Shown here: piece after piece, positions 1 to 60,967 of the stretch | How positions within the stretch are numbered: position 1 is the first letter of the stretch | How the letters are laid out: each line of letters begins with the position of its first letter | Source: an uncultured Clostridiaceae bacterium | GTDB taxonomy: Bacteria > Bacillota > Clostridia > TANB77 > CAG-465 | Assembly (NCBI GenBank): GCA_947381905.1 | Contig: CANCXL010000010.1 | Location: 1 to 60,967, forward strand | DNA length: 60,967 nt | Reading direction: 5' to 3' | Made by a program: the position numbers and the translations under genes | Notes under the pieces: model-generated | What the model was told of the DNA's origin: nothing | Database searches by the model: none | The model's input: only the letters and a program-made list of their open reading frames with translations

Positions 1-99
1 AATATTATACACTTTTGTTGTATGCCACATTAAATCATTTATTATTTCTTTTTGTGCATTATTTATATTGCTTAAAACATATTTAAAACTTAATCTCAT
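1..99 (-). CDS. TnpB-like protein (IS200/IS605 family), N-terminal fragment cut by the window edge
   Basis: Only the first 33 codons are visible; the gene runs off the left edge. The ATG at 97-99 follows a strong SD (AAGGAGGTG). The peptide begins MRLSFKYVLSNI and contains WHTTKVYNI, which resembles the start of TnpB proteins of IS200/IS605-type elements, where a short beta strand is followed by a helix ending in a LYN/VYN motif. TnpB proteins are RNA-guided nucleases carried by these transposons. The match rests on a short segment, so the family call is tentative. The gene has its own promoter with a LexA-like box, and its SD lies in a perfect hairpin loop (separate entries). No tnpA or transposon end can be recognised here. 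Confidence 0.5.
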   Translation of the reverse strand, partial: MRLSFKYVLSNINNAQKEIINDLMWHTTKVYNI

Positions 100-121
100 A
101 TTCTCACCTCCTTGTGAGAAT
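100..121 (-). promoter_or_regulatory. SD-enclosing hairpin in front of the TnpB-like ORF
   Basis: ATTCTCAC and GTGAGAAT form a perfect 8-bp inverted repeat around a 6-nt loop that is the SD core (AAGGAG on the minus strand). The hairpin ends directly at the start codon. If it folds in the mRNA it would limit ribosome access; IS200 tnpA is known to be silenced by an SD-hiding hairpin, but that this hairpin acts so is inference. Confidence 0.6.
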
Positions 122-150
122 ATTATAATTTAAGAACGTTTGTTTGTAAA
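122..150 (-). promoter_or_regulatory. Promoter with LexA-type (SOS) box before the TnpB-like ORF
   Basis: On the minus strand TTTACA (145-150) and TATAAT (122-127) are separated by exactly 17 nt. Inside the spacer, touching the -35, lies GAACGTTTGTTT (134-145, read on the plus strand), which fits the Gram-positive LexA pattern GAAC-N4-GTTY. Its position would let a bound repressor block polymerase. A box with the same first ten bases lies upstream of uvrA at 26890. Confidence 0.6.
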
Positions 151-225
151 CAACTTTTCTTTATTTTTTAGCACTTTTCATCGCATCTTTCGACAAAAAA
201 TCGATTTTTCCTAGTATATAAAAAA

Positions 226-252
226 ATACACCTAAAGTTTATTTAGGTGTAT
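226..252 (-). terminator. Terminator after ppaC
   Basis: An 11-bp stem (ATACACCTAAA with its complement) and a 5-nt loop are followed on the minus strand by a U-rich run (221-226). T-rich sequence on the other side may make it bidirectional. Confidence 0.85.
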
Positions 253-274
253 TTTTACTATTTAAATCTAATAT

Positions 275-1195
275 TTAAGCATTTTCTTGTAATACTGGTA
301 TTATTTGTTTCTTTCTAGATACAACACCTGGTAAAAATGCTGTATTGTCTTCTAAAGTAACTTTAAATCCTTTTTCAAAGATATTTGTTGCATTACCAAG
401 AACAACTGCTTGTGAATTACTATTTATTATATCTGTTATAGCAAATACAAATAAATCAAGACCATTTTCTTCTATATCTTTTGATATAGCTGCTTCATAT
501 TCTGCTTTTCTTTTCATCATTTCTGGAATATCCGCAGTATTTACTTGGGCAACTTTAGCCTGTTTTCCATTTAATTCGAATTTTTTACAATCTAATGAAA
601 TTAATTCTTCAGCACTATAATCACTTAAGTCTGTTCCTGCTTTTAACATTTCTAATCCATATTCTTCATAATTTACTCCTGCAATTTCTGCAAGTGCTTT
701 TACAGCTTCTTCATCTTCAGCAGTTTTTGTTGGAGATTTTAAAAGTAATGTATCTGAAATTATTGCACTAAGCATAAGCCCAGCAATTTTAGGTTCTACT
801 TCAAATCCTTTTTCTTTATACATTTTAAATAATATTGTATTTGTACATCCAACTGGTTCTGCTCTATAATATAATGGTTCTGCAGTAGCAAAATCTGCAA
901 TTCTATGATGGTCTACTACCATTCTAATTTTAGCTTTTTCTATTCCATCAACACTTTGTGGAAATTCATTATGATCTACTAGAATAACTTCTTGACCTTC
1001 TTCAATATTTTCAATTAATTCTGGTGCTTCAAATCCAAAATAATTTAAAACATATTTTGTTTCTTTATTTGGCTCACCAAGTCTTACTGCTTTAACATCT
1101 TTTCCTAATTTTTTTTGATAGTCTGCCATTACAAGTGCAGAACATATTGTGTCTGTATCTGGACTTTTATGTCCGAAAACTAACATTTTTTCCAT
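275..1195 (-). CDS. ppaC: Manganese-dependent inorganic pyrophosphatase
   Basis: This is a family II pyrophosphatase of the DHH superfamily, a cytoplasmic enzyme that hydrolyses pyrophosphate released by biosynthetic reactions. The N-terminal DHH domain shows GHKSPDTD at residues 8-15 (metal ligands), DHNE near 74 and DHH at 95-97. The C-terminal DHHA2 domain carries the SRKK phosphate-binding motif near residue 294. With 306 residues it is the short core form, without the CBS-DRTGG insertion seen in nucleotide-regulated clostridial versions. A GAGGAG SD supports the start. The gene begins 15 nt after der and is probably cotranscribed with it; a strong terminator follows. Confidence 0.95.
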   Translation of the reverse strand: MEKMLVFGHKSPDTDTICSALVMADYQKKLGKDVKAVRLGEPNKETKYVLNYFGFEAPELIENIEEGQEVILVDHNEFPQSVDGIEKAKIRMVVDHHRIADFATAEPLYYRAEPVGCTNTILFKMYKEKGFEVEPKIAGLMLSAIISDTLLLKSPTKTAEDEEAVKALAEIAGVNYEEYGLEMLKAGTDLSDYSAEELISLDCKKFELNGKQAKVAQVNTADIPEMMKRKAEYEAAISKDIEENGLDLFVFAITDIINSNSQAVVLGNATNIFEKGFKVTLEDNTAFLPGVVSRKKQIIPVLQENA

Positions 1196-1210
1196 AATTA
1201 TTTCTCCTCT

Positions 1211-2539
1211 CTATTCTTCACCTTTTTTTCTCTCACGTATAATCATGTGAATAGGTGTTCCTTTAAATCCAAATTGTTTTCTTAAATGATTTTCTATATA
1301 TCTAACATATGAAAAATGCATTAAGTCTTTAGAATTTACAAAGATAACAAATGTAGGTGGTCTTGTTGAAACTTGTGTCATATAATATACCTTAAGTCTT
1401 TTTCCTTTATCTGATGGTGGCTGAGTTATTTGAATTGCCTCAGCAAGTACATCATTTAATAGTCCTGTTGGTACTCTTTGACCATTTTGCTTATCTACTT
1501 CATTTATCATATCAAATATTTTATCTATTCTTTGTCCTGTAAGTGTAGATACGAAAATGATAGGTGCATAAGATAAGTATGCAAGTTTCTCATAAACTTG
1601 TTTTTTGTATTTTTCCATAGTATTAGTTTCTTTTTCTACTAAATCCCATTTATTAATTACAATAATTACACCTTTTCCACCTTCATGTGCAAGTCCTGCA
1701 ATTTTTTCATCTTGTTCAGTTACACCTTCTGTTGCATCAATCATAATTAAACATACATTAGCTTTTTCTATTGCATTTTTAGCCTTTAATACTGAATATT
1801 TCTCAAGTTTATCATAAACTTTGTTCTTTCTTCTAATTCCTGCAGTATCTACAAATACATATTTTCCATGTTTATTTTCAAAATATGAATCTATAGCATC
1901 TCTTGTAGTACCCGCTATATCTGATACTATTACTCTCTCTTCTCCAAGTATTTTATTAACTAAAGAAGACTTTCCTGCGTTTGGTTTACCAATAACTGCA
2001 ACTCTAATTGTTTCGTCATCTTCTATCTCTGGTGTTATCTCTCCAAACTCATCATATATTGCATCTAAAAGCTCTCCAATTCCTAGCTTTTTACCAGCAG
2101 AAATTGGATATGGATCTCCAAGTCCTAAATTATAAAACTCATACATCTCATCTGGTGGAGTTCCAACTCTATCACATTTATTACATACAAGTATTACTGG
2201 CTTTTTAGTTTTTCTAAGCATTTGAGCAACTTCTTCATCTGATACAGTAACGCCTGCTTTTACATCAGTAATAAATACAATAACATCTGCTATATCCATA
2301 GCAAGTTCTGCTTGTCTTCTCATCTGTTTTAATATAATATCATCAGATTCTGGCTCTATTCCTCCTGTATCAATCACTTGGAATGTTGTTCCACGCCACT
2401 GACAATCTGCATAGATTCTATCTCTTGTAACTCCTGGAACATCTTTAATTATAGCGATTTTCTCGCCTGCTAAAACGTTAAATAATGTTGATTTTCCAAC
2501 ATTTGGTCTTCCAACGATTGCTACTACTTTTTTTGGCAT
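1211..2539 (-). CDS. der: Ribosome biogenesis GTPase Der
   Basis: Der (EngA) is a tandem-domain GTPase needed for 50S subunit assembly. The 442-residue protein has two G domains, each opening with a P-loop (GRPNVGKS near residue 10 and GKPNAGKS near residue 185) and each with DTAG/DTGG and NKxD motifs (NKCD, NKWD), followed by the KH-like C-terminal domain. The open frame extends 23 codons upstream, but the ATG at 2539 (MPKKVVAIVG) is preceded by AAAGGAGG at normal distance and matches family starts, so I use it. It is the first gene of a der-ppaC unit. Confidence 0.95.
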   Translation of the reverse strand: MPKKVVAIVGRPNVGKSTLFNVLAGEKIAIIKDVPGVTRDRIYADCQWRGTTFQVIDTGGIEPESDDIILKQMRRQAELAMDIADVIVFITDVKAGVTVSDEEVAQMLRKTKKPVILVCNKCDRVGTPPDEMYEFYNLGLGDPYPISAGKKLGIGELLDAIYDEFGEITPEIEDDETIRVAVIGKPNAGKSSLVNKILGEERVIVSDIAGTTRDAIDSYFENKHGKYVFVDTAGIRRKNKVYDKLEKYSVLKAKNAIEKANVCLIMIDATEGVTEQDEKIAGLAHEGGKGVIIVINKWDLVEKETNTMEKYKKQVYEKLAYLSYAPIIFVSTLTGQRIDKIFDMINEVDKQNGQRVPTGLLNDVLAEAIQITQPPSDKGKRLKVYYMTQVSTRPPTFVIFVNSKDLMHFSYVRYIENHLRKQFGFKGTPIHMIIRERKKGEE

Positions 2540-2642
2540 TATTATCCCTCCTTTTAAAGAAATAAATTTTAACGAATATATTTTACCATTTTTGTATAAA
2601 AAAGTCAAAAAAGTATTAATATTTTAATATTTTTACTTCAAT

Positions 2643-3059
2643 TTAATAACATAACAATTTAAATTTTTCATTAAATTCTGGATTTACCTTTTTTAAATTT
2701 ATTGGCTTTAAGTCTTTATTTGTAAAACAGTGTTTTGTTTCTCCTGTTAAAACTATATTTCCATTTTCCTTATTTACCACTTTATATCCTATAGTCATTC
2801 TAACTCCGTTATATTCTTTCATAAATATATGAATCTCAATAGTATCGTTAAATGTCACATGATATTTATACTCTACATTTACACCTAAAACTGGAACTGT
2901 TATTCCATTTTCTTCTAATATGTCAAATGGAATACCAATACTTTCCATCCAAGCACATCTTCCTTCTTCTAAAAATCTAATATAGTTTGAATGATGAACA
3001 ACTCCCATCCTATCTGTCTCATAATAGTTAATTTTTCTTTCAAATATATATTCTTTCAC
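2643..3059 (-). CDS. Acyl-CoA thioesterase, YbgC/4HBT hotdog family
   Basis: A 138-residue single hotdog-fold thioesterase. The motif YYETDRMGVVHHSNY at about residues 12-26 contains the catalytic Asp and the GVVHHxxY signature of the YbgC/4-hydroxybenzoyl-CoA thioesterase family. Such enzymes hydrolyse acyl-CoA or acyl-ACP thioesters in the cytoplasm; the substrate cannot be read from sequence. A terminator hairpin at 3143-3164 separates it from the ATPase gene upstream, so it probably has its own promoter in 3065-3140. Confidence 0.85.
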   Translation of the reverse strand: MKEYIFERKINYYETDRMGVVHHSNYIRFLEEGRCAWMESIGIPFDILEENGITVPVLGVNVEYKYHVTFNDTIEIHIFMKEYNGVRMTIGYKVVNKENGNIVLTGETKHCFTNKDLKPINLKKVNPEFNEKFKLLCY

Positions 3060-3142
3060 TTTTTTTCATCTCCATTTTAATACAAATTATATACTATTAA
3101 AATATATCACAAAATAATTAAAAATAATAGCAAAAATAAAAA

Positions 3143-3164
3143 TAAGAATGCACAAATGTGCATT
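3143..3164 (-). terminator. Terminator after the Ca-type P-ATPase
   Basis: A 10-bp stem (AGAATGCACA and complement) with a 2-nt apex is followed by a T-rich run on the minus strand (TTATTTTTATTTTT); T residues also follow on the plus strand. Confidence 0.8.
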
Positions 3165-3167
3165 CTT

Positions 3168-5819
3168 TTATTCTCTTTCCTTTTTACTATATCTTAAAGC
3201 TTTGTATATTTCCATTACAACTATTATCACTAACGATAATGCAAATAGTAATAACATATTTGGTACAGACACAGATGTTGTTTTTAAGAATTTACTTAGT
3301 ATTGGAACTTCCATTATAATTACTTGTAATAATATTGAAAAAGCAATGCCTGCTGGTATAAACCAGTTACTAAATAATTTTGTCTTAAATATAGATTTCT
3401 TTTCAGATCTACAATTAAATACATGTACATTTTGTATAAATACCATAAGAGCCATAATTATTCCTCTTGCTGCTTCTTCTGGTAGTTGTAATTTTTTAAT
3501 CAAGTACGCCCATACTCCAAATACAAGTACACCAATTGTTATAGCTGATACTGCAATTTGTTCTATTAATGATTTATCAAAAAGTGCCTCTTTAGTATTT
3601 CTTGGCTTTTGTTTCATAACATCTTTTTCTGCTTTTTCAAAAGATAATGCCATATCTTGAACACCATCTGTTACTAAATTTAACCATAAAAGTTGAATTG
3701 CAACAAGTGGCATTGGCAAATTAAAGAATATAGACAAACAGAAAAATAGTACCTCTGCTATTCCACATGATATTAAGAATAATATTATTTTTCTAATATT
3801 TGCATATGCAACTCTTCCTTCTTCTATACCTGCAACAATAGATTTAAAATTATCATCTACTATTATCATTTTAGCAGTTTCCCTTGCAATATCTGTACCA
3901 CTTCCCATTGCAATACCTATATTTGCAGTTCTAAGCGCTGGTGCATCATTTACTCCATCACCTGTTACTGCAACAAACTCACCTTGACGTTTTAAAGATT
4001 CAACTATTTCTAGCTTTTGAAGTGGTGTTACTCTTGTAAATACTTTCTTACTCTTTACAAAATTATCAAAAGCATCTTTTCCTTGTTTTAATATTTCTGA
4101 CACTTCATTTCCAGTTGTTACTTCTTCAAACTTATTTGTCAGATTTAATTCTTTTGCAATTGAAAATGCTGTAAGCGGATGATCTCCTGTTATCATTAAT
4201 ACTTTAATTCCAGCTGTTCTACATTGTTCAATAGATGCAACAACTTCTTTTCTTATTGGATCTATAAATCCTACCATACCCATAAAGCTTAAATCTTTTA
4301 TTGAGTTTTCATCTAATGTATTATTTGCATTTACTTTACCATTGGCAACAGCTATTACTCTATATCCGTCTCTTGCTAAAGATTCATTTTGATGATTAAG
4401 TAGTTCCATATCCATATTGCCATCTACTAAATTTATATTTTTACAAAATCCTGCTACAGTCTCAAGAGACCCCTTTACTGTACAATAAGTTTCTCCATCT
4501 TTTTCATAAAATACAGCTGAATATTTATTTTCAGATTCATATGGAATTTCTTCAATTTTATTTACTGAAGATAGATCTACATTTAGTTTTCTACCTAGTA
4601 CTAAAAAAGCTATATCTATTGAATCACCAATTCTTTTATTTGATTCATCATCTATTTGTGCTTCATTATTTAGAGCTCCAAGCCATGCAATCTGCTTTGC
4701 ATAAGATATATCTCCATCATTACCAGATACTTCTCCTTCAATTTCGTATCCAGTACCTGTTATACTATATTCTATTCCATTTGGTAAAAGTATTTTCTTT
4801 GCAGTCTGCTCGTTTACTGTAAGTGTTCCTGTCTTGTCTGAAGCAATAACAGTACAACTTCCAAGCGACTCTACTGAATGTAATTTCTTAGCTATTACAT
4901 TTCTTTTTGCCATCTTATTTGATGCAATAGTAAGTGCCATAGTAAGTGCAAGTGGTAACCCCTCTGGCATTGCTGAAACAGATAGAGCTATAACAGATAA
5001 AAATATCTCTGTAAATGGTGTATTTTTATATATTAATAACGCTGTAACTATTGATGCAATAATTAATATTAATACTGTTATTTGCTTTGAAAACTTCTCT
5101 ACTCTAATTGTAAGAGGAGATTTTTCTTCCTTTGTATTGTTAATTGTATTGGCTATTTTACCAATTTCTGTATCTAGTCCAACAGATGTTACAATTGCCT
5201 TGGCACGTCCTGTAACAACTGTTGTACCAGAAAATAACATATTTGTCTGTTCAGATAGTGATAATTCTTTAGCTTCTAAAGTATCTGGAATCTTATTTAC
5301 TTGTACGCTTTCTCCTGTAAGAATCGCCTCATCTATCATAAAATTATGAGATTCTATAACTCTTAAATCTGCGCTTATCTTATCTCCTGATTCTAAAAGT
5401 ACAATATCGCCTACAGTAATCTCACTTGAATCAATTGATACTTGCTTTCCATCTCTTAAAACTCTAGATTTTACTCTTACTAAGTTTGATAATGCATCAG
5501 CAGTATTATTGGCCTTATTCTCTTGATAAGCACCCATTATAATATCTACCATTACAATAAATAATATAGCAATTGCATCTACTACTTCACCTACTACTAA
5601 AGATGCTGCCATTGCGACAAGCATTAAAATAACTATTGGATCCATAAATTCTCCAAGTATTATTTTAAAAATGCTATCTTTTTTCTTCTTTGGTAACTCA
5701 TTTTTACCATATTTTTGAACTCTTGATTCTGCCTCTTTTTGACTTAAACCATTAGTACTTGTATTAAGTTCATTATATACAGAATCTATCTTTTTTGAAT
5801 ACCATCTATGGTCTTTCAT
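3168..5819 (-). CDS. Cation-translocating P-type ATPase, calcium (P2A/SERCA-like) type
   Basis: An 883-residue membrane pump. It has an N-terminal cation-ATPase domain, the TGES actuator motif, PEGLP in the fourth membrane helix (Ca2+ site), the phosphorylation motif DKTGTLT near residue 328, TGDHPLTA and GDGVNDAPAL in the nucleotide/phosphatase domains, and about ten membrane helices in all. This pattern is that of bacterial Ca2+-exporting P2A ATPases, which lower cytoplasmic calcium at the cost of ATP; ion choice is inference. A GTG lies 9 nt upstream in frame, but GAGGTG sits 6 nt before the ATG at 5819, which I take as the start. The gene stands alone. Confidence 0.9.
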   Translation of the reverse strand: MKDHRWYSKKIDSVYNELNTSTNGLSQKEAESRVQKYGKNELPKKKKDSIFKIILGEFMDPIVILMLVAMAASLVVGEVVDAIAILFIVMVDIIMGAYQENKANNTADALSNLVRVKSRVLRDGKQVSIDSSEITVGDIVLLESGDKISADLRVIESHNFMIDEAILTGESVQVNKIPDTLEAKELSLSEQTNMLFSGTTVVTGRAKAIVTSVGLDTEIGKIANTINNTKEEKSPLTIRVEKFSKQITVLILIIASIVTALLIYKNTPFTEIFLSVIALSVSAMPEGLPLALTMALTIASNKMAKRNVIAKKLHSVESLGSCTVIASDKTGTLTVNEQTAKKILLPNGIEYSITGTGYEIEGEVSGNDGDISYAKQIAWLGALNNEAQIDDESNKRIGDSIDIAFLVLGRKLNVDLSSVNKIEEIPYESENKYSAVFYEKDGETYCTVKGSLETVAGFCKNINLVDGNMDMELLNHQNESLARDGYRVIAVANGKVNANNTLDENSIKDLSFMGMVGFIDPIRKEVVASIEQCRTAGIKVLMITGDHPLTAFSIAKELNLTNKFEEVTTGNEVSEILKQGKDAFDNFVKSKKVFTRVTPLQKLEIVESLKRQGEFVAVTGDGVNDAPALRTANIGIAMGSGTDIARETAKMIIVDDNFKSIVAGIEEGRVAYANIRKIILFLISCGIAEVLFFCLSIFFNLPMPLVAIQLLWLNLVTDGVQDMALSFEKAEKDVMKQKPRNTKEALFDKSLIEQIAVSAITIGVLVFGVWAYLIKKLQLPEEAARGIIMALMVFIQNVHVFNCRSEKKSIFKTKLFSNWFIPAGIAFSILLQVIIMEVPILSKFLKTTSVSVPNMLLLFALSLVIIVVMEIYKALRYSKKERE

Positions 5820-5898
5820 ATTCAACACCTCATAATAAGGATTTTATCATATAGAATATCTTTATTCAAGACAATATATTATTTCTTTTTGTCTAAAT

Positions 5899-6465
5899 TT
5901 AAAAGTTAATTATCCCCATATGTTCAAGTAAAATTTTAGTTCCAAGTAGTATTAAAATAATACCTCCCATAATCATAGCTTTCTTTTCATATTTATCTCC
6001 AAACTTATTTCCTATTTTTGTTCCAATTATAGACATTATAAACGTAATAATTCCAATTAAAGATATAGCAATTAAAATGTTTACCTTTAAAAATGCAAAT
6101 GTAACTCCAACTGCAAGTGCATCAATACTTGTTGCAATAGCAAGTACAATCATAGACTTAAATCCAACGTCATCGCCCGTTTTTTCCTCTTCGTCACTAT
6201 ATGCTTCTTTTATCATGTTTATTCCTAAATAAACAAGCAAAACAAATGCAATTATATAGTCTATACTTGTAACAATACTTTCAAATCCTGTTCCAAGTAG
6301 ATATCCAATAAGTGGCATTAGAGCTTGAAATCCTCCAAAGTATAGTCCAATGATACCTGCTTTTTTCCAATCCATACTCTTTAATGAAATTCCTTTGCAA
6401 ATAGACACTGCAAACGCATCCATTGCAAGCCCAATACTAATTAAAATTAATTCTACAAAACTCAT
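5899..6465 (-). CDS. mntP: Manganese efflux pump MntP
   Basis: A 188-residue, six-helix membrane protein of the MntP family, which exports Mn2+. Each three-helix half carries the conserved acidic motif: MDAFAVS near residue 15 and SIDALAVG near residue 113. The start has AAAGGAG 7 nt upstream. The mRNA leader is a Mn2+-sensing yybP-ykoY riboswitch with an expression-platform terminator, which independently supports the assignment: high Mn2+ should prevent termination and switch on the exporter. It is a single-gene unit. Confidence 0.95.
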
Positions 6466-6505
6466 AAAACAAAACTCCTTTAATTATTCATATGATTTAA
6501 GGTCG

Positions 6506-6546
6506 AAAAAAAGAGACTATTTGCAAAAAAATTGCAAATAAGTCTC
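6506..6546 (-). terminator. Riboswitch-controlled terminator in the mntP leader
   Basis: GAGACT/AGTCTC and ATTTGCAA/TTGCAAAT form a long stem with one bulged base, followed on the minus strand by a run of seven U. It lies between aptamer and mntP and is the likely expression platform. Confidence 0.85.
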
Positions 6547-6547
6547 A

Positions 6548-6628
6548 TTATTTAAAATAAAGCCAGATATTTATAATATCATTATGTTGACTTCATTACA
6601 CATTATAGTGCTAACTACTCCCTCATTT
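6548..6628 (-). promoter_or_regulatory. yybP-ykoY manganese riboswitch aptamer
   Basis: The leader RNA contains GAGGGAGUAG near its 5' end, then GUCAACAUAAUGAUA and finally UAUCUGGCUUU, which are the conserved elements of the yybP-ykoY (Mn2+) riboswitch. In this class Mn2+ binding joins two helical legs and usually turns expression on. Position directly upstream of a terminator and of mntP fits exactly. Confidence 0.87.
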
Positions 6629-6634
6629 TTAGAT

Positions 6635-6663
6635 ATTATACACTATATATTGCGTTTTTTCAA
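6635..6663 (-). promoter_or_regulatory. Promoter of the mntP leader
   Basis: TTGAAA (6658-6663) and TATAAT (6635-6640) are 17 nt apart on the minus strand; the start of the RNA would fall at about 6628, at the 5' end of the aptamer. Confidence 0.8.
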
Positions 6664-6669
6664 CATTTT

Positions 6670-6891
6670 TTAATTATTATCTTTATTTTTCTTTCTAGAT
6701 ATAATTTTTGCTACCACGAAAATCATTATAGCAGGTGCTATGTAAACTATAGCATTAACAAGAATAAATACATAAAATGGTGCTGAATTTAACTCTGTAT
6801 ATTTCATATAGTCTAATACACTTTTTACACAAAAAGTAATAAGTAATAATACAATTAAAATATACATTATTCTTAAAACGTTTTTCTTCAT
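6670..6891 (-). CDS. Small membrane protein of unknown function
   Basis: A 73-residue protein with two predicted membrane helices (about residues 7-24 and 39-61), a basic N terminus and a lysine-rich cytoplasmic tail (SRKKNKDNN). A GTG lies three codons upstream, but GAGGTGG at 5 nt spacing favours the ATG at 6891. It begins about 25 nt after the DUF362 gene and may be cotranscribed with it. No family recognised. Confidence 0.65.
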   Translation of the reverse strand: MKKNVLRIMYILIVLLLITFCVKSVLDYMKYTELNSAPFYVFILVNAIVYIAPAIMIFVVAKIISRKKNKDNN

Positions 6892-6918
6892 TTTTTCCAC
6901 CTCAATTAATATAACTTA

Positions 6919-7788
6919 CTAATCTATATTTATTAATTCATAATCTCTTGAACCATATTCAAGTTCTGCTGCTGCCTCAATTGTATGTACACCATTTCTT
7001 GATTGAATTCTTTCAACTAAATGATCACGTCCAGCATCTTTTGAATTATATACAAAATCAATACATGCTTGGTCTATAGCAATCGGATCAACAGATGCAA
7101 GAACACCTATATCATTCATACAAGGATCTTCTGCTATTGCACAACAGTCACAATCGACTGACATATTACACATCACATTAATATATACTATATTTCCTTT
7201 AAATAACTCTACTACAGACTCAGCAGCATCTGCCATTGATTCTAAAAATTTATCATGATCTGCTGTCCATAAAGCTTCTGGATCTCCTGCTCCATGAATA
7301 TATGCTTTCCCGTATGCAGATGCACAACCAATAGAAAGTTGCTTTAATGCACCACCATATCCACCCATTGGATGTCCTTTAAAATGTGATAATACAAGCA
7401 TTGAATCATAGTTTGTTATGTTTTTACCAACATAATTTTTATTTATTGTTTTACCATTTGGGATATCTAATTCTAAATCTGGACCTTCAGCATCCATAAT
7501 ATCTACATTAAAATATTTTGTCCAACCATGATCATCCATCAATTTTTTATGTTTTTCTGTTACATTTCTTTCTCCTTCATATGCGGTATTACATTCTACA
7601 ACAGTACCATTTACTTTATCTACTATTGCCTTTACAAACTCTGGTCTTATATAATTTTGATTTCCTTTTTCTCCAGAGTGAAGCTTTACTGCTACGTTTC
7701 CTTTAAGTTCTACTCCTAATTTTTCAAAAATTTCAACTACACTTTCTGGTGTAATTTTGCTTGTAAAGTATACTTTTGATTTTTCCAT
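6919..7788 (-). CDS. DUF362 domain protein
   Basis: A 289-residue protein of the DUF362 family. It contains VKLHSGEKGNQNYIRPEF near the N terminus, the LSHFKGHPMGGYGGALKQLS core motif, and a cysteine cluster (CNMSVDCDCC) followed by DPIAIDQACIDF, all typical of the family. DUF362 proteins often carry or associate with Fe-S clusters; here no separate 2x[4Fe-4S] ferredoxin domain is present and the function is unknown. An earlier ATG at 7806 has no SD, whereas AAGGGAG precedes the ATG at 7788 at about 8 nt. Confidence 0.8.
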   Translation of the reverse strand: MEKSKVYFTSKITPESVVEIFEKLGVELKGNVAVKLHSGEKGNQNYIRPEFVKAIVDKVNGTVVECNTAYEGERNVTEKHKKLMDDHGWTKYFNVDIMDAEGPDLELDIPNGKTINKNYVGKNITNYDSMLVLSHFKGHPMGGYGGALKQLSIGCASAYGKAYIHGAGDPEALWTADHDKFLESMADAAESVVELFKGNIVYINVMCNMSVDCDCCAIAEDPCMNDIGVLASVDPIAIDQACIDFVYNSKDAGRDHLVERIQSRNGVHTIEAAAELEYGSRDYELINID

Positions 7789-7812
7789 AACACAATCTCC
7801 CTTCATTTTATA

Positions 7813-9006
7813 TTATTTACTAAAATGTACTTTTATATTTGTAATTTCAGCAATTGTACCAACTCTCATATTTGGTCCATACACTCCAACACCACTTGTT
7901 ACTATTGATGTCATGTTTCCATATTTTTTCATACCACAAACATTATCAAATTTTAGATGTTCAAGTAGATTAATAGGAAAAATTTGACCATCATGTGTAT
8001 GTCCAGATAAATCCAAATCTACCCCAGCTTCTGCAAGTTCATTAAGTTCTAAAGGCTGATGATCTACCACAATAATTGGTTTGCTTGTATCAAGCATAGA
8101 CACTATCTCTTTTGCATTTTTCCTTACATCTATCCCTCTGCCTACCTTGCTTTTATCTGGTCTTCCATATAAATAAAAGCTATTATCTATTAGTATATAC
8201 TCATCTCTTATTAGCTGTACTCCTGATTCTTCTAAAAGTTCATCCATTCTTAAATCGCTTTCTTTTTTCTTTGAATAATCAAAAGTAAATCCGGCAAGAA
8301 CTTTTTCACTCACGTCATGATTTCCATATACAGCGTATATTCCATATTTACTCTTTATACTTTTTAAAGCCTCTTTAACTCTTTTAGGATTATCTATAGC
8401 ATCATATTCATTATCAAAAATATCACCTGCTATTACAACAATATCCGGATTTTGAGCATTAATTTTTTCTACCATATTTTCAATATGTCTATATCCAATA
8501 TTATATCCTAAATGCAAATCTGCTACCATCACTATATTAAGTTCGTCTATATTTACAGCTTCCTTATCTATTTGGACCTCATAATTTGTTGTTCTAATTA
8601 TCCTAGAATTAATAATACCATATACACTTATAGTAATAATTAAAGTTATTGCAAAGAATCCAAATGCAATATGAAATCTTTCTATAGCTATTTTTTCATC
8701 TTTTTTAAACAGAGTTTTTTCTAATATATACCATGCAATAAGTGCAGATATTGTTATCATAAGTGAATATATCATTATACCAAGCCAATAGTTTCCTACA
8801 AATTGAAAACATCTTCTTACTACTCCACTTGGAAGAAGTATTCCTACTAATAAACTACTAGATAGTATAAATTGGACAACAAGTATAGTATTCTTTAAAA
8901 ATTTATTATCAAAAAATTGTGAGCATACCCTTAACCATCTTACTAAACTCTTATACATTAAAACATTAAATAAAATATATAAAGGTAGTGCAAGTATTGC
9001 TATCAT
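7813..9006 (-). CDS. Membrane-anchored metallophosphoesterase (YkuE/YaeI-like)
   Basis: A 397-residue protein with about four N-terminal membrane helices (residues 1-130) and a calcineurin-type phosphoesterase domain. The domain shows all metal motifs in order: ADLHLG, GDIFDN, YGNHD, DHQP and SGHTHDGQ. Such proteins hydrolyse phosphoester bonds at the membrane; the substrate is unknown. The SD (AAAGGAG) is about 11 nt from the ATG, somewhat far, but no better start exists. It lies in a run of minus-strand membrane genes with the DUF362 gene downstream. Confidence 0.85.
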   Translation of the reverse strand: MIAILALPLYILFNVLMYKSLVRWLRVCSQFFDNKFLKNTILVVQFILSSSLLVGILLPSGVVRRCFQFVGNYWLGIMIYSLMITISALIAWYILEKTLFKKDEKIAIERFHIAFGFFAITLIITISVYGIINSRIIRTTNYEVQIDKEAVNIDELNIVMVADLHLGYNIGYRHIENMVEKINAQNPDIVVIAGDIFDNEYDAIDNPKRVKEALKSIKSKYGIYAVYGNHDVSEKVLAGFTFDYSKKKESDLRMDELLEESGVQLIRDEYILIDNSFYLYGRPDKSKVGRGIDVRKNAKEIVSMLDTSKPIIVVDHQPLELNELAEAGVDLDLSGHTHDGQIFPINLLEHLKFDNVCGMKKYGNMTSIVTSGVGVYGPNMRVGTIAEITNIKVHFSK

Positions 9007-9025
9007 CTTATAATTTTCTCCTTTG

Positions 9026-9568
9026 TTACTTTAAATCTGTAATTATATTTTTCCATTCTTCATTACTATATGGACTATCATATACTGAATATGTTATTTC
9101 TCTTTGTTCATCTGCCATAAACTTATCTCTTGTTACATCTATAAATTTATATGCTTTATCTTCACTACTATCATAAACATAATCTTCAATTATAATATCT
9201 CCTTCAATAGTAACTAAAACTTTTCTTAAGAATGCACTTTGTTTATTATTATATTTATTTATAAATTCTATACAAATGTCTTCATTGTATGTATCTGAAT
9301 GCACTTTAACATAACATTCATCTTCTATTGCTTTATCTATTGTGTAGTTTTCATCTACATTATATAAATTCTTATATGTTCCTTTATACATTTCTTGTAA
9401 ATTATATGGTTCTGTATTCTCAAAATCTTCAAAGACATCGACAAATCTTTCGAGTTCTTTTTTTTCTTCTTGCTTTTTTGATGCACTACCTAAAACTACT
9501 AAAGCAGCTGTAACACTAAAAATAATTGTAATAACTATAATAATTATTGTTAATCCTTTCTTATTCAT
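9026..9568 (-). CDS. Signal-anchored extracytoplasmic protein of unknown function
   Basis: A 180-residue protein with an N-terminal membrane helix (about residues 4-26) followed by a charged, lysine- and glutamate-rich extracytoplasmic part with no cysteine motif or recognised domain. A good SD (AAAGGAG) precedes the ATG. It sits 19 nt upstream of the metallophosphoesterase gene and is probably in the same transcript. Confidence 0.65.
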   Translation of the reverse strand: MNKKGLTIIIIVITIIFSVTAALVVLGSASKKQEEKKELERFVDVFEDFENTEPYNLQEMYKGTYKNLYNVDENYTIDKAIEDECYVKVHSDTYNEDICIEFINKYNNKQSAFLRKVLVTIEGDIIIEDYVYDSSEDKAYKFIDVTRDKFMADEQREITYSVYDSPYSNEEWKNIITDLK

Positions 9569-9644
9569 ATATTAATCTCCTTTTGTGTAAGTATTGTATC
9601 ACAAATACCATCACTCTTTCAATATATTTTGTTAATAATAAATT

Positions 9645-9669
9645 AAAGGAATAGCTTTGCTATTCCTTT
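9645..9669 (-). terminator. Hairpin after the PF06541 gene
   Basis: An 11-bp stem (AAAGGAATAGC and complement) with a 3-nt loop overlaps the stop codon of the gene ending at 9660. The following minus-strand sequence is only moderately T-rich, so termination may be partial. Confidence 0.6.
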
Positions 9670-10472
9670 TTAAACTTTTCAATTTTCTCTTGAACCTCTT
9701 TTTTCTTTTTATCTATCTTATTATTTACATCTTCAACTTTTTCGCTAATAATCTCTTGTACTTCTTCGACTTTATCATTAATCTTATTGCCTACTTCCTC
9801 TAATTTGGATTTAATTGTCCATTTAGTATAATCTACTCTATCTTTTATGTTAGGGAATGCATCAACAAGTCTTCTATATAATCTAGACTTGCTATGTATA
9901 ATGCTTTTAACTTTAGCAGATATTTCACGAGTACTATCTCCAACCTCGCTAGATACCTTCTTTATTCCAAATATTATAATTGATGAAACTACTGAGTCTA
10001 TAATATATACTATAACAAATACAACAATACATATATGTTTAATGATACTTGGTAACCAATCTATAAATGAATATACTAAAGGATTAGCTATATATACTAT
10101 TAAACAACAAGCAATGCCAAACATTATTAAGTTTTCAAGACATATTCTGCCATTAATATTAAATTTTCTATTGCTATAGTCCCACCATCTAGCCTTAAAT
10201 ATTTTCTCCATAATAAAGCTTGTTATATATTCAAGAAGCCCACATATTACAATTGACATTACAAAAGTAACTAAAATATCATCTAGATATTTTTTTAATA
10301 AAATAGTAACAAGAACAACTCCCCATCCATAGATTGGAAGAACTGGACCTATTAAAAAGCCTCTGTCAACCCACTTTTTTTGTGCAATACTAACTCTAAC
10401 TGATTCCATTATCCATCCCAAAAAGGAATAGATAAAAAACATTAGAGTATACGTCTCTATTGTCTGTAACAT
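9660..10472 (-). CDS. PF06541-type membrane protein (CmpB-like, putative ABC-transporter type IV family)
   Basis: A 270-residue protein. The N-terminal two thirds hold about five membrane helices with the family motifs SFLGWIMES, GFLIGPVLPIYGWG and ARWWDYSNRKFNINGRIC. The C-terminal 80 residues are a highly charged coiled coil (repeating KVEEVQE / KVEDVNNKIDKKKKE). The domain is widespread in Clostridia but its function is not established. A GTG lies three codons upstream; AGGTGG at 5 nt favours the ATG at 10472. A second PF06541 domain occurs at 49407-51185. Confidence 0.8.
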   Translation of the reverse strand: MLQTIETYTLMFFIYSFLGWIMESVRVSIAQKKWVDRGFLIGPVLPIYGWGVVLVTILLKKYLDDILVTFVMSIVICGLLEYITSFIMEKIFKARWWDYSNRKFNINGRICLENLIMFGIACCLIVYIANPLVYSFIDWLPSIIKHICIVVFVIVYIIDSVVSSIIIFGIKKVSSEVGDSTREISAKVKSIIHSKSRLYRRLVDAFPNIKDRVDYTKWTIKSKLEEVGNKINDKVEEVQEIISEKVEDVNNKIDKKKKEVQEKIEKFKKE

Positions 10473-10507
10473 CTTATCCACCTTCTTAATTTAATATAGC
10501 ATAAATA

Positions 10508-11389
10508 CTATATATTTTCTACTCTAAGTTCTTTATTTTGTGCTTTATTATTTTTTCTTTTTTTGAGTGCAATTAATTTATTTACTTCTGCACCTAAAAA
10601 TACAGCATAAAAACAAGAATAAGTCCACATCATAACAAGCATTAAAGCTGTTAAGCTACCATAAGTTATAGAGAAGTTTTTAAATATATCTAAATATTTT
10701 GCAAAAACATATGATATAACGTTTAATGCAATTCCCCCAAATATAGCACCATACACTTGGCTTTTAAATGAAACTTTATGTTTAGGAAGAAAGCGATAAA
10801 TTAGCATAAATATAACTATAGTAACAGCAAGGAATAATAGTTTTGTAACAAGTCCACTTATAAATGTAAAATTCTTAAGTCCATCAAATTTATTTTTTAT
10901 TATAGAAATCAAGCTATTACTAAATACTAACGCCGCAAGTCCAAGAACAAATAGAACAATAAATAACAAAGTGCTAACTATTGCTCTAAATCTAAGTTTC
11001 AAATAATTAGTTTTTTCTTCCTCATTTGTCTTATATATAGAGTGAAGTCCTTTGGTTAATGCATATAGTCCTTTTCCAGCAGACCAAAGAGTAAATATGA
11101 TTGATATTGATATTGTTCCAATAGATTTGGTATATACTTCATCTATTATTTTAATTACAATTCCATTCATATTATCTGGTATTATTTTAGAAAACGCATT
11201 AAACATAACATCTTTATCTAATCCAGTATACTGTATTAACGTAATAATTAAAATTACAAATGGAATAAATGAAAGTATAGTATAATATGAACATTGTGAA
11301 GTATATTCACTTATATGATCTTTATCCATACTTTTAAATACTTTCTCTACTTTTTTTAAAATACCTTCTATTTTTTCTTTAAAATTCAT
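10508..11389 (-). CDS. YihY/BrkB family membrane protein
   Basis: A 293-residue polytopic protein of the YihY (formerly BrkB/RNase BN) family with about six membrane helices. Visible family features are SQCSYYTILSFIPF near the N terminus, TLWSAGKGLYALTKGLHSIYK in the middle and YGSLTALMLVMMWTYSCFYAVFLGAEVN at the end. Function is not well defined; members are integral membrane proteins. The open frame can begin at a TTG 66 nt upstream, but AGGA upstream of the ATG at 11389 and family length favour the shorter form. Confidence 0.82.
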   Translation of the reverse strand: MNFKEKIEGILKKVEKVFKSMDKDHISEYTSQCSYYTILSFIPFVILIITLIQYTGLDKDVMFNAFSKIIPDNMNGIVIKIIDEVYTKSIGTISISIIFTLWSAGKGLYALTKGLHSIYKTNEEEKTNYLKLRFRAIVSTLLFIVLFVLGLAALVFSNSLISIIKNKFDGLKNFTFISGLVTKLLFLAVTIVIFMLIYRFLPKHKVSFKSQVYGAIFGGIALNVISYVFAKYLDIFKNFSITYGSLTALMLVMMWTYSCFYAVFLGAEVNKLIALKKRKNNKAQNKELRVENI

Positions 11390-11471
11390 TTTTTCTTTTC
11401 CTATTATATCTTTCTCCACTCTATTATTTTTAGCATTTATATTAATTGTACTCAATTAAACTTAATAAATA

Positions 11472-11963
11472 TTAATATTTATTTAACTTTTTTATTAAAG
11501 TATGCATTCTTGCGTGATAATCGTTTTTTGTATAAAAATTTATAGCACTTTCATTATATGCAAATACATTTAAATTTACATATTCACAGCCCAAAGACTT
11601 AAAATATTCCTCGATTTTTTCCAAAAGCTTTTTTCCAACTCCATTTGCTCTACTATTTTTATTAATAATGAGCTCTGTCACACAACCAGTTTTTGGACAT
11701 TTGTAATCAAGCTTGTCCCAATTATTATATTTTACTATGATTCCACAAACTAGCCCAATAGCCTTATTGTTTTGTATAGCAATATATATTTTTCCATTAT
11801 TATCTGCAACATCTTGTAGCATATAATCTACATACTTTTCTCTATATTCTTTGCTAACATGATCTAAATTATCTTTATCTATTGATACAATATATTCTTC
11901 AAGTTCAACCATCAAATCTTTTACATCTTCTATATATTTATCTTGATATTCTATTATTTCCAT
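11472..11963 (-). CDS. GNAT family N-acetyltransferase
   Basis: A 163-residue GNAT enzyme. The acetyl-CoA loop is visible as NSRANGVGKKLLEKI (R-x2-G-V/I-G-x-L type), followed by NVFAYNESAINFYTKNDY, the C-terminal helix typical of GNAT proteins. Substrate unknown. The ATG follows directly on the stop codon of the TtcA-like gene, and its SD (AAAGGAG) lies inside that gene, so translation is probably coupled. It ends the four-gene unit 14150-11472. Confidence 0.85.
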   Translation of the reverse strand: MEIIEYQDKYIEDVKDLMVELEEYIVSIDKDNLDHVSKEYREKYVDYMLQDVADNNGKIYIAIQNNKAIGLVCGIIVKYNNWDKLDYKCPKTGCVTELIINKNSRANGVGKKLLEKIEEYFKSLGCEYVNLNVFAYNESAINFYTKNDYHARMHTLIKKLNKY

Positions 11964-12857
11964 TTAATCTCCTTTATAATTATTATTTTCTATTTTTCCT
12001 TTGGGTATATCATTTTCATAATTATCCATAAAATGATGTACTTTTCCATCTTGAACATATGAAATTATAGTTTTTAAATTTACGTTTTTTGTACTATTAT
12101 ATATATTCATATCTATTTTATCGTACTTTTTCCTAAGTTCTACAAGAAGATCTTTCATTTCTTTTCTTTTTGACATTCCTTCTTCATTATTTGTTCTAGT
12201 ATATTCCTCTGTAAATTTACATGCACACTGCAAAAACTCTAATTCATTTTCATCTCTCCATCTTATTATGTCTGCCTCTTTAACATAATAAAGTGGTCGT
12301 ATAAGCTCCATTCCTTCATGAAAAGTGCTATGTAGTTTAGGCATCATTGTCTGCATTTGAGCCCCATACATCATTCCCATAAGAATAGTTTCAACTACAT
12401 CATCAAAATGATGTCCAAGTGCTATTTTATTGCATCCAAGAGACCTTGCAAATTTATATAAATGTCCTCTTCTCATTCTTGCACATAAATAGCATGGATG
12501 ATCATCTACATGTGTTACCACCTCAAAAATATTAGATTCAAATATTTTTATTGGTACATTAAGCAATTTTGCATTATCTATTATCTTCTGTCTATTTTTA
12601 GTACTATACCCTGGATCCATTACTATAAATTCAAGTTCAAAATCTTTCTTTCTATGTTTTTTTATTTCCTGCATACACTTTGCAAGAAGCATTGAATCTT
12701 TTCCGCCAGAAATACAAACTGCTATTTTATCTCCATCTTGAATCATGTCAAATTCATTTATTCCTTCAACAAATTTAAGCCATATTTCTTTTCTATATTT
12801 AGTTGTTAAATCTTTTTCAACTTGTTCATACTTTTGTAATACTTTTTCTTCTTTCAT
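11964..12857 (-). CDS. PP-loop ATPase of the TtcA/TilS superfamily (probable tRNA thiolation enzyme)
   Basis: A 297-residue N-type ATP pyrophosphatase. The PP-loop reads CISGGKDSML near residue 50; a CYLCARMRRG motif near residue 125 and a CACKF near residue 214 supply cysteines as in TtcA, which uses an Fe-S cluster to 2-thiolate cytidine 32 in tRNA. The second cysteine pair is C-x-C rather than the usual C-x2-C, so the exact substrate is uncertain. An AAGGAG SD precedes the ATG. It is cotranscribed with a ThiF-like gene 2 nt upstream, which also acts on tRNA. Confidence 0.72.
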   Translation of the reverse strand: MKEEKVLQKYEQVEKDLTTKYRKEIWLKFVEGINEFDMIQDGDKIAVCISGGKDSMLLAKCMQEIKKHRKKDFELEFIVMDPGYSTKNRQKIIDNAKLLNVPIKIFESNIFEVVTHVDDHPCYLCARMRRGHLYKFARSLGCNKIALGHHFDDVVETILMGMMYGAQMQTMMPKLHSTFHEGMELIRPLYYVKEADIIRWRDENELEFLQCACKFTEEYTRTNNEEGMSKRKEMKDLLVELRKKYDKIDMNIYNSTKNVNLKTIISYVQDGKVHHFMDNYENDIPKGKIENNNYKGD

Positions 12858-12859
12858 AA

Positions 12860-13579
12860 TTACTCCTTAATTATATCTTTAATAACCTCTCCTGCAATAA
12901 TTAATCCTGCAACAGAAGGTACAAAAGATATACTTGCTGGTACTTGTCTTTTAGTGCTGTCTTTTAAGCAGTCATTTAAAACATCCTCATCTGGTTTTAT
13001 TGGCTCTTCTTTTGAATATAATACTTTTAAATTATTTATTCCACGGTTTCTTAATTCTTTTCTTATAACTTTTGCAAGTGGACATACTGATGTTTTAGAT
13101 ATATCTGCTATCTCAAACTTTGTTGGATCAAGTTTATTACCTGTTCCCATTGATGAAATAATTGGTATGTTTAACGCTTTTGCATCCATTACAAGCTCAA
13201 TTTTTGCTGTTATTGTATCTATTGCATCCACAATGTATGTAACATCTTTTAAATCTATCTCTTTATTGTCTGGCATATAAAATGATTTATATGTTGTGAC
13301 ATTTGCATCTGGATTTATATCTAATATTCTTTCTTTCATCACATCTACTTTATATTTTCCTATGGTTGAATGAAGTGCATGAATTTGCCTATTTAAATTT
13401 GTAATGTCTATATTATCGTTATCTATTAATACAAAATTTGAAACGCCAGCTCTTGCAAGTCCTTCTGCAACAAAAGATCCTACTCCTCCTACACCAAATA
13501 TTGCAATTTTACTATTTTTTAATTTTTGCACTTTATCTCTTCCAAGCATTAGTTCTGTTCTTATAAATTGACTATGCAT
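12860..13579 (-). CDS. tcdA: tRNA threonylcarbamoyladenosine dehydratase-type E1-like protein
   Basis: A 239-residue ThiF/MoeB-like ATPase. The nucleotide-binding motif GVGGVGSFVAEGLARAG lies near residue 28, followed by LIDNDNIDITNLNRQ, SSMGTGNKLDPT and the C-terminal VAGLIIAGEVIKD. The arrangement and length match TcdA (CsdL), which cyclises t6A37 of ANN-decoding tRNAs. The frame opens at a TTG 12 nt upstream, but GGAG with normal spacing favours the ATG at 13579; this start overlaps the HD gene by 8 nt. Confidence 0.82.
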   Translation of the reverse strand: MHSQFIRTELMLGRDKVQKLKNSKIAIFGVGGVGSFVAEGLARAGVSNFVLIDNDNIDITNLNRQIHALHSTIGKYKVDVMKERILDINPDANVTTYKSFYMPDNKEIDLKDVTYIVDAIDTITAKIELVMDAKALNIPIISSMGTGNKLDPTKFEIADISKTSVCPLAKVIRKELRNRGINNLKVLYSKEEPIKPDEDVLNDCLKDSTKRQVPASISFVPSVAGLIIAGEVIKDIIKE

Positions 13580-14150
13580 TGTATTCTCCAATCTCTTTTT
13601 CTACCAAATCTTCACAATCTCTCATAGCATAAATTGTTTTTTCAAGTAAAGTATCTAAATCCCATTCAAGCATTTGAGCTCCCTCTTTTATTGTATCTCT
13701 TGAACATCCTGCAGCAAATTTTTTATCTTTAAATTTCTTTTTTAAAGAACTTAATTCTAAATCCTTTGTACTTTTTGATGGTCTCATTTTAGCAGCAGCC
13801 CAAATAAGTCCTGTTAGTTCATCTGTTGCAAATAATACTTTCTCCATTTCATGTTCTGGTTTTACATCTGAACATGGTCCATATCCATGACTTGCAGTAG
13901 CATGTATTAACTTCTCATCTATATTTCTTTGCCTCATTATTTCCTGAGATTTTATACAGTGTTCATCTGGATATTGTTCAAAATCCAAATCATGAAGAAG
14001 TCCTGCAATACCCCAAAATTCTTCTTCATTACTGTAGCCAAGTTCTCTTGCAAAGTATTTCATAACACCTTCAACAGTTAGTGCATGTCTTACATGAAAC
14101 TCTTCTTTATTATATTCCTTTAATAGTTCAAATGCTTCTTCTCTACTCAT
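13572..14150 (-). CDS. HD domain phosphohydrolase-like protein
   Basis: A 192-residue HD protein. The metal motif is visible as FHVRHALTVEGVM (first His), GLLHDLDFEQYPDEH (HD pair) and HATASHG (later His). HD proteins of this length often act on nucleotides, but the substrate cannot be deduced. It is the first gene of a tight unit with tcdA, the TtcA-like gene and the acetyltransferase. Confidence 0.82.
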   Translation of the reverse strand: MSREEAFELLKEYNKEEFHVRHALTVEGVMKYFARELGYSNEEEFWGIAGLLHDLDFEQYPDEHCIKSQEIMRQRNIDEKLIHATASHGYGPCSDVKPEHEMEKVLFATDELTGLIWAAAKMRPSKSTKDLELSSLKKKFKDKKFAAGCSRDTIKEGAQMLEWDLDTLLEKTIYAMRDCEDLVEKEIGEYNA

Positions 14151-14184
14151 ATTAAAAAATCCCCCTTAAATTAAATATTTATAA

Positions 14185-16386
14185 TTATTTTATTAGTTTC
14201 AATCTTAGTGCATTAACAACAACTGTAAAACTACTTAGTGTCATTGCAAGTGATGCAATCATTGGATTTACTTGCACCCCAATTCCTTTAAATAACCCTA
14301 ATGCAACTGGTATCATTAATATATTATATATAAATGCCCAAAATAAGTTTTGCTTAATATTTTTTATTGTTTTGTCACTAATATAAATTAAATCATTTAT
14401 TCTATCTAAATTATCATTCATAATTACAACAGAACTACTATCTATTGCTATATCTGTAGCACTTGAAATTGACACTCCAATATCTGCATTTACAAGAGAT
14501 ATACTATCATTTATTCCATCTCCACACATAAGCACAATTCCATCTTGTTTTAATTCTTTAATTTTTTGTGCCTTCTCTTTAGGTAAAACATTAGCAATTA
14601 CTTTAGTTATTCCAACTTGTTTTGCAACTGCCATTGCTGTCTTTTCATTATCTCCAGTAAGCATTACTACATTTATTCCTCTTTTTATAAACTTATCTAT
14701 TGCAACTTTTGCATTATCCTTTATAGTATCTTTTACACCAAATAATGCTAATACATTGTCATTACTTGCCAAATACAAAATACTATTACCATCTTTTACA
14801 AGAGTATCTTCATCTTCTAAAGTTGGTATTTCTATATCCATTTTTTCTACATATTTCCTATTTCCAATGATATATTCATAATTTCCAACATTTGCTCTTA
14901 CCCCATATCCAGGCAAAGCCTCAAAGTTTTCTACAGATAATAGCTCAATATTCTTTTTTATAGCATAATCAATAATAGCTCTTGCAATTGGATGCTCTGA
15001 ATATTTTTCAATGCTTGAACATATTTTTAATATTTCATCATCACTTTTATTAGAATAATTAAATATCTTAGTAACAGTAAGCTTTCCGTTTGTAATAGTT
15101 CCTGTTTTATCTAATACTATAGTTTTTACTTTGTGAGAATTCTCTAGAGTCTCACTTGTTTTTACAAGTATACCCTTTTTACTGCATAGCCCTGATGCAA
15201 TAACTATTGCAAGAGGCGTTGCAAGTCCTAAGCTACAAGGACACGCTACAACTAGAACAGATATAAAAACATTTAATGCAATACTTACGTCCTTTGAAAT
15301 TATATACCATACTATGAAGGCAAGTATAGATATTACGATTACTACTGGTACAAATACTCCACTTACTTTATCTGCAATTTTAGATATTGGAGCTTTTGTA
15401 TTTGTTGCTTCCGCTACCATTCTAACAATTTCTGATACTGCAGATTCTTTTCCTATTCTTTCCGCTTTATATTCTATTCTACCTTCATAATTTATACTTC
15501 CAGCTATTACTTTTGAACCTTTTTCTCTTTTTACGGGTACACTTTCACCTGTAATAAAAGATTCATCTATATGTGTTGAGCCAGACAAAATCTCACCATC
15601 AACAGCAATTTTTTCTCCTGGTCTGCAAACAACTATATCTCCTTTTTTTATCTCATCTAATGTAACTGTCTTTTCTTTATTATTTTTAATTATTGTAGCA
15701 AGAGATGGCGTTATAGTCATAAGATCTTGTAGAGCTTCTTTTGTCTTATCTTTATTTTTTCCTTCAATGTATTTTCCGATTTTAATAAAAAAGATAATAA
15801 CAGCACAAGACTCGAAATATAGTTCATGAACATACTCTACTTTTCCACTATATATCTCAAATGTACTAAATAAACTAAATATAAAACTTGCAAAAACACC
15901 AATTGTTACAAGAGTATCCATGTTAGGCGTTAAATGAACTAGATTTTTAAGTCCATTTTTTATTAAATCTCTTCCTAAAAACATAACAATAATGCTAATA
16001 ATAAATAATGATAATGCATAATTAAGTGGATTATTTACAGCACTTAAATATGGAATACTTGGCATACCTATCATGTGTCCCATTGATATATAAAGTGCTA
16101 AAATTGCAAATACTGAAATAATAATTAAATTAATTTTTTGCTTGCCTTTCTTGCGCTCTTCCTTTTTAAATGTGTCAATTCCTAGTCCTTCAAATCCAGC
16201 TTTATCTATATACTTATTTAAATTCTCTATTGTAAGCTTTTGTTCATCATATTCTATTGATACATTATTCATAACAAGATTTACAGATGCTGCATTTATT
16301 CCATCTTGTTTATTCAAATATTTTTCTAGTCCTGATGAACATGCACTACATGTCATTCCACCAACTTTTATTATAACTTTTTTCAA
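14185..16386 (-). CDS. copA: Copper-exporting P1B-type ATPase CopA
   Basis: A 733-residue heavy-metal ATPase. It has one N-terminal HMA domain with MTCSAC near residues 11-16, about eight membrane helices, the TGES motif, the CPCSLGLATP ion site near residue 382, the phosphorylation site DKTGTITNG near 426, the SEHPIA motif and GDGINDS. CPC is diagnostic for Cu+ transport. Translation probably starts at TTG (16384-16386), 9 nt after a GAGG SD formed by the end of copZ, so CopA and CopZ are likely coupled. It closes the csoR-copZ-copA operon. Confidence 0.95.
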   Translation of the reverse strand: MKKVIIKVGGMTCSACSSGLEKYLNKQDGINAASVNLVMNNVSIEYDEQKLTIENLNKYIDKAGFEGLGIDTFKKEERKKGKQKINLIIISVFAILALYISMGHMIGMPSIPYLSAVNNPLNYALSLFIISIIVMFLGRDLIKNGLKNLVHLTPNMDTLVTIGVFASFIFSLFSTFEIYSGKVEYVHELYFESCAVIIFFIKIGKYIEGKNKDKTKEALQDLMTITPSLATIIKNNKEKTVTLDEIKKGDIVVCRPGEKIAVDGEILSGSTHIDESFITGESVPVKREKGSKVIAGSINYEGRIEYKAERIGKESAVSEIVRMVAEATNTKAPISKIADKVSGVFVPVVIVISILAFIVWYIISKDVSIALNVFISVLVVACPCSLGLATPLAIVIASGLCSKKGILVKTSETLENSHKVKTIVLDKTGTITNGKLTVTKIFNYSNKSDDEILKICSSIEKYSEHPIARAIIDYAIKKNIELLSVENFEALPGYGVRANVGNYEYIIGNRKYVEKMDIEIPTLEDEDTLVKDGNSILYLASNDNVLALFGVKDTIKDNAKVAIDKFIKRGINVVMLTGDNEKTAMAVAKQVGITKVIANVLPKEKAQKIKELKQDGIVLMCGDGINDSISLVNADIGVSISSATDIAIDSSSVVIMNDNLDRINDLIYISDKTIKNIKQNLFWAFIYNILMIPVALGLFKGIGVQVNPMIASLAMTLSSFTVVVNALRLKLIK

Positions 16387-16390
16387 AATA

Positions 16391-16597
16391 TTATTCCTCT
16401 ACTTCAAATCCAGCATCATTAATTGATTCTACTATATCATCTAATTCTACCTTTTCACTATCATATTCTATAACAGCCTTTTTATCTTCAAAGTTTACTT
16501 GAGCCTCTACAAAATCCATACCATTTAACACTTTCTCAAGTCTTGATGAGCATCCATTACAATGCATTCCTGTTATTTTTAATTCAATTTTTTTCAT
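16391..16597 (-). CDS. copZ: Copper chaperone CopZ (HMA domain)
   Basis: A 68-residue protein that is a single heavy-metal-associated domain with the Cu+-binding MHCNGC loop at residues 11-16. It delivers Cu+ to CopA and to the CsoR repressor. It starts 17 nt after csoR and ends 4 nt before copA. Confidence 0.93.
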   Translation of the reverse strand: MKKIELKITGMHCNGCSSRLEKVLNGMDFVEAQVNFEDKKAVIEYDSEKVELDDIVESINDAGFEVEE

Positions 16598-16613
16598 AAT
16601 AAAAATTCCTCCT

Positions 16614-16925
16614 CTATCTTATTCTCTTAAAAAGATCCATAACTTCATCTATTATTTTAGTATCTCCATTTTTTATATCTCTAACAACACAATTTCTTAT
16701 ATGACTTTCAAGAATAGTATTTTCTACACTTTCTAGTGCCTTATTTACTGCAGAAATTTGAGTTAGAATATCATCACAGTATCTATCATCCTCTATCATT
16801 TGCTTTATGCCTCGAATTTGTCCTTCAACAATGTTTAGTCTTTTGGTTATGTTCTTTTTTTCATCTTCTGCTCTATGTGTGCTTTTAACACACACATTGC
16901 AATTTTCACATTTTTCTTTTTTCAT
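16614..16925 (-). CDS. csoR: Copper-sensing transcriptional repressor CsoR
   Basis: A 103-residue all-helical repressor of the CsoR/RcnR (DUF156) family. The ligand set Cys-His-Cys appears as RYCDD, then ESHIRNC, matching the Cu+ site of CsoR. An extra cysteine-rich N terminus (CENCNVCV) precedes the core, as in many clostridial members. Cu+ binding releases the repressor from the operator in its own promoter, which is visible at 16949-16965. It is the first gene of csoR-copZ-copA. Confidence 0.93.
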   Translation of the reverse strand: MKKEKCENCNVCVKSTHRAEDEKKNITKRLNIVEGQIRGIKQMIEDDRYCDDILTQISAVNKALESVENTILESHIRNCVVRDIKNGDTKIIDEVMDLFKRIR

Positions 16926-16943
16926 TTTGTATACCTCGTATCA

Positions 16944-16972
16944 ATTATATACCCCCAAGGGGTATTTGTCAA
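16944..16972 (-). promoter_or_regulatory. csoR-copZ-copA promoter with CsoR operator in the spacer
   Basis: TTGACA (16967-16972) and TATAAT (16944-16949) are 17 nt apart on the minus strand. The spacer is filled by an inverted repeat with 7-bp arms ATACCCC/GGGGTAT (16949-16965), which matches the GC-rich CsoR operator consensus. Binding would directly exclude RNA polymerase. Confidence 0.92.
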
Positions 16973-17017
16973 CAAAATTTAAATATAGTTATTTTTATGT
17001 AAATTGGTCTATTTACA

Positions 17018-17046
17018 TTGCTTTTTATCTCTAAAAGTATTATAAT
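17018..17046 (+). promoter_or_regulatory. Probable promoter of the 17082-17581 gene pair
   Basis: TTGCTT (17018-17023) and TATAAT (17041-17046) are 17 nt apart; the first gene starts 36 nt downstream with an AAAGGAG SD. Confidence 0.6.
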
Positions 17047-17081
17047 ATTATCATACAACACATACAGAAAGGAGCATTATT

Positions 17082-17321
17082 ATGCGAATTGAACCAGTTG
17101 AGAGGATTCATCCATTAAAAAGTTCTAAGGACAAGACTCCAGACTTTATGATGGGAAGCGAACAACGACAAAGAGACACTTTCCAAAGGTTGTTACAACA
17201 AAAACAGCAGCAACAGCAAAAAGTTGAAGATAAGCCCAAGACTTTAGTAAGAAGACTTGATACAGTGGAGATATCTTCACAGGCGCGCAGGCTTTATGAG
17301 CAATCTAAGGAAAACAAGTAA
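17082..17321 (+). CDS. Small basic, glutamine-rich protein of unknown function
   Basis: A 79-residue soluble protein with a glutamine-rich centre (a run of Q and K around residues 38-47) and a C terminus reading DTVEISSQARRLYEQ. That ending faintly recalls FlgM-type anti-sigma factors and related small clostridial proteins (xDKVEISSQA), but no flagellar gene is nearby and I do not assign a function. Base composition (about 45 % GC, many C/G third positions) differs sharply from the neighbours, suggesting recent transfer. An AAAGGAG SD at 8 nt and a plausible promoter support it. It is followed 38 nt later by a second gene of the same composition. Confidence 0.7.
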   Translation: MRIEPVERIHPLKSSKDKTPDFMMGSEQRQRDTFQRLLQQKQQQQQKVEDKPKTLVRRLDTVEISSQARRLYEQSKENK

Positions 17322-17359
17322 CCCTTAAACCCATGCGTACTTTAAAGGAGGTATGGGTT

Positions 17360-17581
17360 ATGAAGAAGAACAGCTTTTACCTTATCAGCAACTTGACCAT
17401 CGCAGGTATTGCTTTACTGCTTTTTGGCGGCGTTACCATCGCAATTTGGTATTATGCAATCGTCAATATAAGCGTGGGAGCAATCATTGCCGCCGTTTTA
17501 GGGTCTCTTATCCCTGCCCTTATAACTTATGCACTTTCAGTGTCTATCATTGAATTTGTTAAGGAGAACATTATCAACTAA
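17360..17581 (+). CDS. Small two-helix membrane protein of unknown function
   Basis: A 73-residue protein starting MKKNSFYLISN with two predicted membrane helices (about residues 12-34 and 40-62) separated by a short turn. AAAGGAGG lies 8 nt before the ATG; the ATG at 17353 in another frame gives no credible protein. GC content is about 43 %, far above the region. Inverted repeats AACCCAT (17328-17334) and ATGGGTT (17353-17359) bracket the SD and could form a hairpin controlling translation. It probably forms an operon with the upstream 79-residue gene. Confidence 0.7.
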   Translation: MKKNSFYLISNLTIAGIALLLFGGVTIAIWYYAIVNISVGAIIAAVLGSLIPALITYALSVSIIEFVKENIIN

Positions 17582-17608
17582 GATCTGTGTGTACACGGGT
17601 CTATGAAA

Positions 17609-17636
17609 AAAGGTCGCACTTAAAAGTGCGGCCTTT
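17609..17636 (+). terminator. Bidirectional terminator between convergent genes
   Basis: A 13-bp stem (AAAGGTCGCACTT and near-complement with one G-U) and a 2-nt apex. The better U-run (TTTTTT) is on the minus strand, ending the XRE gene; it also lies at the end of the plus-strand pair. Confidence 0.8.
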
Positions 17637-17642
17637 ACTCTA

Positions 17643-19178
17643 CTAATTATCTTGCAATTCATATTTATTAAGATTTTCTTCATATCGTATAATTAAATCT
17701 TCAAGCTCATCTATTCTTTCTGTAAGATCATCTATTGTATCTTGTTTATCTGATACGTCTTGCTCTAATTGATTAATTCTATTATTATAGTCTTTTTGTC
17801 TTTTTATTTTACTGCTTTCATTTTCTTGTAGTTTTTCTATAACCTCTTTAGACGCATAAACTTTAACTTCGTATATTCCTTCATAAGCTGGTATCTCTTT
17901 TCTATTTATACTATCTATTGAATCTCTTATCATGTTAAATTCTTCATTTTCTTTTAAGTCACTATAAACATATAATGTATTAGACGCTGTTTTAGTTGTA
18001 TTCATATAAAAGTATTTAGAATGTTCTGCAACAAGTTTTATATTATCTCTATCTTCCTCTACAAATGACACTGTATAATATGAATCTACTGAAAGTCCTT
18101 CTTCGTAATCTATATATAATTTTGTTTCAACAATATTTGAATTATCTCCTTTAGTTGAATAATTAAATCCTGACATTCCTATTAAAATAAATCCAATTCC
18201 AATTCCACATGCTATAACAGCACTAATAAATTGAAGTGCCATTCTTGTTTTTTTACATTTTTTACTTACAATTATATTATATGCAATTTCAATTATTACT
18301 AAATCAGCTGCAATTCCTGCAAGTATACATATTAATGCACCTACAAAAAGCATTCCTGTTTTAATAAAGACAAAACTACATACAAGTGCCACTGTAAGAG
18401 CTATAAGACCAATAATAAACCAAAAGGCAAAAAATCCTACTGCAAGTTTTACTCCAAACATAATTATCTTAGTAATTCCAGATAAGAATTTAGATTCACT
18501 ATGTGCTGGATCTCTTATAATAATCTTCTCTTTTCTTTTCTCAAATAATACTTTAGAATCTTTTTTGTTATTTTCACTTTCTTTGTCGTTTCCTTCTGTA
18601 TCTTTTTCTTCTTTTTCACTTTGCTCTGCTATTTCAAAATAATCTAAGTATCTAATTTTAAACGCATGTAATATAATTACCACTCCAATAACCAAAGCAA
18701 ATATTATATATATTGCATCTAGTATATCATAAGCCAATGAATATGCATTATATGGTAACCATCCTAAAAGACCTCTTACTACTTGTGAACCTATTCCACC
18801 TATTATTCCTAAAATTAAAAATAGTATTATTCCAATAAAGCATTGCTCAATAATACATTTTATTATTTGAGTAAATTTCATATTTGCAAACATAGTTATA
18901 GTTTTAGTTATATAACTAAAAAAATCTTCAACATATTTGTTTAAATTGTTTTTGGAATCTTTATTCTCTTTTACCTCTTTTACATTTTCATTCATAAGTT
19001 CATCAATATTATAATTAAATAACTTACATATTGTTAACACTTTATCCATTTCTGGATAGCTTTGACCAGATTCCCACTTTGAAACTGCTTGTCTAGATAC
19101 TCCTAACTTTTCTGCTAGTTGTTCTTGTGACAAGTTATTCTCTTTTCTAATTCTTTTTAAATTATCTGGTAATTTCAT
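17643..19178 (-). CDS. XRE-family DNA-binding protein with large membrane domain
   Basis: A 511-residue protein. Residues 4-60 are a Cro/C1-type helix-turn-helix (NLSQEQLAEKLGVSRQAVSKWESG). After a linker come two blocks of membrane helices (two near residues 110-185, then about four near 235-345), an extracytoplasmic domain and a C-terminal coiled coil. It is probably a membrane-bound transcription factor; the signal is unknown. The open frame extends 50 codons upstream, but AAAGGAGGAGG before the ATG at 19178 fixes the start. The promoter region carries two copies of a decamer that may be its own operator. Confidence 0.82.
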   Translation of the reverse strand: MKLPDNLKRIRKENNLSQEQLAEKLGVSRQAVSKWESGQSYPEMDKVLTICKLFNYNIDELMNENVKEVKENKDSKNNLNKYVEDFFSYITKTITMFANMKFTQIIKCIIEQCFIGIILFLILGIIGGIGSQVVRGLLGWLPYNAYSLAYDILDAIYIIFALVIGVVIILHAFKIRYLDYFEIAEQSEKEEKDTEGNDKESENNKKDSKVLFEKRKEKIIIRDPAHSESKFLSGITKIIMFGVKLAVGFFAFWFIIGLIALTVALVCSFVFIKTGMLFVGALICILAGIAADLVIIEIAYNIIVSKKCKKTRMALQFISAVIACGIGIGFILIGMSGFNYSTKGDNSNIVETKLYIDYEEGLSVDSYYTVSFVEEDRDNIKLVAEHSKYFYMNTTKTASNTLYVYSDLKENEEFNMIRDSIDSINRKEIPAYEGIYEVKVYASKEVIEKLQENESSKIKRQKDYNNRINQLEQDVSDKQDTIDDLTERIDELEDLIIRYEENLNKYELQDN

Positions 19179-19220
19179 GTTAAACCTCCTCCTTTCTACA
19201 AATAATTTTACTTTGCATAC

Positions 19221-19306
19221 TGGTTGCATTCCACCAATTTCAAGTTGTTTTTTGTATATTTTTGGTTGCATTAGCATGATTATACCACTTTTAGGATAAA
19301 AAACAA
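19221..19306 (-). promoter_or_regulatory. Promoter region of the XRE gene with a repeated decamer
   Basis: On the minus strand TTGTTT (19301-19306) and TATAAT (19279-19284) are 16 nt apart. The decamer AATGCAACCA occurs just after the expected start (19263-19272) and again 42 bp further on (19221-19230), about four helical turns away. The spacing suggests a repeated binding site, perhaps for autoregulation. Confidence 0.5.
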
Positions 19307-19312
19307 AGAAAA

Positions 19313-19342
19313 AAATATAGATAACCACTCTTATCTATATTT
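19313..19342 (-). terminator. Terminator after the YgjV-like gene
   Basis: A 12-bp stem (AAATATAGATAA and complement) with a 6-nt loop is followed by a U-rich run on the minus strand. Confidence 0.75.
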
Positions 19343-19353
19343 TATTTTAAATT

Positions 19354-19878
19354 TTAAGTTTTTAGAATATCAATTTTAATTATTGCAAAAATAGCACCTA
19401 AAATTTCAATCATACAAGTAAGTATTCCAAAATATGCAGACACTCCTATGTCATAAAATATCCAAATTAAAGGACCAATTGCAGAACAAAATCTATATAT
19501 TGTTAAATTATCTTGCCAAGCGCCATAAGTATATACAATTGCAGATAAAACTGGAAGGATACTAATAATACCATCATATGATAGTATACCTACAATAATA
19601 GTTGTCAAAACTATAAGTATTAATGTAAAAATATTCTTATCTTTATTATTTTTACTATATAAGTAAAAAATATAAGCACGTATAATACCTAGTATTGATG
19701 CATATGCACCACTTAATCCACCTAGAAATAAATATTCAATAAAACATGATATATTACAAAGTATTAACAATACTAGAACTCTATTTTTCTGTTTCTGGAA
19801 ATTAGATACTGCAGCAAATAATACACTACAAAGGCCCGCTATCTGTGAAAAAACAAATGGTAAAGTAATTTCATACAT
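19354..19878 (-). CDS. YgjV-like inner membrane protein
   Basis: A 174-residue hydrophobic protein with about six or seven membrane helices. The pattern FVFSQIAGLCSVLF, CNISCFIEYLFLGGLSGAYAS and IYRFCSAIGPLIWIFYDI matches the YgjV (Imp-YgjV) family, of unknown function. Two ATG codons lie close together; AGGAAGG is 7 nt from the ATG at 19878, so I use that one. Confidence 0.72.
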   Translation of the reverse strand: MYEITLPFVFSQIAGLCSVLFAAVSNFQKQKNRVLVLLILCNISCFIEYLFLGGLSGAYASILGIIRAYIFYLYSKNNKDKNIFTLILIVLTTIIVGILSYDGIISILPVLSAIVYTYGAWQDNLTIYRFCSAIGPLIWIFYDIGVSAYFGILTCMIEILGAIFAIIKIDILKT

Positions 19879-19935
19879 AAACATTCCTTCCTATAAAATA
19901 CTGATACTCACTTTATTAGTATTATTTACCATGAT

Positions 19936-20964
19936 TTAATACTTATTTACTTTTTTTATTATTTCTTCGTATTGTTTAATAAGATTATTATAACTTTCTA
20001 TGCTTATATGTTCATCTATTTCGTGTGCAGTCATAGGTCCTGCTCCAAGTATTATCTTTTTAGATTTTTCTCCTCCAAAACTTGCTTCAGTCATAAAGTT
20101 AACCGTTCTATTTTTTTCTAAAAATTCTACATCATTATAAAAAGGTTCAATTTGTTCTATTACTTCATAATCAAATTTATATTTTTCCTTCATACTATTT
20201 AATTTTTCTTTTATCATTCTTATTATCTTACTATCTGTTATTCTAAAATCTAAAGTTGCAATGCATGAACAAGCAACAGAGTTTTTAGCACTTCCACCAT
20301 TTAATAATCCAAGATTCATTGTAGTATATGGTATTTCATATTTACTATCTACTAAAGATTTTATTTCTTTTTCATAATAATGATTTAGCTCACCAAGCAT
20401 TTTTACAGCATTAAGATTTGCACTAACTCCTTTATCTGGATTACTAGAATGTGCTTTTTTTCCATAAAACTTAATATCTATTTCAAGAAGTCCTTTTCCT
20501 CCTGTATATGCCATGTTATTTGTTGGTTCTCCATAAATCATATATTCTGGAAAATCTTCTTTTGAATTTACTATATCATAGATTCCTCCAAATCCTATCT
20601 CTTCATCATATGTAAAATATGCTTTTATTCCATATTTTAATTTACTTAAATCTATATTTTTGCATGCATTAATAAATGCTGCAATGCCAGATTTCATATC
20701 ACAAACACCAAGACCATATATATTATTTTGACTTACAACCATCTCTAAAGGATTTGTTTTCCATCCATCTACATACTCTACGGTATCAGTATGTCCTAAA
20801 AATCCAATTTTAGGATTATTTCCATATTGCATAATAATGTATTTACCCTTATACACTGTTTTGAAATTTAAGCTTTTTAACTCACTCTCAATATAATTTA
20901 TTATTTTACTATTTTCTTTGTCTTTTATTGTATTAAATTCTACTAATTTCTTTAATATATCCAT
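19936..20964 (-). CDS. M20 family metallopeptidase (ArgE/DapE-like)
   Basis: A 342-residue zinc-dependent amidohydrolase of the M20 family. Zn-binding and catalytic motifs are GHTDTV near residue 74, GVCDMKSG near 102, YDEEIG (catalytic Glu pair) near 137 and GEPT near 160; the dimerisation domain opens with KKAHSSNPDKG. ArgE/DapE relatives remove acyl groups from amino-acid intermediates; others cleave dipeptides, and the substrate is not clear. The final Zn ligand is in the C-terminal AHEIDEH motif. An AAAGGAG SD supports the start. It stands alone downstream of a terminator. Confidence 0.85.
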   Translation of the reverse strand: MDILKKLVEFNTIKDKENSKIINYIESELKSLNFKTVYKGKYIIMQYGNNPKIGFLGHTDTVEYVDGWKTNPLEMVVSQNNIYGLGVCDMKSGIAAFINACKNIDLSKLKYGIKAYFTYDEEIGFGGIYDIVNSKEDFPEYMIYGEPTNNMAYTGGKGLLEIDIKFYGKKAHSSNPDKGVSANLNAVKMLGELNHYYEKEIKSLVDSKYEIPYTTMNLGLLNGGSAKNSVACSCIATLDFRITDSKIIRMIKEKLNSMKEKYKFDYEVIEQIEPFYNDVEFLEKNRTVNFMTEASFGGEKSKKIILGAGPMTAHEIDEHISIESYNNLIKQYEEIIKKVNKY

Positions 20965-21003
20965 AAATTTTCTCCTTTAATAATATAAATAAAAATAAAA
21001 TAA

Positions 21004-21046
21004 GAGTGCACATATAAGCAAATTAAATTTACCCATACATACACTC
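21004..21046 (-). terminator. Hairpin after the 33-aa ORF
   Basis: GAGTG/CACTC continues into a longer stem with G-U pairs, followed on the minus strand by TTATTTTATTTTT. Confidence 0.6.
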
Positions 21047-21076
21047 CCATATCTATAATTATATTATAACTATATT

Positions 21077-21178
21077 TTAGGCATCAAGAATATGCGCATG
21101 AATAAATTTTGCCAAAACAAAATGTCTCCATGCTCTATGATGCATATTTACTAAACTATTACTTATACATTTATTCAT
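21077..21178 (-). CDS. 33-residue peptide behind a leader terminator
   Basis: The ORF starts at an ATG with a very strong SD (GGAGGAGGG at 6 nt) and encodes a cationic His-rich peptide that begins MNKCISNSLV and has MHHRAWRHF in its middle. It has its own promoter (21329-21357), a roughly 120-nt structured leader ending in a terminator-like hairpin, and its own 3' hairpin, so it looks like a deliberate unit. No family recognised. It could be a small regulatory or membrane-active peptide; no long hydrophobic helix is present. Confidence 0.55.
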   Translation of the reverse strand: MNKCISNSLVNMHHRAWRHFVLAKFIHAHILDA

Positions 21179-21203
21179 GTTCTTTTCCCTCCTCCAATTA
21201 TTT

Positions 21204-21322
21204 AAAAAAGCCTTATGGTGATATCTTTTAAGACTCCTCCATAAGACTTACTTATTTCTGTGTAAATAGATATTTCTATTCTGTACTGCTCACATTAACC
21301 TGCTTAAGTACACTCTTAATAT
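21204..21322 (-). ncRNA. Structured leader RNA / possible small RNA upstream of the 33-aa ORF
   Basis: From the promoter at 21329-21357 transcription should begin near 21322. The RNA has a small hairpin (AATAGA/TCTATT) enclosed by TGTG/CACA and ends in a terminator-like hairpin at 21209-21248. It matches no riboswitch I know. It may be an attenuated leader of the ORF at 21077-21178 or a stand-alone small RNA of about 120 nt with occasional read-through. Confidence 0.5.
21209..21248 (-). terminator. Leader terminator before the 33-aa ORF
   Basis: Stem AGTCTTATGG / CCATAAGGCT (one G-U) with a 20-nt loop containing GGAGGAG, followed by six U on the minus strand and then directly by the SD of the ORF. 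Confidence 0.7.
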
Positions 21323-21328
21323 GTATTA

Positions 21329-21357
21329 ATATTAGCATATGACATAAAATTTGTCAA
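21329..21357 (-). promoter_or_regulatory. Promoter of the leader RNA / 33-aa ORF
   Basis: TTGACA (21352-21357) and TAATAT (21329-21334) are separated by 17 nt on the minus strand, directly after the terminator of the 66-aa gene. Confidence 0.75.
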
Positions 21358-21362
21358 TAAAA

Positions 21363-21386
21363 ACAAGGTAGATATTACTCTACCTT
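21363..21386 (-). terminator. Terminator after the 66-aa gene
   Basis: A 9-bp perfect stem (CAAGGTAGA and complement) and a 6-nt loop are followed by TTTTTATT on the minus strand. Confidence 0.85.
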
Positions 21387-21471
21387 GATGCATAGTATCA
21401 TATTTTCTTCTCTCCTATTTATGTATATAATCGAATGAATTATATAAAAGGGGGAAACCTTTATAAAATTG

Positions 21472-21672
21472 CTAAATGTCTAAAATGTATTTCAAATTAA
21501 GAACTCTGCCTTCAATTGCATATAGTAAAACAGCCTTTTCCTTATTTGATGTAGTTAAATTTCTTTTTTCTACTAAATGCACTAAAGCATATACATTTTG
21601 CTTAATTTTATGCAAATCTTCAACACTAATGCTTGCGACAGCGCTAGTATCAAAATTTATACGTTCACTCAT
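21472..21672 (-). CDS. Small protein of unknown function downstream of the tandem RNA repeats
   Basis: A 66-residue soluble, probably helical protein containing SISVEDLHKIKQNVYALVHL. A GTG lies three codons upstream, but AGGAGGTG at 5-6 nt selects the ATG at 21672. The nearest promoter is the third copy of the repeat promoter at 21802-21830; between promoter and gene lies a terminator hairpin (21741-21772), so expression would need read-through. A terminator follows the gene. No family recognised. Confidence 0.65.
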   Translation of the reverse strand: MSERINFDTSAVASISVEDLHKIKQNVYALVHLVEKRNLTTSNKEKAVLLYAIEGRVLNLKYILDI

Positions 21673-21740
21673 TTTAGTCACCTCCTAATTATATGATATA
21701 AGGAGATATGATACTAGCACTGGTTTAATATATACCAAAA

Positions 21741-21772
21741 AGGTATAATTACTCTTTTTAGTAATTATACCT
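21741..21772 (-). terminator. Terminator/attenuator before the 66-aa gene
   Basis: A 13-bp perfect stem (AGGTATAATTACT and complement) with a 6-nt loop, followed by TTTTTGG on the minus strand. Confidence 0.7.
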
Positions 21773-21833
21773 CAAAATTTAAGATAATATATTATACTAT
21801 TATTATACCACTTTTTACCTTGAAATACAAATT

Positions 21834-21905
21834 GGAGTAGATTTTCATCTACTCCATGAATAAACGTATAGTATATAGGTCTATAAAGTCGCAATCCCTA
21901 TATAC
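21834..21905 (-). ncRNA. Predicted small RNA, repeat unit B
   Basis: Transcribed from the promoter at 21912-21940 (TTGTGC-17-TATAAT). The RNA opens with hairpin 1, stem TATATAGG/CCTATATA and a 17-nt loop, and closes with hairpin 2, stem GGAGTAGAT/ATCTACTCC capped by a GAAA tetraloop (21834-21855). Only a weak U-run follows, so the 3' end is uncertain. No known RNA family recognised. Confidence 0.5.
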
Positions 21906-21943
21906 ACTTTTATTATACCACTTTTTATCTCAAAGCACAAATT

Positions 21944-22015
21944 GGAGTAGATTTTCATCTACTCCTTGAATAAACGTATAGTATATAGGTCTATAAAGTG
22001 GTAATCCCTATATAC
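21944..22015 (-). ncRNA. Predicted small RNA, repeat unit A
   Basis: Transcribed from the promoter at 22022-22050 (TTGCTC-17-TATAAT). Structure is the same as unit B; hairpin stems are identical and the first loop differs at two positions. Hairpin 2 lies at 21944-21965. Confidence 0.5.
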
Positions 22016-22076
22016 ATTTCTATTATACCACTTTTTGTTTTAAAGAGCAAATTTAAATAATATGTAAATATTAATA

Positions 22077-23432
22077 TTACTTAAGAGTTAGTACTACAAC
22101 ATTTTCTATATGTTCACTGTTTGGAAATAAGTCCACTGGAGTAACCACTCCAACATTATAATATTGGCTAAGTATTTTTAAATCTCTTGCAAAAGTTGCG
22201 GGAGAACAGCTAACATACCCTACTTTTTTAGGCTTAAAATTAATAATATATTCAATACTTTCTAAATCTAATCCCTTTCTTGGAGGATCTACAACTATTA
22301 CATCTGGATGAATATCTCTTTTTTGGTATTCTACAATTTTAGATTCTACACTGCCTGCAATATATTCAGCATTATCTACATTGTTTAATTCTATATTCAT
22401 GTTAGCCATTTTAACAGCTTGTTCTTCAATCTCTATTCCATATAATTTTTTTACACTATCACTTAAAAATATTCCTATTGAGCCTACTCCACTGTATAAA
22501 TCAAATAATATCTCGTCTCCATTTAATTCTAGTTTTTCTTTTAATACATTATATAATACTTCTGCTTGAACTGTATTTACTTGAAAGAAAGATTTTGAAC
22601 TTATATAGTATTTATAATCTCCAATATAATCTTTTATATATCCACTACCATATAATATCTTTTCTTCCTTTCCTAGTATTTCGTTTGTTTTGGATGTATT
22701 TAAATTTAGTATAATAGATTTTATATTTTCATTATCTTTTAAAATATTTACTATTTCTTCCATTCTAACATCAGTAAATATATCTTCTTTGTTTACTATT
22801 ATAACTATCATCATTTCTCCAGTATAATAGCCTCTTCTAATTAAAATGTGTCTAATATCTCCTGTATTATCTTCTTCGTTATATCCAACAAATCCCTTTA
22901 ATAATAGTAATTTAAATACTTCTTTAGACATTCTATCTATTTCTTGATTTTGAATAAAACATTCCTCATTTTCAATTATATCATGACTTCTTTTAGCATA
23001 AAATCCTAATTTATTTTCACCCTCTACTGTTCTTCTTACAGGATATTGTGCTTTATTTCTATAATATAATGGTACTCCCATTCCTATTACATTATCTAGT
23101 CCTGCATATTTTAATTTTTGTTTTGCCAATGTATTTTTTACAAGTTCCTTTTTTATTTGCAACTGACTATTATACTCTATATGTTGTCCTGAGCAACCAC
23201 CACATCTTTTATATGCACCACATATTGGATCTACTCTTGAATTATTTTTAGAAACAATATCTATCATTTTTCCAATGCAAAAAGAATTATTAACTTTAAT
23301 AATTTTAGTTAATATTCTTTCTCCTTTTATTGCTCCAGGTATAAAAACAACTTTATTTTCATGTCTTGCAATTCCCTCTAAGTTTATTCCATTATCTATG
23401 ATTTCTAATTCTATTTCATCATTCTTTTTCAA
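22077..23432 (-). CDS. rlmD: 23S rRNA (uracil-C5)-methyltransferase RlmD/RumA type
   Basis: A 451-residue SAM-dependent RNA methyltransferase. It has an N-terminal TRAM-like domain, Fe-S ligands in CGAYKRCGGC near residues 72-81, a SAM motif FDLYSGVGSIGIF near 310, DPPRKG near 380 and the catalytic SCSPATFARDL near 405. It methylates uridines of 23S rRNA; which of the RlmD/RlmCD sites is served cannot be decided. Translation appears to begin at TTG with AGGTGG 8 nt upstream. No clear terminator follows; the tandem RNA repeats begin just downstream. Confidence 0.9.
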   Translation of the reverse strand: MKKNDEIELEIIDNGINLEGIARHENKVVFIPGAIKGERILTKIIKVNNSFCIGKMIDIVSKNNSRVDPICGAYKRCGGCSGQHIEYNSQLQIKKELVKNTLAKQKLKYAGLDNVIGMGVPLYYRNKAQYPVRRTVEGENKLGFYAKRSHDIIENEECFIQNQEIDRMSKEVFKLLLLKGFVGYNEEDNTGDIRHILIRRGYYTGEMMIVIIVNKEDIFTDVRMEEIVNILKDNENIKSIILNLNTSKTNEILGKEEKILYGSGYIKDYIGDYKYYISSKSFFQVNTVQAEVLYNVLKEKLELNGDEILFDLYSGVGSIGIFLSDSVKKLYGIEIEEQAVKMANMNIELNNVDNAEYIAGSVESKIVEYQKRDIHPDVIVVDPPRKGLDLESIEYIINFKPKKVGYVSCSPATFARDLKILSQYYNVGVVTPVDLFPNSEHIENVVVLTLK

Positions 23433-23607
23433 AACTTATTCCACCTTTTTTATCTTTAATGATTATACCATATAGCAAAAGATATGTTCAATAACTAATT
23501 TACATTTTAAATATTTTTTTATTTTAACTTTGTAACAAAATATTATATTTTAGAATATAGTATATTAAGTTGAGCATAAAGCTTAACAAACAAAGGAGTG
23601 AATGTGT

Positions 23608-23739
23608 ATGTGCATAGATCGAGATAATCTAGTTTGGATAATTGTCTTAGTCCTAATACTAATTATTCTATACTTCATTTGTAATGAAAAGAATTCATCT
23701 ACACCACTAAACTTTGATACTTTCTTTGAAAGTACTTAA
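23608..23739 (+). CDS. Small single-helix membrane peptide
   Basis: A 43-residue peptide, MCIDRDNLVW followed by an isoleucine/leucine-rich membrane helix (about residues 10-26) and a polar tail. AAAGGAG lies 9 nt before this ATG; an in-frame ATG two codons earlier is too close to the SD. It is the first of two small plus-strand genes and may form an operon with the Cys/Gly-rich one. No family recognised. Confidence 0.6.
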   Translation: MCIDRDNLVWIIVLVLILIILYFICNEKNSSTPLNFDTFFEST

Positions 23740-23768
23740 AGTTTATATAACAAAGAGAGGTGAATTTT

Positions 23769-23933
23769 ATGATGGATGAAAGATGCGGATGTGGTAACTG
23801 TGGAGGTTGCGGATGTGGATGCCAAAACAACTGTGGTTGCGGATGCGGAAATAACGGATTATTCGGTGGCGGAAACTGTTGCTGTATCTGGATAGTATTA
23901 ATTATAATTGTACTATGCTGTTGTTGTTGCTAA
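23769..23933 (+). CDS. Cys/Gly-rich small membrane protein
   Basis: A 54-residue protein. Residues 5-35 are a run of CG, GC and CGCG units with Asn and Gln, followed by a hydrophobic helix (IWIVLIIIVL) and a terminal run of five cysteines. Overall it has 19 cysteines. The layout, a small Cys/Gly-rich head with one membrane helix, recalls YjcZ-type and spore-coat-associated small proteins of Firmicutes, but no assignment is possible. A GAGAGGTG SD and a strong terminator frame it. Confidence 0.65.
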   Translation: MMDERCGCGNCGGCGCGCQNNCGCGCGNNGLFGGGNCCCIWIVLIIIVLCCCCC

Positions 23934-23948
23934 GCACATAAATACATA

Positions 23949-23977
23949 AAAGTGGAAGGATTTATTCCTTCCACTTT
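23949..23977. terminator. Bidirectional terminator between the small plus-strand genes and uvrA
   Basis: A 12-bp stem (AAAGTGGAAGGA and complement) with a 5-nt loop; T-rich runs lie on both sides, so it can end both converging transcripts. Confidence 0.85.
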
Positions 23978-26834
23978 ATTTTTTCTTTGTTACTTTTAGG
24001 TTCAAAATTCTTCTTAAAAACTCTCCTGTATAGCTTTCTTCTACTTTAGCTACTTGTTCTGGAGTACCAACAGCTACAATAGTACCACCATTGTCTCCAC
24101 CTTCAGGACCTAAATCTATAAGATGATCTGCACTCTTTATTACATCTAAATTATGTTCTATTACAAGCAAAGTATTTCCATTATCTACAAGTCTTTGTAA
24201 TATATCTATTAACTTATGTACATCTGCCATATGAAGACCTGTTGTAGGCTCATCTAAAATATACATTGTCTTTCCTGTAGAACGTTTTGAAAGCTCTGTT
24301 GCAAGTTTTATTCTTTGAGCTTCACCACCAGATAATGTGGTAGATGGTTGACCAATTTTTATATATCCAAGTCCAACATCCATTAAAGTCTGAAGCTTGT
24401 TTGCAATTTGAGGATGATTTTTAAAGAACTCAAGACCTTCTTCAACAGTCATATCTAAAACATCGCTTATACTTTTACCTCTATACTTTACTTCTAATGT
24501 TTCTCTTGAATATCTCTTACCTTTACATACTTCACAAGGTACATATACATCTGATAAGAAATTCATTTCAATTTTTATTATACCATCCCCAGAACATGCT
24601 TCACATCTTCCACCTGGTATGTTAAAACTAAATCTTCCTTTTTGATATCCTCTAAGTTTAGCTTCATTTGTATTTGCAAATATATCTCTAATATGATCAA
24701 ACATTCCTGTATATGTTGCTGGATTAGAACGTGGTGTTCTTCCTATTGGTGATTGGTCAATATTTATTACTTTATCAAAATATTCTAACCCTTTAATTTT
24801 GTCATATTCTCCTGGTCTTGTATATGCTCTATTTAAGTCTCTTTCCATTGTTTTACATATTATCTCATTTACTAATGTAGATTTTCCTGAACCAGATACT
24901 CCTGTTACACAGTTAAATACTCCTACTGGAATTTTAACACTAATATTTTTTAAATTATGTTCTCTTGCACCTTTAATCTCAAGATATCCTATTTTTGTTT
25001 TTCTTCTTTCTTTAGGAACAGGAATTTTAAGTTCACCACTTAAATACTTTCCAGTTATTGAGTCTTTACATTTTACGATATCTCCCGGTTTACCAGCAAA
25101 TACTACGTTTCCGCCATGAACTCCAGCACCAGGGCCAATATCTACTATAAAATCTGATTCTCTCATTGTATCTTCATCATGCTCTACTACAATTAATGTA
25201 TTTCCTAAATCTCTCATCTTCTTTAGAGAATTTAAAAGTTTCTCATTATCTTTTTGGTGAAGTCCAATACTTGGTTCATCTAATATATACAAAACACCTG
25301 TAAGTCCAGAGCCAATTTGAGTTGCAAGCCTTATTCTTTGAGATTCTCCTCCTGAAAGACTTCCAGCATTTCTAGATAAAGTTAGATAACTAAGTCCAAC
25401 ATCAATTAAAAATTGTAATCTTGAATTAAGCTCTTTTACAATTTGCTCACCTATCGCTCTGTCCTTCATTCCCATTTTTTCATATTCTTTATTTATTATA
25501 TTCTTTATTTCTACTATATTTTTGCAACATAACTCATGAATATTATATTTACCTATAGTTACTGCAAGTACTTCTTTTTTTAGTCTTGCGCCATCACAAT
25601 AATTACAATGTGTACTTGACATGAACCCTTCATAATATGTCTTCATTCCTTGCGATTTAGTATCATTACATCTTCTTTGCAGTGTATTTACTACACCTTC
25701 AAATTCTTCTTCAAATGCCTTGTCTGACATCTTTGTTCTATGTACAAACTTGATCTTTTCTCCTTTGCTTCCATATAATAATACATCCATAAAATCTTTT
25801 GGTAAATCCTTTAATTTAGTGGTAGGATTTACACCATAATGATTGCAAAGTCCTTCAATATACATTCTGCTAATTGAATCTACAAATGTTCCTGCACCAG
25901 TCCAACCTTTAATGCACCCATAATCTGATAATCTTTTATTCATATCTGGCATTATTTTTTCTGGATCTATACTCATTATTTCACCTAGACCTGTACAATG
26001 TGGACAGGCTCCAAAAGGACTATTAAATGAAAACATTCTTGGTGTCATTTCCTCAATACTTATTCCACAATCTACACATGCATAATTTTGAGAAAATACT
26101 TGATCTGTATTTTTATCTAAATTTACAATTATAACTAGATTTTCTGCATATTTTAATGCAAGTTCAACTGAATCAGCAAGTCTTTTTCTAATGTCTGGTC
26201 TTACTACAAGTCTATCAACTATAACCTCAATATCATGTTTTTTTTGTTTATCTAGTTGTGGGATTCCCTCAGATAAATCATAAGTTTCTCCGTCAATTCT
26301 TGCTCTGATATATCCATCTTTTAATACCTTTTCGAGAATCTTTACATGTTCACCTTTCTTACCGCGAATTACAGGTGTTACAACTAATATTTTAGTTCCT
26401 TCCTCATAAGAAAGTATTTGGTCAACAATCTCATCTATTGTCTGTTTTTTTATTCTCTTCCCACAATTTGGACAATGTGGTATACCAACACGCGCATATA
26501 ATAGTCTTAAATAATCATAAATCTCTGTTACTGTACCTACAGTAGAACGAGGGTTCTTAGAGGTAGTCTTCTGATCAATAGATATTGCAGGAGATAATCC
26601 TTCTATATATTCAACGTTTGGTTTTTCCATTATTCCTAGAAATTGTCTAGCATATGAAGATAGAGATTCAACATATCTCCTTTGACCTTCTGCATAGATA
26701 GTATCAAATGCCAAAGATGATTTTCCAGAACCTGATAGTCCTGTAAATACTACTAGTTCATTTCTTGGTATTTCTAAACTTATATTTTTTAAATTATTTT
26801 CTTTTGCTCCTTGTATTATTAATTTTTCATTCAT
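23976..26834 (-). CDS. uvrA: Excinuclease ABC subunit A
   Basis: UvrA is the damage-sensing ATPase of nucleotide excision repair. The 952-residue protein has two ABC modules: Walker [10 protein letters not shown] near residue 31 and GVSGSGKST near 640, and signature motifs LSGGESQR and LSGGEAQR. Zn-binding cysteine pairs occur as CPNC...CVDC...CPHC in the first half and CEAC...CEVC in the second. Length is normal. It is not next to uvrB here. Its promoter contains a LexA-type box, consistent with SOS control of uvrA in Firmicutes. Confidence 0.97.
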
Positions 26835-26860
26835 TTTTATCCACCTTCAAAATCATTTGT

Positions 26861-26901
26861 ATTATACCATACTCTAGTTTGTTTTACAAGAACGTTTGTA
26901 C
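26861..26901 (-). promoter_or_regulatory. uvrA promoter with LexA-type box
   Basis: TTGTAA (26884-26889) and TATAAT (26861-26866) are 17 nt apart on the minus strand. GAACGTTTGTAC (26890-26901) abuts the -35 and matches the LexA pattern GAAC-N4-GTTY except for one base. Confidence 0.75.
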
Positions 26902-26910
26902 GTTTTATAA

Positions 26911-26947
26911 AAAAAGGCTTATGGAAATTTATTCCATGAGCCTTTTT
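26911..26947 (-). terminator. Terminator after the methyltransferase gene
   Basis: A 16-bp stem (AAAAAGGCTTATGGAA with one G-U) and a 5-nt loop; U-runs are present on both strands. Confidence 0.85.
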
Positions 26948-26948
26948 C

Positions 26949-27809
26949 TTACTTTAACCTTTTAATTATGGTACGCATAATACTATCATCTATAAATGTA
27001 TTATTTACTTCAAATTTATCTTCTGGTAATAGTTCTTCTATAAATGTAACAGATGGTACATAATGCCACTTTCCACCAACTTTTAATGAGTTTAATATTT
27101 TCATATAGCTTTGAGCATATTCAAAACATTCTTGGTCATTTGCTTCTTCCTGATTTGCCTCATTAAAGTGTTTAGTAAAGGTTAAATTAGATGTTATTAA
27201 ATCATATGTATTTTCTGGATAATCTTTTAAAAGCCAATCTTCTTGCTCTAGTCTATCTGTATCTTCACACTCCATATCTAAGCCATATGAATCTATTCCT
27301 TTTTGATTTAAGTATTTAACTAATTCCCCATTTTTTCCGCAACCTATATCTAAAGATTTACCTTTGAGTTCTTCATCTTTTACATCTAAAATCTCTAAAA
27401 TAAATTCTGGCGAATATTTTGAAGAAGCTTTATCATTATCTTCTTTTGATGTAAAATCGTTTATGAAATTTCTTACTTGTGTAAAGTGTTCAAGTGCAAT
27501 TCTTTCATAATCTTTTTCAGGATTTCCTATATTTTCAATCAATTTATGATATATTTCTAATATGTTTTGACAATCCTTTTTACTAAAATTTTTCCCGTTA
27601 GTTCCTTTAGCCAAATTTGCTAAAAAACTTCTAGATAGTTTTTCTAATACTTTATTATAATTATCTGTATTTAGTTCCTCTATAATCTTTTCCCTATTTA
27701 AATCAAAAGCCTCTTTATGCTCAACATTTCTTTTATTTAATATTAAATTTTCAAAGCTTTTCCCTTCAAATGCAGTAAGTATAAACGTATATAATTCTTC
27801 TGTATTCAT
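26949..27809 (-). CDS. Class I SAM-dependent methyltransferase-like protein
   Basis: A 286-residue protein. The C-terminal half is a Rossmann methyltransferase domain: DIGCGKNGELVKYL near residue 153 (motif I), then YGLDME and YDLITSNLTFTKHFN. The N-terminal half is helical and polar with no recognised domain. Substrate unknown. AAGGAGG before the ATG supports the start; its terminator lies directly downstream, so it is a single-gene unit. Confidence 0.72.
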   Translation of the reverse strand: MNTEELYTFILTAFEGKSFENLILNKRNVEHKEAFDLNREKIIEELNTDNYNKVLEKLSRSFLANLAKGTNGKNFSKKDCQNILEIYHKLIENIGNPEKDYERIALEHFTQVRNFINDFTSKEDNDKASSKYSPEFILEILDVKDEELKGKSLDIGCGKNGELVKYLNQKGIDSYGLDMECEDTDRLEQEDWLLKDYPENTYDLITSNLTFTKHFNEANQEEANDQECFEYAQSYMKILNSLKVGGKWHYVPSVTFIEELLPEDKFEVNNTFIDDSIMRTIIKRLK

Positions 27810-27866
27810 TTTTTCCTCCTTAAAGTTTATTTATTATATCACACATTATGTAAAATATCTATTATT

Positions 27867-28469
27867 TTACTTTAAATGCGGTGTCTGACCACTATAAATT
27901 ATTTTAAAGCCATTTTCGTCTTTTTCTATCTTTGTTATAGAAGTCTTTGGTATTTTTACAGATTTTTGCCTATTTGACCATCTCTTTTTCTCTATAATAT
28001 GATATATAATACTAATTACTCCAGCATGAGTTACTATCATTAAATTTTCTACATCTTTATTTTCTTTTACTATTTTAAAAAAGGCATCTCTAATTCTATG
28101 GAAGAATTCTTTTGGTGACTCACCTTCTGGAAATTTTTCATTATATTTAAGTTTAGAAAAAAATGCATTAGGATAATTTTTTATAGCTTCCTCATTTAAC
28201 ATTCCAGCAAAAATACCATTATTATTTTCACGAATGCTACTATCATATACGATTTCTAAATTTAACTTTTTATTTATTATTTCAGCTGTCATCTGCGCTC
28301 TTTTTAAATCACTAGAAATAATCTTGTCTACTTTTATTTGCTCACTATCTTCAAGATAATCCGCAAGCTTTTGTGCTTTCTTAATTCCTTCTTCAATTAA
28401 TGGAAGGTTACTCCATCCACCTCTATATCTTTCATCATCATCTCCATGTCTTACTAGATATATGTTCAT
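27867..28469 (-). CDS. Histidine phosphatase superfamily protein
   Basis: A 200-residue phosphoglycerate-mutase-like enzyme. The catalytic motif is VRHGDDDE at residues 6-13, where acidic residues replace the usual T/E after RHG; SSDLKRAQMTAEII supplies the conserved Arg and a late THAGVIS the second His. Such proteins dephosphorylate sugar phosphates, nucleotides or proteins; the substrate is unknown. AAAGGAG precedes the ATG. Confidence 0.8.
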   Translation of the reverse strand: MNIYLVRHGDDDERYRGGWSNLPLIEEGIKKAQKLADYLEDSEQIKVDKIISSDLKRAQMTAEIINKKLNLEIVYDSSIRENNNGIFAGMLNEEAIKNYPNAFFSKLKYNEKFPEGESPKEFFHRIRDAFFKIVKENKDVENLMIVTHAGVISIIYHIIEKKRWSNRQKSVKIPKTSITKIEKDENGFKIIYSGQTPHLK

Positions 28470-28516
28470 TTTACTCTCCTTTAATATAAACTATATTGTA
28501 TCATATATAATGAAAA

Positions 28517-28544
28517 AAAGTAAGGGGTTATATTCCCTTACTTT
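28517..28544 (-). terminator. Terminator after the GT51 gene
   Basis: A 10-bp stem (AAAGTAAGGG and complement) with an 8-nt loop is followed by seven T on the minus strand. It overlaps the 3' end of the coding region. Confidence 0.8.
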
Positions 28545-29253
28545 CTCTAATTTTTTTAATTAACTCTTGTGCCACATCTTGACTTATACTATTTGTGTCA
28601 AGCATTGAGTTTATTACAATGATCTGTCTTTGATAAGTATAAATAGAGTCATTACTTAATTGATAAACACTAGGAGCATTAGGAATTCCTGCAAGTAACG
28701 TTATCTCATTTATATCTAGCTCTTTAGGTTCTTTGGAAAAATATCCATTTGACGCTTTGCCTATTCCGTAATACCCATCTCCGTAATATATTATATTTAT
28801 ATATAGTTCTAATATATCATCTTTAGTATATTCTTCTTCTAAATCCATTGATACAAATACTTCTGCTACTTTTCTACTTAATACTTTCTTTTGTTCAAAA
28901 TACAAATTTTTAGCAAGTTGTTGTGTTATTGTACTTCCGCCTCCTATAATTTTTTTATTTTCTAAATTACTAAGAAAGGCTCTACCTATGGAATAAATAT
29001 CTACTCCAAAATGTCCATAAAATCTTTTATCTTCAATAGATACAACCGCATTTAAATAGTCTTTTGGAATTTCGTCTATTTTTACATAACTTGGATTACT
29101 TCTAATCTCATTTATTTTCTCTTTTATACTGACTTCATCTGTTACAGATTTATATAATTTATATCCATCTGCTATAATATATCCAGCAATAAAAATACAA
29201 ATTAAAAATAATAATATTATTATCCTTTTTATTCCCTTAAACAATGATTTCAT
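28528..29253 (-). CDS. Monofunctional peptidoglycan glycosyltransferase (GT51)
   Basis: A 241-residue membrane-anchored transglycosylase that polymerises lipid II into glycan strands. A membrane helix spans about residues 9-29; the GT51 domain shows EDKRFYGHFG (catalytic Glu) near residue 73, GGSTITQQLAKNL near 100 and the later RK and PNAPSVYQL motifs. There is no transpeptidase domain, so it is of the MtgA/Sgt type. It sits downstream of an unknown gene by about 43 nt and ends in a terminator. Confidence 0.88.
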   Translation of the reverse strand: MKSLFKGIKRIIILLFLICIFIAGYIIADGYKLYKSVTDEVSIKEKINEIRSNPSYVKIDEIPKDYLNAVVSIEDKRFYGHFGVDIYSIGRAFLSNLENKKIIGGGSTITQQLAKNLYFEQKKVLSRKVAEVFVSMDLEEEYTKDDILELYINIIYYGDGYYGIGKASNGYFSKEPKELDINEITLLAGIPNAPSVYQLSNDSIYTYQRQIIVINSMLDTNSISQDVAQELIKKIRESKGI

Positions 29254-29296
29254 TTAATCACCGCCTTTTGATAAATTATATAACATATTATCATAA

Positions 29297-29728
29297 TTAA
29301 CAAGTTTTGTTCTTACATATCTGAATCCCCTGTGTGTTTAAATAATAATCATGAATTGAAATTATATCTTTTATACTGCTTTTTATTTCCATTACATTGT
29401 AACAGTTTATTACAACAATATTAGGTTCAACAAACTTAAAGTATTCATTAACTCTTGATATAAACGACTCACTTCCATTTACTACTAAAATTATATTTTC
29501 ATTTATATAATCATTTACAACCTCTTCATTTAGCCATTCCATATATATTATCTTTTTATTTAAGCTTCTAAAATATTTATTTACTATTTTATCTAATTTT
29601 TCTTTTTCACTATTTTGATTAATATATATTACTTTAGCATTGTCATATTCTTTAGAAATAAAATTATTTGCTACAATTAAAGAATGTGTATAACTCGATA
29701 CAAAAGAACACACCTTTATATTCTTCAT
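29297..29728 (-). CDS. Protein of unknown function
   Basis: A 143-residue soluble protein with alternating hydrophobic strands and helices (KVIYIN, IILVVNGSESF, IVVINCYNV), suggestive of a small alpha/beta fold. No catalytic motif is recognisable. A GAGGTGA SD fits the ATG. It may be cotranscribed with the GT51 gene downstream. Confidence 0.6.
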   Translation of the reverse strand: MKNIKVCSFVSSYTHSLIVANNFISKEYDNAKVIYINQNSEKEKLDKIVNKYFRSLNKKIIYMEWLNEEVVNDYINENIILVVNGSESFISRVNEYFKFVEPNIVVINCYNVMEIKSSIKDIISIHDYYLNTQGIQICKNKTC

Positions 29729-29860
29729 AATATCACCTCATGACAATAATTTTAAAACAAATAATATAAAAAATTTGTACTATTATTTGAACTGACATTT
29801 TTAGAACTTATTTTTAAAGTAATAATTAAATTTTTGCACATGATATTAATGGTGATATTA

Positions 29861-30070
29861 ATGTCTAAATTAAAAAAACAATTTTTCGTATTATTTTATG
29901 TATTTATTATTTTTAATTCAATGCTACCAAATACTGATAATACAAAATCATTAAAACATTTAAATACAATAATTCCTGGAATTAATAAAAATTATGAAAA
30001 AACTCAAGTCGGTAAAGAAGAAAAAGAATATTCTTTTAAATTATTAGAATTAATAAAAGAAATATTTTAA
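29861..30070 (+). CDS. Short secreted or membrane-anchored peptide
   Basis: A 69-residue ORF. MSKLKKQFF followed by a hydrophobic stretch (about residues 8-23) looks like a signal sequence or anchor; the rest is polar with many lysines and asparagines. The ATG at 29861 has only a modest SD (GGTGA at 5 nt); an upstream TTG frame start lacks one. It is divergent from the gene at 29297. No family recognised. Confidence 0.45.
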   Translation: MSKLKKQFFVLFYVFIIFNSMLPNTDNTKSLKHLNTIIPGINKNYEKTQVGKEEKEYSFKLLELIKEIF

Positions 30071-30149
30071 ATTTATAATAAAATTTGTTATATTTTATAT
30101 TTATTCGCACAAAATATTTATGACAAATTATTTTTGTCAGGAGGTACTT

Positions 30150-30362
30150 ATGAAAACATTATATAATATACTTCTAACCCTAGTTATAATAGGTGCTTTA
30201 AACTGGGGTATATTAGGTCTATTTAAAATAGATCTAATAGGTTCAATTTTTGGTGGAATGACAAGTGTAATAAGTAGAATTGTATTTGTTATAGTTGGAC
30301 TTTGTGGTATTGGTGCTATAGCTTTATATAAACCAATTAACGAAGAACTAACGCATTCCTAA
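30150..30362 (+). CDS. DUF378 family small membrane protein
   Basis: A 70-residue protein with two membrane helices. TLYNILLTLVIIGALNWGILGLF at the N terminus and the later IVFVIVGLCGIGAI helix match the DUF378 family, small bacterial membrane proteins of unknown function. AGGAGG precedes the ATG. An inverted repeat TGACAAA/TTTGTCA (30121-30139) lies directly upstream of the SD and could be an operator or hairpin. A terminator follows. Confidence 0.8.
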   Translation: MKTLYNILLTLVIIGALNWGILGLFKIDLIGSIFGGMTSVISRIVFVIVGLCGIGAIALYKPINEELTHS

Positions 30363-30369
30363 AAAGCAA

Positions 30370-30393
30370 ACATCTAGAAATAATTCTAGATGT
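30370..30393. terminator. Bidirectional terminator
   Basis: A 10-bp perfect stem (ACATCTAGAA and complement) with a 4-nt loop; T-run on the plus strand and T-rich sequence on the minus strand end the convergent DUF378 and RNA methyltransferase genes. Confidence 0.85.
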
Positions 30394-31195
30394 TTTTATT
30401 TTTATATTGTTCATATAATACTATTGATGTTGCAACTCCAACATTTAACGATTCTATTTTGTCAGTCATAGGAATTTTTACCAATATATCCGATATCTCT
30501 TGAATTTCTTTTGAAACTCCATTTGCTTCATTTCCCATGACAAAAGCATATTTTAAATTTAAATCTAAAGTGGATAACATATTATTTGTATCTAAACTAA
30601 GAGTTACTAACTCATATCCAAATTCTTTTAATATATTTAGCTCTTCTACTGAATCGATATATATAATATTAGAGTTTAGTATTCCTCCCATTGTTGAACG
30701 CAATGCTTTTGGAGAATATACATCTGCTGTTCCTTGCGTACATATTATAGTATCTACATCAAAAGCATTAGAACTTCTTACTATAGTTCCAATATTGCCT
30801 AAATCTTGTACTTGATCTAACACAACTATATTTTTGCTTTCATTTAAAAGTATGTCTCTTAAATTATATTCCGGCATTTTAAGAACAACAAGCACTCCTT
30901 GTGGAGTCATTGTATCTGTCATATATTTAAATGTATTTTCGTTAAATTCTAACACTTTAATGTTTTCTAATTTTAATATTTTATTTAAAAGTTCTTGTCC
31001 ACCATTTGCTGATAATAATATAGATTTAGAATAAGCGATAAACAAAATGTCTATCGCTTTATTCCTGTCTAATATTTCATTTGCAATTTTAATTCCTTCT
31101 AAATAAAAAGCTTTATTTTTGTTTCTAAATTTCTTTTCATTTAATCCTCTAATGAACTTTACATTATCATTAGATTTACTAGATATTGCTTCCAT
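30386..31195 (-). CDS. TrmH/SpoU family RNA 2'-O-methyltransferase
   Basis: A 269-residue SPOUT methyltransferase with an N-terminal substrate-binding domain and the three SpoU motifs: VQDLGNIGTIVRSSNAF near residue 125, VMGNEANGVS near 220 and IPMTDKIESLNVGVATSIVLYE near 240. It methylates ribose 2'-OH in rRNA or tRNA; the site is unknown. The gene starts 9 nt after the PpiC gene and is probably part of the ligA-mfd-ppiC unit. Confidence 0.88.
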   Translation of the reverse strand: MEAISSKSNDNVKFIRGLNEKKFRNKNKAFYLEGIKIANEILDRNKAIDILFIAYSKSILLSANGGQELLNKILKLENIKVLEFNENTFKYMTDTMTPQGVLVVLKMPEYNLRDILLNESKNIVVLDQVQDLGNIGTIVRSSNAFDVDTIICTQGTADVYSPKALRSTMGGILNSNIIYIDSVEELNILKEFGYELVTLSLDTNNMLSTLDLNLKYAFVMGNEANGVSKEIQEISDILVKIPMTDKIESLNVGVATSIVLYEQYKNKNI

Positions 31196-31203
31196 ATTAT
31201 CTC

Positions 31204-32292
31204 CTATTGTTCTGCACCTGTGTCTTCTCCACCAATTGTAATAGTGTTGTCTCCACTACCTACAGAGTATTGATTGTTTTGATTAGTATCATCTTTATAT
31301 GCGTCTGGATTTAGAGTTAATACAAATGCTTTAAATTTTTCTTTATCGTATGTATATTCTCTTTCTTCAATTATATTGTTAAAAAGTGAATTTGCATATT
31401 CTTGTCTTTCTATCTCACTATTTAATCTTCCATTTTCATTTTTAGCATTTAATTTTATAATATGATATCCATATGTTGTTTCAACTAGTTCTGGATATAT
31501 TTCTCCAACTTTCATTTTCTTTACAGCATCTTCATACTCATCTACTGTGTTGTTATCCATATACATTAAATATTGTCCGCCATTTTGAGCTGTAGCAGTA
31601 TCTGCTGAATTTGCTTTTGCAAGCTCTCCAAAGTCTTCTCCATCTTTAGCTCTTTTTAATATATCTTCTGCTTTAGTCTTTAATTCTGCTTTTTGGTCAT
31701 CTGTTAATTTATTTCCATTAGCATCTGTAAATGATAATAAAATATGTGATGTATCATATTCATTCATATCTACTTCTTGACCTTCTTGATATTTTGCACG
31801 AATATATTCTTCAACTTTTGAAGATTCTGCTTCAGTTGCTAATTTTTCAATATATGCAGAAATAATATAGTCATTATAATATATTTGTCTTAATGTATCT
31901 ATATTAAAATCATAATTTTCTTTAAAGAATTCTATATATTCTTTATCTTTAAACATTTTATCTACTTCTTCTTTGTCTTCTTTAGATATTTTAACACCAG
32001 CTTTTTTAGCATCAGCAAGTATCATTTTATCTGATATAGCCTTGTTTAAAATTTCATCAGGAATTTGACTTGATGCATATCCATAGCTTTGTAAATATTG
32101 TGAAAACATTTCATAATATACTTGATATTCTTTAGTTGTAACTTTTCCTCCATCAAATTTAACAAGTGCTTTGTTATCTTTAAGTACTACAGCGCCAACA
32201 ATAGCGGCAACTAAAATTAGCAGAATAGCAAGTATTGCGATAATAACGCTACTTTCATTTCCAGCTTTTAATTTTCTTGTTTTACTATTCAT
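31204..32292 (-). CDS. Membrane-anchored peptidyl-prolyl isomerase (PpiC/PrsA-like foldase)
   Basis: A 362-residue extracytoplasmic foldase. An N-terminal membrane helix (about residues 16-37) lacks the lipobox cysteine of typical PrsA lipoproteins, so it is anchored by the helix. A SurA-N-like helical region follows (residues 45-170), then a parvulin domain with SHILLSF near residue 185, DFGELAKANSADTATAQNGG near 220 and the TTYGYHIIKL end. The C terminus is polar. It helps secreted proteins fold. It starts 5 nt after mfd. Confidence 0.88.
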   Translation of the reverse strand: MNSKTRKLKAGNESSVIIAILAILLILVAAIVGAVVLKDNKALVKFDGGKVTTKEYQVYYEMFSQYLQSYGYASSQIPDEILNKAISDKMILADAKKAGVKISKEDKEEVDKMFKDKEYIEFFKENYDFNIDTLRQIYYNDYIISAYIEKLATEAESSKVEEYIRAKYQEGQEVDMNEYDTSHILLSFTDANGNKLTDDQKAELKTKAEDILKRAKDGEDFGELAKANSADTATAQNGGQYLMYMDNNTVDEYEDAVKKMKVGEIYPELVETTYGYHIIKLNAKNENGRLNSEIERQEYANSLFNNIIEEREYTYDKEKFKAFVLTLNPDAYKDDTNQNNQYSVGSGDNTITIGGEDTGAEQ

Positions 32293-32296
32293 ATTT

Positions 32297-35200
32297 TTAC
32301 CCCTTTTCTTTTATAGTATTTTCTAATTTACTAATCTCTAACTGTACACGGATAAGTATATCATTACTTATATCATTTGTCAACGTGATTTTATAATTCA
32401 TTGGCTCAAATTTTATCATACGATTTGTAGCTAATATTCTTGTAATTCCTAGCATTCTTGCTTTATTTCTAATTTCAACAATTTTTATTAAGTTTTCAGT
32501 TTCTTTAGGGATATCGCCAAATCTATCAAGCAACTCATCTACTACTTCCATAGATTCTTCTTGATTCTTAATATCTGATATTTTTTGGTACATATCTATC
32601 TTTTGAATAGGATCCTTAATATATAAATCACTAATATATGCAGATACATTTATATCCATTTTTACTTCTTTAAATACTTCTTCTTTTGCAACTGCATCTT
32701 TTCCTTCTTTTTCTTCTCTTATTGCCTTTTCAAGAAGGGCAAGGTATAACTCATATCCTACTTTTGCCATGTGCCCATGTTGTTCTCTTCCAAGTAAGTT
32801 TCCAGCACCCCTAATTTCAAGATCTCTTAATGCAATCTTAAATCCGCTACCAAATTCAGTAAAATCTTTTATTGCTTTAAGTCTTTTTTGTGATTCTTCA
32901 GATAATGACTTATTTTCTGGATAAGTTATATATGCATATGCAAGTCTATTAGATCTTCCTACTCTACCCCTAATTTGATAAAGCTGTGCAAGACCTAATG
33001 TATCTGCATCTTCTACTATTAGTGTATTAGCATTTGCAACATCTATACCTGATTCTAAAATAGTAGTACAAACAATAATATCTATCTCATGTTCCATAAA
33101 TTCAAGCATAACAGTCTCAACCATATCTGGCGACATTTGTCCATGTGCTACTCCTATTCTTGCATATGGAACTAGCTCTCTTAAATTAGCAACTATTTCA
33201 TCAAGCTTACTTACCCTATTATTTAAATATATTATCTGCCCATCTCTTGATAATTCTTTTTCTATTGCCTCTTTAACAACATTTCTATCATACTCTAGTA
33301 CATATGTATGTACTGGTAATCTTTCCATAGGAGGTTCACTTAATGTGCTCATACCCCTTATGCCTATCATTGACATGTGCAATGTTCTTGGTATAGGTGT
33401 TGCTGTCATAGATAAGACATCTACAGTCTCTTTTAATATCTTAATTGCTTCTTTGTCCTTAACGCCAAATCTATGTTCTTCATCTATTATTAAAAGACCT
33501 AAATCTTTAAAAAATACATCTTTTGATAATATTCTGTGAGTCCCAACTAAAATATCTACTTTACCATCTACTAAATCTTTTAAAATTTGAGTTTGCTCTT
33601 TTTTAGTTTTAAATCTACTTAAAAATTCAACTCTTACTCCAAAATCCTTCATTCTTTTTTCAAAAGTTCTATATTGTTGTAATGCAAGTACTGTAGTAGG
33701 TACAAGATATGCTACTTGTTTTGAATTCATAACAGCCTTAAATGCTGCACGAAGAGCAAGCTCTGTTTTACCATATCCTACATCACCACATAAAAGCCTG
33801 TCCATTGGTTTATCATCTTCCATATCTTCCTTAATTTCTTCTAAAGAAGTCTTTTGATCATTTGTAAGTTCATACTCAAAGGAATCTTCAAACTCTTTTT
33901 GCCATGGTGTATCTTTTTCATATGCATATCCTGTCATTTTTTCTCTTTTTGCATATAAAAGCATTAACTCTTTTGCTATCTCTTTAACATGTGCTTTTAC
34001 TTTAGTTTTTGTTTTTTCCCATTCTTTTGAGCCTAATGTATTAATTTTAGGTTTTGCACCATCATCACATACGTATTTACCAACACAATCCAGTTGGGCA
34101 ATAGGAACATATAGCATTCCTCTATCAGAATATTCTATTTTAATATAATCTTTTTGGACATCTTCAACTCTTATTGTCTCTACTCCACGATATATACCTA
34201 TGCCATGATTTTCGTGTACAACATAATCGCCCTCTTTTAAGTCTGCATAAGTATTTATCTTTTGTCCTGTTGAAGTCTTTTTTATTTTTTTAGTAGTAGT
34301 AGAAAGACCACTAACAGGCTCTGCTATTACAAGAACTTCAAACTCATCCGAATAAAATCCTCCAGAAATTATGCCTTTAGTAATATATACTTTTCCTACG
34401 TCTAAACTATCTGTTGCAAAAATACTAGGAATTTCTTCAACTCTAATTTTTAAATCCTGAAGATAGTTTTTTACTTGATTATATCTAGTATCTGTTGGAA
34501 ATACTAATAATACAGCTTTATTTTTTGCTCGTTCAATATCTAAATTTAATACTTCAAGAGAAGATTTATAAAAATTAGCTTCTTTTATACTAAAATTATA
34601 TACAAGCCTATTTCTTTGAACAAGCTTATCTATATTTATCTTCTCCAAATATATACTAGACATTTCTTTTTCAAGTCTTGTCTCTATTTCTTCATATCCT
34701 AAATAATTGTTTACAAATGGTATATGAATATATTCTCTTTGTGCTAAAACCTTAATTGTTTCTACATTTTCATATCCTATATTATTCGCTTTTTCTTTAC
34801 ATTTAGATGGTTCATCTATAAATATGTTATAGCTTTTTAAATAATCTATTAAAGTTTCAGGCCTTTTTACAAGCACATTAAAATACTTGTCTATTAAATT
34901 GTCTAGTGATCCTGTTTTTATCTTTTCTATATCTTCTAATATATTTGCTTCAAGCTCTTTACTAAGTCCATTATTTTTTACATAATTTTCAAGCTCGGTC
35001 ACTACTGCTTCAACTTTCTCTTTAGTAATATAGTTTTCTGATACTTGTGACATGTCTATCTTTTTTACAGTATCAATACTTCTTTGAGTAATTGGATCAA
35101 AAGTTCTTATACTGTCTACCTCATCTCCAAAAAACTCTATTCTATATGGTAAATCATTATTTATGCAGAATAAATCTATTATTCCACCACGAACTGCAAA

Positions 35201-35719
35201 TTGTCCTTTTCCTTCAACATTTTCAGTTCTTTCAAAACCAAACTTTGAAAGTTTGAGTACAACATCATTAATACTTGTTATATCCCCTTGTTTTATTTGA
35301 AATTCTTCACCACGATACCTAGCATTAGGAAACATTTTTACCAAAAAAGAATCAATTGTAGTTACTACAATATTTCTTTTTCCGCTTAATATTTTCTCGA
35401 TTGCATACATTCTTTGATTAGATATATCTTTACTCTCTGCTTCTATATCATAATATTGTATTTGTCTTGCAGGCAAATATATTATTTCAATTTCATTAGA
35501 AAGAAATTTTAAATCTTGCATTATCTTATTTGCTTGAAATATATTATTACATACGACAATAGAATTTTGCTTTGTATTTTCAGTTATCGCATAAACCATC
35601 CAAGCCTTACTACTATCAGTAAGGCCAGTGATACTTATTTTACAATTATCTAAACTAATCTTTTTTATAAGTGACGAATAGTTACTACTATTTGCCATCA
35701 TTTCTACTAATGGATTCAT
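32297..35719 (-). CDS. mfd: Transcription-repair coupling factor
   Basis: Mfd removes RNA polymerase stalled at lesions and recruits UvrA. The 1140-residue protein has the UvrB-like N-terminal module, the RNA-polymerase-interaction domain (YVVHENHGIGIYRGVE near residue 490), a RecG-like motor with Walker A GDVGYGKTE near 645 and DEEHRFG near 745, the TRG motif region and the C-terminal D7 domain. Its ATG shares one base with the ligA stop codon, indicating coupled translation. Length is normal. Confidence 0.97.
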   Translation of the reverse strand: MNPLVEMMANSSNYSSLIKKISLDNCKISITGLTDSSKAWMVYAITENTKQNSIVVCNNIFQANKIMQDLKFLSNEIEIIYLPARQIQYYDIEAESKDISNQRMYAIEKILSGKRNIVVTTIDSFLVKMFPNARYRGEEFQIKQGDITSINDVVLKLSKFGFERTENVEGKGQFAVRGGIIDLFCINNDLPYRIEFFGDEVDSIRTFDPITQRSIDTVKKIDMSQVSENYITKEKVEAVVTELENYVKNNGLSKELEANILEDIEKIKTGSLDNLIDKYFNVLVKRPETLIDYLKSYNIFIDEPSKCKEKANNIGYENVETIKVLAQREYIHIPFVNNYLGYEEIETRLEKEMSSIYLEKINIDKLVQRNRLVYNFSIKEANFYKSSLEVLNLDIERAKNKAVLLVFPTDTRYNQVKNYLQDLKIRVEEIPSIFATDSLDVGKVYITKGIISGGFYSDEFEVLVIAEPVSGLSTTTKKIKKTSTGQKINTYADLKEGDYVVHENHGIGIYRGVETIRVEDVQKDYIKIEYSDRGMLYVPIAQLDCVGKYVCDDGAKPKINTLGSKEWEKTKTKVKAHVKEIAKELMLLYAKREKMTGYAYEKDTPWQKEFEDSFEYELTNDQKTSLEEIKEDMEDDKPMDRLLCGDVGYGKTELALRAAFKAVMNSKQVAYLVPTTVLALQQYRTFEKRMKDFGVRVEFLSRFKTKKEQTQILKDLVDGKVDILVGTHRILSKDVFFKDLGLLIIDEEHRFGVKDKEAIKILKETVDVLSMTATPIPRTLHMSMIGIRGMSTLSEPPMERLPVHTYVLEYDRNVVKEAIEKELSRDGQIIYLNNRVSKLDEIVANLRELVPYARIGVAHGQMSPDMVETVMLEFMEHEIDIIVCTTILESGIDVANANTLIVEDADTLGLAQLYQIRGRVGRSNRLAYAYITYPENKSLSEESQKRLKAIKDFTEFGSGFKIALRDLEIRGAGNLLGREQHGHMAKVGYELYLALLEKAIREEKEGKDAVAKEEVFKEVKMDINVSAYISDLYIKDPIQKIDMYQKISDIKNQEESMEVVDELLDRFGDIPKETENLIKIVEIRNKARMLGITRILATNRMIKFEPMNYKITLTNDISNDILIRVQLEISKLENTIKEKG

Positions 35720-37755
35720 TAATTATTCCCTTCTTTAATCATTTCTAAAAATTCATCTATAGAAATTATTTGAATTCCTAAATCTTGCGCTTTTGTTAAT
35801 TTTGAACCTGCAGCCTCTCCTGCAATTAAATAGCTTGTTTTTTTAGATACAGATGAAGATGCTTTACCAGAATTTTCTTCTATCATCTTTACTATTTCAT
35901 CACGAGAAAAATTATCAAAAGAACCTGTTATACATATAGTTTTTCCAAGAAAAATTTCAGACTTTTTCTCCTTCTTACTTCCTTTTAAATTAACTCCAAA
36001 TTCATCTAATTTTTTTATAATTTTCTTTGTTTGCTCTTTAGCAAAAAATTCATTTACAGATATAGCCATTATATTTCCAAAATCTTCTATTGCATTTAAC
36101 TCTTCTACAGATGCATTTGAAATTTCATATATATCTTCAAAATTTTCTGCAAGTATCTTGGATGCTTTTTTGCCTATATGTCTTATTCCAAGCCCAAACA
36201 ATAGCTTATCTAGAGTATTATTTTTACTAGAATTTATTGCATCAATTAAATTTTGTGAAGATTTTTCTTTAAATCCTTCAAGCTCCATAAAATCTTCAAA
36301 TTTTAATATATATATATCTGTTATATCTTTTAATAATCCTTTGTCTATTAAAGTGTCAACTATAGCATCTCCAAGACCTACAATATCCATACAATCTCTT
36401 GATACAAAATGAGTAATACTTCTATAAGTTTGAGCTGGACATTCGCTATTTGTACACCTTAGTGCAACTTCTTCTCCTTCTTTTTCAAGTTCTTCCCCAC
36501 AAACAGGACATTTTGTTGGGATAGGATATTCTGATTCGTTGCCATTTCTTTTAGAAAGTACTACATGATCTACTTCTGGAATTACATCTCCTGCTTTTTG
36601 TATTACAACAGTATCTCCTATTCTTATATCTTTTTGTCTTAGAAAATCAAAATTATGCAATGTTGTTTTAGAAATTATGCTTCCAGCCACTCTTACTGGT
36701 TCAAGAACTACTACTGGTGTTACCTGACCTGTTCTTCCAACTTGTAAAACAATATCTAATACTTTTGTTTCTTTTTGTTCTGGAGGATACTTATATGCAA
36801 CAGCCCATTTAGGAACTTTTACTGTCTGCCCCATTTCTTGACGAATATGTAAATCGTCTATTTTTACAACAGCACCATCTATGTCATATTCTAAATTATC
36901 TCTCATTTTTCCAATTTCATTTATTGCATTAATAACTTCCTTTTCGGATTTACAAAGAAATCTTACAGCTATTGTTTTCATTCCCATTTCATCTAAATAA
37001 TTTAGATTTTTAGTATGTGTTTCAAAAGTTTTTCCCTTTTGAACATTAAATATAAATACACTTAAATTCCTTTGTTTTACAAGTTCACTATCTAACTGTC
37101 TAAGTGTTCCTGCTGCAGCATTTCTTGGGTTAGATAACTGCTGTTTTCCTTTTTGAATAAGTTCTTCATTTATCTTTTCAAATTCTTTCCTTGGAAGATA
37201 TACTTCTCCTCTTACTTCTATTGTATCAGGATTTTTAAGTTTTTGAGGAATATCTTTAATCATTAATACATTTGGAGTTACATCTTCCCCCACAAATCCA
37301 TCTCCACGAGTAGAACCTCTAACAAGAATACCCTCTTCATATTCTAATGATATTGATAATCCATCTATTTTAGTTTCAACACTAAACTTTATATCCTCAC
37401 CAAATTCTTCTTTTGCTTTTTGCACAAATGCACTAACATCTTCTAAAGAAAATACATCTTGTAAACTTTGCATTTGAACATCGTGTGTGACTTGAGTGAA
37501 TATATTTTTTGTTTTCCCTCCTACTTTTTGAGTAGGTGAAGTTTTTATTACAAGCTCTGGATGCTCTGTTTCTATTTTTCTTAATCTTTGAGTCAATTTA
37601 TCATATTCATAATCTGATATTTCTGGTTCATCTTGCTCATAATATAACTTATTATGATACTCTATTTCTTCTCTTAATTTTTTTAATTCTTTCTTTAATT
37701 TTTCAATTTCTTCATTATTATCATTACCAAATAAGTTCATTTGTAAATCTTCCAT
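35719..37755 (-). CDS. ligA: NAD-dependent DNA ligase
   Basis: LigA seals nicks in replication and repair. The 678-residue protein shows the NAD-binding Ia domain, the adenylation motif TKIDG (catalytic Lys) near residue 127, the OB-fold region, a four-Cys Zn finger (CPVC ... CTNSEC) near 415-440, HhH repeats and a C-terminal BRCT domain (KTICITGSFDNFSRDE). GAGGTG lies 4 nt before the ATG. It is first in an apparent ligA-mfd-ppiC-trmH unit. Confidence 0.97.
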   Translation of the reverse strand: MEDLQMNLFGNDNNEEIEKLKKELKKLREEIEYHNKLYYEQDEPEISDYEYDKLTQRLRKIETEHPELVIKTSPTQKVGGKTKNIFTQVTHDVQMQSLQDVFSLEDVSAFVQKAKEEFGEDIKFSVETKIDGLSISLEYEEGILVRGSTRGDGFVGEDVTPNVLMIKDIPQKLKNPDTIEVRGEVYLPRKEFEKINEELIQKGKQQLSNPRNAAAGTLRQLDSELVKQRNLSVFIFNVQKGKTFETHTKNLNYLDEMGMKTIAVRFLCKSEKEVINAINEIGKMRDNLEYDIDGAVVKIDDLHIRQEMGQTVKVPKWAVAYKYPPEQKETKVLDIVLQVGRTGQVTPVVVLEPVRVAGSIISKTTLHNFDFLRQKDIRIGDTVVIQKAGDVIPEVDHVVLSKRNGNESEYPIPTKCPVCGEELEKEGEEVALRCTNSECPAQTYRSITHFVSRDCMDIVGLGDAIVDTLIDKGLLKDITDIYILKFEDFMELEGFKEKSSQNLIDAINSSKNNTLDKLLFGLGIRHIGKKASKILAENFEDIYEISNASVEELNAIEDFGNIMAISVNEFFAKEQTKKIIKKLDEFGVNLKGSKKEKKSEIFLGKTICITGSFDNFSRDEIVKMIEENSGKASSSVSKKTSYLIAGEAAGSKLTKAQDLGIQIISIDEFLEMIKEGNN

Positions 37756-37777
37756 TTAACACCTCTTGACGCACTAT

Positions 37778-37808
37778 AAAACATAGAATATACCTTATTC
37801 TATGTTTT
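37778..37808 (-). terminator. Hairpin in the region before ligA
   Basis: A 13-bp stem (AAAACATAGAATA and complement) with a 5-nt loop lies 23 nt upstream of the ligA start. It could be a second terminator for the ABC operon or a leader structure; no clear ligA promoter is left downstream of it. Confidence 0.6.
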
Positions 37809-37889
37809 TATTTTATAGCTATATTTTACTATAAAACATTAGTTTTTTCAATAAATTAGGAAAAGAAAAAAATATATTATTTTGGAAAA

Positions 37890-37922
37890 AATGAAGTGAA
37901 TATTTTATTTATTCACTTCATT
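37890..37922 (-). terminator. Terminator of the ABC exporter operon
   Basis: A 13-bp stem (AATGAAGTGAATA and complement) with a 7-nt loop is followed by six T on the minus strand. Confidence 0.85.
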
Positions 37923-37937
37923 TTATATTTATATATA

Positions 37938-40331
37938 TTATAACTCAAATTGAGAATTATATAATTCAGCATATGCTCCATTTTTAGCCATTAATTCTTC
38001 ATGATTTCCTTGCTCAATTATATTTCCATCTTTCATAACTAAAATTAAATCTGCATTTTTTATTGTAGATAATCTATGCGCAATAATAAATGAAGTTCTA
38101 CCTTCTGTTAATTTATCCATTGCTTTTTGAACGAGTTCTTCTGTTCTTGTATCTACATTTGATGTTGCCTCATCAAGTATTAAAAATGGTGCATCCTCAA
38201 GCATTCCTCTAGCAATTGTAAGTAACTGTCTTTGTCCTGCAGAAACACTATCATTTTCATTTAATTTTGAATTATATCCATTAGGTAAAGTCTTGATAAA
38301 GTGATTAATACCAACCTCTTTACAAACTTCTTTTATTCTTTCATCAGATATATTTTTTCTATTATATATAATGTTTTCTTTAATTGTTCCTTCAAATAAC
38401 CATGTATCTTGAAGAACCATTGTAAATAGACTATGTATATTCTCTCTTGTTAATTCTTTAGTTGAAACACCATCTATTCTAATATCTCCAGATTGTATTT
38501 CATAAAATTTCATTAAAAGATTTACCATAGTTGTCTTTCCGGCTCCTGTTGGTCCAACAATTGCGATTTTTTGTCCAGCTTTTGCTGACGCTGTAAAATC
38601 TTTTATTGTAGGTTTATCATTACCATCATATTTAAATACAACATTTTCAAACTCTATATTACCTTTTACTTTTGATTTATCTAAATGTTTCTTGCATTCT
38701 TTTTGGTCAGACATTTCCTTTTCGTCTATAAATTCAAATACTCTCTCACTTGCTGCTGCAGTCGATTGAAGCGATGTCATAGCTTGAGCTATTTGTGAAA
38801 GTGGATTAGTAAATAATCTTACATACGTAATAAATGCAACTATAACACCAAAAGAAATATATCCGTTTAATGTTAATAGTGCCCCAACAATACATACCAT
38901 TACGTATCCAAAATTACCAATAAATCCCATAAGAGGTTGCATAAGTCCAGATAAAAACTGTGACTTTTGATTGCTATTTCTAACTTTTGCGTTTAACTCA
39001 TCAAACTCTTTATCTGCTTGCTTTTTACCATTATATGCTTTTACAACATTTAGTCCTGAATAAATCTCCTCTATATGTCCATTTAAATTTCCAAGTTCTG
39101 TTTGTCTTAATATGAAGTACTTTTGAGACTTTGCAAGAATAAACATTATTCCAACAAATCCAAGTAAGCTTGAAATAATAGCAGTAAGTGCTAATATCCA
39201 ATTAGTATAAAACATCATAACAATTGATCCGACAAATAGCACTAAACTTGTAACAAGAGTTGCAAGAGATTGATTCATAGATTGTGCTATAGTATCTACA
39301 TCGTTTGTTACACGAGATAAAATGTCACCTGTAGCATGTTTATCAAAATAACTAAGTGGTAATTTATTTATCTTATTTGATATACTAGTTCTTAATTTTT
39401 TTGCAAATTTATTTGCCACATCTGTCATAGATATAGATTGAATAAATCCAAGTATTGCGCTTGCAAAATACATTGAGAAAAGTATAATAGCAATTCTTTT
39501 AACCATATCAAGATTCATATTTGGTTTTACAACCTCTTGTATAGATTCTGGCATATTATCTATGATCTTATAAATTTGTTCTGTTGTTGCATCTTTTGAG
39601 ATATTACTAATTTCCTTTAAGAATTCATATTGCTCTATTGGAGTAATTGTTTTTCCATCTAGCTCAATATTAGTAAATAATATTTTAATTATACTTTCCG
39701 GAAGTTCAATATTAGAAACATCTATGCTTTCTTCATTCATATTTAAAGATAGATTTAATAATTTAATTTTATCCTCTGTTGATACAACTATATTCTCATA
39801 TGTAGATTCTGGTAATAGTATTTTTAATATATCATCTGGTAAGCCTGATATCTCTTTTACAATTTCATTTTGATTAGTTAATACAGAAATTTTTGTTAAG
39901 CTTTCTGAAAATTTTGCTTTATCTTCTACTAATATTTCTGGATCCATTAATATAGAGGTTATTTTTTCTTGAGACAAATCTATTTGTAATATTTCTGGTA
40001 TAATGCCTGATAACTTTTCTTCGCTTAATCCCTCTGTTGATGCATTAATTATATATTCTAAATTTTTAGTATTAGGTATAAGACCACCTGATATCTCATC
40101 AGTAAGCTCAGATAATTTATCTGGGGCAAGTATAGTAAGTACTGCACTAAATATTGCAAGTACTAAAGACAATGCCATTAGTATTTTAAATTTTTTAAGC
40201 TCTTTATATAATCTTAATAATGCTACCTTTAAATTTTTTGGTTTTTCTCCAGGAGCAGACATTCCTCCAGGGCCTCCTCTCATTGGGCCGCGTCTAGGAG
40301 GTCTTACTATATTTTTTTCTTTATTTTCCAT
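37938..40331 (-). CDS. Heterodimeric ABC multidrug exporter, subunit with canonical ATP site and large extracytoplasmic insert
   Basis: A 797-residue half-transporter (membrane domain plus NBD). Usual relatives have 580-620 residues; here about 190 residues rich in ILPES/DILKILLPES-like repeats are inserted between the first and second membrane helices, on the outer face. The NBD has Walker A GPTGAGKTT, Walker B FLILDEATSN with the catalytic Glu and the H-loop IIAHRLSTI, but its signature is degenerate (VSAGQ). The Gly/Pro/Arg-rich N terminus is cytoplasmic. It overlaps its partner gene by 11 nt. Confidence 0.88.
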   Translation of the reverse strand: MENKEKNIVRPPRRGPMRGGPGGMSAPGEKPKNLKVALLRLYKELKKFKILMALSLVLAIFSAVLTILAPDKLSELTDEISGGLIPNTKNLEYIINASTEGLSEEKLSGIIPEILQIDLSQEKITSILMDPEILVEDKAKFSESLTKISVLTNQNEIVKEISGLPDDILKILLPESTYENIVVSTEDKIKLLNLSLNMNEESIDVSNIELPESIIKILFTNIELDGKTITPIEQYEFLKEISNISKDATTEQIYKIIDNMPESIQEVVKPNMNLDMVKRIAIILFSMYFASAILGFIQSISMTDVANKFAKKLRTSISNKINKLPLSYFDKHATGDILSRVTNDVDTIAQSMNQSLATLVTSLVLFVGSIVMMFYTNWILALTAIISSLLGFVGIMFILAKSQKYFILRQTELGNLNGHIEEIYSGLNVVKAYNGKKQADKEFDELNAKVRNSNQKSQFLSGLMQPLMGFIGNFGYVMVCIVGALLTLNGYISFGVIVAFITYVRLFTNPLSQIAQAMTSLQSTAAASERVFEFIDEKEMSDQKECKKHLDKSKVKGNIEFENVVFKYDGNDKPTIKDFTASAKAGQKIAIVGPTGAGKTTMVNLLMKFYEIQSGDIRIDGVSTKELTRENIHSLFTMVLQDTWLFEGTIKENIIYNRKNISDERIKEVCKEVGINHFIKTLPNGYNSKLNENDSVSAGQRQLLTIARGMLEDAPFLILDEATSNVDTRTEELVQKAMDKLTEGRTSFIIAHRLSTIKNADLILVMKDGNIIEQGNHEELMAKNGAYAELYNSQFEL

Positions 40332-42087
40332 TTTCTAATTCCTCCTTAGATAATTGTGATAATGCAATTTGCTGATAAACTTCACAAGATTTAAGCAATT
40401 CTTTATGAGTACCCATTCCTACAACCTTTCCTTCATCTAGAACTATAATTTTGTCTGCATTCATTATAGTACCTATTCTTTGTGCAACAATTAAACTAGT
40501 TGCATTTTTAGTATATTTTTTTAATTCTCTTCTTAACACTGAATCTGTTTTATAATCAAGAGCAGAAAAGCTATCGTCAAAAATATATATTTCTGGATCT
40601 CTTGCTATTGCTCTTGCTATTGCAAGTCTTTGCTTTTGTCCACCAGATACATTTGTTCCACCTTGTGCTATATGTGAGTTATATTTGTCATCCATTTTTT
40701 CAACAAAGTCTTGAGCTTGGGCAACTTTTATTGCCTCTTTAACCTTTTCTATTGAAATTTCTCCTTTTCCGTTATCACCATAAGAAGTATTTGTTGCAAC
40801 AGTTCCATCAAACATTACTGCCTTTTGAGGAACATATCCAATCTTATTATTTAAAAATTCTTGGTCATAATCTTTAACATTAACTCCATCTACAAAAACT
40901 TCTCCATCTGTAGCATCATAAAATCTTGGCACTAAATTTATTAATGTAGATTTTCCCGAACCTGTAGAACCAATAAATGCAACAGTATCTCCTTGCTCTG
41001 CTTTAAATGAAATATTTTTTAATAAATACTCATCTGCATCAGGATACTTAAACGATACATTTTTAAATTCTACTGTACCTTTTTGTGATGTTTTATCTGT
41101 ATTTATAGTACCATTTTTTACTGTAATTTCAGTATCAAGTACTTCGTTTATACGAGTAGCACTTACTTCTGCTCTTGGTATCATCATAAATATCATTGCA
41201 AGCATTAAAAATGACATTATTACTTGCATTGAATATGAGCTAAATACAATCATATCGCTAAATATTGTAAGCTTATCTGTCATTAAAGCACTGCTAATTA
41301 AAAATGCTCCTATAACATATATAATTAGTGTTAAAGAATGCATAACAGTATTCATTATTGGGCTCATTATTGAAAATACTTTTTGGTTAAATAACTGCTG
41401 ATTTGTAAGCTTTGTATTTACATCTTCAAATTTATCTTTTTGATATTCTTCTGCATTAAATGCTCTTACTACTCTAATACCTGTTAAGTTCTCCCTTGTA
41501 ACTCCATTTATTTTATCTATAAGCTTCTGTACAATTTTAAATCTAGGCATAACTATTACAAATAATACTGAAATGGCAGAAAGTAAAATAACAACGGTAA
41601 TTCCTGTAGCTAAACTCCATTGCCATCCTTTATTTAATATTTTAAGCACTGCCCAAACAGCAGTCACTGGTGCTTTAATCATAAGTTGTAATCCCATAGA
41701 TACAACCATTTGAATTTGTGTAATATCATTTGTAGTTCTTGTAATTAAACTACTTGTTGAAAATTGTTTTACCTCTTGCATAGATAAATTTTCTACTTTT
41801 TCAAAAAGCTTTTTTCTTGTTCTCATAGAAAAATTTGATGAAACGGTAGATGAAAAATATCCTGCAAAGACAGCAAGTAATAAGCTTCCTAAGGCACAAG
41901 CAAGCATATATGCGCCATTTTTTATAATGTCTATCATTTGACTTCCTTCTGTTTGAACAAGCCTTGTGATTGCTGACATATAATCTGGCATTTTAAGTTC
42001 TAAACCAACTTGACCTACAACTAAAATAACACAGCAAAGTGCAAGTAGCCAGTCTCTTTTGTTTAAGTTTTTTAATAGTTTTAACAT
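40321..42087 (-). CDS. Heterodimeric ABC multidrug exporter, subunit with degenerate ATP site
   Basis: A 588-residue half-transporter with six membrane helices and an NBD. Walker A is GSTGSGKST and the signature is intact (VSGGQKQR), but the catalytic Glu is replaced (FDDSFSALD) and the H-loop His is Gln (VAQRIGTI). Together with the degenerate signature of the partner this gives one active and one inactive ATP site, as known for heterodimeric exporters such as TM287/288 and BmrCD. Substrate is probably a drug or lipid. It lies 16 nt after the MarR gene. Confidence 0.9.
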   Translation of the reverse strand: MLKLLKNLNKRDWLLALCCVILVVGQVGLELKMPDYMSAITRLVQTEGSQMIDIIKNGAYMLACALGSLLLAVFAGYFSSTVSSNFSMRTRKKLFEKVENLSMQEVKQFSTSSLITRTTNDITQIQMVVSMGLQLMIKAPVTAVWAVLKILNKGWQWSLATGITVVILLSAISVLFVIVMPRFKIVQKLIDKINGVTRENLTGIRVVRAFNAEEYQKDKFEDVNTKLTNQQLFNQKVFSIMSPIMNTVMHSLTLIIYVIGAFLISSALMTDKLTIFSDMIVFSSYSMQVIMSFLMLAMIFMMIPRAEVSATRINEVLDTEITVKNGTINTDKTSQKGTVEFKNVSFKYPDADEYLLKNISFKAEQGDTVAFIGSTGSGKSTLINLVPRFYDATDGEVFVDGVNVKDYDQEFLNNKIGYVPQKAVMFDGTVATNTSYGDNGKGEISIEKVKEAIKVAQAQDFVEKMDDKYNSHIAQGGTNVSGGQKQRLAIARAIARDPEIYIFDDSFSALDYKTDSVLRRELKKYTKNATSLIVAQRIGTIMNADKIIVLDEGKVVGMGTHKELLKSCEVYQQIALSQLSKEELENGK

Positions 42088-42102
42088 ATTTATTTCCTTT
42101 CT

Positions 42103-42573
42103 TTAATTATTATCTTCTATAACATATTCATTAATGTTATTTTTCATTTTTTGTAGAACTTTCATAAATGTATCCATATCATTTTTTGATATGTCTTTTG
42201 TAATAATTTTTTCAAGTTTTTCAATCTTTTTTTCATTTTTATTAAAAATTTCTTGTGTTTTACCATCTAAAATTATTTTTTTTACTCTTGTATCTTTACT
42301 ATCTGTAATTCTTTTTATTAGATTATTTTTTTCCATAGTATGTAAAACTCCAGATACCGTAGCCCTTCTTAAATTTAAAACTTCTTCTAAATCTTTTTGA
42401 TAGACTTCTTCATTTTGATGTTTAATAATATATGAAATTATTTGCATTTGAGTCTGAGTAGGTATCTTCATATTCCTTATACAACGATTATCTTCTATAT
42501 CGTTTCCATTAAAAATACATCTAAATATCATCTTATCTAGGTCTCTAATTTGATACAAAACTTTTTGATCCAT
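42103..42573 (-). CDS. MarR-family transcriptional regulator
   Basis: A 156-residue winged-helix repressor. The recognition region is QKDLEEVLNLRRATVSGVLHTMEKNNLIKRITDSKDTRVKK, the typical MarR helix-turn-helix and wing (DxR motif). It is the first gene of the exporter operon and most likely represses it; a 9-bp-arm palindrome overlaps the operon -35. GGAGGTG supports the start. Confidence 0.88.
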   Translation of the reverse strand: MDQKVLYQIRDLDKMIFRCIFNGNDIEDNRCIRNMKIPTQTQMQIISYIIKHQNEEVYQKDLEEVLNLRRATVSGVLHTMEKNNLIKRITDSKDTRVKKIILDGKTQEIFNKNEKKIEKLEKIITKDISKNDMDTFMKVLQKMKNNINEYVIEDNN

Positions 42574-42616
42574 CTATTTCACCTCCAAATATATTGTATG
42601 CCACCTTACAAAATAT

Positions 42617-42648
42617 ATTTTAATCTTCACTTGACACATTGTCAAGTG
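42617..42648 (-). promoter_or_regulatory. Promoter and palindromic operator of the MarR-ABC operon
   Basis: TTGACA (42640-42645) and TAAAAT (42617-42622) are 17 nt apart on the minus strand. CACTTGACA and TGTCAAGTG (42628-42648, 3-bp centre) form a perfect palindrome covering the -35 and the adjoining spacer, a fitting site for the MarR protein encoded next to it. Confidence 0.85.
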
Positions 42649-42706
42649 CCTTACAATAAATTTTACAATTTTTTCACAATTATATGAATGTATATTATCT
42701 CTTACA

Positions 42707-42735
42707 TTGACTTTATGTAAAGTTTATGCTATAAT
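42707..42735 (+). promoter_or_regulatory. Promoter of the 42802 gene
   Basis: TTGACT (42707-42712) and TATAAT (42730-42735) are 17 nt apart; the gene starts about 66 nt downstream. Confidence 0.75.
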
Positions 42736-42801
42736 ATTAAGTACTGGTTGAATATAAAATGAAGCAATTAATATTGAAATTATTATAGGGGGGATTTAAT
42801 A

Positions 42802-43368
42802 ATGGCCGAAAGAAACGTTGTACTACAAACACTAAAGATTCAAACAGTAAATAATACGAAGATACAAATGATGATTGATTATATTGAAGAAAATAGCATA
42901 GATATTACTACATATCCTTCTTCTGAAATGGACTCAAAAAGTGTATTTGCATTTATATGTGCTATAAATTCTATAAAAAAAGCTGTAGAGCTATTATTTA
43001 AAGGAAATAGTACTTTACTATATGCAATTAATTCTAGACCACTTATGGTTGCAGAATTTTTCAATACATATGACATAGAAGGATCTATAGTACCCACAAG
43101 TAATATTAAAATATTGCTTTCAAAAGAATATTTAAAACTTGCACCAATCGAATGGACAAGAAAATATATTTTTGAAAATAATACATATTACCTAAAAAAA
43201 TGTGGTAAAGGCTATACACTTATGCAAGATACACTAGATTTCTTTGAAAACGAATGTGATCATGAATACATTAATGTTTTAGGTGAAAATCTTAATGCTA
43301 TTGAAAATGCAAAAAGCGAAAAAGAACTAAGCAATATAATCAAAAAATTAAGTGATGCTAATATTTAG
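42802..43368 (+). CDS. Protein of unknown function
   Basis: A 188-residue soluble protein without signal or membrane helix. It has a helical N-terminal half and a C-terminal helix rich in Asn, Glu and Lys; no catalytic motif is recognisable. The SD is a G-run (AGGGGGGAT) 6-7 nt before the ATG. It has its own promoter, and its stop codon lies inside the terminator hairpin at 43351-43375. It is convergent with the two unknown genes at 43382-45207. Confidence 0.7.
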   Translation: MAERNVVLQTLKIQTVNNTKIQMMIDYIEENSIDITTYPSSEMDSKSVFAFICAINSIKKAVELLFKGNSTLLYAINSRPLMVAEFFNTYDIEGSIVPTSNIKILLSKEYLKLAPIEWTRKYIFENNTYYLKKCGKGYTLMQDTLDFFENECDHEYINVLGENLNAIENAKSEKELSNIIKKLSDANI

Positions 43369-43375
43369 CATCACT
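43351..43375 (+). terminator. Terminator of the 42802 gene
   Basis: An 11-bp perfect stem (AGTGATGCTAA and complement) with a 3-nt loop, followed by CTTTTTTTA on the plus strand. Confidence 0.9.
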
Positions 43376-43381
43376 CTTTTT

Positions 43382-43723
43382 TTATTCTTCAAAGCTCCAC
43401 ATATCCTCAGAATAGTCAGATTCTCTAGTATATCCATTACTCATATTATCATAAATATTTAACATATGGTTCATAACATCAAAGTATGTGTCCTCTGTAT
43501 TCATGAGTGTATTTCCAAGTATCATTATAGAATCGGAATATTGAGGATATGCATATGGAATTTTAGCTGAAAGTGAATAAAAATCTTCATTCTCGCTATA
43601 TTCTTGTTCTTTAAAGTCTAACATTTTTCTAAATAAAATAACATATTCTTCCTTAATGAGTTCGATTACATCCTCATATTTTTCTTTTTTGAAATAATCA
43701 CTCATTTTATTTTTTATATCCAT
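43382..43723 (-). CDS. Small acidic protein of unknown function
   Basis: A 113-residue acidic protein, predicted helical at the N terminus (KKEKYEDVIELIKEEY) and ending in a disordered acidic tail (SEDMWSFEE). It begins 2 nt after the stop of the 493-residue gene and its SD (GAGGTGAG) is formed by the end of that gene, so the two are translationally coupled and probably work together. No family recognised. Confidence 0.7.
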   Translation of the reverse strand: MDIKNKMSDYFKKEKYEDVIELIKEEYVILFRKMLDFKEQEYSENEDFYSLSAKIPYAYPQYSDSIMILGNTLMNTEDTYFDVMNHMLNIYDNMSNGYTRESDYSEDMWSFEE

Positions 43724-43725
43724 AT

Positions 43726-45207
43726 TTACTCACCTCTACCTTTCTTTGATGCATTTTTCTTCTCTAATTTAGTGTTCCTATCTATAACATATTTTGCCTC
43801 ATTTTTCAATACTCTATATCTTGGTAACTGTTCATATGCAATAGAATTACTTTTAGAACCAAATCCAACATCAACAGCACTATTTCCTGAAAAGGCTAAA
43901 CTCTTTTCAGATAAAGTTTTACCTTCTCTTAATTCTATTCCATTTTTTAGAGTAAAATTATTCATCTCTTCCCTTGGAAGATGAAATGTTGAAGATGATG
44001 ATAATAGAGCCATCGCATCACGTTCTGTTTTAGCCATCCTTGAGCCTTTTTCAACATACTCATCAGTAATTTCTTCAAATGCTGTATACATTTTAGATCT
44101 ATCATTACTTCCGTTTGTTCTTTTTAGTATTTCATCTGCTTTCTCAAATTTTAAGCTTTCTTTCCATCCTCTATTCATATAAATACAATCATTATGTGCA
44201 ATAGTATTTGCAAACTCTGCTCCATTACCTATTACAATACGCATTGTATCTCTATTTTTATTATCTTTTACATAATAGTCATTTACAAAATATGCATCAA
44301 GAACACTATCTCCATCTAATTCTTTAATTTGAAGAAGTACATCTTTAGTAAAATTCTCTTTTAATTTAAAAAATTGTTCTTTAGTACGTTGATCTCTTAT
44401 ACATAATATAAAACTTCTCATTGCAACTTTATCTGCATTTTGATTTACAAATCCGTTCTTCTCCATTAAATTTCTTAAATTAATAATATTTTGATCTGTT
44501 GATGATGATACATCAAAATTTGGCTCTTTTAATTTATTATACGTACTAGCAAATTCAAATTTATACCTATCATCTTCTATATAATCATAAAAAGATTTTC
44601 TAAGTCTTGACAAAAATCTTTTTTTAGACTCTTCTGCTTTTTCCTTATCTCTTTCTGATATTTCGTTTTTATTTATTATTGGAATATTTACACCTAAATC
44701 TGTTGCATATTTTAGAGAGTTATCTTCAATATTATGTGCTACAGTGTTTGACCATAGTGCAAGTTTTTGCGTTTGTACCTCTGGATATTCTTCTTGCCTA
44801 TTTAACTCACATCTTACAATATTATCTTCTTTTCCAAACTCACTAGATTTTAGTGCGTTATATATTGTCTCATCAATGTCATCTATCTCTTCTTGCTTTC
44901 TTTTATTTCCATCAAATCCATCATAGTCTAACATTCTTTGTCTATTTCTATTCTTACTCATTTCTTTAAATTTATTATTAGTTTGTGTAATTACAATGCT
45001 TTCTAAAGATGTTCCTATAATTATATCCTTATAATATTGTAAAATTTCTTCACTAATGCTATCAAGTTTTTCTCTTCTTTGAGCCTCATCTGTAATAGAT
45101 AAATACTTTGTTTGGGCGTTTAATATCCTCTGTAATTTTTTTATATTTTCTGACTTGTACAATACATTTGAAAAAGGTACTGAGCCATCTGGATTTTTCT
45201 TTGCCAT
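43726..45207 (-). CDS. Large protein of unknown function, coupled to the acidic 113-residue protein
   Basis: A 493-residue, highly charged soluble protein without signal peptide or membrane helix. It has long helical stretches (residues 20-120 and 185-290) and a central region with RIVIGNGAEFANTIAHNDCIYMNRGWKE-like sequence whose shorter elements IGNGAEFANT and HNDCIYMNR stand out as possible conserved cores. No enzyme or phage family is recognised. The GAGGTGA SD is clear. It lies downstream of phosphoketolase-region spacing only 22 nt from xfp, so it may be read from the same transcript. Confidence 0.7.
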   Translation of the reverse strand: MAKKNPDGSVPFSNVLYKSENIKKLQRILNAQTKYLSITDEAQRREKLDSISEEILQYYKDIIIGTSLESIVITQTNNKFKEMSKNRNRQRMLDYDGFDGNKRKQEEIDDIDETIYNALKSSEFGKEDNIVRCELNRQEEYPEVQTQKLALWSNTVAHNIEDNSLKYATDLGVNIPIINKNEISERDKEKAEESKKRFLSRLRKSFYDYIEDDRYKFEFASTYNKLKEPNFDVSSSTDQNIINLRNLMEKNGFVNQNADKVAMRSFILCIRDQRTKEQFFKLKENFTKDVLLQIKELDGDSVLDAYFVNDYYVKDNKNRDTMRIVIGNGAEFANTIAHNDCIYMNRGWKESLKFEKADEILKRTNGSNDRSKMYTAFEEITDEYVEKGSRMAKTERDAMALLSSSSTFHLPREEMNNFTLKNGIELREGKTLSEKSLAFSGNSAVDVGFGSKSNSIAYEQLPRYRVLKNEAKYVIDRNTKLEKKNASKKGRGE

Positions 45208-45229
45208 ATAATCACCTCGAATTTATAAT

Positions 45230-47608
45230 TTATTTAAATGATTCCTCATATGTCCAATTTCTTACTTCGTCCATATCTTGACCATATTCATGTATATATT
45301 CTTTATGTTCAATAAGCTTACTTTCACACCATTTTTTTAGTTCTTCATTTTTGCCATTATAATCTGGTAGATATTTTAAAGCATCTATTACAAGATTGAA
45401 TCTATCTAGTTTATTTTGAACACGCATGTCAAATGGAGTTGTTATTGTTCCTTCTTCTAAGTAACCATGAACATGTATATTTTGATTATTTCTATTATAT
45501 GTTAATTGATGTATTAATGTAGGATATCCATGAAAAGCAAATATCATTGGTTTATCTTTTGTAAATAACTTATCATATTCTTCATGAGTTAATCCATGAG
45601 GATGAGTTTCATTAGATTGTAATTTCATTAAATCAACTACGTTTACAACTTTTACTTTAATACCTTTTAAATTGTTTTTTAGTATTGAAACGGCAGCTAT
45701 TGTTTCAAGGGTTGGAGTATCTCCACAACATGCCATAACTATATCTGGTTCTTCATTATTATTTGTACTTGCAAAGTCCCAAACACCAATTCCAGCTGTA
45801 CAGTGCTTAACTGCTTGCTCCATTGTTAACCATTGTGGTCTTGGATGCTTTGATGCAACTATAACATTGATATAATTTTTAGTTTTTATACAATGATCAA
45901 AACAAGAAATTAAACAGTTTGCATCTGGTGGTAAATACATTCTTACTGTATCTGCTTTCTTAGTTACTAAATGATTTAAAAAGCCAGGGTCTTGATGTGT
46001 ATATCCATTATGATCTTGTTGCCAAATGTGCGAACTTAATACATAATTTAGTGAGGCTATCTCTTTTCTCCATGGAAGCTCCTTTGTCACTTTTAGCCAT
46101 TTGGCATGTTGTGATGCCATAGAATCAACAATACGTACAAAAGCTTCGTAGCTATGTATAAAGCCATGTCTTCCAGTTAAAAGATATCCCTCAAGCCATC
46201 CTTCACACATATGCTCAGAAAGCATTGAATCCATAACTCTTCCGTCCCCCGCTAAAAATTCATCATTTTCTAGAGTTGTTGTATTCCATTGTCTATTAGT
46301 CTCTTCAAATACATGATTTAATCTATTAGATAGTGCCTCATCTGGTCCAAATATTCTAAAGTTTCTATTATCTTTATTTTCTTTTATAACGTCTCTTATA
46401 TATTTACCAAGTTCCATCATATCTTGTGCTTCTGTTTTTCCTGGAACCTCTACTTTAACTCCATATTTAGTAAAATCTGGAACTATAATATCTTTTAATA
46501 GTACTCCTCCATTTGCAATAGGATTTGCACTCATTCTTCTGTTTCCAGTAGGTGCCATTGCTTTTAACTCTGGTATAAGTTTTCCATCTTCAGTAAATAA
46601 TTCTTCTGGATGATAGCTTTTTAACCATTCCTCTAACATTTTTAAATTTTTAGTATTATCTCTTGATATTGTAATTGGAACTTGATGTGCTCTAAAAGTT
46701 CCTTCTAACTCTTTACCTTCTACAACTTTTGGACCTGTCCATCCTTTAGGTGTTCTTAATACAATCATTGGATAAAAAGGTCTTTGTTTAAGTTCATCAT
46801 TTTGTGCTTTCTCTTTTATTTCACGAATATCTTCTATTACATTTTCTAAAACATTCGCCATCTCTTTATGCATTTGCATTGGATCTGACCCTTCTACAAA
46901 ATATGGTTTCCATCCACATCCAACAAAAAAGCTTTGAAGCTCCTTTTGAGATATTCTAGATAATATTGTTGGATTTGCTATTTTATATCCATTTAAATGT
47001 AGTATTGGAAGTACTATTCCATCTGTTTTAGGATTAATAAACTTATTAGACTGCCAAGATGTAGCAAGAGGCCCTGTTTCAGCTTCTCCATCTCCTACAA
47101 CACATGCAACAATCAAGTTAGGATTATCTAGTACTGCCCCAAAAGAGTGGGAAAGACTATACCCAAGTTCTCCTCCTTCATTAATTGAACCAGGTGTTTC
47201 TGGCGCAACATGTGATGATATTCCACCTGGAAAACTAAATTGTTTAAACAACTTCTTTAGCCCTTCTTTATCTTGTGTAATATTTGGATATACCTCACTA
47301 TATGTCCCTTCCATATACACATTGGATACAATAGCATTTCCTCCATGTCCAGGACCTGATACATATATCATATTTAAATCATACTTTTTTATTATTCTAT
47401 TTAAATGTGCATATATAAAGTTTTGACCAGGAACTGTTCCCCAATGTCCTACTATATTTCTTTTTACATGTTCAATCTTTAAAGGTTCTTGTAGTAATGG
47501 ATTATCTAGTAAATATAATTGACATGCAGATAGATAATTTGCCGCTCTGAAATATTTATCTATCATTTCTACTTCTTCTTTTGTAATATTCATATTCTTT
47601 TTTTCCAT
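45230..47608 (-). CDS. xfp: Phosphoketolase (xylulose-5-phosphate/fructose-6-phosphate)
   Basis: A 792-residue thiamine-diphosphate enzyme that splits xylulose-5-phosphate or fructose-6-phosphate with phosphate into acetyl phosphate and a sugar phosphate, feeding acetate/ATP formation. N-terminal [18 protein letters not shown], the TPP motif [15 protein letters not shown] near residue 180 and C-terminal [12 protein letters not shown] are family hallmarks; length is normal. The frame opens at a TTG two codons upstream, but GGAGG at 7 nt favours the ATG at 47608. No ackA or pentose genes lie next to it. Confidence 0.96.
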
Positions 47609-47688
47609 ATTCAATCCTCCGTTATATACAATTATATATTATTAAAAAGATATTATCAAGAATAAAATAATAGTCATTTTGTAGAAAA

Positions 47689-47716
47689 AAACATACAAGA
47701 ATGTTCCTGTATGTTT
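47689..47716 (-). terminator. Terminator after the polysaccharide deacetylase gene
   Basis: Stem AAACATACA and complement with a partly paired loop, followed by seven T on the minus strand. Confidence 0.75.
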
Positions 47717-49297
47717 CTAGTTATTTATCCTATGATGTACTAAAGGCGTATCCTCTGTTATATTTGAGAATTTATAACCATGACTTAAGCCATAATCTAT
47801 AATATTTTCTAGTGCATTTAAAGTCCACACTTTATCTGTTGCATCATGCATTAAAACAACATTTATTCTTTCTTTACTTAAGTAGTTTACAACATTATTA
47901 TACACTGCTGTTGATGTATATGCCCCTCCTGCATCTTCTGAGGACACATTCCAATCATAATATCTATACCCTTCATTATTTACTCTTTTAGTAAGATTTG
48001 TCATTATCCCTTGACAGTATTTTTTACTTACTGTATTTGAACTACCACCTGGAAAACGCATAAGTTTTGTATTAACGCCAGTCGTATTTTTTATTTTATT
48101 TTTTAATGTTTCTATGTTTTCCATAAACACATCTTCTGATACATAAATTTTAGAATAATCATGTGAATATCCATGTATTCCTATAGAATGTCCCTCAGAT
48201 ACAATTCGTTTTACTAGATACTCTGTATTATCATTATAATTTACAATAAAAAATGTAGCTTTCACACCTTTTCTTTTTAATATGTCTAATATTTTAGGTG
48301 TAATATTTGCACTTGGTCCATCGTCAAAAGTAAGAAAAATCACTCCTTTTGAATCAACAACATTTATAATTCTTGTAATTTGTGTGCTATTTCCAGAACT
48401 ATCTGAAACTGTATATTTTATTACATATTCACCAACAATATTTGTATCTACAATTCCATCTATTTTTATTTTTTCTGTTAAATCTCCATCTTTTTCATCT
48501 TTTGCTATAGCACCTAATTCTTCGTATTTTCCATGCAAATCTATCGTAACATTTGCATCACCATTTAAAACCAAATCTGGCTTTACATCATCAATAATCT
48601 CTAATTCTACACTTTCTTGTGCTATATTTCCACTGCTATCTTGAACATAATATGATACAACAACTATTTTTTCATTCTTTTGTTTTATACTTACTTTAGC
48701 TTTAGATTCTATATCTTTATCATAATTATCTGTAATAGTATATCCCTCTACAGTCAAATCTTTAGTATAAGACACCTTATCTCCATTTTTATAATCTAAA
48801 GCTATAATAGGAGCCTCTGTATCTGTTACAATTACTTTTATCCTTTTTGTGATTTTTCTATTTTTGCCATAAGGAACATCTATATTAAAATAGTATTCTC
48901 CTATAATATTAGTATCAATTTGTGATATTCCAATAACACTATTAAAAATGTTTTTGTTATGATACATTATTTTTAAGTTAGAATCATCTATTTGACTTCC
49001 AACATTAATTTTTATATCACCACTTATTTGAGGCTTCTCAAAAGCATATTGTAAAGCAATAATTAAAATTCCTACTAAAAGGATAATAATTGGTAATGGT
49101 CTAAATCCTTTCTGTTTCTCCACTTCGATTAAAGCAGCACCCGTTCTTCCTAGCACATTACTATTTTTTTTAGGAATTTTTTTCGATATTTTTTTCTTGT
49201 TACATATAATGCCTATTAATATTACTACAGCTAATAATATAATTATTTCTACTATATATACTTTTGACATACCACTTAAAAAAATATATTTACCCAT
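47717..49297 (-). CDS. Membrane-anchored polysaccharide deacetylase with Ig-like repeats
   Basis: A 526-residue surface enzyme. Two membrane helices near residues 12-33 and 68-86 are followed by about three Ig-like modules of the DUF5011/HYR kind (repeating PVIALD..., VEGYTITDNYDKD, YTVSDSSGNST) and a NodB domain from about 325. NodB motifs are TFDDGPS, the metal pair in IGIHGYSHDYS, MRFPGGSSN, DWNVSSEDAGG and VLMHDA. It probably removes acetyl groups from peptidoglycan or another wall glycan. GGAG precedes the ATG. Confidence 0.88.
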   Translation of the reverse strand: MGKYIFLSGMSKVYIVEIIILLAVVILIGIICNKKKISKKIPKKNSNVLGRTGAALIEVEKQKGFRPLPIIILLVGILIIALQYAFEKPQISGDIKINVGSQIDDSNLKIMYHNKNIFNSVIGISQIDTNIIGEYYFNIDVPYGKNRKITKRIKVIVTDTEAPIIALDYKNGDKVSYTKDLTVEGYTITDNYDKDIESKAKVSIKQKNEKIVVVSYYVQDSSGNIAQESVELEIIDDVKPDLVLNGDANVTIDLHGKYEELGAIAKDEKDGDLTEKIKIDGIVDTNIVGEYVIKYTVSDSSGNSTQITRIINVVDSKGVIFLTFDDGPSANITPKILDILKRKGVKATFFIVNYNDNTEYLVKRIVSEGHSIGIHGYSHDYSKIYVSEDVFMENIETLKNKIKNTTGVNTKLMRFPGGSSNTVSKKYCQGIMTNLTKRVNNEGYRYYDWNVSSEDAGGAYTSTAVYNNVVNYLSKERINVVLMHDATDKVWTLNALENIIDYGLSHGYKFSNITEDTPLVHHRINN

Positions 49298-49379
49298 AGC
49301 ATATCTCCATTATTATCTTCAACAGATTATATAAAAATATTATAATATATAGCAAAAAAAGTCAAATAAAATGGAAAAA

Positions 49380-49413
49380 AGAGTAATTTAGATGTACTTA
49401 TCTAAATTACTCT
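49380..49413 (-). terminator. Terminator after the DUF975/PF06541 gene
   Basis: A 14-bp stem (AGAGTAATTTAGAT region) with a short loop is followed by TTTTTT on the minus strand; it overlaps the stop codon. Confidence 0.85.
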
Positions 49414-51185
49414 CTATTTGTTAAATCTTCAATTTGTATCTTTGCATAATCTGTTATTCCCTTTCCCGTATTAGGATTTTTAACAGAATACAAAAAGTCC
49501 ATTGAAAATACTAAAATAAGTAATATACAAATAGGAATTAAAATCTCCTTTTTTATTTTTCTTATCATATTATCTATTATTGGTGCTATCATATATACAA
49601 ATGCCATACCACCTATTACAAATACAAGCATTCCTTCTGCACATATTCTACCATTTAAATTAATGAAATATCCTGTATAATTCCACCACTGTGTTCCATT
49701 AAACACTTTTTCCAAAGCATAAGACGTAAAGTATTCTAATGTACCACAAGTAAGTAAAGTAAGCCAAAAATGTTTAACAGGCGATTTTCTAAATCTATAT
49801 AGTAACATTAAAATGAAAATACAGCCACATCCATATATAGGTGTCCATGGTCCATGAAGCATACCTCTATTTACAAATCTTCCATCAATTACTAGATGAA
49901 TAGCCACTTCCCATAGCCAACCAACAAATGATATTATAAAAAATAACATTACTACAGATTCCACGCTATACCATCTTAAATAGTTGTATCTTTCAAATCT
50001 TCTTGCTTTTTCAGTAGGCTTAATTGGAAATAGTCTTATCGGATATTCTTTTCCTTCTATTATAGATTTATATACTTTCTTCTTTTGCTTTACTAACTGA
50101 CTAGATTCATAACTTTTATTATATTCATTTGAAAACGTAGTAACACCAAATATTTTTGCAATAAATCCTCTTATTCCTTTTGGTTCTTCTACATTATTTT
50201 CTTCTTGTAATCTTATATCTTTAATTATATCTCCATACGATAAATTAATCGTTTCAACGCTTGCAACTTCATACAAATATTTATCATTTAACAAATCTAC
50301 GTTATGTAGCTTTTCATTTTTAGCTATTCGTCTAATTTCTGCATAAAACTCAGTAAATGTAGCTACTTTATATACATTAGAAATAAATATTTCTGTTATT
50401 CCTAATGTTAGAAATCCTAATAGATTCCACCAGAAAAACGATAATTCTAATACAAAGCATTTAAACTTGTAACCTCTCATCATTGTTCTTGAAAGCTTTA
50501 TAGCAACTTTAGCATCAATATCTGGATTTTCAGCTATTATATATGGAACTAAATAATATGAATATCGCTTAATTATTCCTCCAATTATTGTTAATGACCA
50601 AAGTAACTTATATATTGTAAGTAAAAACATTGAAAATGCTACTTTATTCCATTTTTTTATCTTAATAAAAAAACCAAATCTATGAAAAGATAATCTTTCA
50701 TAAGTTCTTCCTTCAAGAAAAAATCTTCTTAAAATTACTTTATATACATTTTCAACAAAATACCATACTGAGAAAAATAACAATAGGCTTAAAACAATTA
50801 AAATTGAGATTCCTACATTTCTTGAATGACATATACTCTCAATGCCTTCTATAATTTTTATATGAATTCTCCCTGATTGGACTGAATTTATTATATCCGA
50901 AAAAATCCCATCTTGTCTTCCAAATATCTTATTTACATTTTTATTATATCCATCTATATATTCTTGTGGTATAATCTCTCCAATTTTATTTATAACATTG
51001 TTTACAGATAATATACTATCTTCTGGAAAGATATTCTCCCTTGCTCTAAAAATATAATTTGAACCTAAAAACTCACTACTTAAAAAACTACTTACTATAC
51101 AAATTAACACAAATAATGCATAATGCGTTTTTATATTCTTTTTTGCTAGTTTTTTAAGTTCCTTTCTTGTTTTCATGGAACTCAT
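49407..51185 (-). CDS. DUF975 and PF06541 fusion membrane protein
   Basis: A 592-residue polytopic protein. The N-terminal part begins with TRKELKKLAKKNIKTHYALF, a DUF975-type start, and has about five membrane helices with EGRTYERLSF and LSRTMMRGYKFKCFVLELSF. After a charged cytoplasmic linker (residues about 300-385) comes a PF06541 domain: FVGWLWEVAIH, GMLHGPWTPIYGCG, GTQWWNYTGYFINLNGRICAE. Function unknown. The frame extends upstream to 51236, but that codon lies in the -35 box of a clear promoter; AAAGGAG favours the ATG at 51185. Confidence 0.82.
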   Translation of the reverse strand: MSSMKTRKELKKLAKKNIKTHYALFVLICIVSSFLSSEFLGSNYIFRARENIFPEDSILSVNNVINKIGEIIPQEYIDGYNKNVNKIFGRQDGIFSDIINSVQSGRIHIKIIEGIESICHSRNVGISILIVLSLLLFFSVWYFVENVYKVILRRFFLEGRTYERLSFHRFGFFIKIKKWNKVAFSMFLLTIYKLLWSLTIIGGIIKRYSYYLVPYIIAENPDIDAKVAIKLSRTMMRGYKFKCFVLELSFFWWNLLGFLTLGITEIFISNVYKVATFTEFYAEIRRIAKNEKLHNVDLLNDKYLYEVASVETINLSYGDIIKDIRLQEENNVEEPKGIRGFIAKIFGVTTFSNEYNKSYESSQLVKQKKKVYKSIIEGKEYPIRLFPIKPTEKARRFERYNYLRWYSVESVVMLFFIISFVGWLWEVAIHLVIDGRFVNRGMLHGPWTPIYGCGCIFILMLLYRFRKSPVKHFWLTLLTCGTLEYFTSYALEKVFNGTQWWNYTGYFINLNGRICAEGMLVFVIGGMAFVYMIAPIIDNMIRKIKKEILIPICILLILVFSMDFLYSVKNPNTGKGITDYAKIQIEDLTNRE

Positions 51186-51207
51186 TTTCTCCTTTATTAA
51201 CATAAAT

Positions 51208-51236
51208 ATAATACCAGAATATGACTTAAATGTCAA
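51208..51236 (-). promoter_or_regulatory. Promoter of the DUF975/PF06541 gene
   Basis: TTGACA (51231-51236) and TATTAT (51208-51213) are exactly 17 nt apart on the minus strand, leaving a leader of about 15-20 nt. Confidence 0.85.
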
Positions 51237-51281
51237 TTTTTATAAAGGTTTCATACAATAAATCAGAAAAAAGTTTAAAAA

Positions 51282-51313
51282 AAGATAATGCTTTATAGTT
51301 ATAGCATTATCTT
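51282..51313 (-). terminator. Terminator after the NagZ-like gene
   Basis: An 11-bp stem (AAGATAATGCT and complement) with a 10-nt loop is followed by seven T on the minus strand. Confidence 0.85.
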
Positions 51314-51319
51314 CTGATT

Positions 51320-52585
51320 TTATTGTATTTGATTTATTATATCTATATGCTCTTGCGATCCAATACTATTTTTATCTAATACTTTTTCTTCATTAAGTTT
51401 ATTTTTATATTTTACAAGTAAAATCCTTTTTACTGATTCATCTATTCTTTCCTCTGTTATAGTACCTTCATTTACAAGGTTTTCAATAGTACTAACAGCT
51501 TTAATTGGATCTTGTGGCATAAGTATGATATCTACACCTGCGTCAATAGTCATTTTACAAATATCTTCTTGTGAATAGTTATCCGCTAATGCTTTCATTT
51601 CAACCGCATCAGTTATTACAACACCATTAAATCCAAGTTCTTCTCGCAATATTCCACCAACTATCTCTTTAGATAATGTGGCAGGTACATAATTTCCTGT
51701 AACTTTTGGTAAAGCAATATGGGCAACCATTATCATTTGAGCACCTTCTTCTATGGCAGCTTTAAATGGAAGTAATTCGTTTTGATATAGTTCTTCTTTT
51801 GTTTTATTAACTACTGGCAACTCTACATGTGAGTCTGCATCTGTATCTCCATGACCAGGAAAATGTTTATATACAGGTATTATTCCTGCTTCCTCCATTC
51901 CTCTAGAAAAAGGTATAGCCATATCTATTACAGTTTGTGAATCACTTCCAAAAGCCCTTTGCCCAATAACTTTATTGTTTGGATTTGAAAAAATATCTAG
52001 ACATGGAGCATAATCTGTATTTATTCCAAATGGTACAAGTTCAGATGCCATTACTTTTCCAACATTTTTAGCCAATTCTTTATTTTTAGTCTTTCCCAAA
52101 GTATACATGCTCGGAATTACTAATGCGTTTGCATCAGATAAATTCTTTATTCTTTGAACCCTTCCACCTTCTTGATCAATACTTATCATCATTGGAATAT
52201 CTGCTGTAGCTTTAATCTTTTTTACATATTCACTTACATGTTCATATGTACTTATATTCTCACCAAATAAGATAAATCCACCTGGTTTTACAGTTTTTAA
52301 TATATTATCTAAATCATCATTATACTCTAGAGTTCTATATGAAACAACAATCATTTGGCCTATTTTATCTCTTAAACTCATATTCTCTATTTGTTTATCT
52401 ATCTTTTCTTCTAAAGTAGGTTCCTTTGGAATTTCCCCTTTTTGTATTGGTTCATTTTCTGTTTTTTCTATAATTTCATTATCGTTATCTTTATTTCGAT
52501 TTTTAATCATCCACGCACCAATTAAGACAAGTACAATAATAACTATACAAATAGCTATCCAAATTAGATTGTTTTTACGTTTCAT
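51320..52585 (-). CDS. GH3 beta-N-acetylhexosaminidase (NagZ-like), membrane-anchored
   Basis: A 421-residue family 3 glycoside hydrolase. An N-terminal helix (about residues 6-26) anchors or exports it. The catalytic barrel shows SIDQEGGRVQRI near residue 140, the NagZ-type His/Asp loop KHFPGHGDTDADSH near 240 and VITDAVEMKAL with the nucleophile Asp near 325. It removes N-acetylglucosamine from peptidoglycan fragments, outside the cell in Firmicutes. There is no C-terminal domain beyond the barrel. GAGGTG precedes the ATG. Confidence 0.9.
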   Translation of the reverse strand: MKRKNNLIWIAICIVIIVLVLIGAWMIKNRNKDNDNEIIEKTENEPIQKGEIPKEPTLEEKIDKQIENMSLRDKIGQMIVVSYRTLEYNDDLDNILKTVKPGGFILFGENISTYEHVSEYVKKIKATADIPMMISIDQEGGRVQRIKNLSDANALVIPSMYTLGKTKNKELAKNVGKVMASELVPFGINTDYAPCLDIFSNPNNKVIGQRAFGSDSQTVIDMAIPFSRGMEEAGIIPVYKHFPGHGDTDADSHVELPVVNKTKEELYQNELLPFKAAIEEGAQMIMVAHIALPKVTGNYVPATLSKEIVGGILREELGFNGVVITDAVEMKALADNYSQEDICKMTIDAGVDIILMPQDPIKAVSTIENLVNEGTITEERIDESVKRILLVKYKNKLNEEKVLDKNSIGSQEHIDIINQIQ

Positions 52586-52614
52586 ATTTTCACCTCTAAA
52601 ATTAATAATAGTAT

Positions 52615-54396
52615 TTAGTTACCATTCTTTCCAGATTTTAATCTAACATACCCAAGTTCAAACCATTCATTGTATGCCAAATTTAATCTAAATACAACTT
52701 TAGGTTTAGGACCTGCCCTATTTTTATCTACTACACATGCATAGTATCTAACGTTTGGATCCTTAAACCTTTCTAAATCATAATATTTTGTATCCACCTC
52801 TTCTTCTGAATATTCATAATCTTCCAAATTTTCATTGTGAATTTGTTTTATTAGCATTAATGTATCTAATACTTCTTTTACTGTTCTACTTTCAGCTAGG
52901 TCATTAATAGTTAAATTAACTGGAAGTGTTGCGGTCTCCGTAAGTTGCAAAGAAGAACAAATAAATATACCTAAATTTTGAGCTAAATTTGATAAAATTG
53001 TTGCTGTCTTTTTTATCTCTTCTTTATTACCAATATTATCTGTATCAGTCTTTAATGTATCATAAAACATATATTCAACTTTATATCTATAATAATAATT
53101 TGTTATTACTTTTTTAAGTTCATCATTTGTATGATCTGTGATATTAATAAAATAAATAGAATTCTTAATTTCTTTATCTAACCAATCGGTAGCTGCTGTT
53201 ACTCTATTAAATTCACTTGATACTCTTGTAAGCCTATTTACAAATTGTTCATGAGTTTCTCCTTCTTCTTTTAATACAAAGCCCTCTTCGTCTACTCTAA
53301 CATCGTTAGGATTATCTGGTTTATATTTAAAATCTAGAAGTTCATTTTCTGTTTTTCTTATTTTTTGTCCATGTAAATTTTGAATATCTGAATTATTAAT
53401 TATTGTTGTTGCAAGACATAATTTTATCTTTTCTTCAGACATCTCATTAGAAATTACAACAACTTTCTTTTTATGTACAAATGCAATATATGCAGCAAGT
53501 ACAGTGGTAAACCTAGATTTACCAGAGTTAGATGGCATTGCAAAAGCCATAGTCTCTCCAAGTCTTACTCCTTTAAATACTTGAGATAAAACTCTAAATG
53601 GAATAGATAATCCATTTGTTAATGAATTATTTCCTTTAGTTAGAAAACTTGTTAATCCGTCGTTTAAAACTGAACTTTTAAATTTTGCAGTTGCTGTAAT
53701 TTGCTCTATGGCTGCCTCAACCTCATCTGCTGTCATTTGATCATATAATTCATATTTAGTTATTCCTGCCACTTGTTCTTTAATCTCTGCAATAGGTATT
53801 CCATTATATGCTTTTCTTAATATAAAAATCTTTCTAAGCTCTGTATATATCTTTTCAAAACTATATTTTTCTTTAAGTACGGCTTTTTTTAACTCATTTT
53901 TTAGCGCATACACATCCCCTGAATCTGTAGCAAAATTAAAATTTTCTTTTGCAATTGCAGGAGCATATGCTTCACCTTCTGTAAATAGTATACCCTTATA
54001 TATATTAATCATACGAGAATCTGCAAATAAACAAAGACTTGAAACAAAATAGTACATACTTATTGCTGCTGGATTATTTAATAATAATCCAATATATATA
54101 CACTCTAGATCTAATCTTTTTAATTCTTCTGGATATTGTTTTCCAGCTGAAGTATCAATAAGTTGATTTATTGTAAATCCACCATTTTCTTTAGCTGTAG
54201 AAACTTCTCTTGCACTTGTACTTGGTGCAACATAGCTTTTTTCACTCTCTTCGCCTTTCATTTTCTTTAATGCTTCTTTTAAATCTTCATCGTTCATAAG
54301 TTCATTTATTTTATCTTGTGTATTTTCTGATGAGCGACGAATTTTTCCATCTGAATCAAAACTAAAATTACCATATTTTCTTCCTATATCATCCAT
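52615..54396 (-). CDS. DnaB-like (SF4/RecA-fold) ATPase, divergent
   Basis: A 593-residue protein. The C-terminal half resembles the replicative helicase DnaB: Walker A MPSNSGKSRFTT near residue 285, VVISNEMSEEK (DnaB SLEMS counterpart) near 310, a Walker-B-like YMFYDTLK, then SSLQLTET, DLAESRTVKEVLDTLMLIKQ and DKNRAGPKPKV, matching DnaB motifs H4 and the arginine finger region. The N-terminal 250 residues are not a normal DnaB N domain, and about 80 charged residues are inserted after SNEMS. It may be a plasmid- or phage-derived helicase or a DnaB-like regulator. It has its own promoter. Confidence 0.7.
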   Translation of the reverse strand: MDDIGRKYGNFSFDSDGKIRRSSENTQDKINELMNDEDLKEALKKMKGEESEKSYVAPSTSAREVSTAKENGGFTINQLIDTSAGKQYPEELKRLDLECIYIGLLLNNPAAISMYYFVSSLCLFADSRMINIYKGILFTEGEAYAPAIAKENFNFATDSGDVYALKNELKKAVLKEKYSFEKIYTELRKIFILRKAYNGIPIAEIKEQVAGITKYELYDQMTADEVEAAIEQITATAKFKSSVLNDGLTSFLTKGNNSLTNGLSIPFRVLSQVFKGVRLGETMAFAMPSNSGKSRFTTVLAAYIAFVHKKKVVVISNEMSEEKIKLCLATTIINNSDIQNLHGQKIRKTENELLDFKYKPDNPNDVRVDEEGFVLKEEGETHEQFVNRLTRVSSEFNRVTAATDWLDKEIKNSIYFINITDHTNDELKKVITNYYYRYKVEYMFYDTLKTDTDNIGNKEEIKKTATILSNLAQNLGIFICSSLQLTETATLPVNLTINDLAESRTVKEVLDTLMLIKQIHNENLEDYEYSEEEVDTKYYDLERFKDPNVRYYACVVDKNRAGPKPKVVFRLNLAYNEWFELGYVRLKSGKNGN

Positions 54397-54419
54397 ATTC
54401 TCAACTCTCCTTTACTAAA

Positions 54420-54448
54420 ATTTTATTTCATTTTATAAAAAAAGTAAA
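54420..54448 (-). promoter_or_regulatory. Promoter of the DnaB-like gene
   Basis: TTTACT (54443-54448) and TAAAAT (54420-54425) are 17 nt apart on the minus strand; AAAGGAG follows about 10 nt later. Confidence 0.6.
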
Positions 54449-54520
54449 GATTAATTATATAATTTGTACTTTATTAAAACTACTTTATTTATTATATATA
54501 CTTTTTTATATAATATAATA

Positions 54521-54552
54521 AAAGACATACAACTTATTCATTGTATGTCTTT
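54521..54552 (-). terminator. Terminator after the RelE-like gene
   Basis: A 12-bp stem (AAAGACATACAA and complement) with an 8-nt loop overlaps the stop codon and is followed by TTATTAT on the minus strand. Confidence 0.75.
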
Positions 54553-54881
54553 ACATATTCTTCAAATTTTTTTATATATTCTTTTCCACTTCTTCTTTTA
54601 ACTTCAACTTTATGACATTCTATTGTATATAGATTATTATCTTTTCTTACAAATCTATATAATATTCTAATTTGTGATGAATTTTCTGCAACAAATTTAT
54701 ATGTATAAAAATTTTTTCCTAAAATATCATATTTTATACTGTCATTGTTAAATATTTTTTCAAAAGGTGTTCCTGTACTCTCTATTATATCTATCTGTTT
54801 TTCAAGCTTTTTTAAAGCTCTATCAACAAGTTCTTTTTCTTTATTATCTAGTTTTTTTAATTCCATTTTATATTCTATCAT
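54534..54881 (-). CDS. RelE/HigB-like small protein, possible toxin without partner
   Basis: A 115-residue basic protein. The order of elements is like RelE/ParE-fold toxins: two N-terminal helices rich in Lys (RALKKLEKQI), then strands KYDILGKNFYTYKF and QIRILYRFV, ending in KVEVKRRSGKEYIKKFEEYV. No antitoxin gene lies directly upstream or downstream. The open frame runs 39 codons further into the 6S-like RNA, but AGGAG 5 nt before the ATG at 54881 fixes the start. Toxin function is inference. Confidence 0.6.
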   Translation of the reverse strand: MIEYKMELKKLDNKEKELVDRALKKLEKQIDIIESTGTPFEKIFNNDSIKYDILGKNFYTYKFVAENSSQIRILYRFVRKDNNLYTIECHKVEVKRRSGKEYIKKFEEYVKTYNE

Positions 54882-54917
54882 ATTTTCTCCTAGTATACAT
54901 AATTTGTTATTTTTAAT

Positions 54918-55082
54918 AAAAAAAGATAGAGCAAAACTGATGATGATAAAACCCTTGTGTAAAGGTGGGCATCTTGTCACAACTTTTAGGATCCTCAATT
55001 ACAAGAGTATTCAACACCGGTTGTGATATTCCTGATTCCCTATCATATGATTGTAGATTTTCATAATACTGTTTTCTCTATC
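54918..55082 (-). ncRNA. ssrS: 6S RNA (SsrS)-like RNA
   Basis: The interval is a 165-nt stand-alone RNA: promoter at 55090-55118, predicted start at 55082, and ends joined by a closing stem (GATAGAG/CTCTATC, then AAAAC/GTTTT) that is followed by seven U. The 3' half contains CACCUUUACACAAGGGUU, closely similar to the CACCUU...AAGGGUU element in the 3' half of E. coli 6S RNA, and an inner stem TCACAAC/GTTGTGA encloses the apical part. 6S RNA binds housekeeping RNA polymerase. Family assignment is from this local similarity and overall shape; a covariance search would decide. Confidence 0.65.
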
Positions 55083-55089
55083 TATATAT

Positions 55090-55118
55090 ATTTTATCATT
55101 AAGATTTATATTAGTAAA
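55090..55118 (-). promoter_or_regulatory. Promoter of the 6S-like RNA
   Basis: TTTACT (55113-55118) and TAAAAT (55090-55095) are 17 nt apart on the minus strand, placing the start at the first base of the closing stem. Confidence 0.7.
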
Positions 55119-55160
55119 TAGTTTTTATATATTTTATTGTGTAAAATTTTGACAATAAAA

Positions 55161-55182
55161 AGACTAAAAATATTTATAGTCT
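55161..55182 (-). terminator. Terminator after the 31-aa membrane peptide
   Basis: Stem AGACTA/TAGTCT with an AT-rich partly paired loop, followed by TTTTTATT on the minus strand. Confidence 0.6.
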
Positions 55183-55270
55183 AAAATAAGGAGAAAACTG
55201 TCGTATAGAATAACACTGCTAATATACTTAAATACTGATGTTTTTAATCATCAAAACAATAAATTGTAAT

Positions 55271-55366
55271 TTACCACAATAAATTTATTGCACAAGCAAC
55301 AACTATACCTATTAGGATTATTATCCATCCTATTGTTTTTTTATGCTCTTTAAACCATTTTGACAT
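55271..55366 (-). CDS. 31-residue single-helix membrane peptide
   Basis: The peptide MSKWFKEHKK is followed by a hydrophobic helix (about residues 12-30: GWIIILIGIVV...) and ends LLW. AGGAGTGG lies 5 nt before the ATG, a terminator follows at 55161-55182 and a TATAAT lies upstream near 55411-55416. The amphipathic, basic N terminus plus one helix is seen in small stress peptides and type I toxins; no function is assigned. Confidence 0.55.
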   Translation of the reverse strand: MSKWFKEHKKTIGWIIILIGIVVACAINLLW

Positions 55367-55444
55367 ATTTACCACTCCTATCTGTTCGACAAATTACTAT
55401 TTATCTATTACATTATATCAAATCATATATATTTTTTAGTTAAA

Positions 55445-55478
55445 AAGAGAAAACATTGATATTTCAATGTTTTCTCTT
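55445..55478 (-). terminator. Terminator of the tRNA operon
   Basis: A 15-bp perfect stem (AAGAGAAAACATTGA and complement) with a 4-nt loop, followed by TTTTTAA on the minus strand. Confidence 0.9.
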
Positions 55479-55486
55479 CATTCTAA

Positions 55487-55560
55487 TGGAGGCGACTATC
55501 AGAGTCGAACTGATCATCAGGGTGTTGCAGACCCGTGCCTTACCGCTTGGCTAAGTCGCC
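55487..55560 (-). tRNA. tRNA-Cys (GCA)
   Basis: A complete cloverleaf with acceptor stem GGCGACT/AGTCGCC, anticodon loop CTGCAAC and encoded CCA end. The bottom pair of the anticodon stem (C-T) is mismatched. Last gene of the five-tRNA operon. Confidence 0.95.
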
Positions 55561-55614
55561 ATTAGTAAATTATATTCTTGCATAACAAAAATATGCAAGA
55601 ATTTATATAAAAAA

Positions 55615-55690
55615 TGGAGCGGGAAACGGGGCTCAAACCCGCGACCTCTGCCTTGGCAAGGCAGCGCTCTATCAACTGAGCTATTCCCGC
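55615..55690 (-). tRNA. tRNA-Gly (GCC)
   Basis: Acceptor stem GCGGGAA/TTCCCGC, anticodon loop TTGCCAA, TTTGAGCC T loop and encoded CCA. Confidence 0.97.
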
Positions 55691-55703
55691 ATAATATATA
55701 TTT

Positions 55704-55779
55704 TGGTGGTCAGAGAGGGAATCGAACCCCCGACACGGGGATTTTCAGTCCCCTGCTCTACCAACTGAGCTATCTGACC
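55704..55779 (-). tRNA. tRNA-Phe (GAA)
   Basis: Acceptor stem GGTCAGA/TCTGACC, anticodon loop CTGAAAA and encoded CCA. An identical copy lies at 60816-60891. Confidence 0.97.
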
Positions 55780-55788
55780 AAGAAAATA

Positions 55789-55865
55789 TGGCGACCTGAA
55801 TGGGGCTCGAACCCACGACCTCTAGCGTGACAGGCTAGCGTTCTAACCAACTGAACTACCAGGCC
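55789..55865 (-). tRNA. tRNA-Asp (GTC)
   Basis: Acceptor stem GGCCTGG/TCAGGTC (with two G-U pairs), anticodon loop CTGTCAC and encoded CCA. A second copy is cut by the right edge of the window. Confidence 0.97.
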
Positions 55866-55873
55866 AAAATTAG

Positions 55874-55949
55874 TGGTGGGCACTACAGGGCTCGAACCTG
55901 TGACCCCCTGCTTGTAAGGCAGATGCTCTCCCAACTGAGCTAAGCGCCC
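55874..55949 (-). tRNA. tRNA-Val (TAC)
   Basis: Acceptor stem GGGCGCT/AGTGCCC, anticodon loop CTTACAA and encoded CCA. First gene of the tRNA operon. Confidence 0.97.
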
Positions 55950-55968
55950 ACTCATCTTGACATGTTCT

Positions 55969-55997
55969 ATTATACCCAATGATATATAGTTTGTCAA
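55969..55997 (-). promoter_or_regulatory. Promoter of the Val-Asp-Phe-Gly-Cys tRNA operon
   Basis: Consensus TTGACA (55992-55997) and TATAAT (55969-55974) with a 17-nt spacer on the minus strand, about 20 bp upstream of tRNA-Val. Confidence 0.92.
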
Positions 55998-56032
55998 GAC
56001 TTTTTTTATAAAAATACCGCATTTTTCTAGCT

Positions 56033-57058
56033 TTATTTTATAAACTTAATATTATTTAAACATGTTATGTTATCACTAACTGATATTGTTTTAGTATCTA
56101 ATTCTAAAGTTAAGATTTCATTTCCAACTTTAAATTCTATATATCCTTCTTTATAAAATAATATATCTTCTATTGAATTATCATTTTCTACTTTATATAT
56201 GTATTCGTTTGAGCCAGAATCATTTATTCTAACTATATTTTTTCTATCATTAGTAATATATATATATTTAAATTCATCATATGGTATAAAATACGTATTA
56301 TTCTTTATTGAGCTTATGCTTTGTCCATTATAGTAATTGTATATATTTTTAAATATATTTTCACTATCACTTGATGTATCATACAAAAGTCTATCCCTTT
56401 CATAATAATTAAAATATTCTATATTTTCTACATCGTTAGATATTATATTTTCTTCTCCATCTTTTATCTTTAATAATTTTCTATCTTTTACAATAAAAGC
56501 ATCGCCATTTTTTACAACAAATTTATCGCATGTTATATTACTATACAGTTCTAATATATTAGAATTTTCCATCTTTTTAAACGAATTATTTGATATATAA
56601 TATATTGTATTATTATCTATCACCTGAAAAGATTCTGCTCTTTCATTAAGATTAATATTATCAATTACTTCTCCTAAGTTTTTTAAACTTATAACAGATA
56701 TCTCTCCCAATTCTTTATCTAACAAGTATAAATTTTCTTTAAAATAGCAATAATCATACTCTCTTTGAGCGTCTATATTATATATATCGACTAGATTATT
56801 GTCTGAGCATACTCCAACAACATAATCATCCTTTATTGCAAAAGCATATAATCCTTTTAAAGATGAATCTATTTTATCATATTCATATATCATAAAATCT
56901 TCTTCATCCAGATGAGATATGTATTCCTTATCATCATTTTCTTTTTCCTGATTTTTATTTAAAATCTTTATAGTTGCTAAAGCTGCTATTACAATTAAAA
57001 TTATTACTAAAAAAATAGTTATAATACTACTTCTTCCCTTTTTATTTTTTCTAGACAT
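56033..57058 (-). CDS. Membrane-anchored extracytoplasmic protein of unknown function (possible beta-propeller)
   Basis: A 341-residue protein with a basic N terminus, one membrane helix (about residues 12-31) and an extracytoplasmic part made of many short strand repeats (YAFAIKDDYVVGV, IYYISNNSFKKM, AFIVKDRKLLKI, FKYIYITNDRKNIVRI), as expected for a beta-propeller or similar all-beta fold. No catalytic motif. GAGGT precedes the ATG. It lies between the tRNA operon and the DUF4097 pair. Confidence 0.65.
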   Translation of the reverse strand: MSRKNKKGRSSIITIFLVIILIVIAALATIKILNKNQEKENDDKEYISHLDEEDFMIYEYDKIDSSLKGLYAFAIKDDYVVGVCSDNNLVDIYNIDAQREYDYCYFKENLYLLDKELGEISVISLKNLGEVIDNINLNERAESFQVIDNNTIYYISNNSFKKMENSNILELYSNITCDKFVVKNGDAFIVKDRKLLKIKDGEENIISNDVENIEYFNYYERDRLLYDTSSDSENIFKNIYNYYNGQSISSIKNNTYFIPYDEFKYIYITNDRKNIVRINDSGSNEYIYKVENDNSIEDILFYKEGYIEFKVGNEILTLELDTKTISVSDNITCLNNIKFIK

Positions 57059-57123
57059 ATTTCTACCTCATTAAAATGATATCATTTATTAAATATATTT
57101 TCAAGAAGAAAAGCTGAGAAAAA

Positions 57124-57152
57124 AAGACTTATACAAATATTGTATAAGTCTT
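57124..57152 (-). terminator. Terminator after the DUF4097 gene
   Basis: A 13-bp stem (AAGACTTATACAA and complement) with a 3-nt loop is followed by TTTTTTTC on the minus strand. Confidence 0.9.
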
Positions 57153-57157
57153 AATTA

Positions 57158-57997
57158 TTAATATTCTACTTTTATTTCTCCTACTCCGCCAGATATTTTT
57201 ATTATGTCTTCATTTCCATTTCCAAATGAATCTTCTGATCTTGCGCTTCTTCCATTTACTCTTATTTCTCCAATACCTTTATTAGTTGTTATTTTTCCTT
57301 TGCTTTCATTAAAATCTACTAATTTAATAATAGTTTGACCTACTCCAGTATCTATTTCACATTTTCCAGTAAGCTTTGCTGTAATGTTGCTTTCTCCAAC
57401 TCCAGCATCGAAGTCTAAATCATTCATAACAGAGTCTTTAATTGTAAATTCACCAACACCGCCATCTATAGAAATCTTTTCTCTTGCTTCTAGATAATCT
57501 ACATTTAATTCTCCTGCTCCACAATCTATATCTATTCTATCTGCTTTTAAGCTAGAAATATTTGTTTCTCCAACTCCTAAATCTAAATTTACAGTATCAA
57601 AATAAAATGATTCTGGTACATATATTGTAATTTTAGGTGCATTGCTATCATTAAATTTAAACTTAGCTTTCGTTTTATCTACTATTTTTAGTGTTTCATT
57701 CTCAACTTTACATTCATATTTTTCTGACACATTTTGAGCTACAACTTTAAATTCATCTGCAGATTCAATTACAAATTCTCCTATACCTGAGTCAACATCT
57801 AAATGTCTTACCATCTCAATATCTATAATATCTTCTTTAGATACTCTATTTTTGTCATCATTTTCGAAGAAATCAGAAATATAATCAATTCCCGCCATAG
57901 CAACTATAGCACTACAAATTGCAGATGCGATTGATATGATAATAAGTGCTGAAAGAGCTATAGCACAAGCTTTAACTATTTTGTACATAGTTGTCAT
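57158..57997 (-). CDS. DUF4097 family beta-repeat envelope protein
   Basis: A 279-residue protein with an N-terminal membrane helix (about residues 8-35) and a long right-handed beta-repeat region of the DUF4097 type: GIGEFVIES, GVGETNISSL, GAGELNVDYL, GVGEFTIKD, GVGESNITA, GVGQTIIKL, GIGEIRVNG, GVGEIKVEY. The family often accompanies LiaF/PspC-like envelope-stress proteins. The ATG overlaps the stop of the LiaF-like gene (ATGA), so the two are coupled. Confidence 0.85.
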   Translation of the reverse strand: MTTMYKIVKACAIALSALIIISIASAICSAIVAMAGIDYISDFFENDDKNRVSKEDIIDIEMVRHLDVDSGIGEFVIESADEFKVVAQNVSEKYECKVENETLKIVDKTKAKFKFNDSNAPKITIYVPESFYFDTVNLDLGVGETNISSLKADRIDIDCGAGELNVDYLEAREKISIDGGVGEFTIKDSVMNDLDFDAGVGESNITAKLTGKCEIDTGVGQTIIKLVDFNESKGKITTNKGIGEIRVNGRSARSEDSFGNGNEDIIKISGGVGEIKVEY

Positions 57998-58668
57998 ATA
58001 ATCTCTACACCTCCAAACATTGCAAAGCTTTCAATATATATTGTTGGCACTTCTTCTTTAGTATTGCTTACCTTATTGTCTGTTCCACCAAACATACCAC
58101 TTGATTTTACCTTTACGTTAACATTTCCTGGAAGTCTTATCTTGATTCCTCCAAACATTGCACTTGCTTCTATAACAAAATCTTTAGTAATATCACAATC
58201 TGAAATATCAAAAGTAATACCACCAAAAACGCAGTCTAGTTTTGCGCCTTTAAATTCGTCTCCTACAAGATTTACCTTATTTTCTGAAAATGCTGCTGTA
58301 TAAACTTCATTTCCATCCCTATCAATTTCTTTAATTTTATCATTAATTTTATCACTTAGCGAATCCTTAAATATAATAGATATACCAATTAAAATTAGTA
58401 TTACTGGAACTATTATTTTTCCTATTAAAGCAAAAGATATTATATTTCTTGCACCAAGCAATAAAAGTACTCCTACAAATAAAAAAATATAACTAGATAT
58501 ATCCTTTGGCTTTTTAATTATCTCAATTATACTTGGGATAATTATAAACATTGTCCACCAGCCACGAAAGAAAATATTAATACTTGCTATTCCTGTGGCA
58601 TTTACAAGCCATACTATTCCTATTAAAACTAATACAGCTCCCCATAAAATATTAGAAACTTTTTTCAT
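57994..58668 (-). CDS. LiaF-like membrane protein (DUF5668 with LiaF C-terminal domain)
   Basis: A 224-residue protein with about four N-terminal membrane helices starting WGAVLVLIGIVWLVNATG (a DUF5668-type pattern) and a C-terminal LiaF-like beta domain with repeated GG motifs (VFGGITFDISD, MFGGIKIRLP, MFGGTDNKVS, MFGGVEII). LiaF proteins modulate cell-envelope stress signalling; no sensor kinase or regulator gene is adjacent. AAAGGAG precedes the ATG. Confidence 0.85.
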   Translation of the reverse strand: MKKVSNILWGAVLVLIGIVWLVNATGIASINIFFRGWWTMFIIIPSIIEIIKKPKDISSYIFLFVGVLLLLGARNIISFALIGKIIVPVILILIGISIIFKDSLSDKINDKIKEIDRDGNEVYTAAFSENKVNLVGDEFKGAKLDCVFGGITFDISDCDITKDFVIEASAMFGGIKIRLPGNVNVKVKSSGMFGGTDNKVSNTKEEVPTIYIESFAMFGGVEII

Positions 58669-58723
58669 AACACATCTCCTTTTTCTAATATAAACATTTT
58701 ATCATATACTATTAATTATAACA

Positions 58724-58755
58724 AGTAAAGACTAGAATTATTCTAGTCTTTACTA
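58724..58755 (-). terminator. Hairpin after prs
   Basis: A 14-bp stem (AGTAAAGACTAGAA and complement) with a 4-nt loop just after the stop codon; the following minus-strand sequence is only partly T-rich. Confidence 0.7.
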
Positions 58756-58758
58756 AAT

Positions 58759-59697
58759 TTATCCAAGTATTTCTCCAAGAGGTCTTCCTTCATTTATTCT
58801 TCTTATTGCTTCTCCAAAAAGTGGTGCAATAGACAACACTTTAATCTTATCAAGTTCTTTTTCTTTTGGAAGTGGCACAGTATTTGTCATAACTAATTCT
58901 TTTATAGAGGATTTCTTTATTCTTTGTACTGCTTCTCCTGAAAGTACTCCATGTGTGCATCCTGCATAAATTTCTTTAGCTCCAAATTTTTCTAATACTT
59001 TTACAGTTTCTATAATAGAACCTGCTGTATCTATTTCATCATCAAATATTATTGCTCTTTTATTTTTTACCTCTCCAATTACAGTTGTTGCAATTGCTTG
59101 ATCATTATTTCCATCTCTTCTTTTATCTATCATAGCCATAGGACAATTTAAATCTTTAGAATACTTATATGCTTTTTTTGAACTTCCTGCATCAGTTGCT
59201 ACTACGACCATATCATCTAATTTTTTCTCTTTAAAATAGTTTTCTAGTAATCTTTCTGCTGTTATTCTATCACAATTAATATTAAAATATGCTTGAATTG
59301 CTGGATTATGCAAATCACAAGTTATAACTCTTGTTGCTCCTGCAGCCTCTAGGAGCTGTGCCATAAGCTTTGCTGTAACAGGAATTCTTGGTTGATCTTT
59401 TTTATCTGACCTTGAATACATATAATATGGTAATACTACATTTATTTTTCCAGCTGATGCCCTCTTTAATGCATCAATTACTATAAGTAATTCCATAACC
59501 CTTTCATTTACAGGTGGCTTAGTTGTTTGAATAACATATACATCTTGATCTCTTACAGTTTCCAAAATTTGTACAAAAGTATTGTCATTTTTAAATTTCA
59601 TGACATTCATTTTTCCCTTTAAAAGATTAAGGTACTCACAAATCTCATCTGTAAATTCCTCTGCAGATGGACAAGAAAAGATTTTAATATCTCTCAT
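58759..59697 (-). CDS. prs: Ribose-phosphate pyrophosphokinase (PRPP synthetase)
   Basis: Prs makes PRPP from ribose-5-phosphate and ATP for nucleotide, His and Trp synthesis. The 312-residue protein has the paired phosphoribosyltransferase-like domains, the flexible loop SRSDKKDQPRIPVTAKL near residue 94, CDLHNPAIQAYF near 130 and the PRPP loop FDDEIDTAGSI near 218. Several positions differ from the usual class I form (DLHxxQIQGFF, VVDDMIDTAGT), so it is a divergent branch. GGGAGGA precedes the ATG. Expression appears controlled by a leader ORF and terminator at 59727-59823. Confidence 0.9.
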   Translation of the reverse strand: MRDIKIFSCPSAEEFTDEICEYLNLLKGKMNVMKFKNDNTFVQILETVRDQDVYVIQTTKPPVNERVMELLIVIDALKRASAGKINVVLPYYMYSRSDKKDQPRIPVTAKLMAQLLEAAGATRVITCDLHNPAIQAYFNINCDRITAERLLENYFKEKKLDDMVVVATDAGSSKKAYKYSKDLNCPMAMIDKRRDGNNDQAIATTVIGEVKNKRAIIFDDEIDTAGSIIETVKVLEKFGAKEIYAGCTHGVLSGEAVQRIKKSSIKELVMTNTVPLPKEKELDKIKVLSIAPLFGEAIRRINEGRPLGEILG

Positions 59698-59726
59698 TTT
59701 AATTTCCTCCCTAAAAAATAATATAA

Positions 59727-59770
59727 AAAAGGCTATAAGGGTGCACTAATTTGCACTCAAATAGCCTTTT
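59727..59770 (-). terminator. Leader terminator (possible attenuator) before prs
   Basis: Stem AAAAGGCTAT/ATAGCCTTTT with an inner GTGCA/TGCAC stem, followed by six U on the minus strand. It overlaps the end of the leader ORF and lies 30 nt before the prs start. Confidence 0.8.
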
Positions 59771-59823
59771 AAATCGATTTTATGTATTTTATTGTAACTT
59801 TTATTTGATAAGTAAAAAAACAT
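59746..59823 (-). CDS. Leader peptide ORF of prs (25 codons)
   Basis: The ORF starts at an ATG with GGGAG 7 nt upstream and encodes MFFYLSNKSYNK... ending at a TAG in the loop of the leader terminator. Promoter, SD, short ORF and overlapping terminator are arranged as in translation-controlled attenuators. It is rich in Lys, Tyr, Leu and Asn codons but has no run of a single amino acid, so the signal is unknown. Confidence 0.5.
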   Translation of the reverse strand: MFFYLSNKSYNKIHKIDLKGYLSAN

Positions 59824-59850
59824 TTTATTTCTCCCAATAACTACAATACA

Positions 59851-59879
59851 ATAATATAATAATAGTCGTTTTTTGTCAA
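59851..59879 (-). promoter_or_regulatory. Promoter of the prs leader
   Basis: TTGACA (59874-59879) and TATTAT (59851-59856) are 17 nt apart on the minus strand, about 25 nt upstream of the leader ORF. Confidence 0.85.
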
Positions 59880-59906
59880 TCAAAAAATAAAAAATATATA
59901 AAAAAA

Positions 59907-59930
59907 GAAGTCATACAAAAGTATGACTTC
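59907..59930 (-). terminator. Terminator of the 60206 transcript
   Basis: A 10-bp perfect stem (GAAGTCATAC and complement) with a 4-nt loop, followed by TTTTTTAT on the minus strand. It ends a 275-nt AT-rich 3' region (59931-60205) in which I see no gene. Confidence 0.88.
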
Positions 59931-60205
59931 TTCCCTAATCCCTAAATTATTAAAAATAAATTTTTTCACCTAAAATTATTAAAAAAATAAATTATAATTT
60001 AAATGCTATATTTAGCTTATTGTTTGTAAATTAAAATCAAATATATAACTTGTAAATTAAGAAATCAAACTTAATTATATACGTTCCTTGATTTCTAAAA
60101 AGCTTTTAATTATCACCTGTTTAATAATAGGGATTTAGGTATAGGCTGTTAGCTTAAAATCTGCTCATTTAACTTAAGAATATCTACTTAAGCACCTATT
60201 TTAAA

Positions 60206-60712
60206 TTATATATCTAGTTCAAATTCAATTGAATTTAATTTAGAAATTTCAAAATCTGTTTCTACAATTCTTTTATCTACTTTGTCATATTCCTCTTTAA
60301 TCTTTTTGCTATCATAATTTAGATCTTTACATTCAAAGTATGAATTGTTTACCTCTGTTATTCTTTTTTTGCTTGATCTTTTTGAAAGTAATACGCTATA
60401 TACGCTTTTTACTTTTCTAAGATTTGTATTTTCTACTATCGCTTCTTGTATAGTTCTTCCATCTGGTAACTTAAATATATTATTCTTTTCATAAATAGCA
60501 GATTTTATTTTTACTATTTTTTCTTGCATATCTAAAAATTGTTTAAAACTATTTTCGAATTCTTCCTTGCAATCTTCTACTACATTTACTGTTCCATCTA
60601 ATTCTTGAATTGATGTATTATATGCCATTCCTTTTAACTCATAGGCACAATCTGAGAATTCTTTTTCGAGCTCACTTACAATACTCATTAAATTTGATAA
60701 ATTGGTTTTCAT
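60206..60712 (-). CDS. Coiled-coil protein of unknown function downstream of tRNA genes
   Basis: A 168-residue charged, mainly helical protein with heptad-like segments (residues 1-75 and 130-160) and a central IFKLPDGRTIQEAIV element. No membrane segment and no recognised domain. The frame extends 17 codons upstream, but GGAGG before the ATG at 60712 fixes the start. Only about 20 nt separate it from the hairpin at 60740-60801 and no promoter fits there, so it seems to be read from the tRNA transcript. Confidence 0.65.
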   Translation of the reverse strand: MKTNLSNLMSIVSELEKEFSDCAYELKGMAYNTSIQELDGTVNVVEDCKEEFENSFKQFLDMQEKIVKIKSAIYEKNNIFKLPDGRTIQEAIVENTNLRKVKSVYSVLLSKRSSKKRITEVNNSYFECKDLNYDSKKIKEEYDKVDKRIVETDFEISKLNSIEFELDI

Positions 60713-60739
60713 TTCCTTTTCCTCCTTAAACATAAAAAA

Positions 60740-60801
60740 ATGAATAGCTGAATTTAGGCGCAATACGAGTATACATATTTTTCCTAAATCCCCCTATTCA
60801 T
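60740..60801 (-). terminator. Terminator/attenuator between tRNA-Phe and the 60206 gene
   Basis: Outer stem ATGAATAG/CTATTCAT and inner stem ATTTAGG/CCTAAAT with a 24-nt loop, followed by seven U on the minus strand. Confidence 0.75.
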
Positions 60802-60815
60802 AACATATCCTATCT

Positions 60816-60891
60816 TGGTGGTCAGAGAGGGAATCGAACCCCCGACACGGGGATTTTCAGTCCCCTGCTCTACCAACTGAGCTATCTGACC
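60816..60891 (-). tRNA. tRNA-Phe (GAA), second copy
   Basis: Identical to the tRNA-Phe at 55704-55779, with anticodon loop CTGAAAA and encoded CCA. Confidence 0.97.
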
Positions 60892-60912
60892 ATAAAATAG
60901 GTAAAAAAAAAG

Positions 60913-60967
60913 TGGCGACCTGAATGGGGCTCGAACCCACGACCTCTAGCGTGACAGGCTAGCGTTC
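60913..60967 (-). tRNA. tRNA-Asp (GTC), second copy, cut by the window edge
   Basis: The visible 55 nt (CCA end through anticodon stem) match the tRNA-Asp at 55789-55865; the 5' part lies outside the window. Confidence 0.93.

Follow-up and report, generated by a model that had tools for sequence, protein, structure and literature searches.

An array of 110-nt repeats in a 60,967-nt stretch of DNA from an uncultured Clostridiaceae bacterium (contig CANCXL010000010.1; the whole stretch is called the window here) is beyond chance, and its promoter-hairpin-terminator unit recurs at many sites in the genome. Together with the small open reading frames (ORFs) beside them, the units look like an undescribed family of RNA switches acting like toxin-antitoxin control. 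From sequence comparison, we consider it probable that they are hok/sok-like antisense modules, with orthogonal pairs of small RNA (sRNA) and target in paralogous loci, which control small soluble helical proteins. With rather less assurance, we lean toward treating them as a lineage-restricted class of modules, in which orthogonal 6-nt kissing pairs between tandem sRNAs and coding-sequence (CDS) hairpins are combined with a 3′ untranslated region (3′UTR) decoy switch of the ribosome site, serving soluble helical proteins.

The initial annotation had placed two units, 91% identical, and a third promoter copy at an exact 110-bp period between positions 21801 and 22054. Two repeat programs (TRF score 405) recovered two 110-nt units with 91% identity and exact 110-nt spacing, and a 33-nt promoter copy in step with both. 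The array is present at that span, but the feature continues as far as about 21356. Rather than a truncated unit, the third promoter is the putative promoter of a target gene and leads into a leader and a 66-amino-acid (aa) ORF, not into SL1, the 5′ hairpin of the units. Both sRNA units are read on the minus strand. Each has, as annotated, a −35/−10 pair with 17-nt spacing (TTGNNN-17 nt-TATAAT), to which we add an extended −10 (TGGTATAAT); the −35 hexamers (TTGCTC, TTGTGC, and TTGTAT) equal TTGACA at only three of six positions, so the array promoters are absent from the consensus scan list. SL1 lies about 7 nt past the promoter, at the likely 5′ end of the RNA, and consists of GUAUAUAGG, a 17-nt loop, and CCUAUAUAC; it is followed in each unit by a spacer and then by a second hairpin, which has a U-rich tail and was scored as terminator-like in a terminator scan. 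The two perfect stems per unit that had been described were reproduced in predicted folds, at 9 bp and 9-10 bp (−24.6 and −25.0 kcal/mol; z −5.8 and −5.3), and none of 200 shuffled sequences folded as well. In our judgment the array is real, and by its appearance it looks functional. Complementarity of the unit 1 loop to the −10 region (inverted repeats I12 and I13) was regarded as fortuitous, since the transcripts would not include the promoter. The strand, the target, the mRNA switch, and the gene of the third promoter are additions to the initial annotation. The two units consist of the following (evidence in brackets):

22022..22050, minus strand, sRNA unit 1 promoter, TTGCTC-17 nt-TATAAT with extended −10 (sequence; promoter repeated at all three 110-nt steps)
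21981..22015, minus strand, sRNA unit 1 SL1, 5′-terminal hairpin (fold; covariance-model match G000:C10:21981-22027)
22003-21998, minus strand, unit 1 anti-target hexamer UACCAC (fits the ORF at the paralogous locus C43 and not the local one)
21944..21965, minus strand, unit 1 terminator hairpin (terminator scan)
21912..21940, minus strand, sRNA unit 2 promoter, TTGTGC-17 nt-TATAAT (repeat and promoter sequence)
21871..21905, minus strand, sRNA unit 2 SL1 (fold; covariance model; complementarity)
21893-21888, minus strand, unit 2 anti-target hexamer UGCGAC (complements GUCGCA, the hexaloop of the local ORF, exactly)
21834..21855, minus strand, unit 2 terminator hairpin (terminator scan)

A search of the same genome with the array returned more copies, the best on contigs C43, C12, C14, and C8. 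Across the aligned family copies, the SL1 stem (99.2% of cells paired, with compensatory changes) and the −10 are conserved while the loop varies, the pattern first noticed in the array. A covariance model of the −10 and SL1, built from these same sequences, so that distant relatives could escape detection, identified 17 strong unit copies in this genome. The proposed multicopy sRNA family extends to related genomes, the homologue check having found further units in the genus: they occur at E≤0.01 in 9 of 27 other genus genomes and at E≤0.001 in six (G003, G004, G006, G012, G016, and G026). Seven genomes in an order sample of 191 carried units, all seven of this genus; the model found none in the genomes of that sample outside the genus. 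An exact pattern search of a genome collection returned only an uncultured Clostridia bacterium MAG (isolate Lapin-033, probably from rabbit, judging by its name), and the same pattern had no match in viral contigs. Rfam scans at gathering and relaxed thresholds gave no family (array matches E>0.6, below the cut-off), searches of phages, plasmids, and viral contigs gave no relatives, and the open-access literature, to which the search was limited, held no description of such a system.

Pairing of the sRNA loop with a hexaloop in the ORF is strongly supported by complementarity at 12 loci (class A), nine in this genome (C10, which is the window, C43, C12, C14, C8a, C8b, C2, C25, and C18) and three in the relatives G003 and G012; the three hosts are related gut bacteria. 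A search for mRNAs complementary to the loop had been suggested, and the partner, not named at the time, is the small ORF of the same locus: the variable part of the SL1 loop complements its codons 11-14, and the longest contiguous matches (6-8 nt) always start at CDS offset 29-33. Permutation of the loop sets among the ORFs (200,000 trials) gave lower scores than the true assignment for both summed run length (87 versus 67.8 ± 3.5, p<5e-6) and pairing energy (−136.3 versus −98.8 ± 6.8, p<5e-6). The variable nucleotides, rightly suspected to form a targeting loop, are the exact complement of the linked hexaloop at a fixed register (loop nt 4-9, or nt 3-8 in 16-nt loops, or one base on; CDS offset 33 or 30). 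All 12 class-A ORFs own at least one linked unit with a perfect 6-nt complement, and perfect hexamers are found in 13 of 25 same-locus units versus 3 of 275 other-locus pairs, counts that permit two sRNA registers, include paralogous and hence not independent loci, and use a hexamer picked within the match for G003_C49, whose predicted loop has 4 nt, and for the two ORFs whose loops have 8 nt. The other-locus pairs are explained by window unit 1, which fits the C43 ORF, and by C8a and C2, which share one hexamer. Between diverged loci, the two partner hexamers change in concert, with little change in the SL1 stem and the constant part of the loop; by eye, neither that constant part (UUUAUAGA) nor the SL1 stem paired convincingly with the mRNA leader.

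On the mRNA side, the class-A hexamer is the loop, or lies within the loop, of a predicted CDS hairpin with arm B as its 5′ side and arm D as its 3′ side (for example, GCUAGUAUU-ACCCCA-AAUACUAGC in C8b and ACUGCUAGUGUA-CGCCAU-UACAUUAGCAGU in C25). B:D pairing is locus-specific (−186 versus −110 ± 12, p<5e-6). Compared with synonymous recodings that keep the peptide, the hairpins are also stronger (mean z −3.5, 16 loci). As modeled, the B:D hexaloop opposite the SL1 loop is arranged as in a loop-loop kissing complex. The putative target gene in the window comprises the following:

21802..21830, minus strand, third copy of the promoter, TTGTAT-17 nt-TATAAT, which would serve the target mRNA (repeat; leader and ORF downstream)
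21737..21773, minus strand, terminator-like leader hairpin and U tract in the 5′UTR of the target mRNA, between promoter and ORF (terminator scan)
21701..21722, minus strand, arm A with anti-Shine-Dalgarno (CAGUGCUAGUAUCAUAUCUCCU) (locus-specific complementarity to B and C)
21681..21686, minus strand, Shine-Dalgarno AGGAGG (sequence)
21472..21672, minus strand, target ORF, 66 aa from ATG (MSERINFDTSAVASIS...ILDI), predicted two-helix hairpin (complementarity; AlphaFold2)
21640..21651, minus strand, arm B, codons 8-11 (GAUACUAGCGCU), partner of A or D (complementarity; folds)
21634..21639, minus strand, kissing hexamer GUCGCA, loop of the B:D hairpin (complementarity; hairpin analysis)
21618..21633, minus strand, arm D (AGCAUUAGUGUUGAAG), closing the target hairpin (z −3.2 versus synonymous recoding; cognate test p<5e-6)
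21383..21419, minus strand, 3′UTR element C, mimic of the Shine-Dalgarno (AGGAG) and arm B (GAUACUA), partner of A (inverted repeat I2; folds)
21356..21387, minus strand, target mRNA terminator (terminator scan)

Arm A lies upstream of the Shine-Dalgarno sequence (SD) in each mRNA, often carries an anti-SD, and is complementary both to B and to element C, which is located in the 3′UTR before the terminator and resembles a copy of the SD plus B. Across 16 loci, each of the two pairings proved specific to its locus (A:B, −320 versus −201 ± 18, p<5e-6; A:C, −380 versus −264 ± 16, p<5e-6). Predicted folds of mRNAs ended after codon 20 or without the 3′UTR were compared with full-length folds. A:B, which in these models closes the ribosome site, is present in the shortened mRNAs of most loci, most clearly in C10, C8b, C18, and C22, and full-length folds contain A:C and B:D in C10, C43, C8a, C8b, C25, C18, and G012_C57. 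The predicted exchange of A:B for A:C plus B:D is clearest in C10 and C18; B:D is favored already in the shortened mRNA in C12, C14, C25, and C8c, and there is no clear predicted shift in C2, C22, and G003_C49 (3′UTR incomplete in the fold). Predicted SD accessibility of the full-length form is partial (0.41 in the window), with small changes and with some loci no higher than in the shortened form; since it is not raised at every locus, we infer, rather than read from the folds, that the full-length form with A:C is the translatable state. The terminator-like hairpin in the 5′UTR (leaders of similar form occur in C43, C12, C14, C8b, and C8c) could be an extra layer of control, through premature termination or as a 5′ protective stem. 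One ORF with the full switch, A, B, C, and D (locus C8c; L016, G000:C8, about 53.3-53.7 kb), lacks an sRNA unit beside it, and none was seen at other sites to fit its loop. A long conserved 3′UTR stretch (GATTCTAAGGCGCCCTAGAGATAATTCTTG...AGCTTAAGAGAAATCTTAAGCTATTT) lies behind C8a-type ORFs in two genomes (L012, L013, L052, and L083).

The target ORFs encode several protein families of 59-98 aa, with no convincing relatives in Pfam or PHROGs. The C10 family has nine matches among 385 order genomes, all in this genome; the C8a family occurs in this genome and G003 among 28 genus genomes, and the C22 family in this genome and G012 among 287 order genomes. The C10 protein was modeled as a two-helix hairpin (AlphaFold2, pLDDT 83), and a Foldseek search of this model against the PDB gave no match at E≤0.001 and only generic helical hairpins. 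None of the small proteins is strongly hydrophobic (maximum 19-residue hydropathy, 0.26-1.21).

Units with short loops (8-13 nt) form class B (G012:C69 [L067], G012:C50 [L077], C22 [L015], and C9 [L098]). One unit each of G012:C69 and G012:C50 has an 8-nt match at CDS +56/+57; the C22 and C9 units of this genome gave no clear match and no fixed register. Truncated ORF relics without a start adjoin sRNA arrays at G000:C43 (1479-1655, minus strand), G003:C28 (3419-3589, plus strand), and G012:C69 (128459-128575, minus strand), suggesting repeated gain and decay of modules. Unmatched units adjoin such relics, and those of G003:C28 fit the relic hexamer with one G-U pair (by eye); loss of the protein gene ahead of the RNA gene is the expectation if the RNA is protective. 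A solitary short-loop unit (GGUUGUUGUAGGCC) occupies the same place in two genomes (L059 and L070; G026:C40 and G016:C1), upstream of a T-box-like leader and a pheS-like gene and without a recognized small ORF, and may have another target. Another solitary unit lies near radA in G016.

In hok/sok of plasmid R1 and relatives, the loop of an antisense RNA recognizes a hairpin in a small-protein mRNA, mutually exclusive 5′ and 5′-3′ fold-back structures of this mRNA govern the ribosome site, and Sok is encoded opposite its own mRNA. The modules described here are likewise predicted to set an sRNA loop against an mRNA hairpin and to have alternative mRNA folds at the ribosome site. Unlike in hok/sok, the sRNA is encoded by a unit of its own on the same strand, often in tandem, without overlap with the ORF transcript; the target hairpin is in the CDS, not the leader; the protein is soluble; and the 3′UTR element mimics the SD and codon arm and is predicted to release the SD, not lock it. 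No Hok/Pfam or Rfam match and no cis-antisense overlap was found at the array. In AapA/IsoA of Helicobacter pylori, metastable hairpins, one within the ORF, sequester the SD during transcription, and the full-length AapA mRNA has a 5′-3′ long-distance interaction, with covariation as evidence, and is inert until activated by 3′ trimming, while IsoA is antisense to the toxin gene (PMC6733600). Our loci share a predicted SD-sequestering structure, a predicted 5′-3′ interaction, and support by covariation, but their sRNAs are separate promoter-terminator units. The antitoxin sRNA gene stands separately beside its target gene, as here, in tisB/istR-1 and zorO/orzO, whose toxins are small hydrophobic peptides; istR-1 pairs with the 5′UTR over 21 nt (PMC4147584, PMC3919570), unlike the 6-8-nt loop-loop pairing inside the CDS proposed here. 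The complementarity of ralA lies within the toxin coding region, and SymE, at 113 aa, is a larger protein of no marked hydrophobicity (PMC4147584), both points of likeness to our modules; the kissing hexamer and tandem units are not described for ralR/ralA or symE/symR, and the proteins are unrelated. Several sibling sRNA copies per genome are also known from LhrC of Listeria, where the copies have CU-rich motifs in common and their effects on one set of distant mRNAs add up (PMC6794450); here there is no common seed, and the loops diverge to fit different linked ORFs.

Judged by analogy, the module works like type I antisense control. Pairing of an RNA regulator with the mRNA of a linked small protein is indicated by complementarity and covariation, but a small hydrophobic toxin, usually a membrane protein and common in type I systems with exceptions such as SymE, is lacking, given the hydropathy values above and the two-helix hairpin; for this reason, and because toxicity of the small proteins would have to be presumed, we do not file the modules as type I toxin-antitoxin systems. 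Type III, where an RNase toxin follows tandem RNA repeats on a single transcript, was rejected, each unit having its own promoter-like site and terminator and the 66-aa protein having no Pfam match.

In the mechanism we propose, each unit would give a short RNA of about 75-80 nt, consisting of SL1 and the terminator hairpin. On the nascent mRNA, A would pair with codon arm B and hide the SD, probably preventing translation; once element C is transcribed, A would swap to C, freeing the SD and start codon, and B, released from A, would pair with D and expose the hexaloop within codons ~8-18. SL1 loop nt 4-9 would then kiss this 6-nt loop, and the bound sRNA would repress translation or trigger mRNA decay. 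We infer both the transcription of the units and the order of folding, A:B before A:C plus B:D, the latter by analogy with AapA3 (PMC6733600).

We favor repression quite clearly over activation, on which geometry alone is indecisive. The kissing site, at about +31 to +39, falls past the stretch that an initiating ribosome normally covers, and repression from there would have to work through RNase cleavage or a roadblock. Because B:D and A:B use one and the same arm and the kissing site is the B:D loop, binding should favor B:D over the SD-sequestering A:B; the sRNA could then be an activator, freeing the SD, with protein made only in its presence. We hold this to be unlikely, as the full-length mRNA of most loci is predicted to reach A:C plus B:D without sRNA, and solitary units and decayed ORFs better suit a protective RNA.

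Repression of the linked ORF also has to be set against readings in which that ORF is not the special partner. If the units were LhrC-like trans-acting regulators of many genes, the linked ORF being one target among several, the solitary units away from recognized small ORFs (L059, L070, and radA in G016) and the match of window unit 1 to the ORF of another locus would find an easy explanation, but the exact fit of linked unit to linked ORF in 12 of 12 class-A loci would be needless, and we consider this improbable. The complementarity might instead be a functionless by-product of ancestry, with units derived from inverted copies of ORF starts and whole loci duplicated later. The loci are indeed paralogous and rearranged, with relics, but the match ends at the 6-8-nt loop without including the flanks, and covariation of the hexamers contrasts with the near constancy of the SL1 stem and constant loop part; on these grounds we consider such an origin very improbable. 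A local duplication without function, named at the outset as the refuting case, would account for two near-identical tandem units, but scarcely for the family-wide recurrence, conserved structure, and covarying targets, and is the least credible of all.

The loci provide a dozen natural, diverged, and largely orthogonal predicted sRNA-mRNA kissing pairs, distributed over three genomes, whose recognition code can be read (loop nt 4-9 versus CDS hexaloop). This series makes testable how pairs diverge without cross-talk and how CDS, start-site structure, and 3′UTR coevolve. Should the proteins prove toxic, the modules would add a type I-like family whose proteins are soluble; otherwise they would offer a new means of controlling small proteins.

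Elsewhere in the window, a small ORF on the plus strand (23760-23933) has an extreme Cys and Gly content and a hydrophobic C-terminal stretch (MNFMMDERCGCGNCGGCGCGC...LCCCCC).
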